This document shows positions 1-64,000 of a stretch of 64,000 nucleotides of DNA, one piece after another (the first letter of the stretch is position 1; every line of letters begins with the position of its first letter). This DNA comes from Rugosibacter sp. GTDB taxonomy: Bacteria; Pseudomonadota; Gammaproteobacteria; Burkholderiales; Rhodocyclaceae. A model generated the notes under the pieces. The model saw only the letters and a program-made list of their open reading frames with translations. It was not told where the DNA came from and made no database searches. The DNA lies in assembly GCA_004322535.1 (NCBI GenBank), contig SCUZ01000087.1, forward strand, positions 1-64,000, written 5' to 3'. A program made the translations under genes and the position numbers.

Positions 1-70
1 GACGCTTGGGGTGCATGCCATCACGCAAGGTCATGTCATGCACAATGATTTTTTTGCCTTTTAGATCCAT
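1..70 (-). CDS. dmpG: 4-hydroxy-2-oxovalerate aldolase, N-terminal fragment
   Basis: Only the first 23 codons are inside the window; the gene continues beyond base 1. The start reads [20 protein letters not shown], the conserved N-terminus of the HMGL-like aldolases (DmpG/XylK/MhpE), with the TLRDG metal-binding motif. The enzyme splits 4-hydroxy-2-oxovalerate into pyruvate and acetaldehyde and channels acetaldehyde to the acylating dehydrogenase encoded just upstream. An AAGGAG-type ribosome binding site precedes the ATG and overlaps the end of the dehydrogenase gene, so the two are co-transcribed. Confidence 0.9.
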
Positions 71-81
71 GAGAGTTCTCC

Positions 82-1005
82 TTAGGCCGCCAAAGGTGCG
101 GCAACGGGTTCAAGAACAAGATTGCCGGCGATAATTTCTTCGGCAAACATTTCAGCAGTACGTGCAGCCGCAGCAGTCATGATGTCCAGATTGCCAGCAT
201 ACTTGGGCAGATAATCACCCAGGCCTTCCACTTCCATGTAAATCGAGACACGGTTACCATCAAAAATCGGGCCATTGACCAGCCGGTAACCTGGCACATA
301 CTTTTGCACTTCCTTGATCATGGCATGAATCGAGGCCGTGATTTTTGCCTGGTCTGGGTCGGTTTCGGTCAAGCAATGCACGGTGTCACGCATGATGAGC
401 GGCGGCTCAGCCGGATTGATAATGATGATGGCTTTACCCTGTTTAGCGCCACCAACTTTTTCAATGCCGCCTGCTGTAGTGCGAGTAAATTCATCAATAT
501 TCTTGCGTGTGCCGGGACCAGCCGATTTGGATGACACCGTCGCCACAATTTCTCCGTACTTCACCGGCTGCACGCGGGAAACAGCTGCCACTAGCGGAAT
601 CGTTGCCTGGCCACCACAGGTCACCATGTTCACATTCATTTCACGCTTGCCCAAGTGCTCTTTGAGATTCACTGGAGGAACGCAAAAGGGGCCGATGGCA
701 GCTGGTGTCAAATCGATCATCATGACACCCAGCGCATTCAGTTTGCGGCTGTTTTCTGCATGCACATAAGCACTGGTCGCATCAAAAGCAATTTGAATGT
801 TATCTGCCTTGACGTGGGGCAACAGGCCATCGACGCCATCGGCGGTAACTTTCATGCCCATTTCAGCCGCACGCTTCAAGCCATCGGAGGTCGGATCAAT
901 GCCGACCATCCATACCGGCTCCAGCACAGGGCTGCGCTTGAGTTTATAAAGCAGATCGGTGCCGATATTGCCGGGGCCGATTAATGCACAGCGGATTTTT
1001 TTCAT
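82..1005 (-). CDS. dmpF: Acetaldehyde dehydrogenase (acylating)
   Basis: Converts acetaldehyde, NAD+ and CoA to acetyl-CoA, the last step of the meta-cleavage pathway, in a heterotetramer with the aldolase encoded next. The 307-residue length is usual for DmpF/MhpF/XylQ. Visible features are the Rossmann motif GPGNIGTDL near residues 10-18 and the catalytic cysteine C130 in [10 protein letters not shown]. The ATG has a strong AAGGAG site a few bases upstream. It is the fourth gene of a minus-strand operon for dehydrogenase, hydratase, SDR, this enzyme and aldolase. Family and role are secure; the symbol follows the Pseudomonas dmp naming. Confidence 0.95.
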
Positions 1006-1052
1006 GTCGGTAACTCCTTAAAAATTAAATAGTAATGCAGACAAAGATCAGG

Positions 1053-1847
1053 TTAGACCAGACTACGAACAATGCCTCCTTCGGCGTGGATCGCTGCACC
1101 ATTAGTCGCCGCAGAGAGCGGGCTGCACAGATAGGCGACCGTACTGGCAATTTCTGCAGGCTCAATCAGGCGTTTGAGTATGGATGTCGGTCGGGCAGAA
1201 GCAAACAATTGTTTCTCTATATCGGCAAAGCTGATTTTTTGCTGTTTTGCCAGATTGTCGAAATACTCGCCCACGCCTTCCGTGCGCGTCGGCCCGGGTA
1301 ACACGGCGTTAACCGTAACACGCGTGCCAACACAGGTTTCAGCCAAACCACGAGATACAGATAGCTGTGCCGATTTTGTCATGCCGTAATGCACCATCTC
1401 GGCGGGCGGACACACACCCGATTCGCTGGAAATAAAAATGATACGCCCCCAATCGCGGGTTTTCATTTGCGGCAAATAATGACGCGCCAAGCGCACGCCG
1501 CTCATGACATTCACCTCGAAAAACCGAAACCATTCGCTATCATCAATTGCTTCAAATGGCACCGAAGCAAAAATGCCAAGGTTATTGACCAGAATATCTA
1601 CCTCAGGGCAGGCTGCCAGCAATTGCGCTGCCCCCGTAGCAGTCGATAAGTCCGCCGCAATGCCGCTCGCTTTGGCGTGTGGGCAAGCGCCCTGCAATCG
1701 CGCCAATGCGTCATCTACTCGCGCCTGCGTGCGCCCATTAAGAACAACGTGCGCGCCTTCGGCCGCTAACGCACTGGCAATGGCAAAGCCAATGCCGGCC
1801 GTAGAGCCGGTAACCAGTGCGCGCTTGGCATTAAGTTGCAAATCCAC
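1053..1847 (-). CDS. Short-chain dehydrogenase/reductase in meta-cleavage operon
   Basis: Classical SDR of 264 residues. It shows the NAD(P)-binding motif TGSTAGIG (13-20), NNLG (88-91), a serine pair at 140-141 and the YGMTK catalytic pair Y154/K158. It starts with GTG and has no strong ribosome binding site. It lies between the hydratase and the acetaldehyde dehydrogenase, a position where canonical dmp/xyl operons have no SDR. A role in oxidising or reducing a hydroxylated or carbonyl intermediate of the aromatic substrate is an inference from position; the substrate cannot be read from sequence. Confidence 0.85.
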   Translation of the reverse strand: MDLQLNAKRALVTGSTAGIGFAIASALAAEGAHVVLNGRTQARVDDALARLQGACPHAKASGIAADLSTATGAAQLLAACPEVDILVNNLGIFASVPFEAIDDSEWFRFFEVNVMSGVRLARHYLPQMKTRDWGRIIFISSESGVCPPAEMVHYGMTKSAQLSVSRGLAETCVGTRVTVNAVLPGPTRTEGVGEYFDNLAKQQKISFADIEKQLFASARPTSILKRLIEPAEIASTVAYLCSPLSAATNGAAIHAEGGIVRSLV

Positions 1848-1887
1848 CGTGGGCTCGATTAAAGGAAATTAAAAAAATAAACGACAG

Positions 1888-2670
1888 TTAAACAAAGCGC
1901 ACCGAACAACTGCCAATACCACCAATCGTGACACGGAAATTATCGCCCGCAGCAATAGGGAACATTGCAGCCAGCGAGCCAGACAACACGATCTCGCCTG
2001 CTTTGAGCGGGATACCTAATGCACCCAGCGTATTGGCTAGCCAGGCAATGGCATTCACGGGTGACGCCATGGTCGCAGCGCCCGAACCAGTACCGACAAT
2101 CTCACCATTTCGCTCAACCAGCATACCGCAGGTCATCAAATCAACCTTGCGCACATCCACTAACTGGTCACCCAGCACCATGACACCGCACGATGCGTTA
2201 TCCGCTACAGTGTCCTGAACCTTGATTTTCCAGTCACGAATACGTGAATCGACAATCTCGAAGCAGGCAATCACGCCTTCTGTGGCGGCCAGAACATCGG
2301 CACCCGTGACGCCCGGGCCCATCAGGTCTTTTTTCATGACAAAGGCAATTTCGCCTTCTGCTTTAGGCTGAATCAGTGATTTGTACTCGATGGCTTCGCC
2401 TTCGTTGTAAATCATGTCATCAAGCAAAATACCAAAGTCAGGCTGATTCACGCCCAGCATGTTCATGACGACACGGCTGGTGACGCCAATTTTCTTGCCG
2501 ACAACCCGCGCGCCTTTTTCTATCCGACGCCCCACCAAACGGCTCTGAATCTGATAACCATCGTTGATAGTAATATCCGCGTAGCGACTGGTCAGAGGAT
2601 CAATCACTTGTCCCGTGATCAGTGATTGATAAAGTTCATCGCCTAACAGCTGGATAGTTTGCTTGTCCAT
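1888..2670 (-). CDS. dmpE: 2-oxopent-4-enoate hydratase
   Basis: Adds water to 2-hydroxypenta-2,4-dienoate to give 4-hydroxy-2-oxovalerate. The protein (260 residues) matches the DmpE/XylJ/MhpD group in segments such as GKKIGVTS, QPDFG, PKAEGEIAF and DWKIKVQDTVADNAS. The related 4-oxalocrotonate decarboxylase (DmpH) shares the fold, but the N-terminus (MDKQ...LGDELYQ) and neighbours favour the hydratase. I place the start at the second of two nearby ATGs because AAGGA is about 5 bases upstream of it; that site overlaps the TAA of the preceding gene, so the two are probably translationally coupled. Confidence 0.9.
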   Translation of the reverse strand: MDKQTIQLLGDELYQSLITGQVIDPLTSRYADITINDGYQIQSRLVGRRIEKGARVVGKKIGVTSRVVMNMLGVNQPDFGILLDDMIYNEGEAIEYKSLIQPKAEGEIAFVMKKDLMGPGVTGADVLAATEGVIACFEIVDSRIRDWKIKVQDTVADNASCGVMVLGDQLVDVRKVDLMTCGMLVERNGEIVGTGSGAATMASPVNAIAWLANTLGALGIPLKAGEIVLSGSLAAMFPIAAGDNFRVTIGGIGSCSVRFV

Positions 2671-2678
2671 AGTCATCC

Positions 2679-4133
2679 TTAAAGTTTGATGCAGATATTT
2701 TTAAGTTCCGTGTAAAACTCAAGCGAATGCACGCCGCCCTCGCGACCAATACCGGATTGCTTTGCCCCGCCAAATGGCGTGCGCAAATCACGCAGGAACC
2801 AGCTATTTACCCAGGCAATACCGACCTCCATTTTAGCCGCTACGCGGTGCGCGCGCGAGATATTCTGCGTCCAGATTGCGGTTGCCAGGCCATACTCATT
2901 ATCGTTGGCGCGCGACAACACTTCTTCTTCGCTATCAAAGGGCGCAATGTGGCAACAGGGGCCAAACACTTCTTCTTTCACGACAGACGCTGTTTCCGGC
3001 AAACCGGTCCAAATGGTCGGCTGCACCCAGCAACCATTCGCCAACTCACCCCGCATATCAGGCACGCCACCGCCAGTGACAATGGTTGCACCTTCTGCTT
3101 CGGCTTTAGCGTAATACGACAAGACTTTTTCCTGATGCTCTTTGCTGATCAACGGCCCCATATTGGCGGTCTCATCGTCAGGCACCCCTAGTTTCAGGTC
3201 CTCGGCACCCTTTTTCATCGCAGCAACAAATTTCTCGAATATTGGCCGCTCGACATACACTCGCTCGGTGCCTAAACACACTTGGCCACAGTTGGCAAAA
3301 GCTGAACGCATCGTGCCTTCAATGGCCGCATCAAAATCGCAATCAGCAAACACAATGGCCGCATTTTTGCCGCCCATTTCCAAGGATACAGGGCGTGCGC
3401 CTGTCGCTGCCGCTTTCATGATGACTTCGCCAGTGCGCGTCTCACCGGTAAAGGTGATGGCATTAACACCCGGATGGCCGGTAAGGAAAGCTCCAGCGGA
3501 ATTGGGGCCGAACCCGTTCACCACGTTATAAACGCCTTTGGGCATGCCCACCTTGTTCATCACTTCGCCCAGCAACAATGCCGTTTGCGGTGTTTCTTCA
3601 GAGGGCTTGACCACTACCGTATTACCGCACGCCAACGCAGGGCCTACTTTCCATGTCATCAGCAACAAGGGAAGATTCCACGGACACACTACACCCACGA
3701 CGCCAACAGGGGCGCGATAACCATAATTGATCGCGCCCTTGCCATCTGGCGTGGCAGTTTCGAAAAACTCGGTAGGAACGTTTTTCACCACATCGGCAAA
3801 CACCTTGAAATTGGCTGCGCCGCGCGGAATATCAATATGTCGGGCAAGGCTGCGTGGCTTACCCGTATCAGCACATTCAGCCGCCAGGAAGTCCTCAAAG
3901 CGCGCATTGATCTCGTTAGCCACTGCGTACAACAATTCAACGCGATCCACCACTGCCATCTGGCCCCATGGGCCGTTGAGCGCTGCGCGCGCGGCCTTGA
4001 CCGCGGCATCCACTTCGACCTGGCCTGCTTCTGCGACCTGCGCGATCACTGTGTTATCCAGCGGGGAGCGCTTCTCAAACCATTTTTCGGTAGCGACAAA
4101 TTCGCCATTGATAAAGTTTTTTATCTGCTTCAC
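2679..4133 (-). CDS. dmpC: 2-hydroxymuconic semialdehyde dehydrogenase
   Basis: NAD-dependent aldehyde dehydrogenase of 484 residues that oxidises the ring-fission product 2-hydroxymuconic semialdehyde to 4-oxalocrotonate. Motifs include PWNLPLLL (151-158), the general base E252 in LEMGGKN, the nucleophile C286 in NCGQVC, and EEVFGPCCHI near the C-terminus. The start is GTG with AAGGAT seven bases upstream. It is the first gene of the five-gene minus-strand operon. No ring-cleavage dioxygenase lies in the window, so the upstream part of the pathway must be elsewhere. Close relatives with other substrates exist (aminomuconate dehydrogenase), but the hydratase and aldolase context supports DmpC/XylG. 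Confidence 0.88.
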   Translation of the reverse strand: MKQIKNFINGEFVATEKWFEKRSPLDNTVIAQVAEAGQVEVDAAVKAARAALNGPWGQMAVVDRVELLYAVANEINARFEDFLAAECADTGKPRSLARHIDIPRGAANFKVFADVVKNVPTEFFETATPDGKGAINYGYRAPVGVVGVVCPWNLPLLLMTWKVGPALACGNTVVVKPSEETPQTALLLGEVMNKVGMPKGVYNVVNGFGPNSAGAFLTGHPGVNAITFTGETRTGEVIMKAAATGARPVSLEMGGKNAAIVFADCDFDAAIEGTMRSAFANCGQVCLGTERVYVERPIFEKFVAAMKKGAEDLKLGVPDDETANMGPLISKEHQEKVLSYYAKAEAEGATIVTGGGVPDMRGELANGCWVQPTIWTGLPETASVVKEEVFGPCCHIAPFDSEEEVLSRANDNEYGLATAIWTQNISRAHRVAAKMEVGIAWVNSWFLRDLRTPFGGAKQSGIGREGGVHSLEFYTELKNICIKL

Positions 4134-4368
4134 AGTTAATCCTTTTCGCCACTCTATGAATAAATTTCAGTCATGCCTCGGCAAAGCGATGGTGAAAAAT
4201 AACGTGCATTACACACAAGCAAAACCACAGTTAATTTGTTTTTTCATCCCGGAAACTCATCATGTGTTGCCTGGAACTTTCCAGTATAAACCCTCATTAT
4301 GGTCCACGTGAACCCTTGCACCAGTATGGGCATACAGGCAAATCTATGCCTGCAGACAAACCACGGTG

Positions 4369-4965
4369 TCAGAACGATGAACCGGGCTGACTGAGGAACT
4401 TAAGCTCTTCCGGCGTCGAAAGACGCCCGAGGATGGCGTTGCGATGCGGAAAACGACCGAACCGCGCGATAACATTCCGGTGCTTAATGGCATAATCAAG
4501 CGCGCCATCGAACGCAGCGTCCGTTAGCGTTTGCGCATCAGCTCGCAGATGAGTGAAGAGTTCAACAGCGCGCTCCTGATCTACCAGCAATTCGCTGTGC
4601 TCAAAAGGTAAATAGACAAACCAGCGCATGAAAGGCGGCAAGGTCAGATCACGGCCTTGGTTAACCAGCCCATTGGCCAGCGCCAGCGCTTGCGCATCTC
4701 CCGCAAATGCGCGCGGCGTATTGCGGAAAATGTTGCGCGTGAATTGGTCGAGCAACAAGATATGGGCGAGGTGCTCTTCCGGGTCATCCGCCAAAGGCAG
4801 CTGCCCATTCAGTGCCGCTTCAACCTCCGCGGCAAACCGAGTACGGATCACTGCGTCAAAAGCATCATCCTTGCCGAACCATTCGGCACGGAAGTGACTA
4901 TGGCCGTGGTCACTCGTCGGCAAAAACCAGAAACCAAGAACTGCCTGCGCGGTAACTGAAACCAC
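4369..4965 (-). CDS. DUF924 family protein
   Basis: 198 residues of the DUF924 family, which has no established function. Recognisable family segments are VLGFWF at the start, EWFGKD, HILLLDQFTRNIFRNTPRAF, FMRWFVYLPFEHSE and the C-terminal HRNAILGR. It is mostly helical, cytoplasmic and has no signal peptide. The start is GTG, overlapping the TAG of topB by one base (TAGTG), so translation is probably coupled to topB. It ends 235 bases before the meta-cleavage operon. That gap holds only a weak hairpin with arms 4335-4340 and 4347-4352 and no clear promoter. Confidence 0.85.
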   Translation of the reverse strand: MVSVTAQAVLGFWFLPTSDHGHSHFRAEWFGKDDAFDAVIRTRFAAEVEAALNGQLPLADDPEEHLAHILLLDQFTRNIFRNTPRAFAGDAQALALANGLVNQGRDLTLPPFMRWFVYLPFEHSELLVDQERAVELFTHLRADAQTLTDAAFDGALDYAIKHRNVIARFGRFPHRNAILGRLSTPEELKFLSQPGSSF

Positions 4966-7646
4966 TATGCCTTTTTGGCAACCCGCCTAGCCACCGGAAC
5001 TTTTTTCGCAGCACTAACTTTGGCCTTCGCTTTAACCAGCTTTGCCGCCGCCTCGTCATCCGCTACGGCGAGGAGAGCGTTTTTTGCTCGACCGCCTTGT
5101 AGCGCAGCGGCTTTGTCAGCGCCGACTTCTTCAGTAGCCGCCTCCATTGGCTTTGCAGCAGCTTTTGTCGCCGGTTTTGCTCCCGCTTTTGCTACGCGCG
5201 GTTCAAACTCGAAACTCACCTTGCCGGTGGCCGCATCGCGCGTCAAAAAGGCGGAGAACTTGCGCCGCGTCTTGTTGGAAATAAATCCCCTGAGCAAGCT
5301 GGTCTTGCCGGTTTCCAGCAACTTCTGCATTTCTTCGCGCGAAATTTCCTGTTGCAGAATCACCTTGCCGGAACGAAAATCGCAACTTTTTTCTGCACCC
5401 ACGGCTTTTTCGCAGACATACATCATGCCGTGCTCAAACACGCGTGCCGCGCATTTCGGGCAAGCGCCCAGAGGCTCCTGGCCGGAGAAATCGACAGGTT
5501 CGTTGGCATCCGCATCCGACTGGCCGAAATCGAATTCAGGCGTGTGGTCTTCCTTGAGCTTGATTATTGCCGCAAAAGCCCGCCCCATCTTGCTGCGAAA
5601 GCCTTGCAGTGGGCCGATGACGCGTTTTTCCAATAGCTCGTCCATTTCTTCCGGTTCCCACTGGCGGCTGGCGACAACTTTCCACAGACTGTAATCGCAT
5701 GACTTGCACTGGAATTTCTTGTAGTTCTCCTGAATCACGCCGCCGCATCTGGGGCAGGGTGTTTTCAGCGTCGAGAACGCGGCATTTGGCAGTTCGCCGG
5801 TCTTGATGCGCTCGACCATGGTACGTGTCCTGTCCATGATCTGATTCATGAACTCGTCACGCTTTAAGCGCCCGTGTTCCATTTCCTTCAGCTTGTACTC
5901 CCATTCGCCGGTCAGTTCAGGCAGGCGAATGTCATCCACGCCAAGATTTTCCAGCGCGAATAATAACGAAGTGGCCTTAGCTGTTGGCTGCAATTCACGG
6001 CCGTTGCGGTGGATATATTCCTCGGCAATCAAGCCTTCGATCGTCGCCGCACGCGTGGCCGGTGTGCCCAGACCGCGCTCGGCCATGGCTTCGCGCAGTT
6101 CTTCGTCTTCGATCAGCTTGCCAGCGCCTTCCATCGCCGTGAGCAGCGTGGCTTCTGAAAAACGCGGTGGCGGCTGGGTGGTTTTGGCCTTGACTTCCAC
6201 ATCCTTGGCCCACACGCGCTCATTCTTTTCCAGCGGCGGCAGGTTTGGATTCTCGTCATCCTCCTGCGACTCTCTGCCATACACGGCAAGCCAGCCCGGC
6301 GTTACCAACACTTTGCCGTCGGTCTTGAAAGCCTCGTTTTCAACACGCGTGATGCGCGTGGTGATGTTGTATTCCGCAGCCGGATAAAAAATACCGAGGA
6401 AACGTTTGGTCACCAGATCGTAAATTTTCTGCTCGGGTTCCGACAGCGTTTTCGGCATGATGCCAGTAGGAATAATGGCAAAGTGATCGGATACTTTCGC
6501 ATTGTTGAAAATACGCTTGTTTGGATGCACCCAGCCACTCTTCAAGATTGTCGCGGCAAAAGGCGCGTAGGCTGTTTCGCGCATCGAACCCAACGTTTCT
6601 TTAACGGTGTTCAAATAATCTTCCGGCAGATGGCGGCTGTCGGTTCGCGGGTAAGTCAGCGCCTTGTGTTTTTCGTACAACGCTTGCGCCAGGCCCAAGG
6701 TGTTTTTTGCCGAGATACCAAACCGGCTGTTGGCTTCCCTCTGCAGCGAGGTTAAATCGTAAAGCATCGGGCAGGCTTCGGTCTTGGGTTTGCTTTCGTC
6801 CTCAACCATGCCATGCTGACCCAGGCATTTGGTACGAATAGCATCAGCACGCGACTGTTCCCACAAACGCTCGGCACGGGCGTGTTCATCGTCTTCTTTC
6901 TTGAATTTCTCATCGATCCAGCGGCCGCGATAAACGCCGGCCACACATTGAAATTCCGCTTCCACCTCCCAGTAGTCGCGTGAAATAAAACTTTTAATGC
7001 GGCGCTCGCGCTCGACCATGATGGCCAGAGTGGGCGTTTGCACACGACCCACGGGGGTCTTGTAAAAGCCGCCTTCTTTCGAGTTGAAAGCCGTCATGGC
7101 ACGCGTGCCATTGATGCCGATGAGCCAATCGGCTTCCGAGCGGCAGCGCGCCGCATCGGCCAGCGGTTGCATTTCTGCTGCCGTGCGCAGATGCGCAAAA
7201 CCATCGCGGATAGCGTTGGCGGTCATGGATTGCAGCCACAAGCGGCGCATGGGCTTTTGTTTTTCGCCTAGCGCATGTTGCGCAACGTAACGAAAAATCA
7301 ATTCGCCTTCACGCCCGGCGTCACACGCATTGACCAACCCCGTGACATCCTTGCGCTTGATCAGGCGCGTCAGCAGCTTTAACCGTTCCTGTGTGCGCTC
7401 AATCGGATTCAATGCAAAGTGGGGTGGAATCGCCGGCAAATGCGCAAAACTCCATTTGCCGCGCTTGACTTCATATTCTTCCGGCACCACCAGTTCCAGC
7501 AAGTGGCCGATGGCAGACGAGAGCACATAATTTTCGCTCTCGAAATAGTCCCCTGTCCGCTCGAATTTTTCTCCCATGCCAGCCAATGCCTTGGCGATGT
7601 CCTGGGCGACGGAAGGTTTTTCGGCGATGATGAGTTGCTTGGTCAT
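4965..7646 (-). CDS. topB: DNA topoisomerase III
   Basis: Type IA topoisomerase of 893 residues that decatenates and relaxes negatively supercoiled DNA by single-strand passage. The TOPRIM part has E9 in IIAEKPSVA and the acidic motif DAGREGE (109-115). The active-site tyrosine is Y332 in LTYPRTDS. After residue about 600 come two cysteine-containing TopoIII C-terminal modules (CPRCGG...CKSC and CPKCAARVFEHG). A lysine/alanine-rich tail of about 70 residues follows and probably binds DNA. A copy of the 26-bp repeat core lies in this tail. Betaproteobacteria commonly carry topB beside smg and dprA, as here. Confidence 0.95.
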   Translation of the reverse strand: MTKQLIIAEKPSVAQDIAKALAGMGEKFERTGDYFESENYVLSSAIGHLLELVVPEEYEVKRGKWSFAHLPAIPPHFALNPIERTQERLKLLTRLIKRKDVTGLVNACDAGREGELIFRYVAQHALGEKQKPMRRLWLQSMTANAIRDGFAHLRTAAEMQPLADAARCRSEADWLIGINGTRAMTAFNSKEGGFYKTPVGRVQTPTLAIMVERERRIKSFISRDYWEVEAEFQCVAGVYRGRWIDEKFKKEDDEHARAERLWEQSRADAIRTKCLGQHGMVEDESKPKTEACPMLYDLTSLQREANSRFGISAKNTLGLAQALYEKHKALTYPRTDSRHLPEDYLNTVKETLGSMRETAYAPFAATILKSGWVHPNKRIFNNAKVSDHFAIIPTGIMPKTLSEPEQKIYDLVTKRFLGIFYPAAEYNITTRITRVENEAFKTDGKVLVTPGWLAVYGRESQEDDENPNLPPLEKNERVWAKDVEVKAKTTQPPPRFSEATLLTAMEGAGKLIEDEELREAMAERGLGTPATRAATIEGLIAEEYIHRNGRELQPTAKATSLLFALENLGVDDIRLPELTGEWEYKLKEMEHGRLKRDEFMNQIMDRTRTMVERIKTGELPNAAFSTLKTPCPRCGGVIQENYKKFQCKSCDYSLWKVVASRQWEPEEMDELLEKRVIGPLQGFRSKMGRAFAAIIKLKEDHTPEFDFGQSDADANEPVDFSGQEPLGACPKCAARVFEHGMMYVCEKAVGAEKSCDFRSGKVILQQEISREEMQKLLETGKTSLLRGFISNKTRRKFSAFLTRDAATGKVSFEFEPRVAKAGAKPATKAAAKPMEAATEEVGADKAAALQGGRAKNALLAVADDEAAAKLVKAKAKVSAAKKVPVARRVAKKA
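5115..5132 (+). repeat. 26-bp dispersed motif, partial copy (topB)
   Basis: Right half only: GTCAGCGCCGACTTCTTC, one base off the consensus core. Read on the minus coding strand as EEVGADKA in the variable tail of TopB. Confidence 0.6.
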
Positions 7647-7749
7647 AGTGGGTAGATTAGGTAGGCAAGGCGCATCCGGCGCGGCGCATATTAATTTAAA
7701 TCAGGCGCAGCTCCATACATCACATCAAATGCGCATCAAGCAAGGGGTG

Positions 7750-8235
7750 TTAATTAAGCAGGATGCGGGTAACGTGCTCGCCAATGTCCAGATCGGCCTC
7801 ATCAACCTCTTCGGCCAGGAGCTCTTCCAGAATCAACGCATCGACTTCATGCCGGGTACGCCAAATCATGGCAAGCACAACAATCTTGAAGCGGTCCAGG
7901 CTGATTTCATCGTCCGGCAGGGCCAAAGCACGCTCAATAATAGATTCACGCAGCGGCGCATCAATCGCGGCACATTGCTCAAGAAAGCTGATAAACCCAC
8001 GGCATTCGACCGACAAGCGGTCTTGCTCTTCCTCGTCATAAATGCGGATCGAGCCAGCAGCAGGCAGGTCGCAAGACGTCTGATGTCCCACCGCCAAACC
8101 ATCCATCCAGGACAGCGCCGCGCTGATGTCATCGGTCTCAAAGCCCGCCGCCGAGAGCTTTTTCGCCAACACGCCCGCCGGAGGGCAGGTGTCGGGAAGA
8201 TAGTTTTCAAAAAGGTAAACAAGAATTTCCATCAT
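7750..8235 (-). CDS. smg: Smg family protein (DUF494)
   Basis: 161-residue acidic protein of the Smg/DUF494 family, widely found next to dprA in proteobacteria; its molecular function is not established. The start MMEILVYLFENY and the segments VGHQ, RIYDEEEQDRLSVECRGFISFLEQ and MIWRTRHEVDALILEELL are typical. The open frame extends 27 codons upstream into dprA. I prefer the ATG-ATG pair at 8235 because it gives the family length and leaves 4 bases after the dprA stop. Translational coupling to dprA is likely. Confidence 0.92.
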   Translation of the reverse strand: MMEILVYLFENYLPDTCPPAGVLAKKLSAAGFETDDISAALSWMDGLAVGHQTSCDLPAAGSIRIYDEEEQDRLSVECRGFISFLEQCAAIDAPLRESIIERALALPDDEISLDRFKIVVLAMIWRTRHEVDALILEELLAEEVDEADLDIGEHVTRILLN

Positions 8236-8239
8236 GGTG

Positions 8240-9376
8240 TCAATCCAATCGCTGATAGAGGCCGCCGGGTAGCTGCGCAACACGTCCGGCAAGTTCCAAT
8301 GGTAGCAGGATGGCAAGAAGTGCCCCCGGCGTCAAGTCACTTCGCGTTGCCAAGGTGTCCAGATTACATGGGGTGCGCCCCAATAAGGCTAGCACTTGCT
8401 CTTCATTTGTACTGTTTTCCAGCGCCGTGTCATCAGTGCCGACTTTTTCAAATTGTGCAAATTTTTCAATAGGGGTGCGGCTCCAGCGCAATTCTTCCAG
8501 AATATCCTGAGCCGATTCAACCAGTTTCGCGCCTTGACGAATCAGTTGATGACACCCTCGTGCAAGGGGCGAGTGGATCGAACCCGGAATGGCAAACACG
8601 TCACGTCCCGCTTCTGCTGCCAGACGTGCAGTAATGAGCGAGCCGCTTTTAGGCGCGGCTTCAACCACCAGACAGCCCAAGCCCAAGCTAGCGATCAACC
8701 GATTACGGCGCGGGAAATTGGCTGCCAGCGCAGGCGTGCCCAACGCAAATTCACTCAATATCACGCCATTGGCCACGATTTCGCGGGCTAGCGCTTCATT
8801 GCGTGCCGGATACAGGCGATCAGCCCCCGTGCCGATGATTGCCACCGTTCCGGCCGAGGTCATTAAGCCACCCCGATGCGCGGCAGCGTCTATCCCTAAC
8901 GCCAGCCCGCTCACTACCGTCAGCCCGGCCTGGCCTAAGGCTGCGGCAAACGCGCTGGCATCACGCTCGCCTTGCGCGGTGGCATTGCGGCTGCCGACTA
9001 TCGCAAACATCGGCTGTGCAAGCAGATCCACGCGCCCGCGGGCGTACAACATCAACGGCGGGTCATCCGCCGTTAATAAACCGGGCGGATATTCCGCATC
9101 GGCCAAAGTGAGCAGATGATTGCCTGGCTGCTCAGCCCATACCAACGCGGCGTCAATCGCCTTGGACAACTCAGGCCCGAGGCTTAGCAAGCGCTCGGCT
9201 ACCGCAGACCCGACCACGGCGGCAAGTGAAGCATAGCTGGCCGCGAAAATCGCTTCCGGCAAACCAAACGCTTTGAGCAAATTGCGCCGCGCGCCATTGC
9301 CTACCCCCGGCACATGCGTTAAGCGCAACCAATCAGCCAGCGCATCACCCTGGCTGATTGGTTGCGCTTCATTCAT
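8240..9376 (-). CDS. dprA: DNA processing protein DprA
   Basis: DprA binds incoming single-stranded DNA during natural transformation and loads RecA. The 378-residue protein has an N-terminal helical region (HVPGVGNGARRNLL), a Rossmann-like DprA domain with VGSRNAT, SGLALGIDAAAHRGGL, GTGADRLYP and FPRRNRLIASL, and a C-terminal winged-helix domain. An in-frame GTG four codons upstream (9388) is the alternative start; neither has a clear ribosome binding site. The linker before the winged helix carries a full copy of the 26-bp repeat (peptide FEKVGTDDTA). Presence of dprA makes competence possible but does not prove it. Confidence 0.95.
   Translation of the reverse strand: MNEAQPISQGDALADWLRLTHVPGVGNGARRNLLKAFGLPEAIFAASYASLAAVVGSAVAERLLSLGPELSKAIDAALVWAEQPGNHLLTLADAEYPPGLLTADDPPLMLYARGRVDLLAQPMFAIVGSRNATAQGERDASAFAAALGQAGLTVVSGLALGIDAAAHRGGLMTSAGTVAIIGTGADRLYPARNEALAREIVANGVILSEFALGTPALAANFPRRNRLIASLGLGCLVVEAAPKSGSLITARLAAEAGRDVFAIPGSIHSPLARGCHQLIRQGAKLVESAQDILEELRWSRTPIEKFAQFEKVGTDDTALENSTNEEQVLALLGRTPCNLDTLATRSDLTPGALLAILLPLELAGRVAQLPGGLYQRLD
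8423..8448 (+). repeat. 26-bp dispersed motif (dprA)
   Basis: CGCCGTGTCATC then AGTGCCGACTTTTT; encodes EKVGTDDTA on the minus strand in the DprA linker. Confidence 0.75.
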
Positions 9377-9430
9377 CAGGCTGCCCACAGAAAATAGGTG
9401 TGATATTCAGTGCTTCGGGAACTCGGCCAA

Positions 9431-10471
9431 TCAAGGCGTATGCGCCGCGTCGCCTACAACCACAGGTTTTTGTGCACTCATCACCAAGGCATAGGCGACC
9501 CGATCAAAGACACGGAAAACAAACACCAGGCCGTTTCTCGCATCGGGCAAGGTATAGGTTTTTTTCTCGCCTTGGAACCGATCATCCAGCATAACGCCCG
9601 CCGCATCTATTGCCAGCACATGGCCCGCCTCAAGGCCATCCTTTTTGCCACGGTTCAAGACCACCACCGCTTGCGGCCCACCGTACTGAACCCCGCCATA
9701 AATCGACAACACCCGCGCTTTAATTGCTTGCTCAGGCGCATGCGGAATGTAGCTCACCACATCAACGCGCGGCGCAGGCAACAACAGATCACCGGCCAGC
9801 ACTTCTTCTTTTGTTGTCAGCAAACGGAAGGAAGTCACCTCGCCTTGCGCCGTCAGACGCGCCGTGCCGACATACAGCGCCTCAAAACCCAGCGCTTCTT
9901 TTGTTTCGGGATCATTCAGCGGTTTACCCGCGCGAAATACCTGCCACGTCGACGCCGTTGCGCCATTCGCGGCCGACGTGGTGTAAATCATATCGCCAGC
10001 ACCGGCAATGACGCGGTTATCCTGCAAACCAACCACGCGTAGCGCACCTGCCATGCTAGCTTGATCCACCACCAAGGGCTGCGACAAAAATGGCTCGATA
10101 TCTTGCGGCGGAATCGACGGAATCGCTTTGTTTGTCGGTTCGATATATTCGCGTGGTGATAGTTTTTCGGTTTTCTCGGTTTTTTCGGTGGCGAACGTCA
10201 ACCGTGGCTCACGCCCATTTCTATCCAGCACCAAAACCTGGCCGGGGTAAATCCAGTGCGGATTCTTAATCTCTTGCGCATTCATTTTCCATAACGCCGG
10301 CCAGCGGTAAGGGTCTTTTAGATACTTGGCTGACAATCCCCATAACGTATCCCCCCGCACCACGGTGTACCGCTCCGGCGCCCCATCGGCTAACACCAGC
10401 GGCGTGGTAGGCTGGGCAATCACCAGGGTGGTTGAAATACAAAAGAGTAGGACAGATATAATGCGATGCAT
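9431..10471 (-). CDS. LysM domain cell-envelope protein
   Basis: 346-residue exported protein. Residues 1-19 form a signal peptide ending at VIA/QP. A single LysM peptidoglycan-binding domain follows ([30 protein letters not shown]...IYPGQVLVL, about 34-83). The remaining 250 residues contain no catalytic motif I recognise. Proteins of this kind are regularly encoded directly upstream of dprA in betaproteobacteria, and here it leads the minus-strand group LysM-dprA-smg-topB-DUF924. It diverges from def; the 111-base gap presumably holds both promoters. Confidence 0.88.
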
Positions 10472-10582
10472 GGTATGACCTCCGGCCGGGCGTCTGGAAC
10501 AGGGATATTTTTTGAATACCGTTTACTTTGCCTGATTCTGCCCGACAATTCTTCCGGTATCAATTCTTTCAAGAGCTTTTTC

Positions 10583-11086
10583 ATGGCCTTATTGCCTATT
10601 TTGCGTTATCCCGACCCGCGCCTGCAAAAAAAAGCCGCGCCGATTTCCACCGTTGACGCCAGCATCCGCAAGCTCGTCGCCGACATGGCAGAAACCATGT
10701 ATGCCGCACCGGGCATTGGTCTTGCGGCCACACAGGTCGATCAGCATATTCGATTGATCATCGTTGATATCACCGAGAACAAATCCAGATTGCAGGTTTT
10801 TATCAACCCGGAAATAATCAATAAATCGGGTGACTGCGAAAGTGAAGAAGGCTGCTTATCCGTGCCCGGCATTTACGAATCGGTCACCCGTGCCGAAGAA
10901 GTCACCGTCAAGGCAATGGACCTCGACGGTCAAACCTTCCAACTCGCCACAGACGGTTTATTGGCGGTGTGCATTCAGCATGAAATTGATCACCTGAACG
11001 GCAAGGTATTCGTTAATTATCTGTCACGCCTGAAGCAGCAACGCATCAAGGAAAAGCTCATCAAGCAGGCGCGGGAAACCCTCTGA
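10583..11086 (+). CDS. def: Peptide deformylase
   Basis: Removes the N-formyl group from nascent proteins. The 167-residue protein carries the three metal-binding motifs of the family: [16 protein letters not shown] (cysteine ligand) and the zinc/iron motif QHEIDHLNG. The open frame extends 39 codons further upstream, but [14 protein letters not shown] is the family start, so I use the ATG at 10583. The stop overlaps the fmt start by one base (TGATG), the usual def-fmt coupling of deformylation and formylation enzymes. Confidence 0.97.
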
Positions 11087-11988
11087 TGCGCGTGATTTTT
11101 GCCGGCACGCCGGATTTTGCCGCACAGGCGCTGGCTGCCATACTCGCCGCCGGGCACGATGTGCCGCTAGTGCTCACTCAGCCGGATCGTCCCGCTGGAC
11201 GAGGCATGAAGCTACAGCCTTCGGCCGTTAAGCAACTCGCCCTCGCACACAACCTGCCGGTGTTTCAACCGGATCGCCTGAAAGACCCAACGACGCATGA
11301 ACCGATTCGCGCCGCCCAGGCTGACGTGATGGTGGTGGCCGCCTATGGGCTGATCCTGCCGCAAGCCGTGCTGGATATGCCGCGTTACGGCTGCCTCAAC
11401 ATTCACGCCTCGCTGTTGCCACGCTGGCGCGGTGCCGCGCCAATCCAGCGCGCCATCGAAGCGGGGGATAAAGAGACCGGCGTGACCATCATGCAAATGG
11501 ACGCCGGGCTGGATACCGGTGCCATGCTGCTGACAGAATCCCTAAAAATCGGCGCTGGCGAGACGGCGGGCGAACTGCATGACCGGCTGGCCGCCCTCGG
11601 CGCGCGCCTGATCGTCATCGCACTGGCGCAACGCAATGCACTCAAGCCCGTCGCGCAACCGACAAGCGGTGTGACCTATGCCGCAAAAATCCGCAAGGCC
11701 GAAGCACAGCTCGACTGGAACGAACCCGCCGACCTGCTAGCCAGAAAAATCCGCGCTTTCAACCCCTTCCCCGGCGCAACCCTGACTTTGGCTGGCGAAC
11801 CCGTCAAAGTCTGGCGTGCCGAACCAATCACCGGCTCGGGCAGCCCCGGCCAGATTCTTGCGGCGGATGCGGATGGCATCATTATCGCCATCAGCCACGG
11901 CGCTTTACGCTTGACCGAGCTGCAAAAACCCGGTGGCCGCCGTGTCACCAGCGCCGAGTTTTTGCGCGGCAAGCCGCTTGCCCCGTAA
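11086..11988 (+). CDS. fmt: Methionyl-tRNA formyltransferase
   Basis: Transfers a formyl group from 10-formyl-tetrahydrofolate to initiator Met-tRNA. The 300-residue protein has the start [14 protein letters not shown], the catalytic segment [20 protein letters not shown] (Asn-His...Asp), DTGAML, and the C-terminal OB-like tRNA-binding domain with FNPFPGA and [11 protein letters not shown]. Two copies of the 26-bp repeat lie inside the gene, one on each strand (11543-11568 and 11938-11963). The downstream neighbour in relatives is the htpX-rsmB group; here a TIR gene and a membrane-protein gene intervene. Confidence 0.97.
11543..11568 (-). repeat. 26-bp dispersed motif (fmt, copy 1)
   Basis: Complement orientation: AAAAATCGGCGCTGG then CGAGACGGCG; encodes LKIGAGETA in Fmt. 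Confidence 0.7.
11938..11963 (+). repeat. 26-bp dispersed motif (fmt, copy 2)
   Basis: CGCCGTGTCACC then AGCGCCGAGTTTTT; encodes RRVTSAEF near the Fmt C-terminus. Confidence 0.7.
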
Positions 11989-12192
11989 TGGCTATCTGCG
12001 CATGACGCTACGATCACATGCCTGATAATTATGCCTTCCTCACTCTTAGTCCAGTAACGTGGGCGCCGCAACGGATTATGAATCCAAGCTTCTTTTTAGC
12101 TATACCAAAGCCATTAAGCTTTCTTTTGATGGAATGTTTTTCATATTTTAGGCGGCCGACTCAGCCGACTTCACATTAGCTCCTTCATTATC

Positions 12193-13164
12193 ATGGACTC
12201 ATCTGAACGGAAGAAGGTTTCTGTAATTACAAGGTATATCTTGGACGCTTTCTCTGAGGGGGACTGGGTCGCACTCGGACAGATTACTGGCAACCTTAAG
12301 ATCATCACTGATCACCCTCGCTTACTTCGTTCCCTTAGTTTCGGGGATGACGACTACCCATATTGCGTAGCAGAAGTTCTTGGCACTATCTTTGATTCGG
12401 ATAACACCCTGATTCCAGAGATCATCGATCACTTCGACATAGATCTCTGGTACCAGCAAAAGGAACCCGAAAAGTACTTGCGGATTTTTACTCCCGCTCT
12501 GATCAAATCTGCGGACTTTTGGAAAGAAGGCTATCTACGAGCATTCATAAGCCACCTCTCATCGAATCGTGAGCGCATGTCTGCCTTAAAGGCTAGTTTG
12601 GCTAATTGGGGAATCTCGGCATTTATAGCCCATGAAGACATAAAAGCTTCACGTGAATGGCGAGACGAAGTGGAAGCTGGGTTGGAAACAATGGATGTTC
12701 TTGTTGCAGTCATTGAGCCTGGTTTCAAAGACTCTGATTGGTGTGCACAGGAGGTCGGCTACGCCCTTGGGCGCAAGATTGACATTGTTCCGCTCCGCGC
12801 CGGACTGGATCCCTTTGGCTTTTTCGGGAAGTATCAGGGTATTCAGGTCAAAGGAAAAGTGCCTGACCTAGTTGCCAACGAAGTTGTTCAAGCGCTTCTG
12901 AATAAGCCGCAACACCGAATGCGCCTGCTTCAGAGTATTGCTAAAGCATTCGCCACATTGCACTCAAAAAGAAAAGTCGAGCTAATTGGCATTCTCGATT
13001 CTTGGTCAATTGCCACAGACCAACAGATCAAGGCCCTTCTTGAACAGGCATCACTTTCCGAGCTTGAACGACGGTCTTTAGAGAGCTTGACTAACAGGGT
13101 TGGTGCATTTAGGCAACCCGAGACTGTAACGCCAACAACTGACTTTGATGACATTCCATTCTAA
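12193..13164 (+). CDS. TIR-domain protein with SSB-like C-terminal tip
   Basis: 323 residues. Residues 1-110 form a helical N-terminal domain that I cannot assign with certainty; it resembles the N-terminal domains fused to effectors in abortive-infection proteins. Residues 116-200 are a TIR domain: LRAFISHLSS, AFIAHEDIKASREW, VLVAVIEPGF and DSDWCAQEVGYALGR, with E187 at the position of the catalytic glutamate of TIR NADases. A helical tail ends in DFDDIPF, nearly identical to the SSB C-terminal tip. The gene is more AT-rich than its neighbours, lacks an obvious ribosome binding site and interrupts a conserved gene order, so transfer is likely. An antiphage NAD-depleting effector is an inference. 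Confidence 0.85.
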   Translation: MDSSERKKVSVITRYILDAFSEGDWVALGQITGNLKIITDHPRLLRSLSFGDDDYPYCVAEVLGTIFDSDNTLIPEIIDHFDIDLWYQQKEPEKYLRIFTPALIKSADFWKEGYLRAFISHLSSNRERMSALKASLANWGISAFIAHEDIKASREWRDEVEAGLETMDVLVAVIEPGFKDSDWCAQEVGYALGRKIDIVPLRAGLDPFGFFGKYQGIQVKGKVPDLVANEVVQALLNKPQHRMRLLQSIAKAFATLHSKRKVELIGILDSWSIATDQQIKALLEQASLSELERRSLESLTNRVGAFRQPETVTPTTDFDDIPF

Positions 13165-13172
13165 ATTTATGG

Positions 13173-13192
13173 AGCCAAATTATTATTTGGCT
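13173..13192. repeat. Inverted repeat after the TIR gene
   Basis: Perfect 8-bp arms AGCCAAAT and ATTTGGCT around a TATT loop, starting 9 bases after the TIR stop codon. There is no T-run after it, so it is at best a weak terminator or an RNA-stabilising hairpin. It could also be the trace of an insertion boundary. Confidence 0.45.
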
Positions 13193-13270
13193 AGCCTATG
13201 CGAAAAGCCGCACAGTTCGGTGATTCAAATGTTGGTGCTATAGAAAATCTTCGCCTATGCGGCGAAATAA

Positions 13271-13300
13271 AAAAGTGCGCGGAAGATTCCGCGCACTTTT
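13271..13300. terminator. Bidirectional Rho-independent terminator
   Basis: Nearly perfect palindrome with arms 13271-13284 and 13287-13300; the GC-rich core GTGCGCGG pairs with CCGCGCAC, and the arms begin with AAAA and end with TTTT. It lies between the convergent TIR gene and the minus-strand membrane-protein gene and can stop transcripts from both sides. Confidence 0.9.
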
Positions 13301-13324
13301 CATACCGATGCAGATGTAGATATC

Positions 13325-13903
13325 TTACAAGCCACCGTTTTGCTGGGCGACCATGCAATACAACATGGCGATAGAGAGCATCGTGTTAAAGCGCGATGTC
13401 AGCATGGCCACGCGGGCTGCCTTGGCTTTTTCAGCGGCTTCGACCACCACAATGCCCAGCGCTTTTTTCTGGTTTGGCCAGATGATGAACCAGACGTTGA
13501 ACGCCATCACCAGCGCCAGCCACATGCCAATGCCGATCGTGCGTGCCGGATCGGTTAGCATCAAGGCTTGCACCAGGTAATGCGCATTCCAGGCGACCAG
13601 CAGACCAGTCACCACAGTGGCCAGTGCAGACCAGCGGAACCAGAACAGGGCGGCAGGGGCGATGACTTTACTGATGGCGGGCTTTTGCTCGTCCGGAATT
13701 TTGGGCATGGACGGGATTTGCACGAAGTTGAAATACCACAGCAAGCCAATCCACATCACGCCGCTGCCTACATGCAGCCAGCGCAAGCCGATGGCGTGTG
13801 CAACGCCGTTGGTTAACCCGGTGCCTGCAAAAAACAGCAGGAGTGCGAGTATCACGATACCGGCAATTACTGTCCGGCCCAACGATTGAAAAATGATAGA
13901 CAT
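13325..13903 (-). CDS. Urate_ox_N-like (PuuD-type) membrane protein
   Basis: 192-residue integral membrane protein with about five hydrophobic segments. It resembles the membrane domain of urate hydroxylase PuuD (Urate_ox_N family). Typical stretches are LRWLHVGSGVMWIGLLWYF, APAALFWFRWSALATVVTG and NVWFIIWPNQKKAL. Conserved histidines and tryptophans suggest haem or electron-transfer chemistry, but no cytochrome c domain is attached, so urate oxidation cannot be claimed. The frame is open 21 codons further upstream; I chose the ATG at 13903 because a perfect AAGGAGGA lies just before it. It converges on the TIR gene. Confidence 0.75.
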   Translation of the reverse strand: MSIIFQSLGRTVIAGIVILALLLFFAGTGLTNGVAHAIGLRWLHVGSGVMWIGLLWYFNFVQIPSMPKIPDEQKPAISKVIAPAALFWFRWSALATVVTGLLVAWNAHYLVQALMLTDPARTIGIGMWLALVMAFNVWFIIWPNQKKALGIVVVEAAEKAKAARVAMLTSRFNTMLSIAMLYCMVAQQNGGL

Positions 13904-14158
13904 CAGACGATCCTCCTTGAGGTTGTAATGGTTAAAAAAACAGGGCTCCCCCAGCACGCAGATCATAATTTTTCATCTTCTGCGATGCAATGGTAATGCT
14001 AATGTAGCGCAAAAATATAATGTGCTGAAGGTTGAATTTTTTTTGCCCACACCAATCTAATACCGAACAATACGATCCGCATTCGTCATGTCTCCATGAG
14101 CGCGAGTGCCCATGGATCGCATGCCAAGCTGCAACCCCTTTGACTACAGGAGCATTAC

Positions 14159-15004
14159 ATGTTCGGTAACTGGTTGAAAACATCGATTTTGATGGCAGGA
14201 ATCATGGCCTTGTTCGGCGCCATTGGCGCTAGCCTGGGTGGTGCCAATGGGATGCTGCTGGCCCTGCTGGTGGGCGGGGGGATGAATGTTTTTTCTTACT
14301 GGTTCTCCGACAAAATGGTGCTGCGCATGTATAACGCGCAGGAAGTTGATGAAGCCAGCTCGCCTTATTTGTACAACATGGTGAAAGACTTGGCGACACG
14401 TGCCGAACTGCCCATGCCTCGCGTCTACCTGATCGACGAAGCGCAACCAAATGCCTTTGCCACGGGGCGCAATCCTGAACACGCTGCCGTTGCCGCGACT
14501 ACGGGCATAGTGAAGATGCTCTCCGCGCGCGAGCTGCGCGGGGTCATGGCGCATGAGCTGACGCATGTGAAGCACCGCGACATCCTGATTTCCACTATTT
14601 CCGCCACCATGGCCGGCGCCATTTCTATGCTGGCCAATTTTGCCATGTTCTTTGGCGGGCGCGATTCTTCGGGACGGTCAACCAATCCGCTGGTCGGCAT
14701 TCTGGTGATGATCCTGGCCCCCTTGGCGGCCAGTCTGATTCAAATGGCGATTTCACGTGCACGTGAATTTGAGGCGGATCGCGGTGGTGCCGAAATTTCC
14801 GGCGAGCCCTTGGCTCTCGCTGATGCACTGAAAAAAATCGACGATTACGCGCGTGGCATTCCAATGGCAACGGCAGACGCACACCCGGAAACTGCACAAA
14901 TGATGATCATGAATCCTCTCTCCGGCGGCGGACTGCGCGGCCTGTTTTCAACCCATCCCAGCACCGAAGAACGGGTTGCGCGCTTGCATGCCCTGGTGTT
15001 GTAG
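14159..15004 (+). CDS. htpX: Membrane zinc protease HtpX
   Basis: 281-residue M48 family metalloprotease of the inner membrane that degrades misfolded membrane proteins. It has two N-terminal transmembrane segments, the zinc motif [10 protein letters not shown], a further hydrophobic pair, and the third ligand glutamate in [25 protein letters not shown] near the end is also typical. The ATG has AGGAG upstream. The next gene rsmB starts 94 bases downstream, as in related betaproteobacteria. Confidence 0.96.
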
Positions 15005-15098
15005 CACTGTCATCATTGCGGTCCATTTTGGTATGGGTACAAAGTTTACCTAACGCAAAGAAAACCACGACGCTAGTCTGCCACGGTAGACTGCCGTC

Positions 15099-16415
15099 AT
15101 GACTGATCAACCTTCCCGCTCCGCGCCGCTTGCAGCCGCTCTCCTTGGCGCGACTGACCTCTTGGCCGCTGTCATTTCCGGCCGTACGCTGGATGCTGCG
15201 CTGGCCGAAACCGCACTCTCCGCAACGCCACCCACCGGCCCCTTGCGCGCGGCGGTGATGGATTTGGCCTATTCCACTTTGCGCAGCTTCGGTCGGGGTG
15301 ATTTTCTGCTCGCGCAACTGATGGCCAAACCCTTGACCGATATACACGTGCGCTGCTTGTTGCTGGCCACACTCAACCGGCTGGAAACTCGTCCGGAACA
15401 CGCTTACGCGATTGTGGATCAAGCTGTCACTGCCGCATCGCATTTGGCCGCAGGCAATTTCAAAGGCTTGGTCAATGGCGTGCTGCGTAATTTTTTGCGC
15501 CGTCAAGATGAGCTGTTAGCGCGTGCTAAAGCAACCCCTGTAGCACACTATCAGCATCCGGCCTGGTGGATCACGCGGCTGAAAAAAGATCATCCGCACC
15601 ACTGGCAAGCCATTCTTGCAGCCAGCAATACGCATCCCCCCATGACCTTGCGGGTCAATCTGCGCCGCATCACCAACGCCGACTTTTCAGCACTGCTCAC
15701 GGCCGCCGGATTAACCGCACATGCCGTGGGCGAGGCGGCATGGCGACTCGACAAACCCGTGCCGATAGAACAAATTCCCGGTTTTCGCGAGGGCTTGTGC
15801 TCAGTGCAAGATGCCGGTGCCCAGCGGGCTGCGCTGCTGCTGGATGTGCATCCCGGCCAGCGCGTGCTGGATGCCTGCGCAGCGCCTGGTGGCAAGGCGG
15901 CACATTTGCTTGAGCGCCTGCCTGAAGCGGCGGGTTTGCACCTGCTCGCACTGGATGCGGATCCCGCACGCGCCGCACGAATCACTGAAAACTTCGTCCG
16001 CCTCGGCCTGCGCTCGAACCATGTTCGCGTGCGCACAGGCGACGCTGGTCTGCCCGCCACCTGGTGGGATGGCCAGCCATTTGATCGCATCCTGGCTGAT
16101 GTTCCTTGTACGGCCTCGGGTGTTGTGCGCCGCCATCCGGATGCCAAGTGGCTGCGCCGCGTCAGCGATATTGACCGTTTCATTGCCACACAAATCCGTA
16201 TTCTTGACGCCATCTGGCGCACGCTGGCAAGCGGTGGCAAAATGCTCTATGTCACTTGTTCCTTGTTTTCTGCTGAAAATGAAGCGCAAGTGGCTGCGTT
16301 TATCGGCCGTCATGCCGATGCCCAGCGCCTAGCCATTGATGACGCGCCTTCCGTGCAGCTTTTTCCCCATGCCGACCATGACGGCTTTTTTTACGCACTT
16401 CTACAAAAAAATTAA
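15099..16415 (+). CDS. rsmB: 16S rRNA m5C967 methyltransferase
   Basis: 438 residues with the N-terminal NusB-like RNA-binding domain and a C-terminal Rossmann methyltransferase. Key motifs are DACAAPGGKAAHLLE for S-adenosylmethionine, ADVPCTASGVVRRHPDAKW with the catalytic-pathway cysteine, and YVTCSLFSAENEAQV with the second cysteine. It methylates C967 of 16S rRNA in the cytoplasm. The gene carries one full copy of the 26-bp repeat at 15663-15688 (peptide RRITNADFS). Confidence 0.96.
   Translation: MTDQPSRSAPLAAALLGATDLLAAVISGRTLDAALAETALSATPPTGPLRAAVMDLAYSTLRSFGRGDFLLAQLMAKPLTDIHVRCLLLATLNRLETRPEHAYAIVDQAVTAASHLAAGNFKGLVNGVLRNFLRRQDELLARAKATPVAHYQHPAWWITRLKKDHPHHWQAILAASNTHPPMTLRVNLRRITNADFSALLTAAGLTAHAVGEAAWRLDKPVPIEQIPGFREGLCSVQDAGAQRAALLLDVHPGQRVLDACAAPGGKAAHLLERLPEAAGLHLLALDADPARAARITENFVRLGLRSNHVRVRTGDAGLPATWWDGQPFDRILADVPCTASGVVRRHPDAKWLRRVSDIDRFIATQIRILDAIWRTLASGGKMLYVTCSLFSAENEAQVAAFIGRHADAQRLAIDDAPSVQLFPHADHDGFFYALLQKN
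15663..15688 (+). repeat. 26-bp dispersed motif (rsmB)
   Basis: CGCCGCATCACC then AACGCCGACTTTTC; encodes RRITNADFS. Confidence 0.75.
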
Positions 16416-16484
16416 CGCTCGCTCAAATAAAGCGCAGCGCAGCGGGCCTTGCTAGGCGCTTGGTTAAACTCGCGTGTGGCTTTC

Positions 16485-17093
16485 ATGCGTCAGCTTGCGC
16501 TGATTTCTTTGCTCATGCTGTTAACGAGTTGTGCCTCGGTAGCATTCGCCGGCAGCATTGAAGCACAGCGTGCAAGCATTGCGCTGAGTGAAGAAAATTA
16601 CGCGCTCAATGCTGAATTCACCATTGATCTCGGACGCCGTCTGGACGACGTGGTGACTCATGGCATCCCGCTGTATTTTGATTTTGAAGCCGTACTTGAG
16701 CGGCCGCGAAAATATTGGAGCAACGAGCACATCGCCACGCTCAGTTTGACCTATCGCCTGAGTTATCACGGGCTTACACGCCAATATCGCGTATCCCGAG
16801 TGGCGCAAGGTGCCCAGGCAGGCAGTAGCAGTTTGTATCAAAGTTTTAACACGCTGAACGAAGCCTTGCGTGTTTTGTCGCGCGTCCATGCGTTGCCCCT
16901 CGTCACCCGACAAACCATCATCCCAGGCGAAACGTATATTGCCCGCGTGCGCTTGTCGCTGGACCACAGCCAATTGCCCAAGCCATTTCAGATCGATGCC
17001 ATCACCGACAGCGATTGGCGTATCAACGCCAAAACCATCGAGTGGCAATTTACTGCGCCTGCCGCCGGGGTGGGAACTGGGGCCGTGCCATGA
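16485..17093 (+). CDS. DUF4390 exported protein
   Basis: 202 residues from the ATG at 16485; a TTG at 16449 would add 12 residues before the signal peptide and is less likely. The N-terminus MRQLALISLLMLLTSCASVAFA can be read as a lipoprotein signal (LTSC) or as a type I signal cut after AFA. The rest is a beta-rich DUF4390 domain of unknown function (YALNAEFTIDLGRRLDDVV, GIPLYFDFEAVLERPRKYW, YHGLTRQYRVSR, DSDWRI). It sits directly before ntrY with a 4-base ATGA overlap, so a link to sensing of envelope state by NtrY is possible but unproven. Confidence 0.88.
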   Translation: MRQLALISLLMLLTSCASVAFAGSIEAQRASIALSEENYALNAEFTIDLGRRLDDVVTHGIPLYFDFEAVLERPRKYWSNEHIATLSLTYRLSYHGLTRQYRVSRVAQGAQAGSSSLYQSFNTLNEALRVLSRVHALPLVTRQTIIPGETYIARVRLSLDHSQLPKPFQIDAITDSDWRINAKTIEWQFTAPAAGVGTGAVP

Positions 17094-19228
17094 AGCTGGC
17101 GCTCATTCTGGCCGCCGCCTTAGCCGCGGTGCTGCTTTTTCTACTCGCATTTACCTCGGGCAACACCGCCTTCTTTGCGCAGTATTACCCTTGGCTATTG
17201 GCGTTGAATGGGCTCGCCGCGCTGGGCATGCTGGTTATGATCGCGGTCCAGCTTATTCACTTGCGGCGCGATTTTAAAGCAGGTGTTTTTGGCGCACGGC
17301 TCAAATCCCGCCTGCTGGTGATGCTGGCCTTGATGGCCGTGCTGCCAGGTGCGCTGGTGTATGCCGTCTCCATGCAGTTTGCGGTCAACAGCATCGACTC
17401 CTGGTTTGATGTGCGGGTTGATCGTGCATTGGAAGGCGGGCTGGAGCTTGGTCGTAGCGTGCTCGATAATTTGCAAGGTGATCTGCTGGAAAAAACCCGC
17501 AAAGCCGCCCTTGAGCTTGGCGATAGCCAGATGCCACAAAGCGTTGAATCCGTATCGAGCCAACTCAATCGTCTGCGTGAACAAATGGGAGCAGGCACGG
17601 CCACATTGCTGATGCTCTCCGGCCAAACCATCGCCAGCAGTGTGGGGGACTTGAACAACCTCTTGCCACAGGTGCCCAGCACCAACCAGTTGCGCAGTGC
17701 ACGCAGCGGACGCGGCCTCGCGCTGGTGAGTGAAGATACCGAAGGCCTGACGATCCGCACGCTCGTACCCGTGATTGCCAACACGACACATCTGCTCGAA
17801 TTTGAACCACGCATTCTGCAATTTACCCAACGGGTTCCTGCGGCGATTGCTAAAAATGCCAGCAATGCTGAAGCGGGTTACCGTAATTATCAAGAGCTGC
17901 AATTAGGCCGCAGTGGTCTTAAGCGCATTTACACGCTGACTTTGACGCTTACCTTGATGCTGGCCTTGTTCGCGGCTGTCGCGCTGGCCTTTCTTCTTGC
18001 CGAACGCTTGGCGCAACCGCTGCTGATACTCGCGGAAGGCACGCGTGCGGTGTCAGCGGGCGATTTCACCCCGCGCACGATCATTGAAACCTCTGATGAG
18101 CTGGGGCTTCTGACGCGGTCGTTCAACAACATGACTCGCCAATTGAGCGAAGCCCGCGCAGAAGCTGATCTTCAGCGCGAAAAAACCGAAGCTGCACAAG
18201 CCTATCTGGAAAGTGTGCTGGGCAATTTATCTGCCGGCGTGCTTGCGTTCAGCACGGATTTCCATTTGCGCGCAGCGAACCGTGGCGCGCTCACCATTTT
18301 GCATGATGATCTGGCGGCATTTGAAAAAATACCGCTCTCTGATTGGCCGCGTCATCACACACTGGCGATGACCATCATTGAGGCCTTTACCCGGCATGGC
18401 GACGAATGGCAGCAGCAACTTGACCTGACGCATGATGATCATGCACCGCAAACGCTGCTTATCCGCGGCACCGCGCTACCGGCGACGGGTGGTGGTGGGT
18501 TTGTCGTGGTGTTTGACGACATCACTCGTCTCATCTCGGCACAACGCTCTGCCGCCTGGGCTGAAGTTGCACAGCGCCTGGCGCATGAAATCAAAAACCC
18601 GCTCACGCCCATTCAATTATCAGCCGAGCGCTTGCAAATGAAGCTCGGTACGATGCTGGATGCGCCTTCCCGCGCATTACTTGACCGTGCCACCCACACC
18701 ATCATTACCCAAGTGGAAGCGCTCAAAAGCATGGTGAATAATTTCCGTGATTACGCACGCACGCCCCCCCCGCAGCTCGCCGAAGTGGATTTATACGCGC
18801 TGGTTATCGACGTACTGGCGCTGTACGAAAATACATCGACCCAATTCACCGTCTCACCAGCGCCGACTTTCGCGAATGTTCTTGCAGACATCAATCAAAT
18901 GCGCCAGGTGCTGCATAATCTGTTCGCCAATGCGCAAGATGCACTGGCAAGCGTCGCGCAACCGCGCATCGATATTCGCATCGAGCAAGACAAACACCGC
19001 ATGCGCCTCACCTTGCACGATAACGGCGCAGGCTTTTCACCCCAAATGCTGGCACGCGCATTTGAACCGTATGTCACCACCAAAACCAAGGGCACCGGTT
19101 TGGGTTTGGCAATTGTGAAAAAAATCATTGATGACCATGGTGGAGAAATTCGCCTGGCTAACCACGATGGCGGCGAAGTCAGCTTGTGGCTGCTCGTCGC
19201 CAGTGGCAAGAAAACAACCTCGGAATAA
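17090..19228 (+). CDS. ntrY: Sensor histidine kinase NtrY
   Basis: 712-residue membrane sensor kinase. It has two hydrophobic hairpins at the N-terminus, a periplasmic sensor loop, a further transmembrane segment followed by HAMP (ERLAQPLLILAEGTRAVSAGDF), and a PAS-like region. The HisKA phosphoacceptor motif LAHEIKNPLTPIQLSAERL and the HATPase motifs LHNLFANAQDAL, DNGAGF and TKGTGLGLAIVKKI follow. The start is the ATG at 17090 overlapping the DUF4390 stop; an upstream in-frame start would precede the first membrane segment by 25 polar residues. It pairs with ntrX. NtrYX systems in relatives respond to nitrogen or redox state; the signal here is unknown. Confidence 0.94.
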   Translation: MKLALILAAALAAVLLFLLAFTSGNTAFFAQYYPWLLALNGLAALGMLVMIAVQLIHLRRDFKAGVFGARLKSRLLVMLALMAVLPGALVYAVSMQFAVNSIDSWFDVRVDRALEGGLELGRSVLDNLQGDLLEKTRKAALELGDSQMPQSVESVSSQLNRLREQMGAGTATLLMLSGQTIASSVGDLNNLLPQVPSTNQLRSARSGRGLALVSEDTEGLTIRTLVPVIANTTHLLEFEPRILQFTQRVPAAIAKNASNAEAGYRNYQELQLGRSGLKRIYTLTLTLTLMLALFAAVALAFLLAERLAQPLLILAEGTRAVSAGDFTPRTIIETSDELGLLTRSFNNMTRQLSEARAEADLQREKTEAAQAYLESVLGNLSAGVLAFSTDFHLRAANRGALTILHDDLAAFEKIPLSDWPRHHTLAMTIIEAFTRHGDEWQQQLDLTHDDHAPQTLLIRGTALPATGGGGFVVVFDDITRLISAQRSAAWAEVAQRLAHEIKNPLTPIQLSAERLQMKLGTMLDAPSRALLDRATHTIITQVEALKSMVNNFRDYARTPPPQLAEVDLYALVIDVLALYENTSTQFTVSPAPTFANVLADINQMRQVLHNLFANAQDALASVAQPRIDIRIEQDKHRMRLTLHDNGAGFSPQMLARAFEPYVTTKTKGTGLGLAIVKKIIDDHGGEIRLANHDGGEVSLWLLVASGKKTTSE
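18847..18872 (+). repeat. 26-bp dispersed motif (ntrY)
   Basis: CACCGTCTCACC then AGCGCCGACTTTCG; encodes TVSPAPTF, a different frame from the rsmB copy. Confidence 0.75.
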
Positions 19229-19230
19229 AT

Positions 19231-20466
19231 ATGTCAAAAATACTCATAATCGATGATGAAGTGGGCATTCGCGAGCTGCTCTCGGAAATTTTGCGCGATG
19301 AGGGCCATGACGTTGTACTCGCAGAAAATGCCGTCAGCGCTAAAATCGCACGCGCCGAGGCACAACCCGATTTGATTCTGCTTGATATCTGGATGCCGGA
19401 AGTCGACGGCATCAGCCTGCTCAAGGAATGGGCAGCACATGGCCAGCTCAATGTGCCCGTCGTGATGATGTCCGGCCATGCCACCATTGATACGGCAGTC
19501 GAAGCCACGCGCATTGGCGCGCTGGATTTTCTGGAAAAACCCATCGGCATGCAAAAACTCTTGCAGACCGTAAAAAAAGCGCTTGAGCGCGGTACCCGCA
19601 AGCAGCGCAGCGGGTTATCGCTCGCCGCCTTTACCCGCCCAGGCGTGTTGCGTGATTTAAAACAGCGCTTCGAGCAATTGCTCGCCAGCAGCCCTTCATT
19701 GCTGCTGCGCTCGGCCCCGGGTGGCATCGTTGAGCTTGTTGCACTCACCGCGCAGACGACTAACAAACCCGTGCTTGATCTGGCCAGTGAATTCGAGCCA
19801 CTCGAAGTGGAAAAACTTGAATCGCTCAAAGAGGGCTTGTTGTGGTGCGAAGAACTGTCACGACTTAATCGTTTGCAGCAGAAAAATCTGTGTTTTGCCG
19901 CCGAACGATTAACCAGGTATCAGTTGCGCCTGGTGGTTGGCACCATACACGACCCAACCAGCCTGATCGCGCAGGGATGGGAAGAAGGCATTGTCAAAAT
20001 ACTGTTCGAGTCAGTGTTGGGAGTGCCTGCCCTGAAGGAACTCAAAGAGGAAGTGCCGGATATTGCCACGCACTTGTTGAGCTTTTTGACTGAAGAAGAA
20101 GCCGTGCCCTTGCGGCGCTTTACCACCGGCGCTTTAAATGCCTTGCGCCATCGTGCCTGGGTCGAGGGTTATCCAGCACTTCGTGCGGCCGTGAAATCAC
20201 TCGCCGTGGCAGCGCTGGATGAAGAGATTTCCGCCGAAGAAGTGCGTCAGCTACTCACCCCTGCAGGTGAGCCTGATCAAGTAAACCAACAACTCAACCC
20301 GGAAATTATCCAGCAGCCCTTGCGCGAAGCGCGCGAAGCTTTCGAGCGCATTTACTTCTTGCATCATCTCGCAGAAGTTGATGGCAACATGGTGCGTCTG
20401 GCAGAAAAAACCGGCCTTGAGCGCACACATCTTTATCGCAAATTAAAAGACTTGGGCTTGCGCTAA
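19231..20466 (+). CDS. ntrX: NtrX-type response regulator, degenerate AAA+ domain
   Basis: 411 residues. The receiver domain (1-120) is intact: D8-D9, phosphoacceptor D52 in LLDIWMP, S81 and K103. The middle region (about 130-330) is recognisable as a sigma-54 activator AAA+ domain by its C-terminal landmark VPALKELKEEVPDIATHLL. However, the Walker A motif GESGTGKE is replaced by RSAPGGIVE, the Walker B aspartates read LLWCEEL, and no GAFTGA loop exists. A Fis-type helix-turn-helix ends the protein (NMVRLAEKTGLERTHLYRKLKDLGL). It should bind DNA but cannot hydrolyse ATP or remodel sigma-54 polymerase. It starts 2 bases after the ntrY stop. Confidence 0.88.
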   Translation: MSKILIIDDEVGIRELLSEILRDEGHDVVLAENAVSAKIARAEAQPDLILLDIWMPEVDGISLLKEWAAHGQLNVPVVMMSGHATIDTAVEATRIGALDFLEKPIGMQKLLQTVKKALERGTRKQRSGLSLAAFTRPGVLRDLKQRFEQLLASSPSLLLRSAPGGIVELVALTAQTTNKPVLDLASEFEPLEVEKLESLKEGLLWCEELSRLNRLQQKNLCFAAERLTRYQLRLVVGTIHDPTSLIAQGWEEGIVKILFESVLGVPALKELKEEVPDIATHLLSFLTEEEAVPLRRFTTGALNALRHRAWVEGYPALRAAVKSLAVAALDEEISAEEVRQLLTPAGEPDQVNQQLNPEIIQQPLREAREAFERIYFLHHLAEVDGNMVRLAEKTGLERTHLYRKLKDLGLR

Positions 20467-20500
20467 ACCCGACTTCACTTGTTATTGACATAGCCCTGGC

Positions 20501-20537
20501 TTGTATTTGAGTTGTATTTGGCATGTGGTGCGATAAT
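20501..20537 (+). promoter_or_regulatory. Candidate hemE promoter with tandem 9-mer
   Basis: TTGTATTTG occurs twice at 11-bp spacing (20501-20509 and 20512-20520), one helical turn apart. A TTGAGT (20508-20513) and GATAAT (20532-20537) pair with an 18-bp spacer fits a sigma-70 promoter 29 bases before the hemE ATG. The tandem 9-mers overlap the -35 element and could be an operator. No experimental support. Confidence 0.4.
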
Positions 20538-20565
20538 TCCATTTTTCCCTTGCCAAAATTTTTCC

Positions 20566-21636
20566 ATGGCCCGCCCCAAGAACGATACTTTTTTACGCGC
20601 ATTGCTGCGCGAACCTGTGCCCCACACACCCGTCTGGCTCATGCGCCAAGCTGGGCGGTATCTGCCGGAATACAACGAAACACGGCGCCGGGCGGGCAGC
20701 TTTCTTAATTTATGCAAAAATCCTCAGCTTGCCTGCGAAGTCACCCTGCAGCCACTGGCACGCTTTGATCTGGATGCCGCCATTTTGTTCTCAGACATTT
20801 TGACCGTGCCAGATGCCATGGGTTTGGGGCTGTATTTTGCTGACGGCGAAGGGCCGAAGTTCGAGCGCCCGCTACGTAACGAGTGGGAAATTCGCGATCT
20901 CACCGCACCCGACCCCAATGTTCATTTGCGCTATGTCATGGATGCGGTTGCAGAAATTCGTCGCGCCTTGGGTAACAGCGTGCCCCTTATTGGTTTTTCA
21001 GGCAGCCCTTGGACGCTGGCTTGCTATATGGTGGAAGGTGGTGCCTCGGCTGACTACCGCACCATCAAAACCATGTTGTACGACCGGCCCGATTTACTCC
21101 ATCGCATTCTTGAAATTACCGCCATAGCGGTGGTTAATTATCTGAATGCGCAAATTGAATCCGGCGCCCAGGCTGTCATGATTTTCGATTCTTGGGGCGG
21201 CGTGTTATCCCATGCAGCCTATCGCGAATTTTCGCTCGCTTACATGCAGCGCATTCTGGCTGACCTTAAACGGTCGCATGATGATCAGCGCGTGCCGTGC
21301 ATCGTGTTCACCAAAGGCGGCGGCCAATGGCTGGAAGCCATTGCCGATATAGGGTGTGACGCCGTTGGATTGGATTGGACCACCCATTTAGGCGAAGCCC
21401 GCGCTCGGGTAGGGGGTCGCGTAGCCTTACAGGGCAATTTAGATCCTATGGCATTGTTTGCCTCACCCGAGAAAGTGGCTGCTGAAGCACACCGCGTCAT
21501 GGACCAGTTTGGCGAAGGCACGGGGCACGTGTTTAATTTGGGTCACGGTATCTCACAATTTACCCCGCCTGAAAATGTCAATGTCTTAATTCATGCGGTG
21601 CACAACTATCCGCGACAAGGGTCTTCAGCCGATTGA
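20566..21636 (+). CDS. hemE: Uroporphyrinogen decarboxylase
   Basis: Decarboxylates the four acetate groups of uroporphyrinogen III to give coproporphyrinogen III in haem synthesis. The 356-residue protein has the family signatures [16 protein letters not shown] and [17 protein letters not shown], plus [15 protein letters not shown] and GLDWTT. I chose the ATG at 20566 ([14 protein letters not shown]) rather than the upstream codon at 20512, because family proteins begin here. No strong ribosome binding site is visible. Gene follows ntrX with a separate promoter region. Confidence 0.96.
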
Positions 21637-22030
21637 ATTTGCAACCCCTTGCGAGACAATCAAATCGACTTGGAACCTGCGTGAAAACCCCACCAGACAA
21701 GCCACTGGGTGAGCCACTAAACCATCAAAATTTAGCGCGTCATGGATGACTTATGCACAAAAACGGCAATTGGGTGATATTAACCACTGCTGGACAGGGT
21801 TTTTCAATAAAATTAATTAACTTATTGTTTTAAAAGAGTTTTATTTTGATCAAATTTTGCACAAATAAGTCAATAGCCTTACAGAGCCATGACTTGACTG
21901 TTTTTCAAGGAGTTTACTCACAAAGTTATCCACAGTTTTTGTGGGTAAGAACTTTTCTCTATTACTACAGCCAGTTGCAACACTTTGACAATATTTTTTC
22001 GAGCTATCGCGAACAACTGATTGATGCATT
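21637..22030. other. AT-rich gap between hemE and priA
   Basis: 394 bases with no convincing gene. A 62-codon frame from a TTG at 21846 overlaps the priA start by 4 bases, but it has no ribosome binding site and no recognisable product. The stretch is much more AT-rich than both neighbours and carries a pair of inverted DnaA-box-like sequences (21926-21948). It presumably contains the priA promoter. Confidence 0.6.
21926..21948. promoter_or_regulatory. Inverted pair of DnaA-box-like sites before priA
   Basis: A perfect DnaA box TTATCCACA (21926-21934) is followed after 5 bases by TGTGGGTAA (21940-21948), whose complement TTACCCACA differs from the box consensus at one base. In RNA the pair would also fold as a 9-bp hairpin with one G-U pair, so a structural role is the alternative. 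It lies about 80 bases before the priA start. Confidence 0.5.
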
Positions 22031-24037
22031 ATGAGCATCGTCCGTGTTGCCCTTGATCTACCTCTGCCTCGGCTGTTTGATTATCTGGCACCTGAAGCCA
22101 GCACCCGCGATATTGGCTACCGAGTTAGCGTGCCTTTTGGTCGCAATTTACGCATTGGCGTCATTGTCGACTGGATAGCAAATAGTGAACAGCCAATAGA
22201 TAAATTAAAGCCCGTTACCGCAATTTTGCGCGACATACCGCCTTTGCCAACCAATTGGCTAACGCTGTGCGAGTTTTGTGCACGCTATTACCAAGCACCG
22301 CTGGGCGAAGTGATGGCGTTTGCATTGCCGCCCATGCTAAGACGCGGGAAAATACCTCGCCTGAAAAAGATTAAGCTGAGTGTCGCATCAACAACCCCAC
22401 AGGAATCTGAATCAGCGCCGACTCTTCTTTTGCCTTCGTTGTTAGCTGCGCAACAAGCGGCTGTCGAACAGATTGTTAGCGCAACGGCCTTTCAAGCTTT
22501 TTTACTGCACGGGGTTACCGGCAGCGGCAAGACCGAAGTGTATTTACGCGCCATCGAAGCCACCTTGGCGCAAGGGGGTCAAGCGTTGATGCTGGTGCCT
22601 GAAATTGCGCTCACACCACAACTTGAAGGCCGCGTGCGGGCGCGCTTTCCACACACGCATTTGGTTGTTGCCAATAGTAGCGTGGCCGATGCGACGCGCG
22701 CCCGGGGGTTTCTCGATGCACTCGCCGGAGATGCCCGGATTGTGCTCGGTACGCGGCTGGCAATCTTTACGCCACTGCCTCGCCTGCGGCTGATTATTGT
22801 GGATGAGGAGCACGACGCCTCATTCAAGCAGCAAGACGGAGTGCGTTATTCGGCGCGTGACCTGGCCATTTGGCGAGCGCATCAACAAAACTGCCCGATT
22901 GTTCTAGGCTCGGCCACCCCATCACTGGAAAGCTTTCATCATGCCCTGGCCGGACGCTATCGCATGTTGACCTTGCCGTTGCGCGCCGTTGCTGAAGCGC
23001 CGCCTATTGTGCGCACCATCGATACGCGCCGCGAAAAATTGCAGGAAGGCTTAAGTGCTGCGCTCATTGACGCGCTTGAACTACGGCTAGAGCGCGGCGA
23101 ACAAAGCCTGGTGTTCCTGAATCGACGCGGCTACGCCCCCGTGCTGGCATGCCCCGCCTGCGGGTGGATTTCCCGCTGTCAGCATTGCGCTGCCAACCTG
23201 GTGGTGCATCTGGCAGATAAACATTTGCGCTGTCATCATTGCGGATTTGAGACCGCGATTCCTCACGCCTGTCCGGATTGTGGCAATGTCGATTTGCAGC
23301 CTTTTGGACGCGGGACTCAACGGCTTGAAGCAGCGTTGATTGAACGCTTTCCGCAGGCGCGCGTTTTGCGCGTTGACCGTGATTCTGCGAATAGCGCTAA
23401 AAAATGGCAGGCGCTTTTGGCGAGCATTCACGCAGGCGAGGTGGATATTCTGATTGGCACCCAAATGCTGGCCAAAGGGCATGACTTTCCCAAGCTCACT
23501 TTAGTCGGTGCGGTTAGTGCAGATGCAGCACTCTTCGCCGCTGACTTTCGTGCGCCTGAACGACTCTTTGCGCAGCTCATGCAGGTGGGGGGCCGTAGCG
23601 GTCGCGCCGATTTGCCCGGTGAGGTGCTGATACAAACAGAATACCCAACCCATCCGCTGTATCAGGCGCTGATCGATCATGACTACAGCCGGTTTGCACA
23701 GTCTCAGCTCGACGACCGTAAAACAGCGGGCTTTCCCCCGTTCGCATTCCAGGCCATGCTGCGCGCCGAAAGCCCGGCCATGGGTGAGTCAGTCGGCTTT
23801 TTAGCCCAGGCCCGCGGCGTTGCTCAGTCACTTGCCGATAGCCATATCACGCTGTATGACCCCGTACCGATGCGTTTGCATCGCTTGATGGCATTAGAAC
23901 GTGCCCAGTTGCTGGTCGAGTCTGACAACCGCCCCGCGCTACAGCATTTTCTGGCCCAATGGCACACCGCGCTTTACGCCTTAAAACACCCGCGCACGCT
24001 GCGTTGGCATGTGGATGTCGATCCGCTCGAGTTCTAA
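22031..24037 (+). CDS. priA: Primosomal replication restart helicase PriA
   Basis: 668-residue superfamily 2 helicase that reloads the replisome at collapsed forks. Order of parts: the 3'-DNA-binding domain (VALDLPLPRLFDYLAP), Walker A GVTGSGKTEVY, VPEIALTPQL, the DEEH box in IIVDEEHDASFKQQ, then eight cysteines binding two zincs (CPACGW..CQHC..CHHCGF..CPDCG). GTQMLAKGHDFPKLTLVG and the C-terminal SSB/DnaB-interacting part follow. A partial 26-bp repeat core lies in the variable linker before the helicase domain. The start overlaps a short doubtful frame. Confidence 0.96.
   Translation: MSIVRVALDLPLPRLFDYLAPEASTRDIGYRVSVPFGRNLRIGVIVDWIANSEQPIDKLKPVTAILRDIPPLPTNWLTLCEFCARYYQAPLGEVMAFALPPMLRRGKIPRLKKIKLSVASTTPQESESAPTLLLPSLLAAQQAAVEQIVSATAFQAFLLHGVTGSGKTEVYLRAIEATLAQGGQALMLVPEIALTPQLEGRVRARFPHTHLVVANSSVADATRARGFLDALAGDARIVLGTRLAIFTPLPRLRLIIVDEEHDASFKQQDGVRYSARDLAIWRAHQQNCPIVLGSATPSLESFHHALAGRYRMLTLPLRAVAEAPPIVRTIDTRREKLQEGLSAALIDALELRLERGEQSLVFLNRRGYAPVLACPACGWISRCQHCAANLVVHLADKHLRCHHCGFETAIPHACPDCGNVDLQPFGRGTQRLEAALIERFPQARVLRVDRDSANSAKKWQALLASIHAGEVDILIGTQMLAKGHDFPKLTLVGAVSADAALFAADFRAPERLFAQLMQVGGRSGRADLPGEVLIQTEYPTHPLYQALIDHDYSRFAQSQLDDRKTAGFPPFAFQAMLRAESPAMGESVGFLAQARGVAQSLADSHITLYDPVPMRLHRLMALERAQLLVESDNRPALQHFLAQWHTALYALKHPRTLRWHVDVDPLEF
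22412..22427 (+). repeat. 26-bp dispersed motif, partial copy (priA)
   Basis: Right half TCAGCGCCGACTCTTC; encodes ESAPTL in the variable linker of PriA. Confidence 0.5.
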
Positions 24038-24107
24038 CCCGCCATACCGTGCTGTTGCCACACAGTTGACTGCGCTATCATAGCGATTCATTTACTATGT
24101 GCCTATC

Positions 24108-24527
24108 ATGCCCGGCCTAGATCACACCACCCCCAACCCCACCGAAATTACCCTGCACAAAAAATCGTGCATGCTGGAAATTGCCTTTGATGATGGCAGC
24201 CGGTTTCAATTACCAACCGAATTTCTGCGGGTATATAGCCCTTCTGCCGAAGTGCGCGGTCACGGCAAAGGACAGGAAACACTACAAACAGGCAAACGCG
24301 ACGTGGCGATTCTGGCGCTGGAACCGGTAGGCAGTTATGGCATCAAGCCCATGTTCTCGGACGGCCACGATAGCGGCATTTTCTCCTGGGACGTGCTGCA
24401 TTATCTGGGCACTAACCAGTCGGCCCTTTGGACCGATTATCTTGAACGCTTGGCAGTAGCGGGAGCCAATCGTGAGACATCAACACCCAAAGAATCACCC
24501 AACGGCGGATGCGGCAGCCATAAGTGA
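24108..24527 (+). CDS. DUF971 (GBBH-like N-terminal) protein
   Basis: 139-residue protein made of a single DUF971 domain: EITLHKKSCMLEIAFDDGSRF, LPTEFLRVYSPSAEV, VAILALEPVGSYGIKPMFSDGHDSGIFSW and the final LHYLGTNQSALW. The fold matches the N-terminal zinc-binding domain of gamma-butyrobetaine hydroxylase and is often linked to Fe-S assembly, but its role is not known. An alternative GTG start three codons upstream exists. It is followed by ubiE after 9 bases, a common betaproteobacterial pairing. Confidence 0.88.
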   Translation: MPGLDHTTPNPTEITLHKKSCMLEIAFDDGSRFQLPTEFLRVYSPSAEVRGHGKGQETLQTGKRDVAILALEPVGSYGIKPMFSDGHDSGIFSWDVLHYLGTNQSALWTDYLERLAVAGANRETSTPKESPNGGCGSHK

Positions 24528-24536
24528 AAAAATCTC

Positions 24537-25280
24537 ATGACCAATACTCACTTCGGATTTGAAACCGTCGACGAACAAGCCAAGGCACAACGCGTCGCCG
24601 GGGTATTTTCATCCGTTGCAACGAAATACGACATCATGAACGATCTCATGTCCATTGGCTTGCACCGCGTATGGAAAAAATTCGCTGTCGGCATCGCTGC
24701 ACCGCGCTCGGGCGAGCGTGTGCTGGATGTTGCAGGCGGCACGGCGGATCTTTCTTTAGCTTTTGCACGCCATGTGGGTACGCAAACCGAAACCGGCGGA
24801 CAGGTGTGGCTTACCGACATCAATAACGCCATGCTCAGTGGGGGGCGCGACCGTTTGCTGGACGCAGGAATCATTGCGCCCGTGGCGCAATGCGATGCCG
24901 AAAAACTGCCATTTCCTGATAGTTATTTCGACATCGTTACCGTAGCCTTTGGCCTGCGCAACATGACGCATAAAGAGCAGGCGCTGTCTGAAATGTTGCG
25001 CGTATTGCGCCCCGGCGGGCGGCTGCTGGTACTGGAATTTTCCAAGGTATGGGCACCGCTGGAAAAAATTTACGATGCTTATTCATTCAAGCTGCTGCCC
25101 TGGCTTGGTGAAAAAATCGCCGGAGATGCTGCTTCGTATCGTTATTTAGCTGAATCCATCCGCATGCATCCTAATCAAGCAGCGCTAAAGGCCTTAATGG
25201 AACAAGTTGGCTTTGAGCGGGTCGACATATTCAACCTTACTGCGGGCGTCGTCGCCTTGCATCGTGGTTATAAATTTTAA
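24537..25280 (+). CDS. ubiE: Ubiquinone/menaquinone C-methyltransferase UbiE
   Basis: 247-residue S-adenosylmethionine-dependent methyltransferase acting on the benzoquinol ring in ubiquinone synthesis. Signatures are [46 protein letters not shown] and [17 protein letters not shown]. It heads the group ubiE, Tim44-like, ubiJ, which in many relatives continues to ubiB; here ubiB is absent at this position. Confidence 0.97.
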
Positions 25281-25303
25281 CAATGCTTTTTAAAGGACAA
25301 GCA

Positions 25304-26203
25304 ATGAAGAAACTAATGATGATTTTCTGTGTATCTGTTTTGTGCATGGGCATGCTGGTCGATACCGCCGAGGCCCGGCGCATGGGGGGCGGTAAATCTT
25401 TAGGCATGAATCGATCACCCTCGGTCATGAATCGTGATGCGGCACCCGTAAGGTCAGGCACGCCCACGCAAAATGCAGCGCCGTCGTCTGCTGCCGCACC
25501 TGCGGCGGGTACCCCGCCGCGTGCAGGGATGAGCCGCTGGCTGGGACCGATTGCCGGTCTTGCTGCAGGCATAGGCTTAGCCGCCATGCTGTCGCATTTT
25601 GGCATGGGCGAGGGCGTGGCTAATTTCTTGCTGATCGCCTTGTTAGCCATGGGCGCCATTTTTCTCCTGCGGCGCTTTTTGGGCAGCCGTCCTGCAGGGA
25701 ATACCCTTCTGTATCCTCAGCCTGTTGCGGCAAACCCTGCCGGTCGCCAAGAACCCATGGTTTTTGATGCGCAAAAAATCGGCGCTGGCGATACGGCGGC
25801 ATCTATTGCTGCCCAAGGCACCGCCGGGAATATTCCGGCTGACTTCGATGTGGAAGGCTTTTTACGCCAGGCCAAGCTCAGTTTCGTGCGTTTGCAAGCT
25901 GCCAATGATCGTGGCGATATGGAAGACATCCGTCTGTTTTCCACACCGGAAGTGGCTGCCGAAATACAGCTTCAATTTCAGGAGCGGCAACGCGCTACGC
26001 AGCAAACCGATGTCGTTCAGTTAGCGGCAGACCTGCTGGATGTCTCCATTGAAACTTCACGCTATGTAGCGAGCGTGCGGTTTCATGGACAATTGCGTGA
26101 AGACGCGCAGAATGCGCCCGAGGCTTTTTCCGAGGTGTGGCATCTCGTGAAGCCGCTAAACGGCGCCAGCGGCTGGCAAGTGGCTGGCATTCAGCAAGAC
26201 TAA
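25304..26203 (+). CDS. Tim44-like domain membrane protein
   Basis: 299 residues from the ATG with AAAGGAC upstream; an earlier codon at 25283 is less likely. Residues 1-24 are a signal peptide ending in AEA. A glycine/alanine/proline-rich stretch and two hydrophobic segments (GLAAGIGLAAMLSHFG, LLIALLAMGAIFLLRRFL) follow. The C-terminal Tim44-like domain starts at IPADFDVEGFLRQAKLSFVRLQAANDRGDMEDIR. Function in bacteria is not established; the fold is shared with the mitochondrial import motor subunit. The linker before this domain holds a full 26-bp repeat (peptide KIGAGDTAA). Confidence 0.88.
   Translation: MKKLMMIFCVSVLCMGMLVDTAEARRMGGGKSLGMNRSPSVMNRDAAPVRSGTPTQNAAPSSAAAPAAGTPPRAGMSRWLGPIAGLAAGIGLAAMLSHFGMGEGVANFLLIALLAMGAIFLLRRFLGSRPAGNTLLYPQPVAANPAGRQEPMVFDAQKIGAGDTAASIAAQGTAGNIPADFDVEGFLRQAKLSFVRLQAANDRGDMEDIRLFSTPEVAAEIQLQFQERQRATQQTDVVQLAADLLDVSIETSRYVASVRFHGQLREDAQNAPEAFSEVWHLVKPLNGASGWQVAGIQQD
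25773..25798 (-). repeat. 26-bp dispersed motif (Tim44-like gene)
   Basis: Complement orientation: AAAAAATCGGCGCTGG then CGATACGGCG; encodes KIGAGDTA. Confidence 0.75.
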
Positions 26204-26206
26204 CGC

Positions 26207-26800
26207 ATGCCCTCTCTGCCTGATCCCAGGATGGTTGCCATGACAGTGCTGGCAGCGGCGGTTAATCATCTGTTGGGTCAGACCGCTTGGGCGCGGATGA
26301 AATTGCAACCGTTTGCGGGCCAATGCGCAAAAATGTCTCTCCCACTTTTTTCCGCTGCGTTCAGCGTGACACCAGAAGGCTTGATCGCGGCAGCAACAAC
26401 CGATGCCGAACCTGAGGTATCGATCGACTTACCGGCCAGCACGCCTTTTTTGGCGCTGCAAGGCCATGCGGCAATAATGCGTGCGGCACGCATCAACGGT
26501 TCCGCAGAATTTGCACAAAGCCTGGGTTATGTTTTGCAACACCTGCGCTGGGATGTGGAAGAAGACCTTTCCCGAGTTTTTGGTGATATTGTCTCGCATC
26601 GGTTGGTAGCAGGCGCTCACATTTTTTCGGCTAATCAGAAAAAGCGCGCCATGAATCTGGCAGAAAATGTCAGTGAATATCTCATCGAAGAACAACCGAC
26701 TTTAGTTCGCCGTGACACCATCGCCGACTTTTCAGCCGATGTGGATAAGCTGCGCGACGACATGGCGCGGCTGGAAAAAAGACTACAGCGCCTGAGTTAA
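26207..26800 (+). CDS. ubiJ: Ubiquinone biosynthesis accessory factor UbiJ
   Basis: 197 residues with an N-terminal SCP2-like lipid-binding domain (about 10-110, including ALQGHAAIMRAARINGSAEFAQSLGYVLQHLRWDVEEDLSRVFGD) and a C-terminal coiled coil (VDKLRDDMARLEKRLQRL). UbiJ helps assemble the cytoplasmic ubiquinone-synthesis complex in E. coli. It begins 3 bases after the Tim44-like gene. The linker between the two domains carries a 26-bp repeat copy (peptide RRDTIADFS). Confidence 0.9.
   Translation: MPSLPDPRMVAMTVLAAAVNHLLGQTAWARMKLQPFAGQCAKMSLPLFSAAFSVTPEGLIAAATTDAEPEVSIDLPASTPFLALQGHAAIMRAARINGSAEFAQSLGYVLQHLRWDVEEDLSRVFGDIVSHRLVAGAHIFSANQKKRAMNLAENVSEYLIEEQPTLVRRDTIADFSADVDKLRDDMARLEKRLQRLS
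26708..26733 (+). repeat. 26-bp dispersed motif (ubiJ)
   Basis: CGCCGTGACACC then ATCGCCGACTTTTC; encodes RRDTIADFS between the two UbiJ domains. Confidence 0.75.
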
Positions 26801-26802
26801 CC

Positions 26803-26823
26803 CCGGCAGCTACTTACTGCCGG
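26803..26823. terminator. Hairpin between ubiJ and FadL-type gene
   Basis: Arms CCGGCAG (26803-26809) and CTGCCGG (26817-26823) around a 7-base loop, located between two convergent genes. There is no T-run on either side, so intrinsic termination is uncertain. Confidence 0.4.
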
Positions 26824-26847
26824 CTGGCCAACTGTCTAAAAGTCTTT

Positions 26848-28104
26848 TCAAAAATTATGGTTATATTGCACCGAGAGCAAATCCGCGCTGGTATCAAAGT
26901 TGCCGCGTATGGTTTGCGTGAAGGGCCCGCCCAAGGCAACCCCTCTTTCCGTTGCTACTTTCTTGAAGAAAATATGGCTGTAACCCATATCCAGGGAACT
27001 TTGCGGTGACAAAGTATACCGTGCACCCACTGATAACCAGGTTCGATCCGCATCCGGCAGAGTCATGGTTCGGTCGGTGGCGCTGGGCACCGGCGTTTTA
27101 TCGTAGGCCGTGCCAAAGCGTAATTTCCAGGCGTCGTTGAGCTGGTAGTTAGCCCCTATGCCTACACGGTAGGTATCGCGAAAATTAAAGCTCAACGCCG
27201 CAACAGGCGCACCTGCGCTGGTCGCCGTAATTGTCTTGATTGAATTCCAGTAGGTCCAGCTGACATCGGCTAACAGATCCCAGCGATCACTCAAGCGTTG
27301 GTGCAAAGCCAGCGAGAGATTATCCGGTGTTTCGAGCTCTGCCTTGATATTTCGGTTGAGCACGCCCTGAATGTCTTGATTGCCTTCAAGATGAAACTTG
27401 ATGCGTGAGCGATACGCCAATCCAAGCCGCGTGGCGGATAAAAACTGAAACATCGCACCGAGGTTATAACCCCGCGCAGTATCGTCTCCTTCCAGCCGTG
27501 CAATGCGCTGGGTGCCTGCAGCTACCGGCACCATCTGGCGAAACTTGACTTCGTTGCGCGCATAGTTGAGACCGAAACCCAGCGAGACGTTGTCATTCAA
27601 GCGATAGGCAACCGAAGGATTAATGTTGATCTGCTTGATTTCAGCAAAATAGCCAGAAAATCGTCCTATGAAATTTTCTTCGTACTCGGTTTTGTTGCCA
27701 AAAGTCGGCGACAGCCCAACGCCGATGCGCAAGCGTGGCGAAACAGCATACACATAATAGGCTGCGGGGATCAATGACATGCCACCACCATCTCCCCCAT
27801 CATTTCCCAGCGCAAACGTAGGCATTGCCATCGTGCCTGCATTGCTGAAATCAACCGAACGGTTGAGTAGCGTACCAGCAATAGCGAGGCTATGCCCTTC
27901 AGGCAGATAGGTCATGCCCGCGGGATTGAAAATCAATGTGCTGGCATCTTCAGCACTGGCGGCTGCGCCCGCAAAGGCATTTCCGTTACCGGCGCCGTTC
28001 TGATTTTGCAATGCAAATCCTGCCGCATTTGCCGTGATGGATAACACTGATAAAGCAGAAAAAATTAATACCTGCGGGTCGAGTAAATGAGATTTGTGCT
28101 TCAT
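26848..28104 (-). CDS. OmpP1/FadL family outer-membrane porin
   Basis: 418-residue outer-membrane beta barrel for hydrophobic substrates such as long-chain fatty acids or aromatic hydrocarbons. A signal peptide (about 1-27, ending ANA) is followed by the hatch region AGFALQNQNGAGNGNAFAGAAASAEDASTLIFNPAGM, then alternating strands ending in an aromatic residue (YNHNF). GAGGAG precedes the ATG. The organism degrades aromatics, so a role in their uptake is plausible; fatty-acid uptake is equally possible. The gene converges on ubiJ and diverges from sodB. Confidence 0.88.
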   Translation of the reverse strand: MKHKSHLLDPQVLIFSALSVLSITANAAGFALQNQNGAGNGNAFAGAAASAEDASTLIFNPAGMTYLPEGHSLAIAGTLLNRSVDFSNAGTMAMPTFALGNDGGDGGGMSLIPAAYYVYAVSPRLRIGVGLSPTFGNKTEYEENFIGRFSGYFAEIKQININPSVAYRLNDNVSLGFGLNYARNEVKFRQMVPVAAGTQRIARLEGDDTARGYNLGAMFQFLSATRLGLAYRSRIKFHLEGNQDIQGVLNRNIKAELETPDNLSLALHQRLSDRWDLLADVSWTYWNSIKTITATSAGAPVAALSFNFRDTYRVGIGANYQLNDAWKLRFGTAYDKTPVPSATDRTMTLPDADRTWLSVGARYTLSPQSSLDMGYSHIFFKKVATERGVALGGPFTQTIRGNFDTSADLLSVQYNHNF

Positions 28105-28292
28105 TTTTATCTCCTCGTATTTTTATGATTTTTCCACAGCTAGCAGGTGCAGAAAAATACTCTAGGCTTATTTTTTAGTGAAAGCAAATATGATAGATTC
28201 TGCAGTGGAAAGGTTGTTACTTAGCGTAATGCCAACTAAAATCACCGGCTCTACTTAACCTTACTATTCCCGCATTTTTAAAGGAAGTTACT

Positions 28293-28877
28293 ATGGAACA
28301 CACTCTGCCAGCCCTGCCATACGCAATGGATGCACTTGCACCCCACATTTCAAAAGAAACCTTTGAATATCACTACGGCAAGCATCATCAAGCCTACGTG
28401 ACTAATCTTAATAATCTGATCAAAAATACAGAGTACGAAAACCTTGAGCTTGAAGCCATCGTCAAAAAAGCACCTGCTGGCGGTGTGTTCAATAACGCGG
28501 CGCAAGTCTGGAACCACACATTTTTCTGGAACAGCATGAAAGTCGCTGGTGGTGGATCATCAAGCGGTGCATTGGCAGCTGCAATCACTGCCAAATGGGG
28601 CAGTTTTGAAGAGTTCAAAAAAGCGTTTCAGACGTCCGCTGTTGGCAATTTCGGCTCAGGCTGGACATGGCTGGTAAAAAAGGCTGACGGTTCAGTAGAT
28701 ATCGTCAACACCAGCGCTGCAGGCACACCATTAACTTCTGGCGATAAGGCTCTGCTGACCATTGATGTCTGGGAACATGCTTACTACATTGATTATCGCA
28801 ATGCACGGCCCAAATTCGTGGAAACCTTCCTCGCTTCGCTCGTTAATTGGAATTTTGCAGAAAAAAACTTTGCATAA
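28293..28877 (+). CDS. sodB: Iron superoxide dismutase
   Basis: Cytoplasmic enzyme that dismutates superoxide, 194 residues. The four metal ligands are visible in [27 protein letters not shown] (aspartate and histidine). The residues around the second histidine and the segment [10 protein letters not shown] fit the Fe rather than the Mn type. AAAGGAAG lies upstream of the ATG. It ends in a strong terminator shared with the atp operon. Confidence 0.95.
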
Positions 28878-28899
28878 TCAAAACACCTGAGGAATAAAA

Positions 28900-28935
28900 G
28901 AATAAAAAAGGCAGCGTAAGCTGCCTTTTTTATTC
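28900..28935. terminator. Bidirectional terminator between sodB and atpC
   Basis: A 16-bp perfect stem with arms 28900-28915 and 28920-28935 around a GTAA loop. The core GGCAGC/GCTGCC is flanked by A6 and T6 runs, so it works for both convergent transcripts: sodB on the plus strand and the atp operon on the minus strand. Confidence 0.95.
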
Positions 28936-28954
28936 CATTCCCATTAACTCGATT

Positions 28955-29377
28955 TTAATGACCATGCTTGCGTAACCGCTCAATTGCTGATAGCTGCGCA
29001 ATCGCTTCACTCAACTCAGCCTGCGCGCGGGCATAATCCACTTCAGCGCTGCGGCTTGCCAAAGCTTCTTCGGCGCGCTTCTTGGCTTCCAGTGCTTTAG
29101 CTTCATCAAGATCAACACCACGAATGGCCGTATCCGCCAGCACCGTGACCAATCCAGGCTGCACTTCCAGCAGACCACCCGCAACAAAGATGTGCTCTTC
29201 TTTGCCATGCGGCAGCTTGATACGCACGGTACCTGGTTTGATGCGTGTCATCAGCGGCATATGACCGGGTAAAATACCCAACTCGCCACTTTCCCCCGGC
29301 AGGGCGACAAACTCGGCCAGACCGGAAAAGATGGACTCTTCTGCACTGACTACATCTACATGAACTGTCATAGCCAT
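28955..29377 (-). CDS. atpC: ATP synthase epsilon subunit
   Basis: 140-residue central-stalk subunit of F1 that couples rotation and can inhibit ATP hydrolysis through its C-terminal helices. Signatures: [42 protein letters not shown] and the helical [15 protein letters not shown] second ATG two codons in is possible; MAMT is the usual betaproteobacterial start. It is the last gene of atpIBEFHAGDC. Confidence 0.96.
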
Positions 29378-29412
29378 ATCTTACATCTTACCTTTCATCT
29401 CGCTGAAAATTA

Positions 29413-30843
<1,431 letters not shown>

Positions 30844-30856
30844 TTATAAACCGGGC

Positions 30857-31732
30857 TTAGCCTGCAATCGCCGCTGCGCCGCCAACAATTTCCGAGATTT
30901 CTTTAGTAATTGCTGCTTGACGGGCTTTGTTATAAATAAGCTGTAATTCCTTGATGACACTGCCTGCATTATCTGTCGCGGCCTTCATGGCAACCATACG
31001 CGCTGATTGCTCAGAAGCCATATTTTCTGTCACCCCTTCGTAAATCAGGGCTTCGACATAGCGCAACAGTAAATCATCCACTACCGTTTGTGCATCAGGT
31101 TCGTACAGATAATCCCACCCGGTTTCAGGCGTGCCCATGCGCTCACCAGACAACGGCAGCAAAGGCTCGATAATCGCCTGCTGCGACATGGTGTTAATAA
31201 AGCGCGTATAGGCAATATGGACTTCATCCAGCTCACCTGCCTGATAAGCATCCAGCATGATTTTGATGGGGCCGATCAACTTTTCCATGTGCGGGGTATC
31301 CCCGATATGGGTAATGTGTGACACCACCCTGGCGCCAAGCCGTTGCATGAAGCCCAGCCCCTTGTTGCCAATACAGGTGATGCTGATGTCACGAATACCT
31401 TGTGCCTCCCACTGACGCATGGAATTTAGCGATTGGCGCAGCACATTGGTATTCAACCCGCCGCACAAGCCTTTATCGGTCGTAATCACGATTAAACCAA
31501 CACGTTTGACCGAGGTCTGCTTGGTGAGAAAAGGATGTCGATAATCGGTCATCAAGGCATGCGAAAGATTAGCCGCCAAGCGACGTATTTTTTCGCTATA
31601 GGGACGGGCAGCACGCATCCGTTCTTGCGCCTTGCGCATTTTGGATGCAGCTACCATCTCCATAGCCTTGGTAATCTTGCGCGTATTTTGCACGCTCTTG
31701 ATTTTGCTACGTATTTCTTTGCTACCTGCCAT
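30857..31732 (-). CDS. atpG: ATP synthase gamma subunit
   Basis: 291-residue central shaft of F1. The N-terminal helix [32 protein letters not shown] and the C-terminal helix [49 protein letters not shown] are the two strands of the rotating coiled coil. The length matches other betaproteobacteria. An AAAGGGCGA site precedes the ATG. Confidence 0.97.
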
Positions 31733-31765
31733 GATCGCCCTTTGTTAACCAGTCAGGTAAGTGGA

Positions 31766-33304
31766 TTAGGCCCAGGATTTCTTGAAGTCGACAATCGCCG
31801 CTTTAAGCTGCGCTTCGGCGTCTTTGTCCAGATCTTTCGTCGCTTCTATCTTGGCTACCAGATCAGCATGCTTCTGGTGCATGATCTGATGCAATGCTGT
31901 CTCAAATGCCAGAATACGCGGCACATCGACATCATCCATGAAACCTTCGTTGGAGGCGTACAGCGAAATCGCCATATCAGCAACCGACAATGGTGAATAC
32001 TGCAACTGCTTCATCAATTCAGTTACGCGACGACCACGCTCTAACTGCTTGCGTGTCACTTCATCTAGATCCGAAGCAAACTGGGCAAACGCTGCCAGCT
32101 CACGATACTGAGCGAGGGACAAGCGCACGCCGCCACCCAGCTTCTTGATGACTTTGGTCTGCGCTGCACCACCCACGCGCGACACCGAAATACCCGCATT
32201 CATGGCAGGACGGATACCGGCATTGAACAAGTCGGTCTCAAGGAAAATCTGGCCGTCTGTAATCGAAATCACGTTCGTCGGCACGAAAGCAGAAACGTCA
32301 CCTGCCTGGGTTTCAATAATGGGTAAAGCCGTCAATGAGCCTGTTTTGCCCTTAACTTCGCCGTTGGTGAGCTTTTCCACCCAGGCTTCGGAAACACGCG
32401 CAGCACGCTCAAGTAAACGTGAGTGCAGATAGAACACGTCGCCCGGATAGGCTTCGCGGCCGGGAGGGCGGCGCAACAGCAGCGAAATCTGGCGATACGC
32501 CCAGGCTTGCTTGGTCAAATCATCATAAACAATCAGCGCATCCATGCCGCGATCGCGGAAATACTCGCCCATGGTGCAGCCCGCATACGGCGCGAGAAAC
32601 TGCATCGCGGCTGAGTCAGAGGCAGTAGCGGCAACGACAACGGTATATTCCATCGCGCCGTGCTCTTCGAGCTTGCGCACGACGTTAGCCACGGTGGATG
32701 CTTTTTGACCAATCGCCACATAGACGCAGAACATGTTCTGGCCTTTTTGATTGATGATGGCGTCAACCGCGACGGCTGTCTTGCCTGTTTGCCGATCGCC
32801 AATGATCAATTCGCGCTGGCCACGCCCTACTGGCACCATCGAGTCAACCGCTTTAAGGCCGGTTTGCAACGGTTGAGATACTGATTTACGCCAGATAACG
32901 CCAGGAGCGACTTTTTCCAGCTTGTCTGAGAGTTTTGCATTGATCGAACCTTTGCCATCAATCGGCTCGCCCAAGGCATTCACTACACGACCCAGCAGCT
33001 CGGGGCCAATGGGCACCTCGAGAATACGACCCGTGCATTTAACGACGTCGCCTTCAGTAATGTGCTCATAATCTCCCAGCACCACCACACCCACTGAATC
33101 ACGTTCTAGATTGAGGGCTAAACCGAAGGTATTACCGGGAAACTCCAACATCTCGCCTTGCATAACGTCTGCCAAGCCATGCACACGACAGATACCGTCG
33201 GTCACTGAAACAACAGTACCTTCATTACGTGCCGTTGCGGGCAGCTGCATCGTCTGGATCCGCGTTTTAATCAGCTCACTAATTTCAGATGGGTTTAAAT
33301 TCAT
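31766..33304 (-). CDS. atpA: ATP synthase alpha subunit
   Basis: 512-residue non-catalytic nucleotide-binding F1 subunit. It has the start [16 protein letters not shown], Walker [61 protein letters not shown] and [22 protein letters not shown]. The frame allows a TTG one codon earlier, but AGGAGT is well placed for the ATG at 33304. Confidence 0.98.
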
Positions 33305-33314
33305 CAAATAACTC

Positions 33315-33854
33315 CTAGTTCTTTAGGGCAATCGCCATTGCAGCAAGTTTGCCGCGAACTGAGGCATCAATCACCTCGTCGCCAACAGCCATACGGACAC
33401 CACCGATAAGCTCGGGGTCAAGCTTGATCGTTGCTTGTATCCGGCATGAAAACTTGCGCTCGAGTTCTGCTACCAAATTTTTTAGCGCGGCATCATCGAG
33501 AGGAAAAGCCGAAGTAATCTCGGCGTGTTTGATACCTTCGGCATCAGCTTTTAGTTCGTCAAACAGTGCAGCAATTTCCGGCAGAACCGTCAGGCGATCA
33601 TTATCAACCAGCACGCGAACAAAACTTTGCTGATCGGCATTAAGCTGACCGCCTGCCGCCTCAAAATAAAGCTGTGCCAACTGCGCAGGATTAAATCGCG
33701 GATTGCCAATACATTCTTCCATCACTGAATCGATTGTAATGCTGGACAAGCACGCAAGCGTTTCAGCCCATGAGGCTAAATCGGCAGGACTGCCTTTAGC
33801 CAACTGGAATGCAGCTTCCGCATAAGGCCGGGCCAGCGTAACGTTTTCAGCCAT
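33315..33854 (-). CDS. atpH: ATP synthase delta subunit
   Basis: 179-residue peripheral-stalk subunit that joins F1 to the b subunits. Recognised by [16 protein letters not shown], the conserved [20 protein letters not shown] and the C-terminal [31 protein letters not shown]. It starts 6 bases after atpF ends. Confidence 0.95.
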
Positions 33855-33860
33855 GTCTAA

Positions 33861-34331
33861 TCAGAGCTCCGACTTCAGCTGAGAAAGTAACTCGGCATGT
33901 GCCTGAGGATTAATTTCCTTGCGGAGAATTTTCTCGGCACCGGCTACAGCCAGTAGTGCGACTTGTTCGCGCAACGCCTCTTTGGCACGTTGCGCAGCGA
34001 CACCGGCTTCGGCTTCTGCGGCTTCACGAGCAACCGAAACCACTCGGGCAGCCTCGGTGCGAGCTTCTTCAAGCAGTTGAGCCGCTTGTTTCTCCGCTCC
34101 ACTACGAAACTCAGCAGCTGACTCACGTGCATGGCGCAATTCTTCAGCAGCTTTTTTCTCGGCGTGCACCAAATCAGTCTTTGCCTTGTCGGCTGCCGCA
34201 AGTCCGTCAGCGATTTTACCCGCGCGCTCGTCTAATGCCTTCATGATGGGTGGCCATACGAATTTCATCGTAAACCAAGCCAAAACAAAGAACACAGCCA
34301 GCTGGGCAAACAGCGTTGCGTTCAGATTCAC
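33861..34331 (-). CDS. atpF: ATP synthase b subunit
   Basis: 156-residue peripheral stalk subunit. One N-terminal transmembrane helix ([41 protein letters not shown]) is followed by a long charged, alanine-rich helix that dimerises and reaches up to the delta subunit. Its position between atpE and atpH is canonical. Confidence 0.96.
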
Positions 34332-34358
34332 GTTATTGGTCCTTTAGAAAAGACGCAC

Positions 34359-34616
<258 letters not shown>

Positions 34617-34661
34617 TTATATAAAATTAACAACGCTTAAAAACTACCAAATGCTACAAAA

Positions 34662-35489
34662 CTAGTGGCTTTCATGCGCCTGGCCGATATACACCAGCGT
34701 CAACATCATGAAAATGAATGCCTGTAAAACAACGATCAAGATGTGGAAAATTGCCCAGATTGAACCTGCCACCACATGACCAAAAAATCCCATGGCGGTG
34801 GCCGTACTACCCATCAAAGCGATCAGCATGAATACCAACTCACCCGCATACATGTTGCCAAACAGTCGCATGCCGTGAGATACCGTCTTGGCAACAAACT
34901 CGATCATCTGCATCGCAAAGTTTATGGGGTACAGCAAGGGATGATTGCCGAAGGGTGCAGTAAATAACTCATGCACCCAACCACCAAAACCTTTAATCTT
35001 GATGTTGTAGTACAGACAAAGGAGCAGCACCCCAAGCGACATGCCCAGCGTGCCATTCAGATCGGCCGTGGGCACAATGCGCTGGTGATGCAATCCAAAC
35101 CATTCAGCAGCAGCTCTGGGGACCAGATCTACTGGCAGAAAATCAAGGGCATTCATGAACAAAACCCAAACAAAAACGGTCAGCGCCACCGGGGCGATAA
35201 ACTGACGATCGCCATGCACTATGGCTTTGGATTGAGTCTCAACCATGTCAACCAGCATTTCAACGGCGCCTTGAAGTCGGCCAGGAACGCCTGACGTGGC
35301 TCGCCGTGCGGCAATGATCATGACAATGATCGCTAGCGCGCCCATGCTGATGGACCAGAAAAGAGTATCCACATTGATGACCGTCCAATCAATTACTGCC
35401 AACTGCTTATGGCCGGTATTGGTTAAATGGGTCAGGTGGTGGACAATGTAGTCGCCTGCGACAGGCGCGTTTTCAGTGCTTGATGACAT
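34662..35489 (-). CDS. atpB: ATP synthase a subunit
   Basis: 275-residue integral membrane subunit forming the half channels for protons. The essential arginine lies in [23 protein letters not shown]; the C-terminal helix [22 protein letters not shown] is characteristic. About six hydrophobic segments are visible. It starts 2 bases after atpI ends. Confidence 0.96.
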
Positions 35490-35491
35490 AA

Positions 35492-35827
35492 TCAGTTTTT
35501 TAACAGTAACGCAAACAAATTAGCTTTTAAAGCAACAAAAAGCCCTACCAATAATGCTACCCAATGCACAGGGTAGAGCCGCTGAGCAGCCACCAAAAGT
35601 ACGATCGTAGCAAGAATCTTAATTAGCTCACCAACAAAAAAAGTTGCCGCATTAGCGCGTTTTCTTGCTGCCGAAGCTGAAAGCCTCGTTACAAAAAACA
35701 GGTTGGGAATCGCGTATGCCATTCCCCCCAATAAAACTGACAACGCACCGCGTTGCCCTAGCCATATACTGGCCAATCCTGCTGCAGCGAGCACCCCGGC
35801 AAATTGAAGCAGTACAACCTTATACAT
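35492..35827 (-). CDS. atpI: ATP synthase protein I
   Basis: 111-residue small membrane protein with four hydrophobic segments, encoded first in the atp operon as in many bacteria. AtpI-type proteins are thought to assist c-ring assembly or magnesium supply. Sequence similarity within the family is low; the call rests on hydrophobicity, length and position directly upstream of atpB. The promoter of the operon should lie in 35828-36060. Confidence 0.88.
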
Positions 35828-35987
35828 CGGCTAAACCTTCCAAGGCTGCACAATTCAAAGCCGTCTGATTTTAAATGCTTGCATAATAAGTGTCAATGAA
35901 ATTGCCGTCATACGATTGATTAATCTGATTCATTTCTCGCGTTTGACGCATTTTTCTTAATTTATTACCACGCATCACCCGTGTTTT

Positions 35988-36013
35988 GAAAAGTCGGTGC
36001 TGGTGATACGGCG
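35988..36013 (-). repeat. 26-bp dispersed motif (intergenic, atpI-parB)
   Basis: Complement orientation: GAAAAGTCGGTGCTGG then TGATACGGCG, in the gap between parB and atpI. It is the only non-coding copy in the window and one of the closest to consensus. Confidence 0.8.
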
Positions 36014-36060
36014 CCTCAAGGCATAATCCGGGCATAACTCAAGCCTCGGCTCATCTCAAT

Positions 36061-36924
36061 TCAGCCGAAATGTGTACTCAATAAATCATCTAGCTGATCT
36101 AAGCTTGCAAAGCGGATCGTTAATGTGCCCATCCCTTTTCTGTTAGCGCTCACTTTCACTGTAGCACCTATTTTGTCTGATAATTCTTCTTCCAACCGCT
36201 GTAGATCGCGATTGGCTTGTGAGGCACCTTCTGCCTTCGATGGCGGATTAAGCTCGCGCGCAACCAGCCGCTCGGCATCACGAACCGATAGCCGTTTTTC
36301 CACCAGCGTAGCAGCAAGTCGGCTTTGCTCGAGTCTGGGTAAAGCGAGCAAGACGCGCGCATGGCCCATTTCGATATCACCTGCCATCAGCATATCCTGC
36401 ACTGGCTTTGCCAACTGCAACAGACGCAGCAGATTCGTTGCCGCTGAACGGGAACGGCCGAGTGTGTCCGCTGCCTGCTGGTGCGTCATCTCAAATTCAT
36501 CGATCAAGCGCTGAATACCCGCCGCCTCTTCAAGCGGATTGAGGTCTTCCCGCTGAATGTTTTCGATCAGCGACATGGCCAACGCCGCATCATCAGGAAT
36601 ATCCCGTATGAGCACAGGAACCTGGCTCAGCCCTGCAATTTGAGCTGCACGCCAACGCCGCTCGCCAGCGATAATTTCATAGCATGCAACACTCTCATGC
36701 ACTACCGGGCGAACAGATATGGGCTGGATCAAACCTTGTGCCTTGATCGAGGCAGCAAGCTCTTCTAGCGACCCCGGGTCCATTCGGGTGCGTGGCTGAT
36801 ATTTACCGGGGCGTAAAACATCGACTGACAACATATCCTGCCGCTGCCCTTGATTGCCGCTGGTTTCTGGATCAAGTAACGTATCCAGACCGCGACCCAA
36901 ACCCTTTAATCGTGTGGCATTCAT
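36061..36924 (-). CDS. parB: Chromosome partitioning protein ParB
   Basis: 287-residue centromere-binding CTPase. N-terminal part has the GERRWRAAQ box (87-95) that binds CTP and allows sliding on DNA; the helix-turn-helix is QQAADTLGRSRSAATNLLRLL. A basic C-terminal dimerisation domain follows. Its binding sites (parS) are 3.4 kb away at 40281-40322. parA ends one base before the parB start. Confidence 0.96.
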   Translation of the reverse strand: MNATRLKGLGRGLDTLLDPETSGNQGQRQDMLSVDVLRPGKYQPRTRMDPGSLEELAASIKAQGLIQPISVRPVVHESVACYEIIAGERRWRAAQIAGLSQVPVLIRDIPDDAALAMSLIENIQREDLNPLEEAAGIQRLIDEFEMTHQQAADTLGRSRSAATNLLRLLQLAKPVQDMLMAGDIEMGHARVLLALPRLEQSRLAATLVEKRLSVRDAERLVARELNPPSKAEGASQANRDLQRLEEELSDKIGATVKVSANRKGMGTLTIRFASLDQLDDLLSTHFG

Positions 36925-36925
36925 T

Positions 36926-37699
36926 TCATTCCTTCCAGGTTTTAACGCGTTCGATCATTTCAGCGGCAAAGGCAAGGTAAGCCTGCGAACCCTTGGCCGC
37001 CTTATCAAACAAAACGCCGGGCACACCATAACTTGGCGCCTCGGCCAAGCGCACGTTACGCGGCACGATGGTCTTGAAAACCTTATCCCCAAAGTGTTGC
37101 TCTAGCTGAGCCGAAACCTGGTTTGACAAGGTGCTGCGGGTATCAAACATGACTCGCAAGAGGCCAATGATTTTCAATTCACGATTGAGATTGGCATGAA
37201 CTTTCTTGATGGTATTGACCAGGTCCGACAACCCCTCCAACGCATAATATTCACATTGCATAGGAATGATAACGCCATGCGCCGAACATAAGCCATTGAG
37301 TGTCAGCATGGAAAGGGACGGCGGACAGTCAATCAAGACAAAATCATAATCATCCCGGTGCAGCGCCAGCGCGTTTTTGAGGCGCACCTCTCGATACTCC
37401 AAGGCGACCAGATCTACTTCGGCACCCGCCAGGTCGCGGTTTGCAGGCAGTACATCAAATTTCCCGCTGGGCGATGTCACGCGCGTTTGTGCAAGCGTTG
37501 CTGACTCTAAAAGCAACTGATAAACCGAGAGCTTCAAGCTCCGCTTATCTATGCCGCAACCCATGGTGGCGTTTCCCTGTGGATCGAGATCTATCAACAA
37601 TGTGCGCTGCCCTTGCGCAGCCAGTGCTGCGGCCAGATTGACAGTAGTGGTGGTTTTTCCTACCCCGCCCTTCTGGTTGGCTACGGCAAATATATGCAC
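36926..37699 (-). CDS. parA: Chromosome partitioning ATPase ParA/Soj
   Basis: 257-residue ATPase that positions ParB-parS complexes on the nucleoid. The deviant Walker A box KGGVGKTTT (10-18) has the signature lysine K10; IDLDPQGNATMG and DFVLIDCPPSLSMLT are also present. There is no N-terminal DNA-binding extension, so this is the chromosomal type. The start codon is GTG, 3 bases after the rsmG stop. Confidence 0.97.
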   Translation of the reverse strand: MHIFAVANQKGGVGKTTTTVNLAAALAAQGQRTLLIDLDPQGNATMGCGIDKRSLKLSVYQLLLESATLAQTRVTSPSGKFDVLPANRDLAGAEVDLVALEYREVRLKNALALHRDDYDFVLIDCPPSLSMLTLNGLCSAHGVIIPMQCEYYALEGLSDLVNTIKKVHANLNRELKIIGLLRVMFDTRSTLSNQVSAQLEQHFGDKVFKTIVPRNVRLAEAPSYGVPGVLFDKAAKGSQAYLAFAAEMIERVKTWKE

Positions 37700-37702
37700 G
37701 GG

Positions 37703-38341
37703 TCAGTGGTCTTTCTGTAGAACGATCAAATGACGCTCAGCCACCATTCCTGGTACTTCTAGCGGTAAGCATTCGGCGACATGCCACCCGGCAGGCAGCC
37801 GAGCAATTTCTTCGTGAGGTATCTGCCCTTTCATGGCGTAAAGCGTGCCACCCTCTACCAGCAGGTGCCCTGCCAACAAGACAAAATCCGTCAATTCAGC
37901 AAATGCACGCGATATCACGGCATCGCACTGCGCCGCAGGCTGATTTTCAACTCTGCCGCCTAAAATGGTTAAATTTGATAGCCCAAGCTCGATTTTTACT
38001 TGGCGCTGAAATGCTGTCTTTTTATCCACGGAATCAATTAGAGCCATCTGTAATTGCGGACACGCAATGGCCAGAGGAATGCCCGGCAACCCAGCGCCAC
38101 TGCCCACATCAACCCAGTGCCGTGTTGCCAGCGCCGATTTTTCGAGATGTGGCAATATACTCAAAGAATCAAATAGATGCTGCGTCAACATGGCAGATTC
38201 TTCGCGTATGGATGTCAGGTTATACGTGGCATTCCATTTCTTTAGCAGCACCAAGTAACTAAGGAGTTGCGCCTGCGCACTTTCTGGCAATGCAAGCCCT
38301 AATGCCATCAAACCTTGTTGCAACTGGACACCAAACGTCAT
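37703..38341 (-). CDS. rsmG: 16S rRNA m7G527 methyltransferase
   Basis: 212 residues; methylates G527 of 16S rRNA. The S-adenosylmethionine site is [32 protein letters not shown] and VISRAFAEL are family motifs. The start overlaps the mnmG stop by 4 bases (ATGA). A 26-bp repeat copy at 38118-38143 encodes EKSALATRH just before the methyltransferase motif. Confidence 0.96.
38118..38143 (+). repeat. 26-bp dispersed motif (rsmG)
   Basis: TGCCGTGTTGCC then AGCGCCGATTTTTC; encodes EKSALATRH on the minus strand. Confidence 0.75.
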
Positions 38342-40224
38342 GCCACCTTCCGCCGCTTGAGGTGCACTAAGAGCAGGGAGATTGTTGCCGGTGTTACCCC
38401 CTGAACTCGCGATGCCTGACCCAGCGTTTCCGGACGCGCTTGATCCAGCTTTTGGCGTGCCTCAAATGACAAGCCATGGACTGTGGCGTAATCCATACTA
38501 GTCGGTATGGCGGATGATTCATGCGCTAGGCTTTTGGCGACTTCTTCTTTCTGGCGTTCGATATACCCTTGATATTTCGCTTGGATCTCCACCTGTTCGA
38601 CGACTTCAGCATCTGTCATCGCTTCGCCGGCACCTGTAAAGGTCATTAAATTGGCGTAGCTGACTTCCGGCCGGCGGAGTAGTTCAAACAAGCTGTATTC
38701 ATGTTCCATTGGTTGACCAAGCACGCGCACCGCTTCAGCCTCGCTAATGATCCGAGGATTTACCCATGTTGCCCGTGTACGCTCAACCTCTCGTGCAATG
38801 GCATCCCGCTTGCGATTAAAACGATCCCAACGCACGTCATCTACAAGCCCCAATACGCGTCCTTCTTCGGTTAATCTTAAATCGGCATTATCTTCACGTA
38901 ACGACAAGCGGTACTCAGCACGACTGGTAAACATGCGATACGGCTCAGACACCCCGCGCGTAATTAAATCATCGACCAAAACTCCCATGTATGCCTGATC
39001 CCGCCGAGGCGCCCATGCTGGCAAATCTTTTGCGAACCGAGCGGCATTAACCCCCGCCAATAAGCCCTGGGCTGCCGCCTCCTCATAACCCGTTGTCCCA
39101 TTGATCTGGCCTGCGAAAAACAAACCGGTAATCGATTTGGTTTCCAGACTGCTTTTCAAGTTTCTCGGGTCAAAGTAATCATATTCAATGGCATAGCCGG
39201 GCCGGGTGATGTGCGCCTTTTCAAGGCCACGAATAGACCGGATGAGATTTAACTGCACATCAAATGGCAAACTGGTAGATACACCTTGTGGATAAATTTC
39301 GTAAGTCTCAAGACCTTCAGGCTCCATAAAAACCTGATGGCTATCTTTACCCGAAAAACGATGGATTTTGTCTTCTATTGATGGACAATACCGCGGCCCT
39401 ATCCCTTCAATCACTCCTGTAAACATGGGCGAACGATCCAGGCCACGTCGAATAATTTCGTGTGTATTTTCGTTTGTATGGGTAATCCAGCAAGGTATCT
39501 GGCGCGGATGCATACTGGCCGAACCCAAAAAAGAAAAAACCGGCACCGGATCATCGCCCGGTTGACGCGTCATGACCGAGAAATCAATCGAGCGCCCATC
39601 AAGCCGGGGGGGAGTGCCGGTTTTCAAACGACCCACAGGAAGCTTCAATTCCTTCAACTGCTGACTCAGTAAAATAGCCGCCGGATCACCGAATCGGCCG
39701 GCATGGTAATTCTCCAGACCGACATGAACCAGTCCATTGAGAAATGTACCCGCCGTCAAAACAACCGCAGGTGCATGGAACCGAACTCCTAGCTGAGTAA
39801 CCACGCCCGCAATACGATCACCCACCACAATGAAGTCATCAACTGCTTGCTGAAACAAGGTTAGATTTTTCTGGTTTTCAAGATGGGAACGGATTGCACG
39901 CTTATACAATTGGCGATCTGCCTGGGCACGTGTTGCTCGAACAGCCGGGCCTTTTGATGCATTGAGAATACGAAACTGGATGCCCGCCTCATCTGCAGCC
40001 AAAGCCATTGCACCGCCCAGCGCATCAATTTCCTTTACTAAATGCCCCTTTCCTATGCCCCCAATGGAAGGGTTGCAAGACATGGCACCCAGCGTCTCAA
40101 TATTGTGCGTGAGCAACAATGTTTGAGCACCCGTTCGCGCCGATGCCAGTGCAGCCTCTGTTCCGGCGTGCCCGCCACCGACAACAATCACATCAAATGT
40201 GGTTGGAAATTTCACTTTTATCAT
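38338..40224 (-). CDS. mnmG: tRNA uridine-5-carboxymethylaminomethyl enzyme MnmG
   Basis: 628-residue FAD enzyme that, with MnmE, modifies U34 of several tRNAs. FAD-binding motif [72 protein letters not shown] are characteristic. I choose the ATG at 40224 ([17 protein letters not shown]); a GTG six codons upstream is possible. The two parS sites lie between this gene and mnmE. Confidence 0.97.
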
Positions 40225-40280
40225 CCCAATCTCGAGGCACAATGATACGCCTCTGCACCCTAAAATATAGACTCCAAAAC

Positions 40281-40296
40281 AGTTTCACGTGAAACA
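40281..40296. promoter_or_regulatory. parS site 1
   Basis: AGTTTCACGTGAAACA matches the bacterial parS consensus at 15 of 16 positions, including the whole palindromic core GTTTCACGTGAAAC (40282-40295). ParB, encoded nearby, should nucleate and spread here. It lies in the mnmG-mnmE gap, about 4 kb from the dnaA upstream region. Confidence 0.95.
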
Positions 40297-40306
40297 TTGA
40301 GGGTTT

Positions 40307-40322
40307 TGTTTCACGTGAAACG
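40307..40322. promoter_or_regulatory. parS site 2
   Basis: TGTTTCACGTGAAACG, again 15 of 16 consensus positions with a perfect 14-bp core at 40308-40321. The centres of the two sites are 26 bp apart, about 2.5 helical turns. Site 2 ends 4 bases before the mnmE stop codon. Confidence 0.95.
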
Positions 40323-40326
40323 TATG

Positions 40327-41673
40327 TTATTTCCCTATGCAAAAACGAGAAAATATTTCGCCCAGCAAATCATCTGATGAGAATTCCCCTGTAATGCTGG
40401 ATAAAGCCCCTTGTGCTAATCGCAGTTCTTCTGCACAAAGCTCAGTTTGGTCTAGCCGCCGTATCGCCAGCGCCGACTTCTCAGCCGCATGCGCAAGTGC
40501 TTCAATGTGCCTCGCACGAGCAAGAACAACATCCTCACCAGTACCTGCCCACCCTGCTACGCGCAATAACTCATCGCGTAGCAAGCTGACGCCCTCACCA
40601 CTACGGACAGATAAGCATAAATGTATCCGCCCATCGAGCTCGAAGCGTTGTGTCGGCTTATCGGCTAAGTCACATTTATTCTCGATAACAAGTCGCTCTA
40701 TACCGGAAGGTAGTTGCGCAGAAATCATTCGGTCGGCATCTGTAATCCCTGCCCTTGCATCAACCAGTTGAAGAATAACATCCGCACGTTCTAGCTCTTG
40801 CCAGGCACGGCTAATTCCCATCTTTTCAACCGGATCTTCAGTGGCACGTAATCCGGCCGTATCAATAATATGCAGTGGAATGCCATTAATCTGTATCGTT
40901 TCACGCAACACGTCGCGTGTGGTTCCTGCATGTTCAGTCACAATTGCACGGTCTTCTCCTGATAAACAATTCAACAAAGACGATTTACCTACATTAGGCA
41001 AACCCGTCAACACCACATGCAAACCTGTACGCAGCAAGCTACCAGCACGAGCACGCAATAGGAGCTTATCCAGATCAAGGCGCAAATTATTCAATCGCTC
41101 AGCTACATCGGTATGCTGAAGCAAATCAATGTCGTCTTCAGGAAAATCCAACGTTGCTTCAACCAGCATGCGCAACTCGATTAACCGCGTCACCAGCGTC
41201 TGCACTTCGCGAGAAAACTCACCAGACAGGGAGCGTAATGCCGAGCGCGCAGCAGCAACCGTGCCGGCATCAATCAGATCGGCGACCGCCTCAGCTTGGG
41301 CGAGATCCATTTTGTCATTCAGAAAAGCACGTTGGGTAAATTCACCTGGTTGGGCAATGCGCGCACCAAGCTCAACACACCGCGTCAATAACATCTGCAT
41401 CACAACCGAACCACCATGACCCTGCAACTCAATCACATCCTCACCCGTGAAAGAGTGCGGAGCAGAAAAATAGAGCAAAACACCGCGATCAATAGCAGAG
41501 CCATCCTCCGCAAAAAAATCGACGGTGGTAGCACGGCGCGGTATGGGTATTTTTTGACATAATTGGCGCGCGAACGGCAATAAATCACGTCCGGAAATGC
41601 GGACAATACCAATACCACCACGACCGGCAGCCGTAGCAATTGCAGCGATTGTGTCTCCAGCGCTACTCGCCAT
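40327..41673 (-). CDS. mnmE: tRNA modification GTPase MnmE
   Basis: 448 residues: N-terminal tetrahydrofolate-binding domain (DTIAAIATAAGRGGIGIVRISG), helical domain, and an inserted G domain with GLPNVGKSSLLN, DTAGL and NKCDL. The C-terminus CIGK carries the catalytic cysteine of the family. It forms a complex with MnmG for U34 modification. The helical domain near the C-terminus contains a full 26-bp repeat (peptide EKSALAIRRL). Confidence 0.97.
   Translation of the reverse strand: MASSAGDTIAAIATAAGRGGIGIVRISGRDLLPFARQLCQKIPIPRRATTVDFFAEDGSAIDRGVLLYFSAPHSFTGEDVIELQGHGGSVVMQMLLTRCVELGARIAQPGEFTQRAFLNDKMDLAQAEAVADLIDAGTVAAARSALRSLSGEFSREVQTLVTRLIELRMLVEATLDFPEDDIDLLQHTDVAERLNNLRLDLDKLLLRARAGSLLRTGLHVVLTGLPNVGKSSLLNCLSGEDRAIVTEHAGTTRDVLRETIQINGIPLHIIDTAGLRATEDPVEKMGISRAWQELERADVILQLVDARAGITDADRMISAQLPSGIERLVIENKCDLADKPTQRFELDGRIHLCLSVRSGEGVSLLRDELLRVAGWAGTGEDVVLARARHIEALAHAAEKSALAIRRLDQTELCAEELRLAQGALSSITGEFSSDDLLGEIFSRFCIGK
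40457..40482 (+). repeat. 26-bp dispersed motif (mnmE)
   Basis: CGCCGTATCGCC then AGCGCCGACTTCTC; one base away from consensus. Encodes EKSALAIRR on the minus strand. Confidence 0.8.
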
Positions 41674-41744
41674 GAAAGCCTCACAAACCTATATGGTAAA
41701 TGCCAGCCTGGCTTCCTTGCTAATCTAGCATTCGCTTAACCTGA

Positions 41745-43376
41745 TCAGGCTGGCTTACTTGCCGACTCAATTGTCCGGGTAATTTGCCACTGCTGGGCAA
41801 TGGATAGCAGGTTATTGACAGTCCAGTACAACACCAGACCCGCCGGGAAAAATAAAAACATCCCGGTGAATAAAATTGGCATCATTAGCATCACCTTGGC
41901 CTGCAAGGGATCTGGTGGCGCAGGATTAAGCTTGGTTTGAATAAACATGGTTGCACCCATGAGCAACGGCAAGACATAGTATGGATCCTGCGCAGATAAA
42001 TCATGTATCCACCCAATCCAGGGTGCATTGCGCATCTCTACCGTGCCTTGTAGAACCCAGTACAACGAGATAAAAACAGGAATTTGAATAAGGATAGGCA
42101 AGCAACCACCGAGCGGATTAATGTTCTCTTTTTTATAAAGCGCCATCATTTCCTGATTAAGCCGCATCTTATCGTCCCCGTGAGTCTCTTTCAGCTTAGC
42201 TAATTTCGGAGTAACCAAACGCATCTTGGCCATAGATTTATAGCTAGCCGCGGATAGGGGAAAAAACACTAGCTTGATCAGGACGGTGAGCAGAATAATT
42301 GCCCAGCCCCAATTGCCTGTCAGCTTATGAATCACACCCAACACCCAAAACAGAGGCGCAGCAATCACCGTCAACCAACCATAATCAACAACCAGATCAA
42401 GCCCCGGTGCAATACCTTTTAGATTCTGCAACTCCTGGGGACCAGCGTAAAGTGATAACGAACTTTTGCCATCAGCACCCACAGGTAAAATGACACCCGC
42501 AGAATAAAGATCTGCGCCAACCGGTCGCATATAAAACTCGCGAGCAATACCCTGAGGCGGCAACCAAGCGGTAACAAAATAATGCTGCACCATAGCCAGC
42601 CAGCCGTTATCTGCTTTAGTCGCAAATTTAGCTTTGTTTTTAGTCAGATCAGAAAAACTGACTTTTTGGAATTTTTCAGCTTCAGTAAATACAGCCGGCC
42701 CAGTAAAGGTCGAAGCACCCATCATCATGGAATTACTATTACCTTCTGCAGGTTTCCCGTCACGGGTAAATTGATAATAAGCAAAAGCGCCCACAGGAAG
42801 GCCTTCATGACGAACGTCAATTTGATAGCTTCCACGGTGAAAAATGTAAGTCTTTACTACTTGCCCACCACCTGCTAAATCAGCAACAAGTTGAACACTG
42901 AGGGTACTTTCCCCGGCTTTCAAAAGACGTGCATCACTAACCACACGCCACATACCGCGATGGTTTGGCAATCCCTCACCTATTGCACCCGATTGAGCAC
43001 TATACAAATGATGCTCACCATTATCAAAAAGAATAAATGGACGTTTTTTATCTTTAGCGTCGGGATGGGCTTTTAATTCCAAACGAACAATATCACCCCC
43101 TTGAGATGATATTTCGGCTAAAAGTAAGTCGGTTTCCACTTTGATTACTTCAGTCTTGGCAATCTCTTTTATTACAGTAGCGGCTAACTCAGCACCTCCT
43201 CCAGCAGAGGAAACACTAGTAGCAGGTAGGGCAACCCCTCGCGAGGGCAAATCACTCACAGGAGCCGCCTGGGTTACCAGCGTGTTTTTTGATTGAACAT
43301 GCTTCTGCCAGCCATCCCACAGCATGACAAGCGAGAAGCTGAATGCAAGAATTAATACTAATCGGCGGTTATCCAT
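41745..43376 (-). CDS. yidC: Membrane protein insertase YidC
   Basis: 543-residue inner-membrane insertase. One N-terminal transmembrane helix (LVLILAFSFSLVMLWDGWQKH), a large periplasmic beta-sandwich domain (about 60-340), then the five-helix core starting WVLGVIHKLTGNWGWAIILLTVLIKLVFFPLSAASYKSMAKM with the conserved arginine region, PILIQIPVFISLYWVL and FPAGLVLYWTVNN. It belongs to the rpmH-rnpA-yidD-yidC group. Confidence 0.97.
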   Translation of the reverse strand: MDNRRLVLILAFSFSLVMLWDGWQKHVQSKNTLVTQAAPVSDLPSRGVALPATSVSSAGGGAELAATVIKEIAKTEVIKVETDLLLAEISSQGGDIVRLELKAHPDAKDKKRPFILFDNGEHHLYSAQSGAIGEGLPNHRGMWRVVSDARLLKAGESTLSVQLVADLAGGGQVVKTYIFHRGSYQIDVRHEGLPVGAFAYYQFTRDGKPAEGNSNSMMMGASTFTGPAVFTEAEKFQKVSFSDLTKNKAKFATKADNGWLAMVQHYFVTAWLPPQGIAREFYMRPVGADLYSAGVILPVGADGKSSLSLYAGPQELQNLKGIAPGLDLVVDYGWLTVIAAPLFWVLGVIHKLTGNWGWAIILLTVLIKLVFFPLSAASYKSMAKMRLVTPKLAKLKETHGDDKMRLNQEMMALYKKENINPLGGCLPILIQIPVFISLYWVLQGTVEMRNAPWIGWIHDLSAQDPYYVLPLLMGATMFIQTKLNPAPPDPLQAKVMLMMPILFTGMFLFFPAGLVLYWTVNNLLSIAQQWQITRTIESASKPA

Positions 43377-43411
43377 AACTCTCTCAGCTGTTAAGTGCTT
43401 ATAAATATTAC

Positions 43412-43633
43412 TTAAGGTACTGGGTCATAACCGCCAGGCTGCCACGGATGACAACGGATCACGCGGCGTATGGTCAGCCATACTCCAACAATTAAACCAT
43501 GCTTACGCAGAGCCAATATCGCGTAATCAGAGCAACTAGGCTCAAAGCGGCAATGACGTCCTATCAAGGGACTAATAGCCCACTGATAGGAACGGATCAT
43601 AAATAAAAATATGTTGACAGGCCAAGAGGTCAT
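43412..43633 (-). CDS. yidD: Membrane insertion efficiency factor YidD
   Basis: 73-residue protein with an N-terminal amphipathic helix and the cysteine/histidine-rich family core: YQWAISPLIGRHCRFEPSCSDYA and HPWQPGGYDPVP. It assists membrane protein insertion together with YidC. It begins 13 bases after the rnpA stop. Confidence 0.95.
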   Translation of the reverse strand: MTSWPVNIFLFMIRSYQWAISPLIGRHCRFEPSCSDYAILALRKHGLIVGVWLTIRRVIRCHPWQPGGYDPVP

Positions 43634-43646
43634 TGTGCAAGGTCAC

Positions 43647-44018
43647 TCAAACGGCCAAGCGCTTCAACAGATCGTCGATTAGCAGCCGCCAATCCTTATA
43701 CGAAAGTTGCTTTGCAGAACCCAAAGGACGATGGACCCTTAATACCACATCACATGGCGGAAGCTCGTTTGCGAGCAGACGAAAAGCTTCACGACCTTGT
43801 CTTTTAACCGCATTTCTCAAAAAAGCCTGCTTGACAAGCTTCTTGGGGACAACAATCCCTAAACGCGACAAATTCTGCTTTTCAAGTAACCGAAAATGCA
43901 AGATGAAAGGGGAATCCAGTTCACCCCGAACTACTCGTCGAGATGAAAACACACCCGAAAACTCATGCGGGGTATGTAATCGCCTCTCAGGACCAAAACC
44001 GAATGAAATTGAGGTCAA
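43647..44018 (-). CDS. rnpA: Ribonuclease P protein component
   Basis: 123 residues that bind RNase P RNA and aid 5' maturation of tRNA. Signature [28 protein letters not shown] contains the RNR-type motif; the N-terminal [19 protein letters not shown] is also typical. The start appears to be TTG, overlapping the rpmH stop by two bases (TTGA); no other start gives the family N-terminus. Such overlap makes it dependent on rpmH translation. Confidence 0.93.
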
Positions 44019-44149
44019 ACCGCAAGACTATGGCGGCCCTTAGCCCGACGTGCGCGGATAACAGCACGGCCACCGCGAGTGCGCATGCGAACAAGAAAAC
44101 CATGGGTGCGTTTACGCCGTATAACGGATGGTTGATATGTACGTTTCAT
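44015..44149 (-). CDS. rpmH: 50S ribosomal protein L34
   Basis: 44-residue basic protein, [18 protein letters not shown] followed by [22 protein letters not shown] and ending SLAV. This is the universal L34 sequence. AGAGG lies before the ATG. It is the first gene of rpmH-rnpA-yidD-yidC and diverges from dnaA, the classical origin arrangement. Confidence 0.97.
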
Positions 44150-44238
44150 GAAAAACCTCTAGACAAATAAAACCATTAATTAGAACATCTTATAAAAACT
44201 TAGTCAAGTAAATCAATCAACCCTGCCGATAGAATATC

Positions 44239-44247
44239 TGTGGATAA
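44239..44247 (-). promoter_or_regulatory. DnaA box between rpmH and dnaA
   Basis: TGTGGATAA, the complement of the perfect DnaA box TTATCCACA, in the 195-base rpmH-dnaA gap. It probably serves dnaA autoregulation or belongs to the origin. A weaker relative (GAATCCACA, two mismatches) lies about 30 bases closer to dnaA. Confidence 0.75.
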
Positions 44248-44344
44248 CTCGCATCGAAACAGCTAGAATCCACAATCGTAAATTTCTTCAATTAAACTTA
44301 AGCCAATCCAATGTGGTTGCTTTACGTTTCTTTAACTATCCTTA

Positions 44345-45721
44345 ATGCGTGAATTTTGGTCTATCTGTTTAAGCTGGTTTGAACAGGAGCTTCCTGCACA
44401 GCAGTTCAACACCTGGATCAAGGGGTTACGTTTAGAAATTGATCCGAACGATAGTACCCGATACCAGCTGATTGCTCCCAACCGATTTATTATGCAATGG
44501 GTTCGTGAGCGATATTTAACGCAAATTGAAACATTGGGAAATGAGTTTTTTACACATCCAATTACCATTCAGCTTTCTGTCAATGAATCCATTCCAGAAA
44601 GCTCACCCTCTAGCCCCGAGCTGGAAAGCATTACCGAAGCATTTCAAAAAACAACCACAAAAACAATTTCATCTCCAAAAAACACAGGAGTAGATTACGC
44701 AAAAACTCATTTAAACCATGAGTTTACATTCGATACCCTAGTTACCGGACGAGCGAATGATCTCGCTCGGGCTGCGGCACAACAGGTAGCGATGAATCCC
44801 GGAACATCCTACAATCCGCTATTTATTTATGGTGGTGTTGGTTTAGGTAAAACCCACCTTATTCATGCAATTGGCAATTCGATATACGCTGCTAATCCAG
44901 CAATGGAAATTCGTTATGTCCATGCAGAGGATTATTTCTCTGACATGGTTCGTGCTTTTCAACAAAATAGCAGGGATAGCTTTAAGCAATATTATCGATC
45001 ACTTGATCTACTACTAATAGACGATATTCAGTTTTTTAATCGAAAAGATAGAACACAAGAAGAGTTTTTTTATGCTTTTAATGCCTTAATTGAGGCTAAA
45101 AAACAAATTATCATTACCTCAGATACTTATCCTAAAGACGTCCAGGGATTAGAAGAGCGATTGATTTCACGATTTGACTGGGGGTTAACCGTAACAATTG
45201 ATCCACCTGAACTTGAAATGCGAATAGCAATCCTGAAAAAAAAGGCGGAAGCAGAGAGAGTTTCCATCCCTGATGAAGTTTGTTTTTTAATTGCCAAAAA
45301 CCTTCGATCCAATGTAAGAGAACTCGAAGGTGCTCTTAATAGGGTAATAGCTTATGCAGGGTTTCATGGTAAAGAAATCAGTTTGGATGTCGCAAAAGAT
45401 GCGTTGCGAGACATTATCAGCGCAACTAATCGACAAATTTCACTGGAACAGATACAAAAAACAGTATCAGATTTTTATAAAATCAAGGTTTCCGAGCTTC
45501 ACTCAAAAAAACGGACCCGAGCAATAGCACGCCCCCGTCAAATCGCCATGTGGCTAGCAAGGGAATTAACATCACATAGCCTGCCTGAAATTGGTGATTT
45601 TTTCGGTGGCCGCGATCACACAACCGTGATACATGCTTGCCGTACAATTACAGAAATTAAGATTAATGACCTGGAAATAAGCAACAATCTACATGTATTA
45701 ATTCAAACATTAAAAACCTAA
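44345..45721 (+). CDS. dnaA: Chromosomal replication initiator DnaA
   Basis: 458 residues. Domain I begins REFWSICLSWFEQELPAQQFNTWI; a variable linker (about 80-120) follows. The AAA+ domain has Walker A GGVGLGKTH (163-171) and LLLIDDIQFF. Domain IV carries the box-recognition signature DHTTVIHACRTI. The gene is far more AT-rich than the flanking chromosome and uses AT-ending codons. DnaA boxes lie on both sides. Confidence 0.97.
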   Translation: MREFWSICLSWFEQELPAQQFNTWIKGLRLEIDPNDSTRYQLIAPNRFIMQWVRERYLTQIETLGNEFFTHPITIQLSVNESIPESSPSSPELESITEAFQKTTTKTISSPKNTGVDYAKTHLNHEFTFDTLVTGRANDLARAAAQQVAMNPGTSYNPLFIYGGVGLGKTHLIHAIGNSIYAANPAMEIRYVHAEDYFSDMVRAFQQNSRDSFKQYYRSLDLLLIDDIQFFNRKDRTQEEFFYAFNALIEAKKQIIITSDTYPKDVQGLEERLISRFDWGLTVTIDPPELEMRIAILKKKAEAERVSIPDEVCFLIAKNLRSNVRELEGALNRVIAYAGFHGKEISLDVAKDALRDIISATNRQISLEQIQKTVSDFYKIKVSELHSKKRTRAIARPRQIAMWLARELTSHSLPEIGDFFGGRDHTTVIHACRTITEIKINDLEISNNLHVLIQTLKT

Positions 45722-45917
45722 ATGTTAAATTTAAGGCATTAGCTGTTTGTGAATAAACACCAGAATAAATGAATCGTAAAATTTAATCCACAAAAATTAA
45801 CAGTAAAAAACATAACTAATCAACAGCGTTATTAATATTACAAATAATTGATTTTAATTAGAAATAACAACTTATCACCAGATTTAACCACCCCTTAATA
45901 GATATAAAAAGGTTTAT
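45722..45917. other. Candidate oriC, dnaA-dnaN gap
   Basis: 196 bases, strongly AT-rich with many TTAAT/ATTAA stretches suited to unwinding. It has one consensus DnaA box (TGTGAATAA at 45748-45756, complement TTATTCACA) and one with a single mismatch (TAATCCACA, 45784-45792). The rpmH-dnaA gap is the alternative or second part of the origin. A GC-skew calculation over the whole chromosome would decide. Confidence 0.55.
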
Positions 45918-47021
45918 ATGCTCTTATATAAAGGCTTACGAGACCAATTACTTTCCCCTTTGCAATCAGTTTGCGGCATCGTGGAGAAGCGGCATACGCT
46001 ACCAATTCTTTCTAATGTGCTTATAGAAAAAAATGGTGAAAACTTAACTTTATTGGCAACAGATATCGAAGTTCAAATTACCACCCAAAGTAAAACGACG
46101 GGTGCTGAAAAAATCGCGATAACTGTTGGTGCAAGAAAATTGCAGGATATATTGCGTTCTTTGCCAGAGGCAGCGGAAGTAAGCTTAACGCTTACGGATA
46201 AGCGGTTACAACTTAAAGCCGGTAAAGGCCGGTTTAACTTGCAAACACTACCAGCGGAAGATTTTCCGCGAATGGTGATAACAGACGATCAACCAACGAG
46301 GTTCTCAGTTACTCAAAAACAACTAAAAAAATTACTTGCGTTAGTTCAATATGCGATGGCGCAACAAGATATTCGTTATTATCTAAATGGACTCTTGTTA
46401 ATTACAAAAGGAAATGAGTTACGCGTAGTAACCACAGATGGACATCGGCTTGCTTATGCCATGGGGCTACTGAGCGATACACCATCACCGATTGAAGTTA
46501 TTCTGCCAAGAAAAACGGTATTAGAGTTATCACGGCAGCTGGTTGATTCAGAAGATTTAGTTGAAATTATATTAACACCAAGTCAAGCGCGCTTTAAATT
46601 CAATAATATTGAATTTATATCAAAATTAATCGATGGAAAGTTTCCCGATTACGAGCGTGTTATTCCGCAGCATCATGGAAAAATAATCAAGCTTTCACGT
46701 AGTCAACTCATACAAGCTTTACAAAGAGTTGCGATTTTAACGAACGAAAAGTTTCGCGGTGTTCGTTTATTGCTTGATGCGGGAAGTTTGAAAATTATTT
46801 CCAATAATGCAGAGCAAGAAGAAGCTCAAGAGGAAATTGAGATCGACTACAGCGGTGAGCTGTTAGATGTTGGTTTTAATGTTACTTATCTTCTAGATAT
46901 TTTGAATAATGTTTCTGAGGAAACAATTGAATTGCATTTAGCGGACGCGAATTCCAGTGCGTTGTTTATATTGCCAGGCAATGAAAACTTCAAATACGTT
47001 GTTATGCCCATGCGCATATAA
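45918..47021 (+). CDS. dnaN: DNA polymerase III beta clamp
   Basis: 367-residue sliding clamp made of three similar domains. Family segments: RHTLPILSNVLIE, LPAEDFPRM, YYLNGLLL, VVTTDGHRLAYA, GKFPDYERVIP and the final YVVMPMRI. AT-rich like dnaA. It follows dnaA in the same direction and precedes gyrB after 15 bases; recF is missing from the usual dnaN-recF-gyrB order, as in many betaproteobacteria. Confidence 0.97.
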   Translation: MLLYKGLRDQLLSPLQSVCGIVEKRHTLPILSNVLIEKNGENLTLLATDIEVQITTQSKTTGAEKIAITVGARKLQDILRSLPEAAEVSLTLTDKRLQLKAGKGRFNLQTLPAEDFPRMVITDDQPTRFSVTQKQLKKLLALVQYAMAQQDIRYYLNGLLLITKGNELRVVTTDGHRLAYAMGLLSDTPSPIEVILPRKTVLELSRQLVDSEDLVEIILTPSQARFKFNNIEFISKLIDGKFPDYERVIPQHHGKIIKLSRSQLIQALQRVAILTNEKFRGVRLLLDAGSLKIISNNAEQEEAQEEIEIDYSGELLDVGFNVTYLLDILNNVSEETIELHLADANSSALFILPGNENFKYVVMPMRI

Positions 47022-49499
<2,478 letters not shown>

Positions 49500-49518
49500 T
49501 ACAGCAGGTTCTGTGCAG

Positions 49519-49549
49519 ATCACCGGAGTTGCCCCGTATCTCTGGTGAT
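49519..49549. terminator. Hairpin between gyrB and exonuclease gene
   Basis: Arms 49519-49528 (ATCACCGGAG) and 49540-49549 (CTCTGGTGAT) pair over 10 bases with one G-U pair, between two convergent genes. There is no T-run, so termination may need Rho. Confidence 0.45.
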
Positions 49550-49570
49550 GGGCTGAGGTTGTTGGGCAGG

Positions 49571-50377
49571 TTATTGGGTGTATTTCAGAGGCCACTCGTA
49601 GTCTATGATCAGCGGTGCATGGTCAGAAAACCGCTGTGCTTTATAAACTGAGGCGCTGCGTGCGAGCTTAGCTAAACCAGGCGTTGCGATTTGATAATCA
49701 ATGCGCCAACCTACGTTATTTGCCCATGCCTGACCGCGGTTAGACCACCACGTATAGGCTTCGCCCGTTGCTGTGGGATACAGCTGTCGATAAACATCCA
49801 CCCAGCCAAGGTCGTCAAATACTTTACTCAACCAGGCACGTTCCTCAGGCAAAAAGCCCGAGTTTTTTTGGTTGGACTTCCAGTTTTTAAGATCGATTTC
49901 CTGATGCGCAATGTTCCAGTCGCCGCACAGCAAAACTTCCCGCTGGCCAGCTTTTGCTTCTACCGCGAGTTGTTCAAGGTTTGGTTTAAACTGCTCTAAA
50001 AAACGAAACTTGGCTAGCTGACGCTCTTCAGAACTGGAGCCCGACGGCAGATACAGCGATACAACGGTCAAGCGGCCAAAATCTGCTTGAATGTAACGCC
50101 CTTCAGCGTCAAATTCGGGATTACCAAAACCTTCGACAATGCGGTTTGGCGTTTGGCGAGAAAAAATACCGACACCGCTATAACCTTTTTTTTCTGCAGC
50201 ATGAAAGTAGCTATTATAAAAAGTCGGCGCCCGTACTACGGCGGGAATATCCGCGACATGGGCTTTTAGTTCCTGAACGCAAATAATGTCTGCGGCTTCT
50301 TTTGCCAACCAGTCAAAAACACCTTTTTGTAACGCAGAACGAATCCCATTTAAATTCAAGCTGATAACTCGCAACAT
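49571..50377 (-). CDS. xthA: Exodeoxyribonuclease III
   Basis: 268-residue AP endonuclease/3' exonuclease for base-excision repair. Motifs: [24 protein letters not shown] (metal-binding glutamate), [29 protein letters not shown] and the C-terminal [12 protein letters not shown] use the ATG at 50377; the frame is open 23 codons further upstream. The gene diverges from pyrE with only 24 bases between the starts, so promoters must overlap the coding regions. It holds a 26-bp repeat at 50218-50243 (peptide VVRAPTFY). Confidence 0.95.
50218..50243 (-). repeat. 26-bp dispersed motif (xthA)
   Basis: Complement orientation: AAAAAGTCGGCGCCCG then TACTACGGCG; encodes VVRAPTFY. Confidence 0.7.
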
Positions 50378-50401
50378 ATAACGCTTCCCTGTCGATGTAG
50401 A

Positions 50402-51070
50402 ATGCCTCGAATGAATGCAAATGCCATTAATACAAGCCAAAGCCAAGAGTTTATAGCTTTTGCCTGTGAGCTAGGTGTGTTGCGGTTTGGTGAATTTAAA
50501 ACCAAGGCGGGGCGTCTTTCACCCTACTTTTTTAACGCCGGGCTCTTCTATCACGGCGCGGCACTAGCCCGCCTGTGTGATTTTTATGCGCAGAGGATTA
50601 TCGCTTCAGGCATATCGTTCGATATCCTGTTTGGGCCGGCCTACAAGGGCATTCCCCTGGCCGCGGGAACGGCGATTGCGTTGTCGCGGTTGGGCTACGA
50701 CACGCCTTATGCATACAATCGCAAAGAAGCCAAAGATCATGGCGAGGGCGGCGTGTTGGTCGGTGCCCCGCTAAGAGGCCGGGTGCTGATTATTGATGAT
50801 GTGATTTCTGCTGGCATCTCGGTGCGTGAATCCGTTGAAATAATTCGTCAAGCCGGCGCAACGCCCGCTGCTGTGGTGATTGCGCTTGATCGCCAGGAGC
50901 GTGGCGAAGGTGTGCTATCTGCTGTTCAGGAAGTTGAGCAATCATATGGACTATCGGTGTTAAGCATTGCTCGGCTGACTGATCTTATTAATTATTTGTC
51001 CGGCCAGCCGGAGCTAACCCAATATCTTGCCGCAGTAAGTGATTACCGGTTACGTTACGGTAGTGAATGA
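50402..51070 (+). CDS. pyrE: Orotate phosphoribosyltransferase
   Basis: 222 residues; joins orotate and PRPP to form orotidine monophosphate in pyrimidine synthesis. Signatures: [45 protein letters not shown] and the PRPP loop [16 protein letters not shown]. An alternative ATG lies three codons downstream. Adjacent to the divergent exonuclease III gene, a common betaproteobacterial arrangement. Confidence 0.96.
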
Positions 51071-51091
51071 TATTTTTTCAAGGAGACCGCA

Positions 51092-51766
51092 ATGCGTCCG
51101 CTTTCTGCTTTGTTAATGACAACCACCTTCTTACTGGTAGCCGGTGAGGCAGCCGCGCAGGCCCGCATTTTTTGTTGTGATGACGCCAAAGGCCGCAAGG
51201 TGTGCGCGGATTTTGTTCCGCCTGAGTGTGCAAATCGCGCTTATGAAGAACGTGACGGTCAGGGCAGAATAGTCAAAAAATATAATGCGCCGCTCACCGC
51301 CGAACAGCAGGTTCGACGTATGGCGGAGCTGGCCAAAGTAGACGCAGAAAAACGCAAAGTGCTGGAAGAGCAGCGACATTCGGCTGCGTTGCTAGCGAAC
51401 TATGCAAACGAAAAGGAAATTGATTCTGCACGAGACCGTGCGTTAGCGGCGATCGAAAAGAACCTTCAGCAGTCCCGGTCAAAACTGGATGAGGCGAATA
51501 AAGCGAAGAAAAAGCTGGATGGCGAAAAGGCTTCCTATAAAAATAAACCCTTGCCAGCACAGACCAAATCCTTGATTCGGGATAACGAAAGTGAGCTACG
51601 TGCACAGCAGGCAGCGATAGAGGCGCAAACAAAAGAGATGGACGATGTTCGCGCACGCTTCGCTGCAGAAAAGCAGCAGTATCTGGCATTGACTGGCAAA
51701 AAGCCAGAGACCGCTGCTACCGATGCGCCAGCAGCAGTGCCAGGTGAGGCCCCGGTAAAAAAGTAA
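51092..51766 (+). CDS. Exported coiled-coil protein, DUF4124-like start
   Basis: 224 residues. Signal peptide 1-23 ending in AAA/QA. A short cysteine-containing segment follows (RIFCCDDAKGRKVCADFVPPEC), resembling the DUF4124 region in which a small domain precedes a coiled coil. Residues about 70-205 are highly charged and helical with coiled-coil pattern. The tail is proline/alanine-rich. Two pairs of cysteines could form disulfides in the periplasm. Function unknown. AAGGAGA precedes the ATG; the gene follows pyrE by 21 bases. Confidence 0.8.
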   Translation: MRPLSALLMTTTFLLVAGEAAAQARIFCCDDAKGRKVCADFVPPECANRAYEERDGQGRIVKKYNAPLTAEQQVRRMAELAKVDAEKRKVLEEQRHSAALLANYANEKEIDSARDRALAAIEKNLQQSRSKLDEANKAKKKLDGEKASYKNKPLPAQTKSLIRDNESELRAQQAAIEAQTKEMDDVRARFAAEKQQYLALTGKKPETAATDAPAAVPGEAPVKK

Positions 51767-51794
51767 TTACCGTGCAATCAGCATGCAGTAATTA
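51764..51794. terminator. Hairpin overlapping two convergent stop codons
   Basis: Outer arms TAATTAC (51764-51770) and GTAATTA (51788-51794) and inner arms CGTGC and GCATG form an interrupted stem that overlaps the ends of both the coiled-coil gene and gatB. No T-run; weak terminator candidate. Confidence 0.35.
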
Positions 51795-53282
51795 AGCCTC
51801 GAGTTTTTTGCGCAGCAAGTCATTGACTTGCTGCGGGTCGGCTTTACCTTTGGTTGCTTTCATCACTTGGCCGACTAGCGCATTGAAGGCTTTATCTTTG
51901 CCAGCGCGAAATTCTTCAACGGATTTTGCGTTGGCAGCAAGCACCTGATCAATCACTGACTCAATAGCGCCGCTATCAGTGACTTGCGTTAAGCCACGCG
52001 CAGCGATGACGGCGTCGGCATCCTTTCCCTCACCTACCCATAAGGCATCGAATACTTCGCGCGCCATTTTGTTTGAGAGCGTGTTGTCGGTAATGCGGCG
52101 AATGATGCCGGCGAGTAAAGTCGGCGCTAGTGGTACGGTGTGCCCGGCAGTCATTTCCATGCCGTCCTTGTTCAGGCGCCCCGCTACTTCGCCCATCACC
52201 CAGTTAGCGCAAAGCTTGGCGTTTTCGCGTCCGGCAGCGGTGAGCGTTTCCTCGAAATAATCTGCCATCTCGCGCGACGCGGACAGCGTGGCGGCGTCAT
52301 AAGCAGACAGCCCATAGTCCGACTCAAAACGCGCTTTCATCGCCCCCGGCAATTCTGGCAAAGACGCTTTGACTTTAGCAATCCAGGCGGGTGTAATTTC
52401 CAGCGGCAACAAATCGGGATCAGGGAAATAACGGTAATCGTGGGCGTCTTCCTTGCTGCGCATGGCGCGCGTCTCGCCGGTGTCCGAGTTGAATAACACC
52501 GTGGCTTGTTGAATGGCACGGCCTTCTTCAATTTCGTTGATCTGCCACTGGACTTCAAAATCTATCGCCTGTTGCATGAAGCGGAAGGAATTGAGATTCT
52601 TGATCTCGCGCCGCGTACCAAATTCTTTTTGCCCGAGTGGACGAACAGAAACGTTCGCGTCACAGCGGAACGAGCCTTCTTGCATGTTGCCGTCGCAAAT
52701 GCCGATCCACTGCACCAGCGCATGCAAGGCCTTGGCATAAGCGACCGCCTCATTCGAGGAGCGCATGTCGGGTTCGGAAACGATTTCCAAGAGCGGTATG
52801 CCGGCGCGATTCAAATCAATGCCGGTCTTGCCATGAAAATCTTCATGCAGGGATTTGCCCGCGTCTTCTTCCAGATGCGCGCGCGTGAGGTTAATAAACT
52901 TCTCTATCGCCGTATTGCCAGCGCCAGCGCGGTGCGTTCCTTCGGAAACTTTTATGCTCAGGCCGCCACCTGACACCACCGGTGTTTCAAACTGGCTGAT
53001 CTGATAGCCTTTGGGCAGATCAGGATAGAAATAATTCTTGCGCGCGAAAATGGAGCGTGGCGCAATTTTCCCGCCCACAGCAAGACCCAGCTTGATGGCG
53101 CAGACCACCGCTTCACGGTTTAGCACAGGCAGCATGCCGGGCAAGGCGATGTCCACCGCGTTGGCCTGTGCGTTGGGCGGTGCGCCAAACGCAACACTAC
53201 TGCCGGAAAAAATTTTCGATTGGGTTTTAAGCTGGGTGTGCGTTTCCAAGCCGATAACGACTTCCCATTTCGTTGCACTCAT
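51792..53282 (-). CDS. gatB: Asp/Glu-tRNA amidotransferase subunit B
   Basis: 496 residues of the tRNA-binding kinase subunit that activates Glu/Asp on mischarged tRNA. Family motifs: [74 protein letters not shown] and the C-terminal YqeY-like tail ending VNDLLRKKL. Its start overlaps gatA by 4 bases. Contains a 26-bp repeat at 52115-52140 (peptide TVPLAPTL). Confidence 0.97.
52115..52140 (-). repeat. 26-bp dispersed motif (gatB)
   Basis: Complement orientation: GTAAAGTCGGCGCTAG then TGGTACGGTG; encodes TVPLAPTL. Confidence 0.75.
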
Positions 53283-54751
53283 GCCAAGCCCTCCGGCATG
53301 CGGCTATGCCAATCCGTGACTTGCTGGTATTGATGGGCGGCATTGAGCATTTTGGTTTCGTCAAACCAGCGGCCGATGATTTGCAGTCCGACGGGCATGT
53401 TGTTATTGCCAAAACCACAGGGTAGCGACATGCCCGGCAGCCCGGCGAGGTTGGTCGAAATAGTGTAAATATCGGAAAGATACATTTGCACCGGATCGGC
53501 ATTTTTCGCGCCGAAAGCGAAAGCCACCGAGGGCGATGTGGGGCCCATGATGACATCACACTGTTTGAAAGCCTCGGTAAAGTCGGCGGCGATGAGACGG
53601 CGAATCTTCTGCGCTTGCAGGTAATACGCGTCGTAATAGCCGTGCGATAGCACATAGGTGCCGATCAGGATGCGGCGTTTCACCTCGGCGCCAAAGCCCT
53701 GCGCCCGTGTTTTGGAATACATGTCGGCCAGATCGCCATAGTCCGGTGCACGATAGCCATAACGCACGCCGTCAAAGCGGGAGAGATTCGAGCTGGCCTC
53801 GGCAGGGGCGATGACGTAATAAGCCGGGACGGATAATTCCGAATTGGGCAGGCTGACTGCAACGGTTGTTGCGCCAAGCTTGCGATATTCATCCAGTGCC
53901 GCTTCGACGACCGCACGCACATCATTATCCATGCCCGCGCCAAAAAACTCTTTCGGCAAGCCAATTTTCAAACCGGTCAGCGGCTGATTTAGATCGCGGC
54001 TGTAATCTTCGGCGGGGCGCTCCAATGAGGTGGAATCGCGCGTGTCGAACCCAGCCATTGCGGTGAGCAGCAGCGCACAGTCTTCGGCGCTCTTGGCCAT
54101 TGGCCCGGCTTGATCGAGACTGGAGGCGAAGGCAATCATGCCATAGCGCGACACCACGCCATAGGTGGGTTTTAAGCCCGTCAGCCCGCATAGGGCCGCC
54201 GGTTGGCGAATCGAGCCGCCCGTATCAGTGCCAGTAGCGGCGGGTGCCAGCCGCGCGGCAATCGCAGCGGCCGAACCACCCGATGAGCCACCCGGTACGC
54301 GCGATACATCCCACGGGTTTTTGACCGCACCGAAGAATGAGGTTTCGTTCGATGAGCCCATGGCGAATTCGTCCATGTTGAGCTTGCCCAGCGTGACCAT
54401 GCCGGCAGCGGCAAAGCGTTCGACCACATGCGCGTCATACGGCGAGATGAAATTGGCCAGCATCTTCGAGCCGCAGGTCGTGCGCCAGCCCTGCGTGCAA
54501 AAAATGTCCTTGTGCGCGAGTGGAATGCCATGCAAAGATGATGCTGCCGCCGCGTCATCAGCGCCGACTTTTCGCATCTCATCTGCGCACCGTGCCTGCG
54601 CTAGCGTCTTGTCGCGGTCGGTGGTGATAAACGCATTCAGCGTCGGGTTCATGCGTTCGATGCGGTTAAGAAACAGCGTGGCAAGTTCAACCGCGGAAAT
54701 CTTCCTCTGCGCCAGTGCGGCAGACAATTCTTTCAGGCTGGCGTTGATCAT
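53279..54751 (-). CDS. gatA: Asp/Glu-tRNA amidotransferase subunit A
   Basis: 490-residue amidase subunit that releases ammonia from glutamine. The catalytic triad is K81 in PLAHKD, S156 in GGSSGGS and the nucleophile S180 in GTDTGGSIR. Starts overlapping the gatC stop by 4 bases and ends overlapping gatB, so gatCAB are tightly coupled. Two copies of the 26-bp repeat lie in the gene, in opposite orientation (53577-53602 and 54548-54573); the second falls in the variable stretch just before PLAHKD. Confidence 0.97.
53577..53602 (-). repeat. 26-bp dispersed motif (gatA, copy 1)
   Basis: Complement orientation: GTAAAGTCGGCGGCGA then TGAGACGGCG; encodes RRLIAADF. Confidence 0.6.
54548..54573 (+). 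repeat. 26-bp dispersed motif (gatA, copy 2)
   Basis: CGCCGCGTCATC then AGCGCCGACTTTTC, complete right half; encodes RKVGADDAA on the minus strand. Confidence 0.8.
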
Positions 54752-55035
54752 TCAATGACTTTCGGGACTAAATAAAGGCCGCCTTCAACTTCTGGCGCTA
54801 TTGCCTGAAAATCAGCACGGCGATCTGTTTCGGTTATGAAGTCAGGGCGCAGGCGTTGCACTACGTCCACGGCATGCGCCATCGGCTCGATGCCCGTGGT
54901 ATCCACGGCCTGCAAGCGCGCAATAAAGCCGAGAATATCGTTTAGCTGATCCTGCGTGGCGGCGGATTCAGCCGCAGAAAGCTCAATTCGGGCGAGTCGT
55001 GCGATACGGCCGACACCTTCTTGATTCAATGACAT
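54748..55035 (-). CDS. gatC: Asp/Glu-tRNA amidotransferase subunit C
   Basis: 95-residue belt subunit that wraps around and stabilises GatA/GatB. Signatures: [40 protein letters not shown] and the C-terminal [10 protein letters not shown]. First gene of gatCAB, divergent from mreB; the 146-base gap should hold both promoters. Confidence 0.95.
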
Positions 55036-55115
55036 AATGGCGATAGTTAAGATTTAAATTTAAGAATTGAGCAGGGTCATTCAGTTAAGCCCGGCGTCAA
55101 GTTAAGGTATTATAA

Positions 55116-56225
<1,110 letters not shown>

Positions 56226-56252
56226 GTCGCTTTCCGTATAGCTTGTTTCATG

Positions 56253-56270
56253 GTGCACCACTTGGTGCAC
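56253..56270 (+). terminator. Hairpin in mreB-mreC gap
   Basis: Perfect 7-bp arms GTGCACC (56253-56259) and GGTGCAC (56264-56270) with an ACTT loop, about 30 bases after the mreB stop. It lacks a clean T-run. It may reduce read-through so that MreB is made in excess over MreC, or protect the mreB mRNA end; both are inferences. Confidence 0.45.
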
Positions 56271-56304
56271 TCGATTATTTATTTCCGGGAACACCACCTG
56301 CCTG

Positions 56305-57213
56305 ATGTCCGCAATTGGCCACGAGCCGCCACCATTTTTCAATAGGGGTCCGGCACCGCTTGTGCGGCTATTGTTTTTCGTCGCGGCGTCTATCGCTCTT
56401 ATGGTGGCGGATTTGCGCTTTCACACGCTGGAATGGACACGCCTCACCGTAGCAACCCTAGTCTGGCCGATTCAACGTACGGCCTGGTTGCCCATTCAAG
56501 CAGCAGATAATATCGGGCACTACTTTATTCGGCAGTCCGATCTGCAAGCAGAAAATGAGTCTTTGCAGCGGCAACGCATGAAGGCCGCCAAGCTACTGCT
56601 GCGACAGCGGCATCTGGAAGACGAAAATCAGCGTTTGCGGGTTTTGCTCGATATGAAAATGCGCCAATCGATAAATGGACAGATTGCCGAGATTATTTAT
56701 GCCGCACGTGACCCGTTTTCGCGCCATGTCATTATCGACAAAGGGTTGCAGCAAGGCATACAAGCAGGCCAGGTTATCGTGGATGAGCATGGCGTCATGG
56801 GGCAAGTGATACGTAGCTTTGCGCGCACGGCAGAAGTGTCATTATTGACGGATAAACAACAGGCCATCCCTGTCCAGGTGCAGCGCAATGGTTTGCGATC
56901 AGTACTCTTCGGTGCGGGGAACGGTCGCCTGGAACTCCGGTTTTTGAGTACCGATGCCGATGTTCAGGTGGGTGATATTTTGGTGACATCAGGCCTTGAT
57001 GGTATTTATCTCGCAGGGTTGCCTGTGGCGAAAGTGATCAAGATTGATCACGACAATACCTATGTTTTCGCCCATATTACCTGTGATCCGGTGGCGGGAA
57101 TTGAGCATCACGGCCTGGTGCTGGTGCTTGATTCGCGTACACCGCTGGCGTTGCCGCCGATCGAAGACCTCTCGCCTGAAAAATCGAAACATGGCAGAAA
57201 GGAGAAAAGATGA
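56305..57213 (+). CDS. mreC: Cell shape-determining protein MreC
   Basis: 302 residues. One transmembrane helix near residues 20-40 (LVRLLFFVAASIALMVADLRF), a coiled coil (about 75-115, QSDLQAENESLQRQRMKAAKLLLRQRHLEDENQRLRVLL), and a periplasmic beta-domain with VIIDKGLQQGIQAGQVIVDEHGVMGQV and GDILVTSGLDGIYLAGLPVAKV. It links MreB to the PBP2/RodA synthase. Stop overlaps the mreD start by 4 bases. Confidence 0.96.
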   Translation: MSAIGHEPPPFFNRGPAPLVRLLFFVAASIALMVADLRFHTLEWTRLTVATLVWPIQRTAWLPIQAADNIGHYFIRQSDLQAENESLQRQRMKAAKLLLRQRHLEDENQRLRVLLDMKMRQSINGQIAEIIYAARDPFSRHVIIDKGLQQGIQAGQVIVDEHGVMGQVIRSFARTAEVSLLTDKQQAIPVQVQRNGLRSVLFGAGNGRLELRFLSTDADVQVGDILVTSGLDGIYLAGLPVAKVIKIDHDNTYVFAHITCDPVAGIEHHGLVLVLDSRTPLALPPIEDLSPEKSKHGRKEKR

Positions 57214-57734
57214 TGGAGTCACCGCATTCCATGCGCCGCATCCTTTTGCCCGCCAAAAACTGGTTTATTGTGATGACCTTATGTGCGGCTTTGCTGCTGA
57301 ACATGGTTCCTTTCGGCTATTTTCTGGGCATTCCTGATTGGATCGCCCTGGTGCTGGTTTTTTGGTGTTTGCATCAGCCTTTGAAGGTGGGCATGAGTGC
57401 AGGATTCATTCTTGGGTTGCTGATGGATGTAGTCGATGCGAGCGTGATGGGTCAACATGCCTTGGCGTATGTGTTTCTCGCCTATGCGGCGGCTGCGTTA
57501 TCGCGGCGTGTGTTGTGGTTTCCGTTGTGGCAACAGGCATTGCATGTTCTATTGCTCTTCTTGGGTGGGCAACTTATCATGTTGTTCGCCCGGATGTTCA
57601 GTGGCGCTGATTTTCCTGGGCTTAGTTGGTTTTTTTCCAGCTTCACGGGCGCGCTGCTTTGGTATCCGCTGACTTACTTATTACTTGCACCCCAGTTTCA
57701 GCCACAAGAAAAAGATTTTCATCGGCCAATTTAA
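57210..57734 (+). CDS. mreD: Rod-shape determining membrane protein MreD
   Basis: 174-residue membrane protein with five to six hydrophobic segments and little soluble sequence. Characteristic: NMVPFGYFLGIPDWIALVLVFWCLHQPLKVGMSAGFILGLLMDV. AAGGAG lies before the ATG. Works with MreC in the elongasome. Confidence 0.94.
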   Translation: MMESPHSMRRILLPAKNWFIVMTLCAALLLNMVPFGYFLGIPDWIALVLVFWCLHQPLKVGMSAGFILGLLMDVVDASVMGQHALAYVFLAYAAAALSRRVLWFPLWQQALHVLLLFLGGQLIMLFARMFSGADFPGLSWFFSSFTGALLWYPLTYLLLAPQFQPQEKDFHRPI

Positions 57735-57740
57735 TTTGCG

Positions 57741-59633
57741 ATGAAAATTACTCACGATGACAATGCGCTAGGTAAATTTCATTCGCGTCTGGCAGTCGCT
57801 GGTGGTTTTGTCTTGCTCTGTTTTGTTTTGCTTGTGTTGCGCTTTGCTTGGCTGCAAATTATTCAATATGGGTATTACCAAACGCGGGCAGAAGACAACC
57901 GTATTTCTTTGGTGCCTATTACGCCCAGCCGTGGCTTGATCGTTGATCGCAATAATCTGCAACTGGCAAACAACTATTCGGCGTACACGCTGGAAATTAC
58001 ACCTGCCCAGATTGATCATCTTGAGCGCACGATTGATGACTTGGCCACTGTGATCGATATTCAGCCTAAAGATCGAAAGCGATTTAAGAAATTGCTGGAA
58101 GAGAGCAAGAATTTTGAGTCTTTGCCCATTCGTTCGCGTTTGACGGATGAAGAGGTTGCAAAATTTGTTGCCCAACGCTATCGGTTTCCCGGTGTGGATG
58201 TCAAAGCGCGGCTATTTCGCCATTATCCTAAAGGGGCTTTTGCTTCTAGTACGCTGGGCTACATCGGGCGCATTACGGATCGTGATCTGGATAAAATTGA
58301 AGCCATTGATCAAGAAGCAAATTACCGGGGCACTGACCACTTCGGCAAAACCGGGCTGGAGCAGCATTATGAATTCGAGCTGCATGGTACAACCGGTTTT
58401 GAGCAAGTAGAAGTGGATGCGGGCGGCCGCGCGGTGCGTACGCTGGCGCGGACAGCGCCTGTGCCAGGGAACAATTTGACCCTCACGCTGGATGCGGAAT
58501 TGCAGAGTATTGCAGAGCAAGCTTTTGGTGATAGAAAAGGTGCACTGGTGGCGATAGAACCTTCAACCGGTGGTGTTCTCGCGCTGGTTTCTATGCCCAA
58601 TTACGATCCGAATTTGTTTGTCGACGGTATAGATACGCAAAGCTGGAAGGTGCTGAATGAGTCAGCGGATAAACCCATGGTGAACCGGGCACTTAATGGG
58701 GCATATCCCCCCGGATCAACCTTTAAACCTTTCATGGCGTTGGCTGCACTCGCGTATGGCAAGCGTACGCCACATCAAACCATTTTTGATCCGGGCTTCT
58801 ACACATTTGGCAACCATACGTTTCGGGATGACAAAAAAGGTGGTCATGGCACGGTAGATATGTATAAGTCCATTGTCGAATCGTGCGATACCTATTACTA
58901 CATGCTGGCCAATGACTTGGGTATCGATAATATTGCGCGGTTTATGGCTGAATTCGGATTCGGAAATTTCACCGGTATTGATATCGAAGGAGAATCAAAA
59001 GGCATTTTGCCCTCGACCGATTGGAAGAGAAAACGTTTCAAAAGTCCCGCACAACAGAAATGGTATGCCGGTGAAACCATCTCTGTCGGCATCGGCCAAG
59101 GCTATAACGCTTACACACCTATCCAGCTTGCGCAAGCGGTGGCGACATTGGCACACAATGGCACTATGTTTCGCCCGCATCTGGTCAAATTTATTACTGA
59201 TAGCCGCACGGGTGTGCGTAAGTTGATCGAACCGCAACCATTGAAAAAAATCGATTTGAACCCTGAGCATATCGAAGTGATCAAGCAGGCAATGATCGGT
59301 GTCAATAAGGAAGGTACTGGTGCACGTGCGTTTGCGGGTGCGGAATATGTGTCTGCGGGCAAGACCGGTACGGCTCAGGTTTTCTCGCTCAAAGGCGCAG
59401 ACTACAAACATCATTCCATCAAGCAGGAGTTGCGCGATCATGCTTTGTTCATCGCTTTTGCGCCAGCGAATGCGCCAAAAATTGCGCTGGCTGTGCTGGT
59501 CGAAAATGGGGGCTTTGGCGCCCAGGCTGCTGCACCTATTGCGCGGCAGATATTTGATTACTATCTTTTAGGCAAACGGCCAAAAGCGCCTGCGGCTGTT
59601 GATGAAGCCGCAGTCGAGAGAGACGACGAATGA
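57741..59633 (+). CDS. mrdA: Penicillin-binding protein 2 (elongasome transpeptidase)
   Basis: 630 residues. N-terminal transmembrane anchor (GGFVLLCFVLLVLRFAWLQII), dimerisation/pedestal domain, and the transpeptidase domain with the catalytic serine in NGAYPPGSTFKPFMA (SxxK: STFK), SxN as SCD in VESCDTYYYML, and KTG in SAGKTGTAQ. It cross-links peptidoglycan during side-wall growth with RodA, encoded next. Confidence 0.97.
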   Translation: MKITHDDNALGKFHSRLAVAGGFVLLCFVLLVLRFAWLQIIQYGYYQTRAEDNRISLVPITPSRGLIVDRNNLQLANNYSAYTLEITPAQIDHLERTIDDLATVIDIQPKDRKRFKKLLEESKNFESLPIRSRLTDEEVAKFVAQRYRFPGVDVKARLFRHYPKGAFASSTLGYIGRITDRDLDKIEAIDQEANYRGTDHFGKTGLEQHYEFELHGTTGFEQVEVDAGGRAVRTLARTAPVPGNNLTLTLDAELQSIAEQAFGDRKGALVAIEPSTGGVLALVSMPNYDPNLFVDGIDTQSWKVLNESADKPMVNRALNGAYPPGSTFKPFMALAALAYGKRTPHQTIFDPGFYTFGNHTFRDDKKGGHGTVDMYKSIVESCDTYYYMLANDLGIDNIARFMAEFGFGNFTGIDIEGESKGILPSTDWKRKRFKSPAQQKWYAGETISVGIGQGYNAYTPIQLAQAVATLAHNGTMFRPHLVKFITDSRTGVRKLIEPQPLKKIDLNPEHIEVIKQAMIGVNKEGTGARAFAGAEYVSAGKTGTAQVFSLKGADYKHHSIKQELRDHALFIAFAPANAPKIALAVLVENGGFGAQAAAPIARQIFDYYLLGKRPKAPAAVDEAAVERDDE

Positions 59634-60736
59634 AGCGAGCCTTTCCTCTTGTTGTACGTGCTTGGTGGCAACGATTGATCTCCCCGCTGGATTTACCGCT
59701 GCTAGGCATCTGCGGATTGCTTTTGTTACTCGCGGTAGGCGTTATGGGGAGTGCCTCGCCCGAACGCATCGGCTCGCAATTGACAAATATGGCGCTGGCA
59801 TTGGTCATCATGCGAGTGGTGGCTGGGCTATCGCCCCAACGATTAGCCAGCGTGGCGGTGCCGGTTTATCTAGTTGGCATTGGTTTGCTGATTGGTGTGG
59901 CCTTGTTCGGTGACATCTCCAAAGGTGCCCGGCGCTGGCTGAATTTAGGGTTCATGCGCGTGCAACCGTCCGAAATCATGAAAATTGCCATGCCTCTGTT
60001 ACTCGCCTGGTTTTTTCATCAGCGCACAACGCGTCTACGGCTGGTTGATTTCTTTATTGCGGCTCTGCTGCTGCTGGTGCCTGTGGGCTTGATTATGCGG
60101 CAGCCGGATTTGGGCACGGCTTTGTTGGTTTTGGCGGCCGGGTTTTATGTGATTTTCTTTGCTGGTCTGTCATGGAAAATTCTTGCGGGCATGGCGCTTA
60201 CCGCGCTGGCCGCAGCACCTGTGGCCTGGAGTTTTTTGCATGACTATCAACGCAATCGCATCTTGACACTGCTCGATCCAGAAAAAGATCCGCTCGGCAA
60301 GGGTTTCCACATTATTCAATCCACTATCGCAATCGGCTCGGGGGGCATATTCGGCAAGGGTTGGCGAGAAGGAACGCAAGCGCAGCTTGAATTCATACCC
60401 GAGCACCATACGGATTTTATCTTCGCTGTTTTTGCCGAAGAATTTGGCCTCGTGGGGAATGTTGTGCTCCTGACTCTGTACGGCATGTTGATTGGCCGCG
60501 GGTTCGTGATCGCGGCGCAAGCGACATCGCTTTTTGGCCGTTTGCTGGCTGGGTCGATCACGATGATTTTTTTCACTTATGCGTTTGTTAATATCGGCAT
60601 GGTATCCGGCCTTTTGCCGGTGGTTGGTGTGCCGCTGCCGCTAGTGAGTTACGGTGGCACTTCGTTGGTGACACTATTTATTGGTATTGGTATGTTGATG
60701 TCAATCCATAAAAGCCGCATGCTGGTACAAAAATGA
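59630..60736 (+). CDS. mrdB: Peptidoglycan glycosyltransferase RodA
   Basis: 368-residue SEDS-family polymerase with about ten transmembrane segments. Landmarks: RRWLNLGFMRVQPSEIMKIAMPLLLAWFF, LIMRQPDLGTALL and GMVSGLLPVVGVPLPLVSYGGTSLV. Overlaps the mrdA stop by 4 bases and the rlpA start by 4 bases. It elongates glycan strands using lipid II. Confidence 0.97.
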   Translation: MKRAFPLVVRAWWQRLISPLDLPLLGICGLLLLLAVGVMGSASPERIGSQLTNMALALVIMRVVAGLSPQRLASVAVPVYLVGIGLLIGVALFGDISKGARRWLNLGFMRVQPSEIMKIAMPLLLAWFFHQRTTRLRLVDFFIAALLLLVPVGLIMRQPDLGTALLVLAAGFYVIFFAGLSWKILAGMALTALAAAPVAWSFLHDYQRNRILTLLDPEKDPLGKGFHIIQSTIAIGSGGIFGKGWREGTQAQLEFIPEHHTDFIFAVFAEEFGLVGNVVLLTLYGMLIGRGFVIAAQATSLFGRLLAGSITMIFFTYAFVNIGMVSGLLPVVGVPLPLVSYGGTSLVTLFIGIGMLMSIHKSRMLVQK

Positions 60737-61698
60737 AACGAATATTTTTTCTCGCGCCGTGGCCATTGTTTCTCGCCGCTTGTGGTTCGCAACCTCCCAG
60801 GCCTGTGATTGATCACAGTGCAAACAAGGTTCCCGCCGTCCGGGAAGGGGACTCGCTTCGCGGCGTATTGCCAGCGCCGACTTTTAAAATCAGGGCTCCA
60901 GAAGAGCCGCCTGGCGATGGGTCCAAGAGGCCTGGCGGCTATTACAAAGATGATGGTCCGGGTGATAGCCCACCCGAAAATATTGATGCCATACCTGATG
61001 CCGTACCGCGTGATGAACCCCTGAACCGCTTTGCCAATAACAAATATTCTGTATTCGGCAAAGACTATGTGCCGCTTGATGGACGCACTCCCTACAAAGA
61101 AACGGGTATCGCGAGTTGGTATGGCCGTAAATTTCATGGCCAGAAAACTTCTAGCGGCGAGATTTACGATATGTATGGCATGACAGCCGCACACCCCACG
61201 TTGCCGATTCCTTCGTATGTGCGAGTGACAAATCAACGCAATGGAAAATCCGTGGTTCTGCGCGTCAATGATCGTGGTCCGTTCCACACGGACCGCGTGA
61301 TTGATCTTTCTTGGGTGGCAGCATACAAGCTAGGCTACCTTAAACAAGGCAGCACGCAGGTTGAGGTGGAAAGCATTTTGTCTGGCAGTCGGTCAAGCAC
61401 GCAGCCGATAATTCTTGGTGGATCGTCGAATGCCGTATCCACGTCGCTACCCGAAGTGAGTCGACTGCAAGGACATTTCATTCAAGTCGGTGCCTTTGGC
61501 AATCGTGATAACGCTGAAGCGCTACGGGTTAGATTGGCAAGAGAATTAGGCTCGCTAGGGGATAAGCTAGTAATTGACAGCACCGGTAGTTCTTTTCGTG
61601 TGCAGTTAGGACCGTGGGCGGATTCTGCTGCTGCAGAACAAGCGAGAAATCAAGTGCGCGAGAGCTTCGGCTTGACCGCGATTATTGTCCAGCGGTAG
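60733..61698 (+). CDS. rlpA: Septal ring lytic transglycosylase RlpA
   Basis: 321-residue lipoprotein: signal MKRIFFLAPWPLFLAAC with lipobox LAAC (C17). A double-psi beta-barrel RlpA domain (about 120-210) contains GIASWYGRKFHGQKTSSGEIYD and VRVNDRGPFHTDRVIDLSW with the catalytic aspartate. A C-terminal SPOR domain (FIQVGAFGNRDNAEALRVRLARE...VQLGPW) binds denuded glycans at the septum. The linker after the lipobox has a 26-bp repeat (peptide VLPAPTFK). Confidence 0.95.
   Translation: MKRIFFLAPWPLFLAACGSQPPRPVIDHSANKVPAVREGDSLRGVLPAPTFKIRAPEEPPGDGSKRPGGYYKDDGPGDSPPENIDAIPDAVPRDEPLNRFANNKYSVFGKDYVPLDGRTPYKETGIASWYGRKFHGQKTSSGEIYDMYGMTAAHPTLPIPSYVRVTNQRNGKSVVLRVNDRGPFHTDRVIDLSWVAAYKLGYLKQGSTQVEVESILSGSRSSTQPIILGGSSNAVSTSLPEVSRLQGHFIQVGAFGNRDNAEALRVRLARELGSLGDKLVIDSTGSSFRVQLGPWADSAAAEQARNQVRESFGLTAIIVQR
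60861..60886 (+). repeat. 26-bp dispersed motif (rlpA)
   Basis: CGGCGTATTGCC then AGCGCCGACTTTTA; encodes GVLPAPTFK in the RlpA linker. Confidence 0.8.
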
Positions 61699-62124
61699 CG
61701 CAAGAAAAATCCATGAGCATTAAAAATATTGCTTTGCAGCATACTGAAAAGCCTGATATTTTTTCGTGAATTTGTAAAAAAACCGGGCGCAAGGCCTTGT
61801 CTTAAGGCGCTTGATCATGTTAACCTGCAGCCAGTCTTCTACAAGTGTATGGAGTAAGTTGTGTCGCAGCGGCAATGGCGGGTAGTTTTTTATTAGCGTT
61901 TTTGCGTTGTGCTGCGAATGCCAAAGAATTTATAAGGATGTAAAAAAAATATAAACCAAAACCAGGGGGAGTAGTTTGCCGTTCCTTGACTCTGATCTGA
62001 TATGAGAACCGCTTATTCAGTGTTCGCTTACCATCCGAATTAGTGTGGCCGCGAGTAGATTTCTTCGTGAGTTGCCTGAGTCGATTTTTTTATCTGAATC
62101 ATTTATCAACCAAACAAACCGTCT
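61699..62124. other. Long gap before the YCF48/MMPL genes
   Basis: 426 bases without a gene I can support. Short T- and A-runs and a CAAGGCCTTG palindrome occur after rlpA, but no clear intrinsic terminator. The last ~120 bases before 62125 probably contain the promoter and leader of the lipoprotein gene. No tRNA or small RNA is recognisable by eye. Confidence 0.6.
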
Positions 62125-63084
62125 ATGAAAATCAAAACCTCTACGATTAGCCTGGCATGTGCTGCATTGCTTGTCGGCTTGAGTGGCTGCAGCAGCAAAG
62201 CGGATCTCACCGCAGTGCAAGCCGAGCGCGCCAAACCCATACAGCGCAGCGATATCATGCAGGCCATTGCAACGCATGGTACCCACGTCGCCGTGGGGAC
62301 GCAAAGCGGCGCGGTCATTACTTCTGCTGATTCAGGTAAAACCTGGGCGCGCCAGGCACTCGACAAGCCTTTTCTGGCTTCTATCATTGATATGGCGGCC
62401 TGCCCTGATGGCAGCTTTCTCGGCCTTGATTTTTATGGTCGCGTCTGGAGTAGTGATGTTAACGGCCAAAAATGGGTTGCGCATAAACTCGAAGCCCCCC
62501 AAACGGGCTTAACCATTTCCTGCGACAAGTCTGGCACATGGTGGGTTGCGGGCACTTATGCCACTATTGCCAAAAGCAGCGACCAGGGGAAAACATGGCG
62601 TGTCATTGATAACCAACAGGATGCACAAATTACCACTTTGCGCTGGGTCAATGAAAAACGCGCGATTGCGATGGGTGAATTTGGTCTTGTGCTAAGAACA
62701 GACGACGGTGGTGAAACCTGGCAGAAGCTAACTCCGGTATCCGCAGATTTTTATGCTTACGATGTCTTGTTCGTTGACGAGAACACCGCTTGGGTTTCAG
62801 GTGTTGCAGGTCAGATGCGGCTAACCAGGGATGGCGGTAAAACCTGGGAGCTCAAGGAAAGCAAAGCAGGCGCTCCACTGTATCGATTGTTCCTTCATAA
62901 AGGCACGCCATATGGCGTTGGCGCTCGCGGTACGGTAGCGCGGCTGGAAGGCGAAGTTTGGCAGCCAGTCACCTACTCCGATGCGATTCCTGTGTTTCTG
63001 GGTAGCGGCGCGTCACTTGAAGGAAGTGACAATCTCCTGATTGGCGGTCCGGCTGGATTGCTGCGTCCTGTGCTAATGAAGTGA
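62125..63084 (+). CDS. YCF48/BNR-repeat lipoprotein
   Basis: 319 residues. Lipoprotein signal MKIKTSTISLACAALLVGLSGC with lipobox LSGC (C22). The rest is a beta-propeller built of repeats with Asp-box-like turns: SADSGKTWARQ, SSDQGKTWRVID, TDDGGETWQKLT and TRDGGKTWELKE. These resemble the photosystem assembly factor YCF48/HCF136 family. In proteobacteria such lipoproteins are often encoded next to MMPL transporters, as here, and probably act as their periplasmic or outer-membrane partner; the substrate is not known. Confidence 0.85.
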   Translation: MKIKTSTISLACAALLVGLSGCSSKADLTAVQAERAKPIQRSDIMQAIATHGTHVAVGTQSGAVITSADSGKTWARQALDKPFLASIIDMAACPDGSFLGLDFYGRVWSSDVNGQKWVAHKLEAPQTGLTISCDKSGTWWVAGTYATIAKSSDQGKTWRVIDNQQDAQITTLRWVNEKRAIAMGEFGLVLRTDDGGETWQKLTPVSADFYAYDVLFVDENTAWVSGVAGQMRLTRDGGKTWELKESKAGAPLYRLFLHKGTPYGVGARGTVARLEGEVWQPVTYSDAIPVFLGSGASLEGSDNLLIGGPAGLLRPVLMK

Positions 63085-63132
63085 TCATCACTAATTAATC
63101 AACAAAGTAATTAACCGGAGTCACCAAAGATT

Positions 63133-64000
63133 ATGGTTACACGAGCGTTCGTAGGTTTCCGCGACAAAATGACCCATTTCCTTCATCGCGGCGAGGATTG
63201 GCTGTTTGCCAACCCGAAAATTGTTCTTGCAATCGTCGGCATTATTACGGCAGCGTTTGCCTGGCAAGTGCCGAAATTGCAGATTTTCAGTGACTTTAAT
63301 GATCTGCTGCCACAAAAGCATCCCTACATCCAGGTGTACAATCGGATGAAAGAGAACTTTGGTGGCGCTAATTCCGTCATCATGGCCATTGAGGTTGAAA
63401 AAGGCACCATTTTTAACGAACAAACACTGGCCTTGATTCACAAGGCGACACAAGGCGTTGATAACCTGCCTAGCGTTAATCACAATTTGGTTAGCTCACT
63501 TGCTCATCGCACGGTGCGTAAAGTGTCGCTCTCCCCTGAAGGTGGGTTCGTTTCCGAGCTTTACTATGATAGCCAAGAGCCAAAATACACACCAGAACGC
63601 CTAGCCAAATTACAGGCGGATATTCTGGCTGACCCAGCGGTGTATGGTCTTTTAGTCTCGCCTGACCTCAAAGCTGCGCTAATCCGCGGTCAGCTTAACG
63701 AAGGGAATGTTGATTACCCTAAGTTTTTCAATGAGCTAAAAACACTGCGTGATTCGCTGGCGAGTCCTGGGCATAAAGTTTATGTCACAGGTAACCCGGT
63801 ACTTACAGCCTGGGTATACACCTATTTGCCGGAGATGGTTTCAATTCTTGCCTGGACGGCAGTTTTGTTGGCCACGTTATTGATTCTTTATTATCGCCGA
63901 CTGTATGGGATTGCACTGCCGATATTGGGCATTGCGCTTTCCACACTGTGGGGTTTGGGTTTCATGGCGGCAATGGGTATCAATCTTGAGCCCTTGAGTT
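63133..64000 (+). CDS. MMPL/RND-family transporter, N-terminal part
   Basis: The frame starts at ATG 63133 and is open to the window edge (289 codons seen). After a cytoplasmic N-terminus comes a first transmembrane helix (PKIVLAIVGIITAAFAW), then an extracytoplasmic domain with the family motif FSDFNDLLPQKHPYIQVYNRMKENFGGANSVIMAIE. It ends with the start of a helix bundle (MVSILAWTAVLLATLLILYYRRLYGIALPILGIALSTLWGLGFMAAMG). This matches RND superfamily MMPL exporters/importers of hydrophobic molecules such as hopanoids or steroids; substrate unknown. It follows the YCF48 lipoprotein by 48 bases and is probably co-transcribed. Confidence 0.88.
   Translation, partial: MVTRAFVGFRDKMTHFLHRGEDWLFANPKIVLAIVGIITAAFAWQVPKLQIFSDFNDLLPQKHPYIQVYNRMKENFGGANSVIMAIEVEKGTIFNEQTLALIHKATQGVDNLPSVNHNLVSSLAHRTVRKVSLSPEGGFVSELYYDSQEPKYTPERLAKLQADILADPAVYGLLVSPDLKAALIRGQLNEGNVDYPKFFNELKTLRDSLASPGHKVYVTGNPVLTAWVYTYLPEMVSILAWTAVLLATLLILYYRRLYGIALPILGIALSTLWGLGFMAAMGINLEPLS

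Follow-up and report, generated by a model that had tools for sequence, protein, structure and literature searches.

Regulators that have lost the sigma54 loop and control transcription without sigma54 are described, in the available portions of PMC10274813 and PMC3162934, for NtrC of Caulobacter and Rhodobacter, TyrR, HupR, and VpsR. Caulobacter NtrX and NtrC are without the GAFTGA motif, and action at sigma70 promoters is possible for regulators of this kind (excerpts of PMC10274813). For the beta-proteobacteria, the accessible part of a 2026 paper (PMC13001219, citing Bonato 2016) states that NtrX proteins "lack the AAA+ domain", and the outline of NtrX AAA+ loss is already published there. 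The same part describes the arrangement rsmB-plrP-ntrY-ntrX for beta- and gamma-proteobacterial NtrYX systems, gives the role of the plrP homologue as known in Bordetella, and names PlrR~P as essential in that genus. NtrX is reported to be essential or putatively essential in several bacteria (excerpts of PMC9769520 and PMC13001219); in Azoarcus olearius, ntrX is putatively essential by Tn-seq (PMC9769520, in part).

The gene considered here lies in a 64,000-nucleotide stretch of Rugosibacter sp. DNA (the window), where it is the last gene of an rsmB-DUF4390(plrP)-ntrY-ntrX cluster and directly follows ntrY (Table 1). The start of ntrY was taken as the ATG at 17090 and that of the plrP homologue as the ATG at 16485; for the latter, the start in the ORF list is a TTG at 16449, and the PF14334 scan ran from 16482, one codon ahead of the ATG. 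The Pfam model of the NtrY N-terminus matches the kinase at an E value of 0.44 only. NtrX itself matches Sigma54_activ_2 (3.1e-8, residues 141-268), HTH_8 (8.7e-5), and AAA_lid_14 (0.00044, 20.4 bits, under the 27-bit cut-off). Among 111 NCBIfam families its top match is NF051870 (NtrX) with 201.9 bits, and because this score falls short of the curated 600-bit cut-off, the protein is filed as an NtrX/PlrR orthologue by position and rank, outside the curated family. Elsewhere in the window, positions 12193-13164 (+) encode a 323-aa protein with a TIR-like stretch (residues 116-200) that weakly matches ThsB-type defence proteins (PADLOC, 2.3e-5).

Table 1. Features of the ntrX locus, with positions in the window and the basis of each assignment
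Feature	Position	Strand	Basis
ntrX (plrR-type) response regulator	19231..20466	+	Open frame, 411 aa; ORF and translation
Receiver domain, residues 3-118	19237..19584	+	Pfam PF00072, 1.6e-27, residues 4-114
Degenerate AAA+ domain, residues 129-352, predicted folded	19615..20286	+	Pfam matches, AF2, and structure search
Former Walker A, RSAPGGIV, residues 160-167	19708..19731	+	Alignment with relatives
L1/GAFTGA deletion site, residues 184-202	19780..19836	+	Residue spacing versus other groups
Former Walker B, LLWCEEL, residues 203-209	19837..19857	+	Alignment with relatives
Former Arg-finger region, GWEEGIVKILF, residues 249-259	19975..20007	+	Alignment with relatives
Former sensor II, WVEGYPALR, residues 310-318	20158..20184	+	Alignment with relatives
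Fis-type HTH DNA-binding domain, residues 362-409	20314..20457	+	HTH_8 over residues 368-407, ERTHLYRK
ntrY sensor kinase (HAMP, PAS, HisKA with HEIKNPLTP, HATPase)	17090..19228	+	Pfam, sequence
plrP homologue (DUF4390), possible third component	16485..17093	+	PF14334, 5.1e-48
rsmB, conserved neighbour	15099..16415	+	PF01189, 3.5e-49

The earlier note held that this NtrX has an intact reading frame, receiver, and Fis-like HTH around an AAA+ domain that lacks its ATPase motifs. The frame is indeed open throughout, and both outer domains are intact by their Pfam matches and by their key residues. D8, D9, D52, S81, and K103 of the receiver, which we take to be the phosphorylation residue set, are invariant in 75 aligned sequences (D8, D9, and S81 in a second alignment, A2, as well), and the ERTHLYRK stretch of the HTH is nearly invariant among 75 aligned sequences. 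In the central domain, alignment with relatives places RSAPGGIV at the position of GEPGSGKE, with V in the column of the Walker A lysine, and Walker A is lost as claimed. The Arg-finger column holds E and the sensor II Arg column holds P. The alteration ascribed to Walker B is found at its Asp, replaced by E, but not at the second acidic position, which is still acidic (CEE). The spacing from the strand after Walker A to Walker B is 21 residues, compared with a median of 37 in the other orders of the class and of 42 outside the class, so the L1/GAFTGA stretch, rightly noted as absent, has been deleted and not just mutated. An ATPase site elsewhere in NtrX, which would have overturned the claim, was sought by pattern and not seen, with zero matches to P-loop patterns (GxxGxGK/R, GxxxxGK, and [AG]xxxxGK[ST]) in the whole 411-residue protein, in which the GK dipeptide is also absent. 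Among the traits of a bEBP, the protein thus retains the AAA+ fold (predicted) and the Fis-type HTH and lacks GAFTGA, Walker A/B, the Arg finger, and sensor II. Judging from the lost motifs, ATP binding and hydrolysis of the usual kind are not expected of the former AAA+ domain, and annotation of such NtrX proteins as sigma54-dependent regulators would mislead.

The loss is shared across the order (that of Rhodocyclaceae and other beta-proteobacteria), the question that the earlier note wished to settle by aligning NtrX from related genera. NtrX is present in all but one of 61 genomes, the Rugosibacter genome included (the exception, G003, is 82% complete in 500 contigs; ntrX of G022 is spread over two contigs). 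The Walker A lysine occurs in 0 of the 131 distinct order sequences that retain the domain and in 0 of 140 when nine short ones are counted, and both the lysine and GAFTGA are absent from all 143 order rows (140 distinct, nine short). At the second Walker B position, most order rows still have an acidic residue (34/36 in the family of Rugosibacter sp.). The dead domain is also found in NtrX of Sulfuritalea, Aromatoleum, Accumulibacter, Dechloromonas, Azospira, Methyloversatilis, Nitrosomonas, Thiobacillus, Methylotenera, and Chromobacterium. Azoarcus olearius presumably belongs near the family of Rugosibacter sp.

In other orders of the class, the lysine is kept in 50 of 67 rows, while GAFTGA occurs in 0 of 67. 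These rows represent one per genome for 67 of the 121 matching non-order genomes (184 searched) and comprise the 28 best-scoring loci and 39 chosen ones, about half of them weak-end matches; two are short, at least one of which is cut by a contig end. In other classes, the lysine is present in 27/27 rows (26/26 distinct) and a GAF[TPSAV]xA loop in 17/27; these rows cover all but one of the 28 non-order matches from a second search, and their orthology rests on sequence rank and, for most, an NtrY-like kinase on the same fragment, rather than on a tree. Since other orders have no GAFTGA and yet mostly retain the lysine, the loop was probably lost first and the ATPase later. By sequence, the loss of GAFTGA reaches past the order, and the dead state predates the genus and the family. 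Arg replaces the Walker A lysine in 13 of the 67 other-order rows and A, I, or L in three, which suggests repeated later ATPase losses in single lineages.

L066 (G023), from the same family as Rugosibacter sp., is a very divergent NtrX with an almost unrecognizable central domain and forms the longest end branch of the trees. Two genomes of two families, each with a full-length NtrX match besides, encode a second NtrX-like protein of 503 and 509 aa, respectively (L296, G058:C29:90000-95500; L297, G370:C98:30000-35500), in which the C-terminal Fis/HTH module is duplicated in tandem, GAFTGA is missing, and Arg stands in place of the Walker A lysine. Three MAG contigs titled Bordetella parapertussis (L096, L113, and L125) bear a full-length remnant NtrX; L113 and L125 cluster together in the tree and L096 lies elsewhere. 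As PlrR is reported to be without AAA+, these titles are probably mislabels.

Loss of sigma54 as the cause of the ATPase loss is ruled out, as rpoN is found in 61/61 genomes, the Rugosibacter genome included (the match in G012, 84% complete, is weak at 9.2e-9). The Rugosibacter genome has one rpoN and seven near-complete Sigma54_activat domains; an eighth lies at a contig end, and four further matches are weak. The two of the seven that were read carry GAFTGA and GAFSGA. The NtrX motif GCAn9TGC, as given in the available part of PMC7240162, has 40 matches in the window against 48 expected.

In some families of the order, the domain has been cut to a linker. NtrX was found in 146 of 150 order genomes, with 49 families sampled: 108 genomes (38 families) carry the full-length remnant and 38 (10 families) a short form, a split counted by hand from match span and frame length, and no family mixes the two. 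G401, with its gene on two separate contigs, and G434, matched to residue 344 and full length when read, were placed with the remnant group; G399, G376, and G438, with longer open frames, were placed with the short group, their sequences having been read. In the 26 of the 38 short forms that were read as sequence, a linker of about 30-100 residues joins the receiver to the HTH, and all 26 have an NtrY-like kinase on the same fragment. Family f221 shows no NtrX match at E 1e-35 in 4/4 sampled genomes (G350, G388, G421, and G450), which had only 1 to 3 candidates in a first look.

Two trees differ on how often the domain was removed. On the tree of NtrX alone (173 receiver-HTH columns, 153 rows), four changes are counted on the free tree; a single deletion is not rejected there (AU p 0.77), the constrained tree having fitted better, and neither is one origin of the main short group with family f24 (AU p 0.86). 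The NtrY+NtrX tree (588 columns; 72 rows hand-picked out of 243 with NtrY) has three changes, all three forced by well-supported branches, and rejects a single deletion (AU p 0.006). L101, L105, L115, and L124, in which the pattern used missed the HTH, and the outgroup row L159 were left out of the trees. Taking the longer NtrY+NtrX alignment as the better of the two conflicting tests, the domain was probably cut to a linker by three or more deletions, and such repeated deletions suggest that the remnant is useful but replaceable. The sampled NtrX proteins thus grade from ATPase through shell to bare linker.

With these observations, the protein is likely a PlrR-type DNA-binding regulator that acts independently of sigma54 under the control of NtrY, and in which a folded scaffold can be replaced by a linker. 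An ancestor of the lineage would first have given up contact with sigma54 and then lost the ATPase. NtrY would phosphorylate D52, as the intact residues and the adjoining kinase gene suggest, and the phosphorylated receiver would make the C-terminal Fis-type HTHs pair up on DNA, putatively as a dimer. DNA binding would then be enough to switch promoters, presumably in concert with sigma70-type RNA polymerase. The former AAA+ domain would serve as a scaffold of predicted fold that sets the receiver-HTH geometry, a role that the linker of the short forms could take over, as has probably happened three times or more. The acidic residue kept at the second Walker B position in most order rows counts against a pure spacer. 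Tentatively, and with considerable doubt, the retained domain may be an exapted, nucleotide-free coupler that passes receiver phosphorylation on to the HTHs, perhaps with a new ligand or partner; if true, molecular motor, passive scaffold, and bare linker would stand as successive natural stages in NtrX of the order.

AlphaFold2 gave a mean pLDDT of 91.4 for the whole Rugosibacter sp. NtrX and 95.1 for the remnant alone, which was folded and searched by itself because the whole-model structure search mostly returned receiver domains. The best structural matches of the remnant are bEBP AAA+ domains (50 best listed, Z 18.1 to 13.4), led by FleQ (7ejw_D; Z 18.1, rmsd 3.6, 218 residues) and including VpsR (7v2b_A; Z 16.8, rmsd 3.8, 210 residues) and Brucella NtrX (5m7n_A; Z 16.5, rmsd 4.5, 222 residues); the other AAA+ proteins DnaA, Tip48, and Lon stand near the lower end of these 50. 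The remnant is thus predicted to keep the bEBP AAA+ fold. It could have become a module that binds a new ligand or partner, e.g., a nucleotide second messenger as in VpsR and FleQ, and gates the regulator. Such a task would fit a domain that is predicted to be folded, is under purifying selection, is kept in 38 of the 48 families with NtrX, and has among its fold matches the VpsR entry 7v2b_A, titled a c-di-GMP-binding dimer. VpsR, for its part, is not known to form part of an NtrYX pair. The clean deletions, probably three or more and with NtrY still in place, speak against the module, as does the pattern of conservation: only twelve polar/Trp positions of the remnant are kept in at least 80% of 75 sequences, and they are scattered over the domain. 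A gating module of this kind is therefore improbable.

Under a codon model with seven genomes, omega (dN/dS) is 0.053, 0.101, and 0.023 for the NtrX receiver, remnant, and HTH, respectively, and 0.053, 0.040, and 0.010 for the receiver, AAA+, and HTH of a GAFTGA-bearing activator from the same seven genomes. Fixing the remnant omega at 1 costs 223 lnL units (seven genomes). The remnant omega is 0.130 with eight genomes of the genus and 0.142 with 20 genomes of the family, a level at which saturated synonymous sites may affect the estimate. The remnant is therefore under moderate purifying selection that is ~2.5 times looser than on the working AAA+ domain, and the dN/dS comparison suggested in the earlier note gives no sign of neutral decay. 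At the former Walker A, column entropy averages 1.90 in the order, 1.14 in other orders, and 0.71 in other classes, the latter two being groups that mostly keep the ATPase; the three groups differ in overall diversity. The Walker B, sensor I, Arg-finger, and sensor II columns are likewise looser in the order, as is the VPxLRE lid stretch (1.63 vs 1.16 and 1.21), while one other lid stretch is no looser (1.54 vs 1.53 and 1.86). P266, R306, W310, and L317 show no variation among 75 sequences.

Drift of the regulator, or of its middle, toward loss could explain the looser constraint (0.101 vs 0.040) and the repeated removal of the domain, yet omega far below 1, a receiver under the same constraint as in the control, the absence of internal stops from the NtrX matches in the 61-genome set, and the remnant state in 38 of the 48 families make decay under way very unlikely. 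The stable change proposed in the earlier note, as opposed to a pseudogene, agrees with the order-wide state, the low omega, the predicted fold, and the presence of NtrY and the DUF4390 gene. A sequencing or assembly error can be dismissed, given that two other genomes encode orthologues with 97% identity and a genome in one contig encodes one with 88%, all with the same motif; with open frames in addition, a pseudogene is ruled out too.

A PlrR-type regulator with a dead but retained AAA+ domain compares with known systems as follows. PlrR of Bordetella (PlrPSR) shares the cluster order rsmB-plrP-kinase-regulator with Rugosibacter sp. and, known here by description, consists of a receiver and a DNA-binding domain (available part of PMC13001219); the Rugosibacter sp. 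protein differs in keeping a dead AAA+ domain of ~220 residues that is predicted to be folded. NtrX of Brucella abortus (5m7n/o/p) is the top PDB sequence match (E 5.4e-43, residues 3-410), with the same domain order and GAFTGA likewise absent from the aligned sequence. It has Walker A (GPSGAGKE) and Walker B (LDE), unlike the Rugosibacter sp. protein, which has neither, and its entries are ATP and ADP complexes by title. RegA/PrrA/ActR regulators combine a receiver with a Fis-type HTH and have no AAA+ domain, as is also true of the short NtrX forms, and presumably differ from NtrX in receiver lineage and partner kinase. Their short receiver-HTH linker is present in the short cousins but not in Rugosibacter sp. 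NtrX with its ~220-residue domain. Among the sigma54-free regulators, Caulobacter NtrC still depends on residues of Walker A and B, and NtrC of R. capsulatus on ATP binding, while V. cholerae VpsR (there spelt VspR) is said to need no ATP (all from excerpts of PMC10274813) and is nearest in behaviour.

No description of a folded-remnant NtrX was found in the open-access literature searched; Bonato 2016 (FEBS J) may cover part of it. What is added to print is that most sampled beta-type NtrX proteins (108/146 genomes) keep a dead, apparently folded AAA+ domain, with the predicted fold applying to the sets modelled. The stages side by side make the role of an AAA+ domain after loss of sigma54 contact testable by swapping natural versions. 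Rugosibacter sp. NtrX lies between the known cases, with the domain kept and the catalytic motifs lost.
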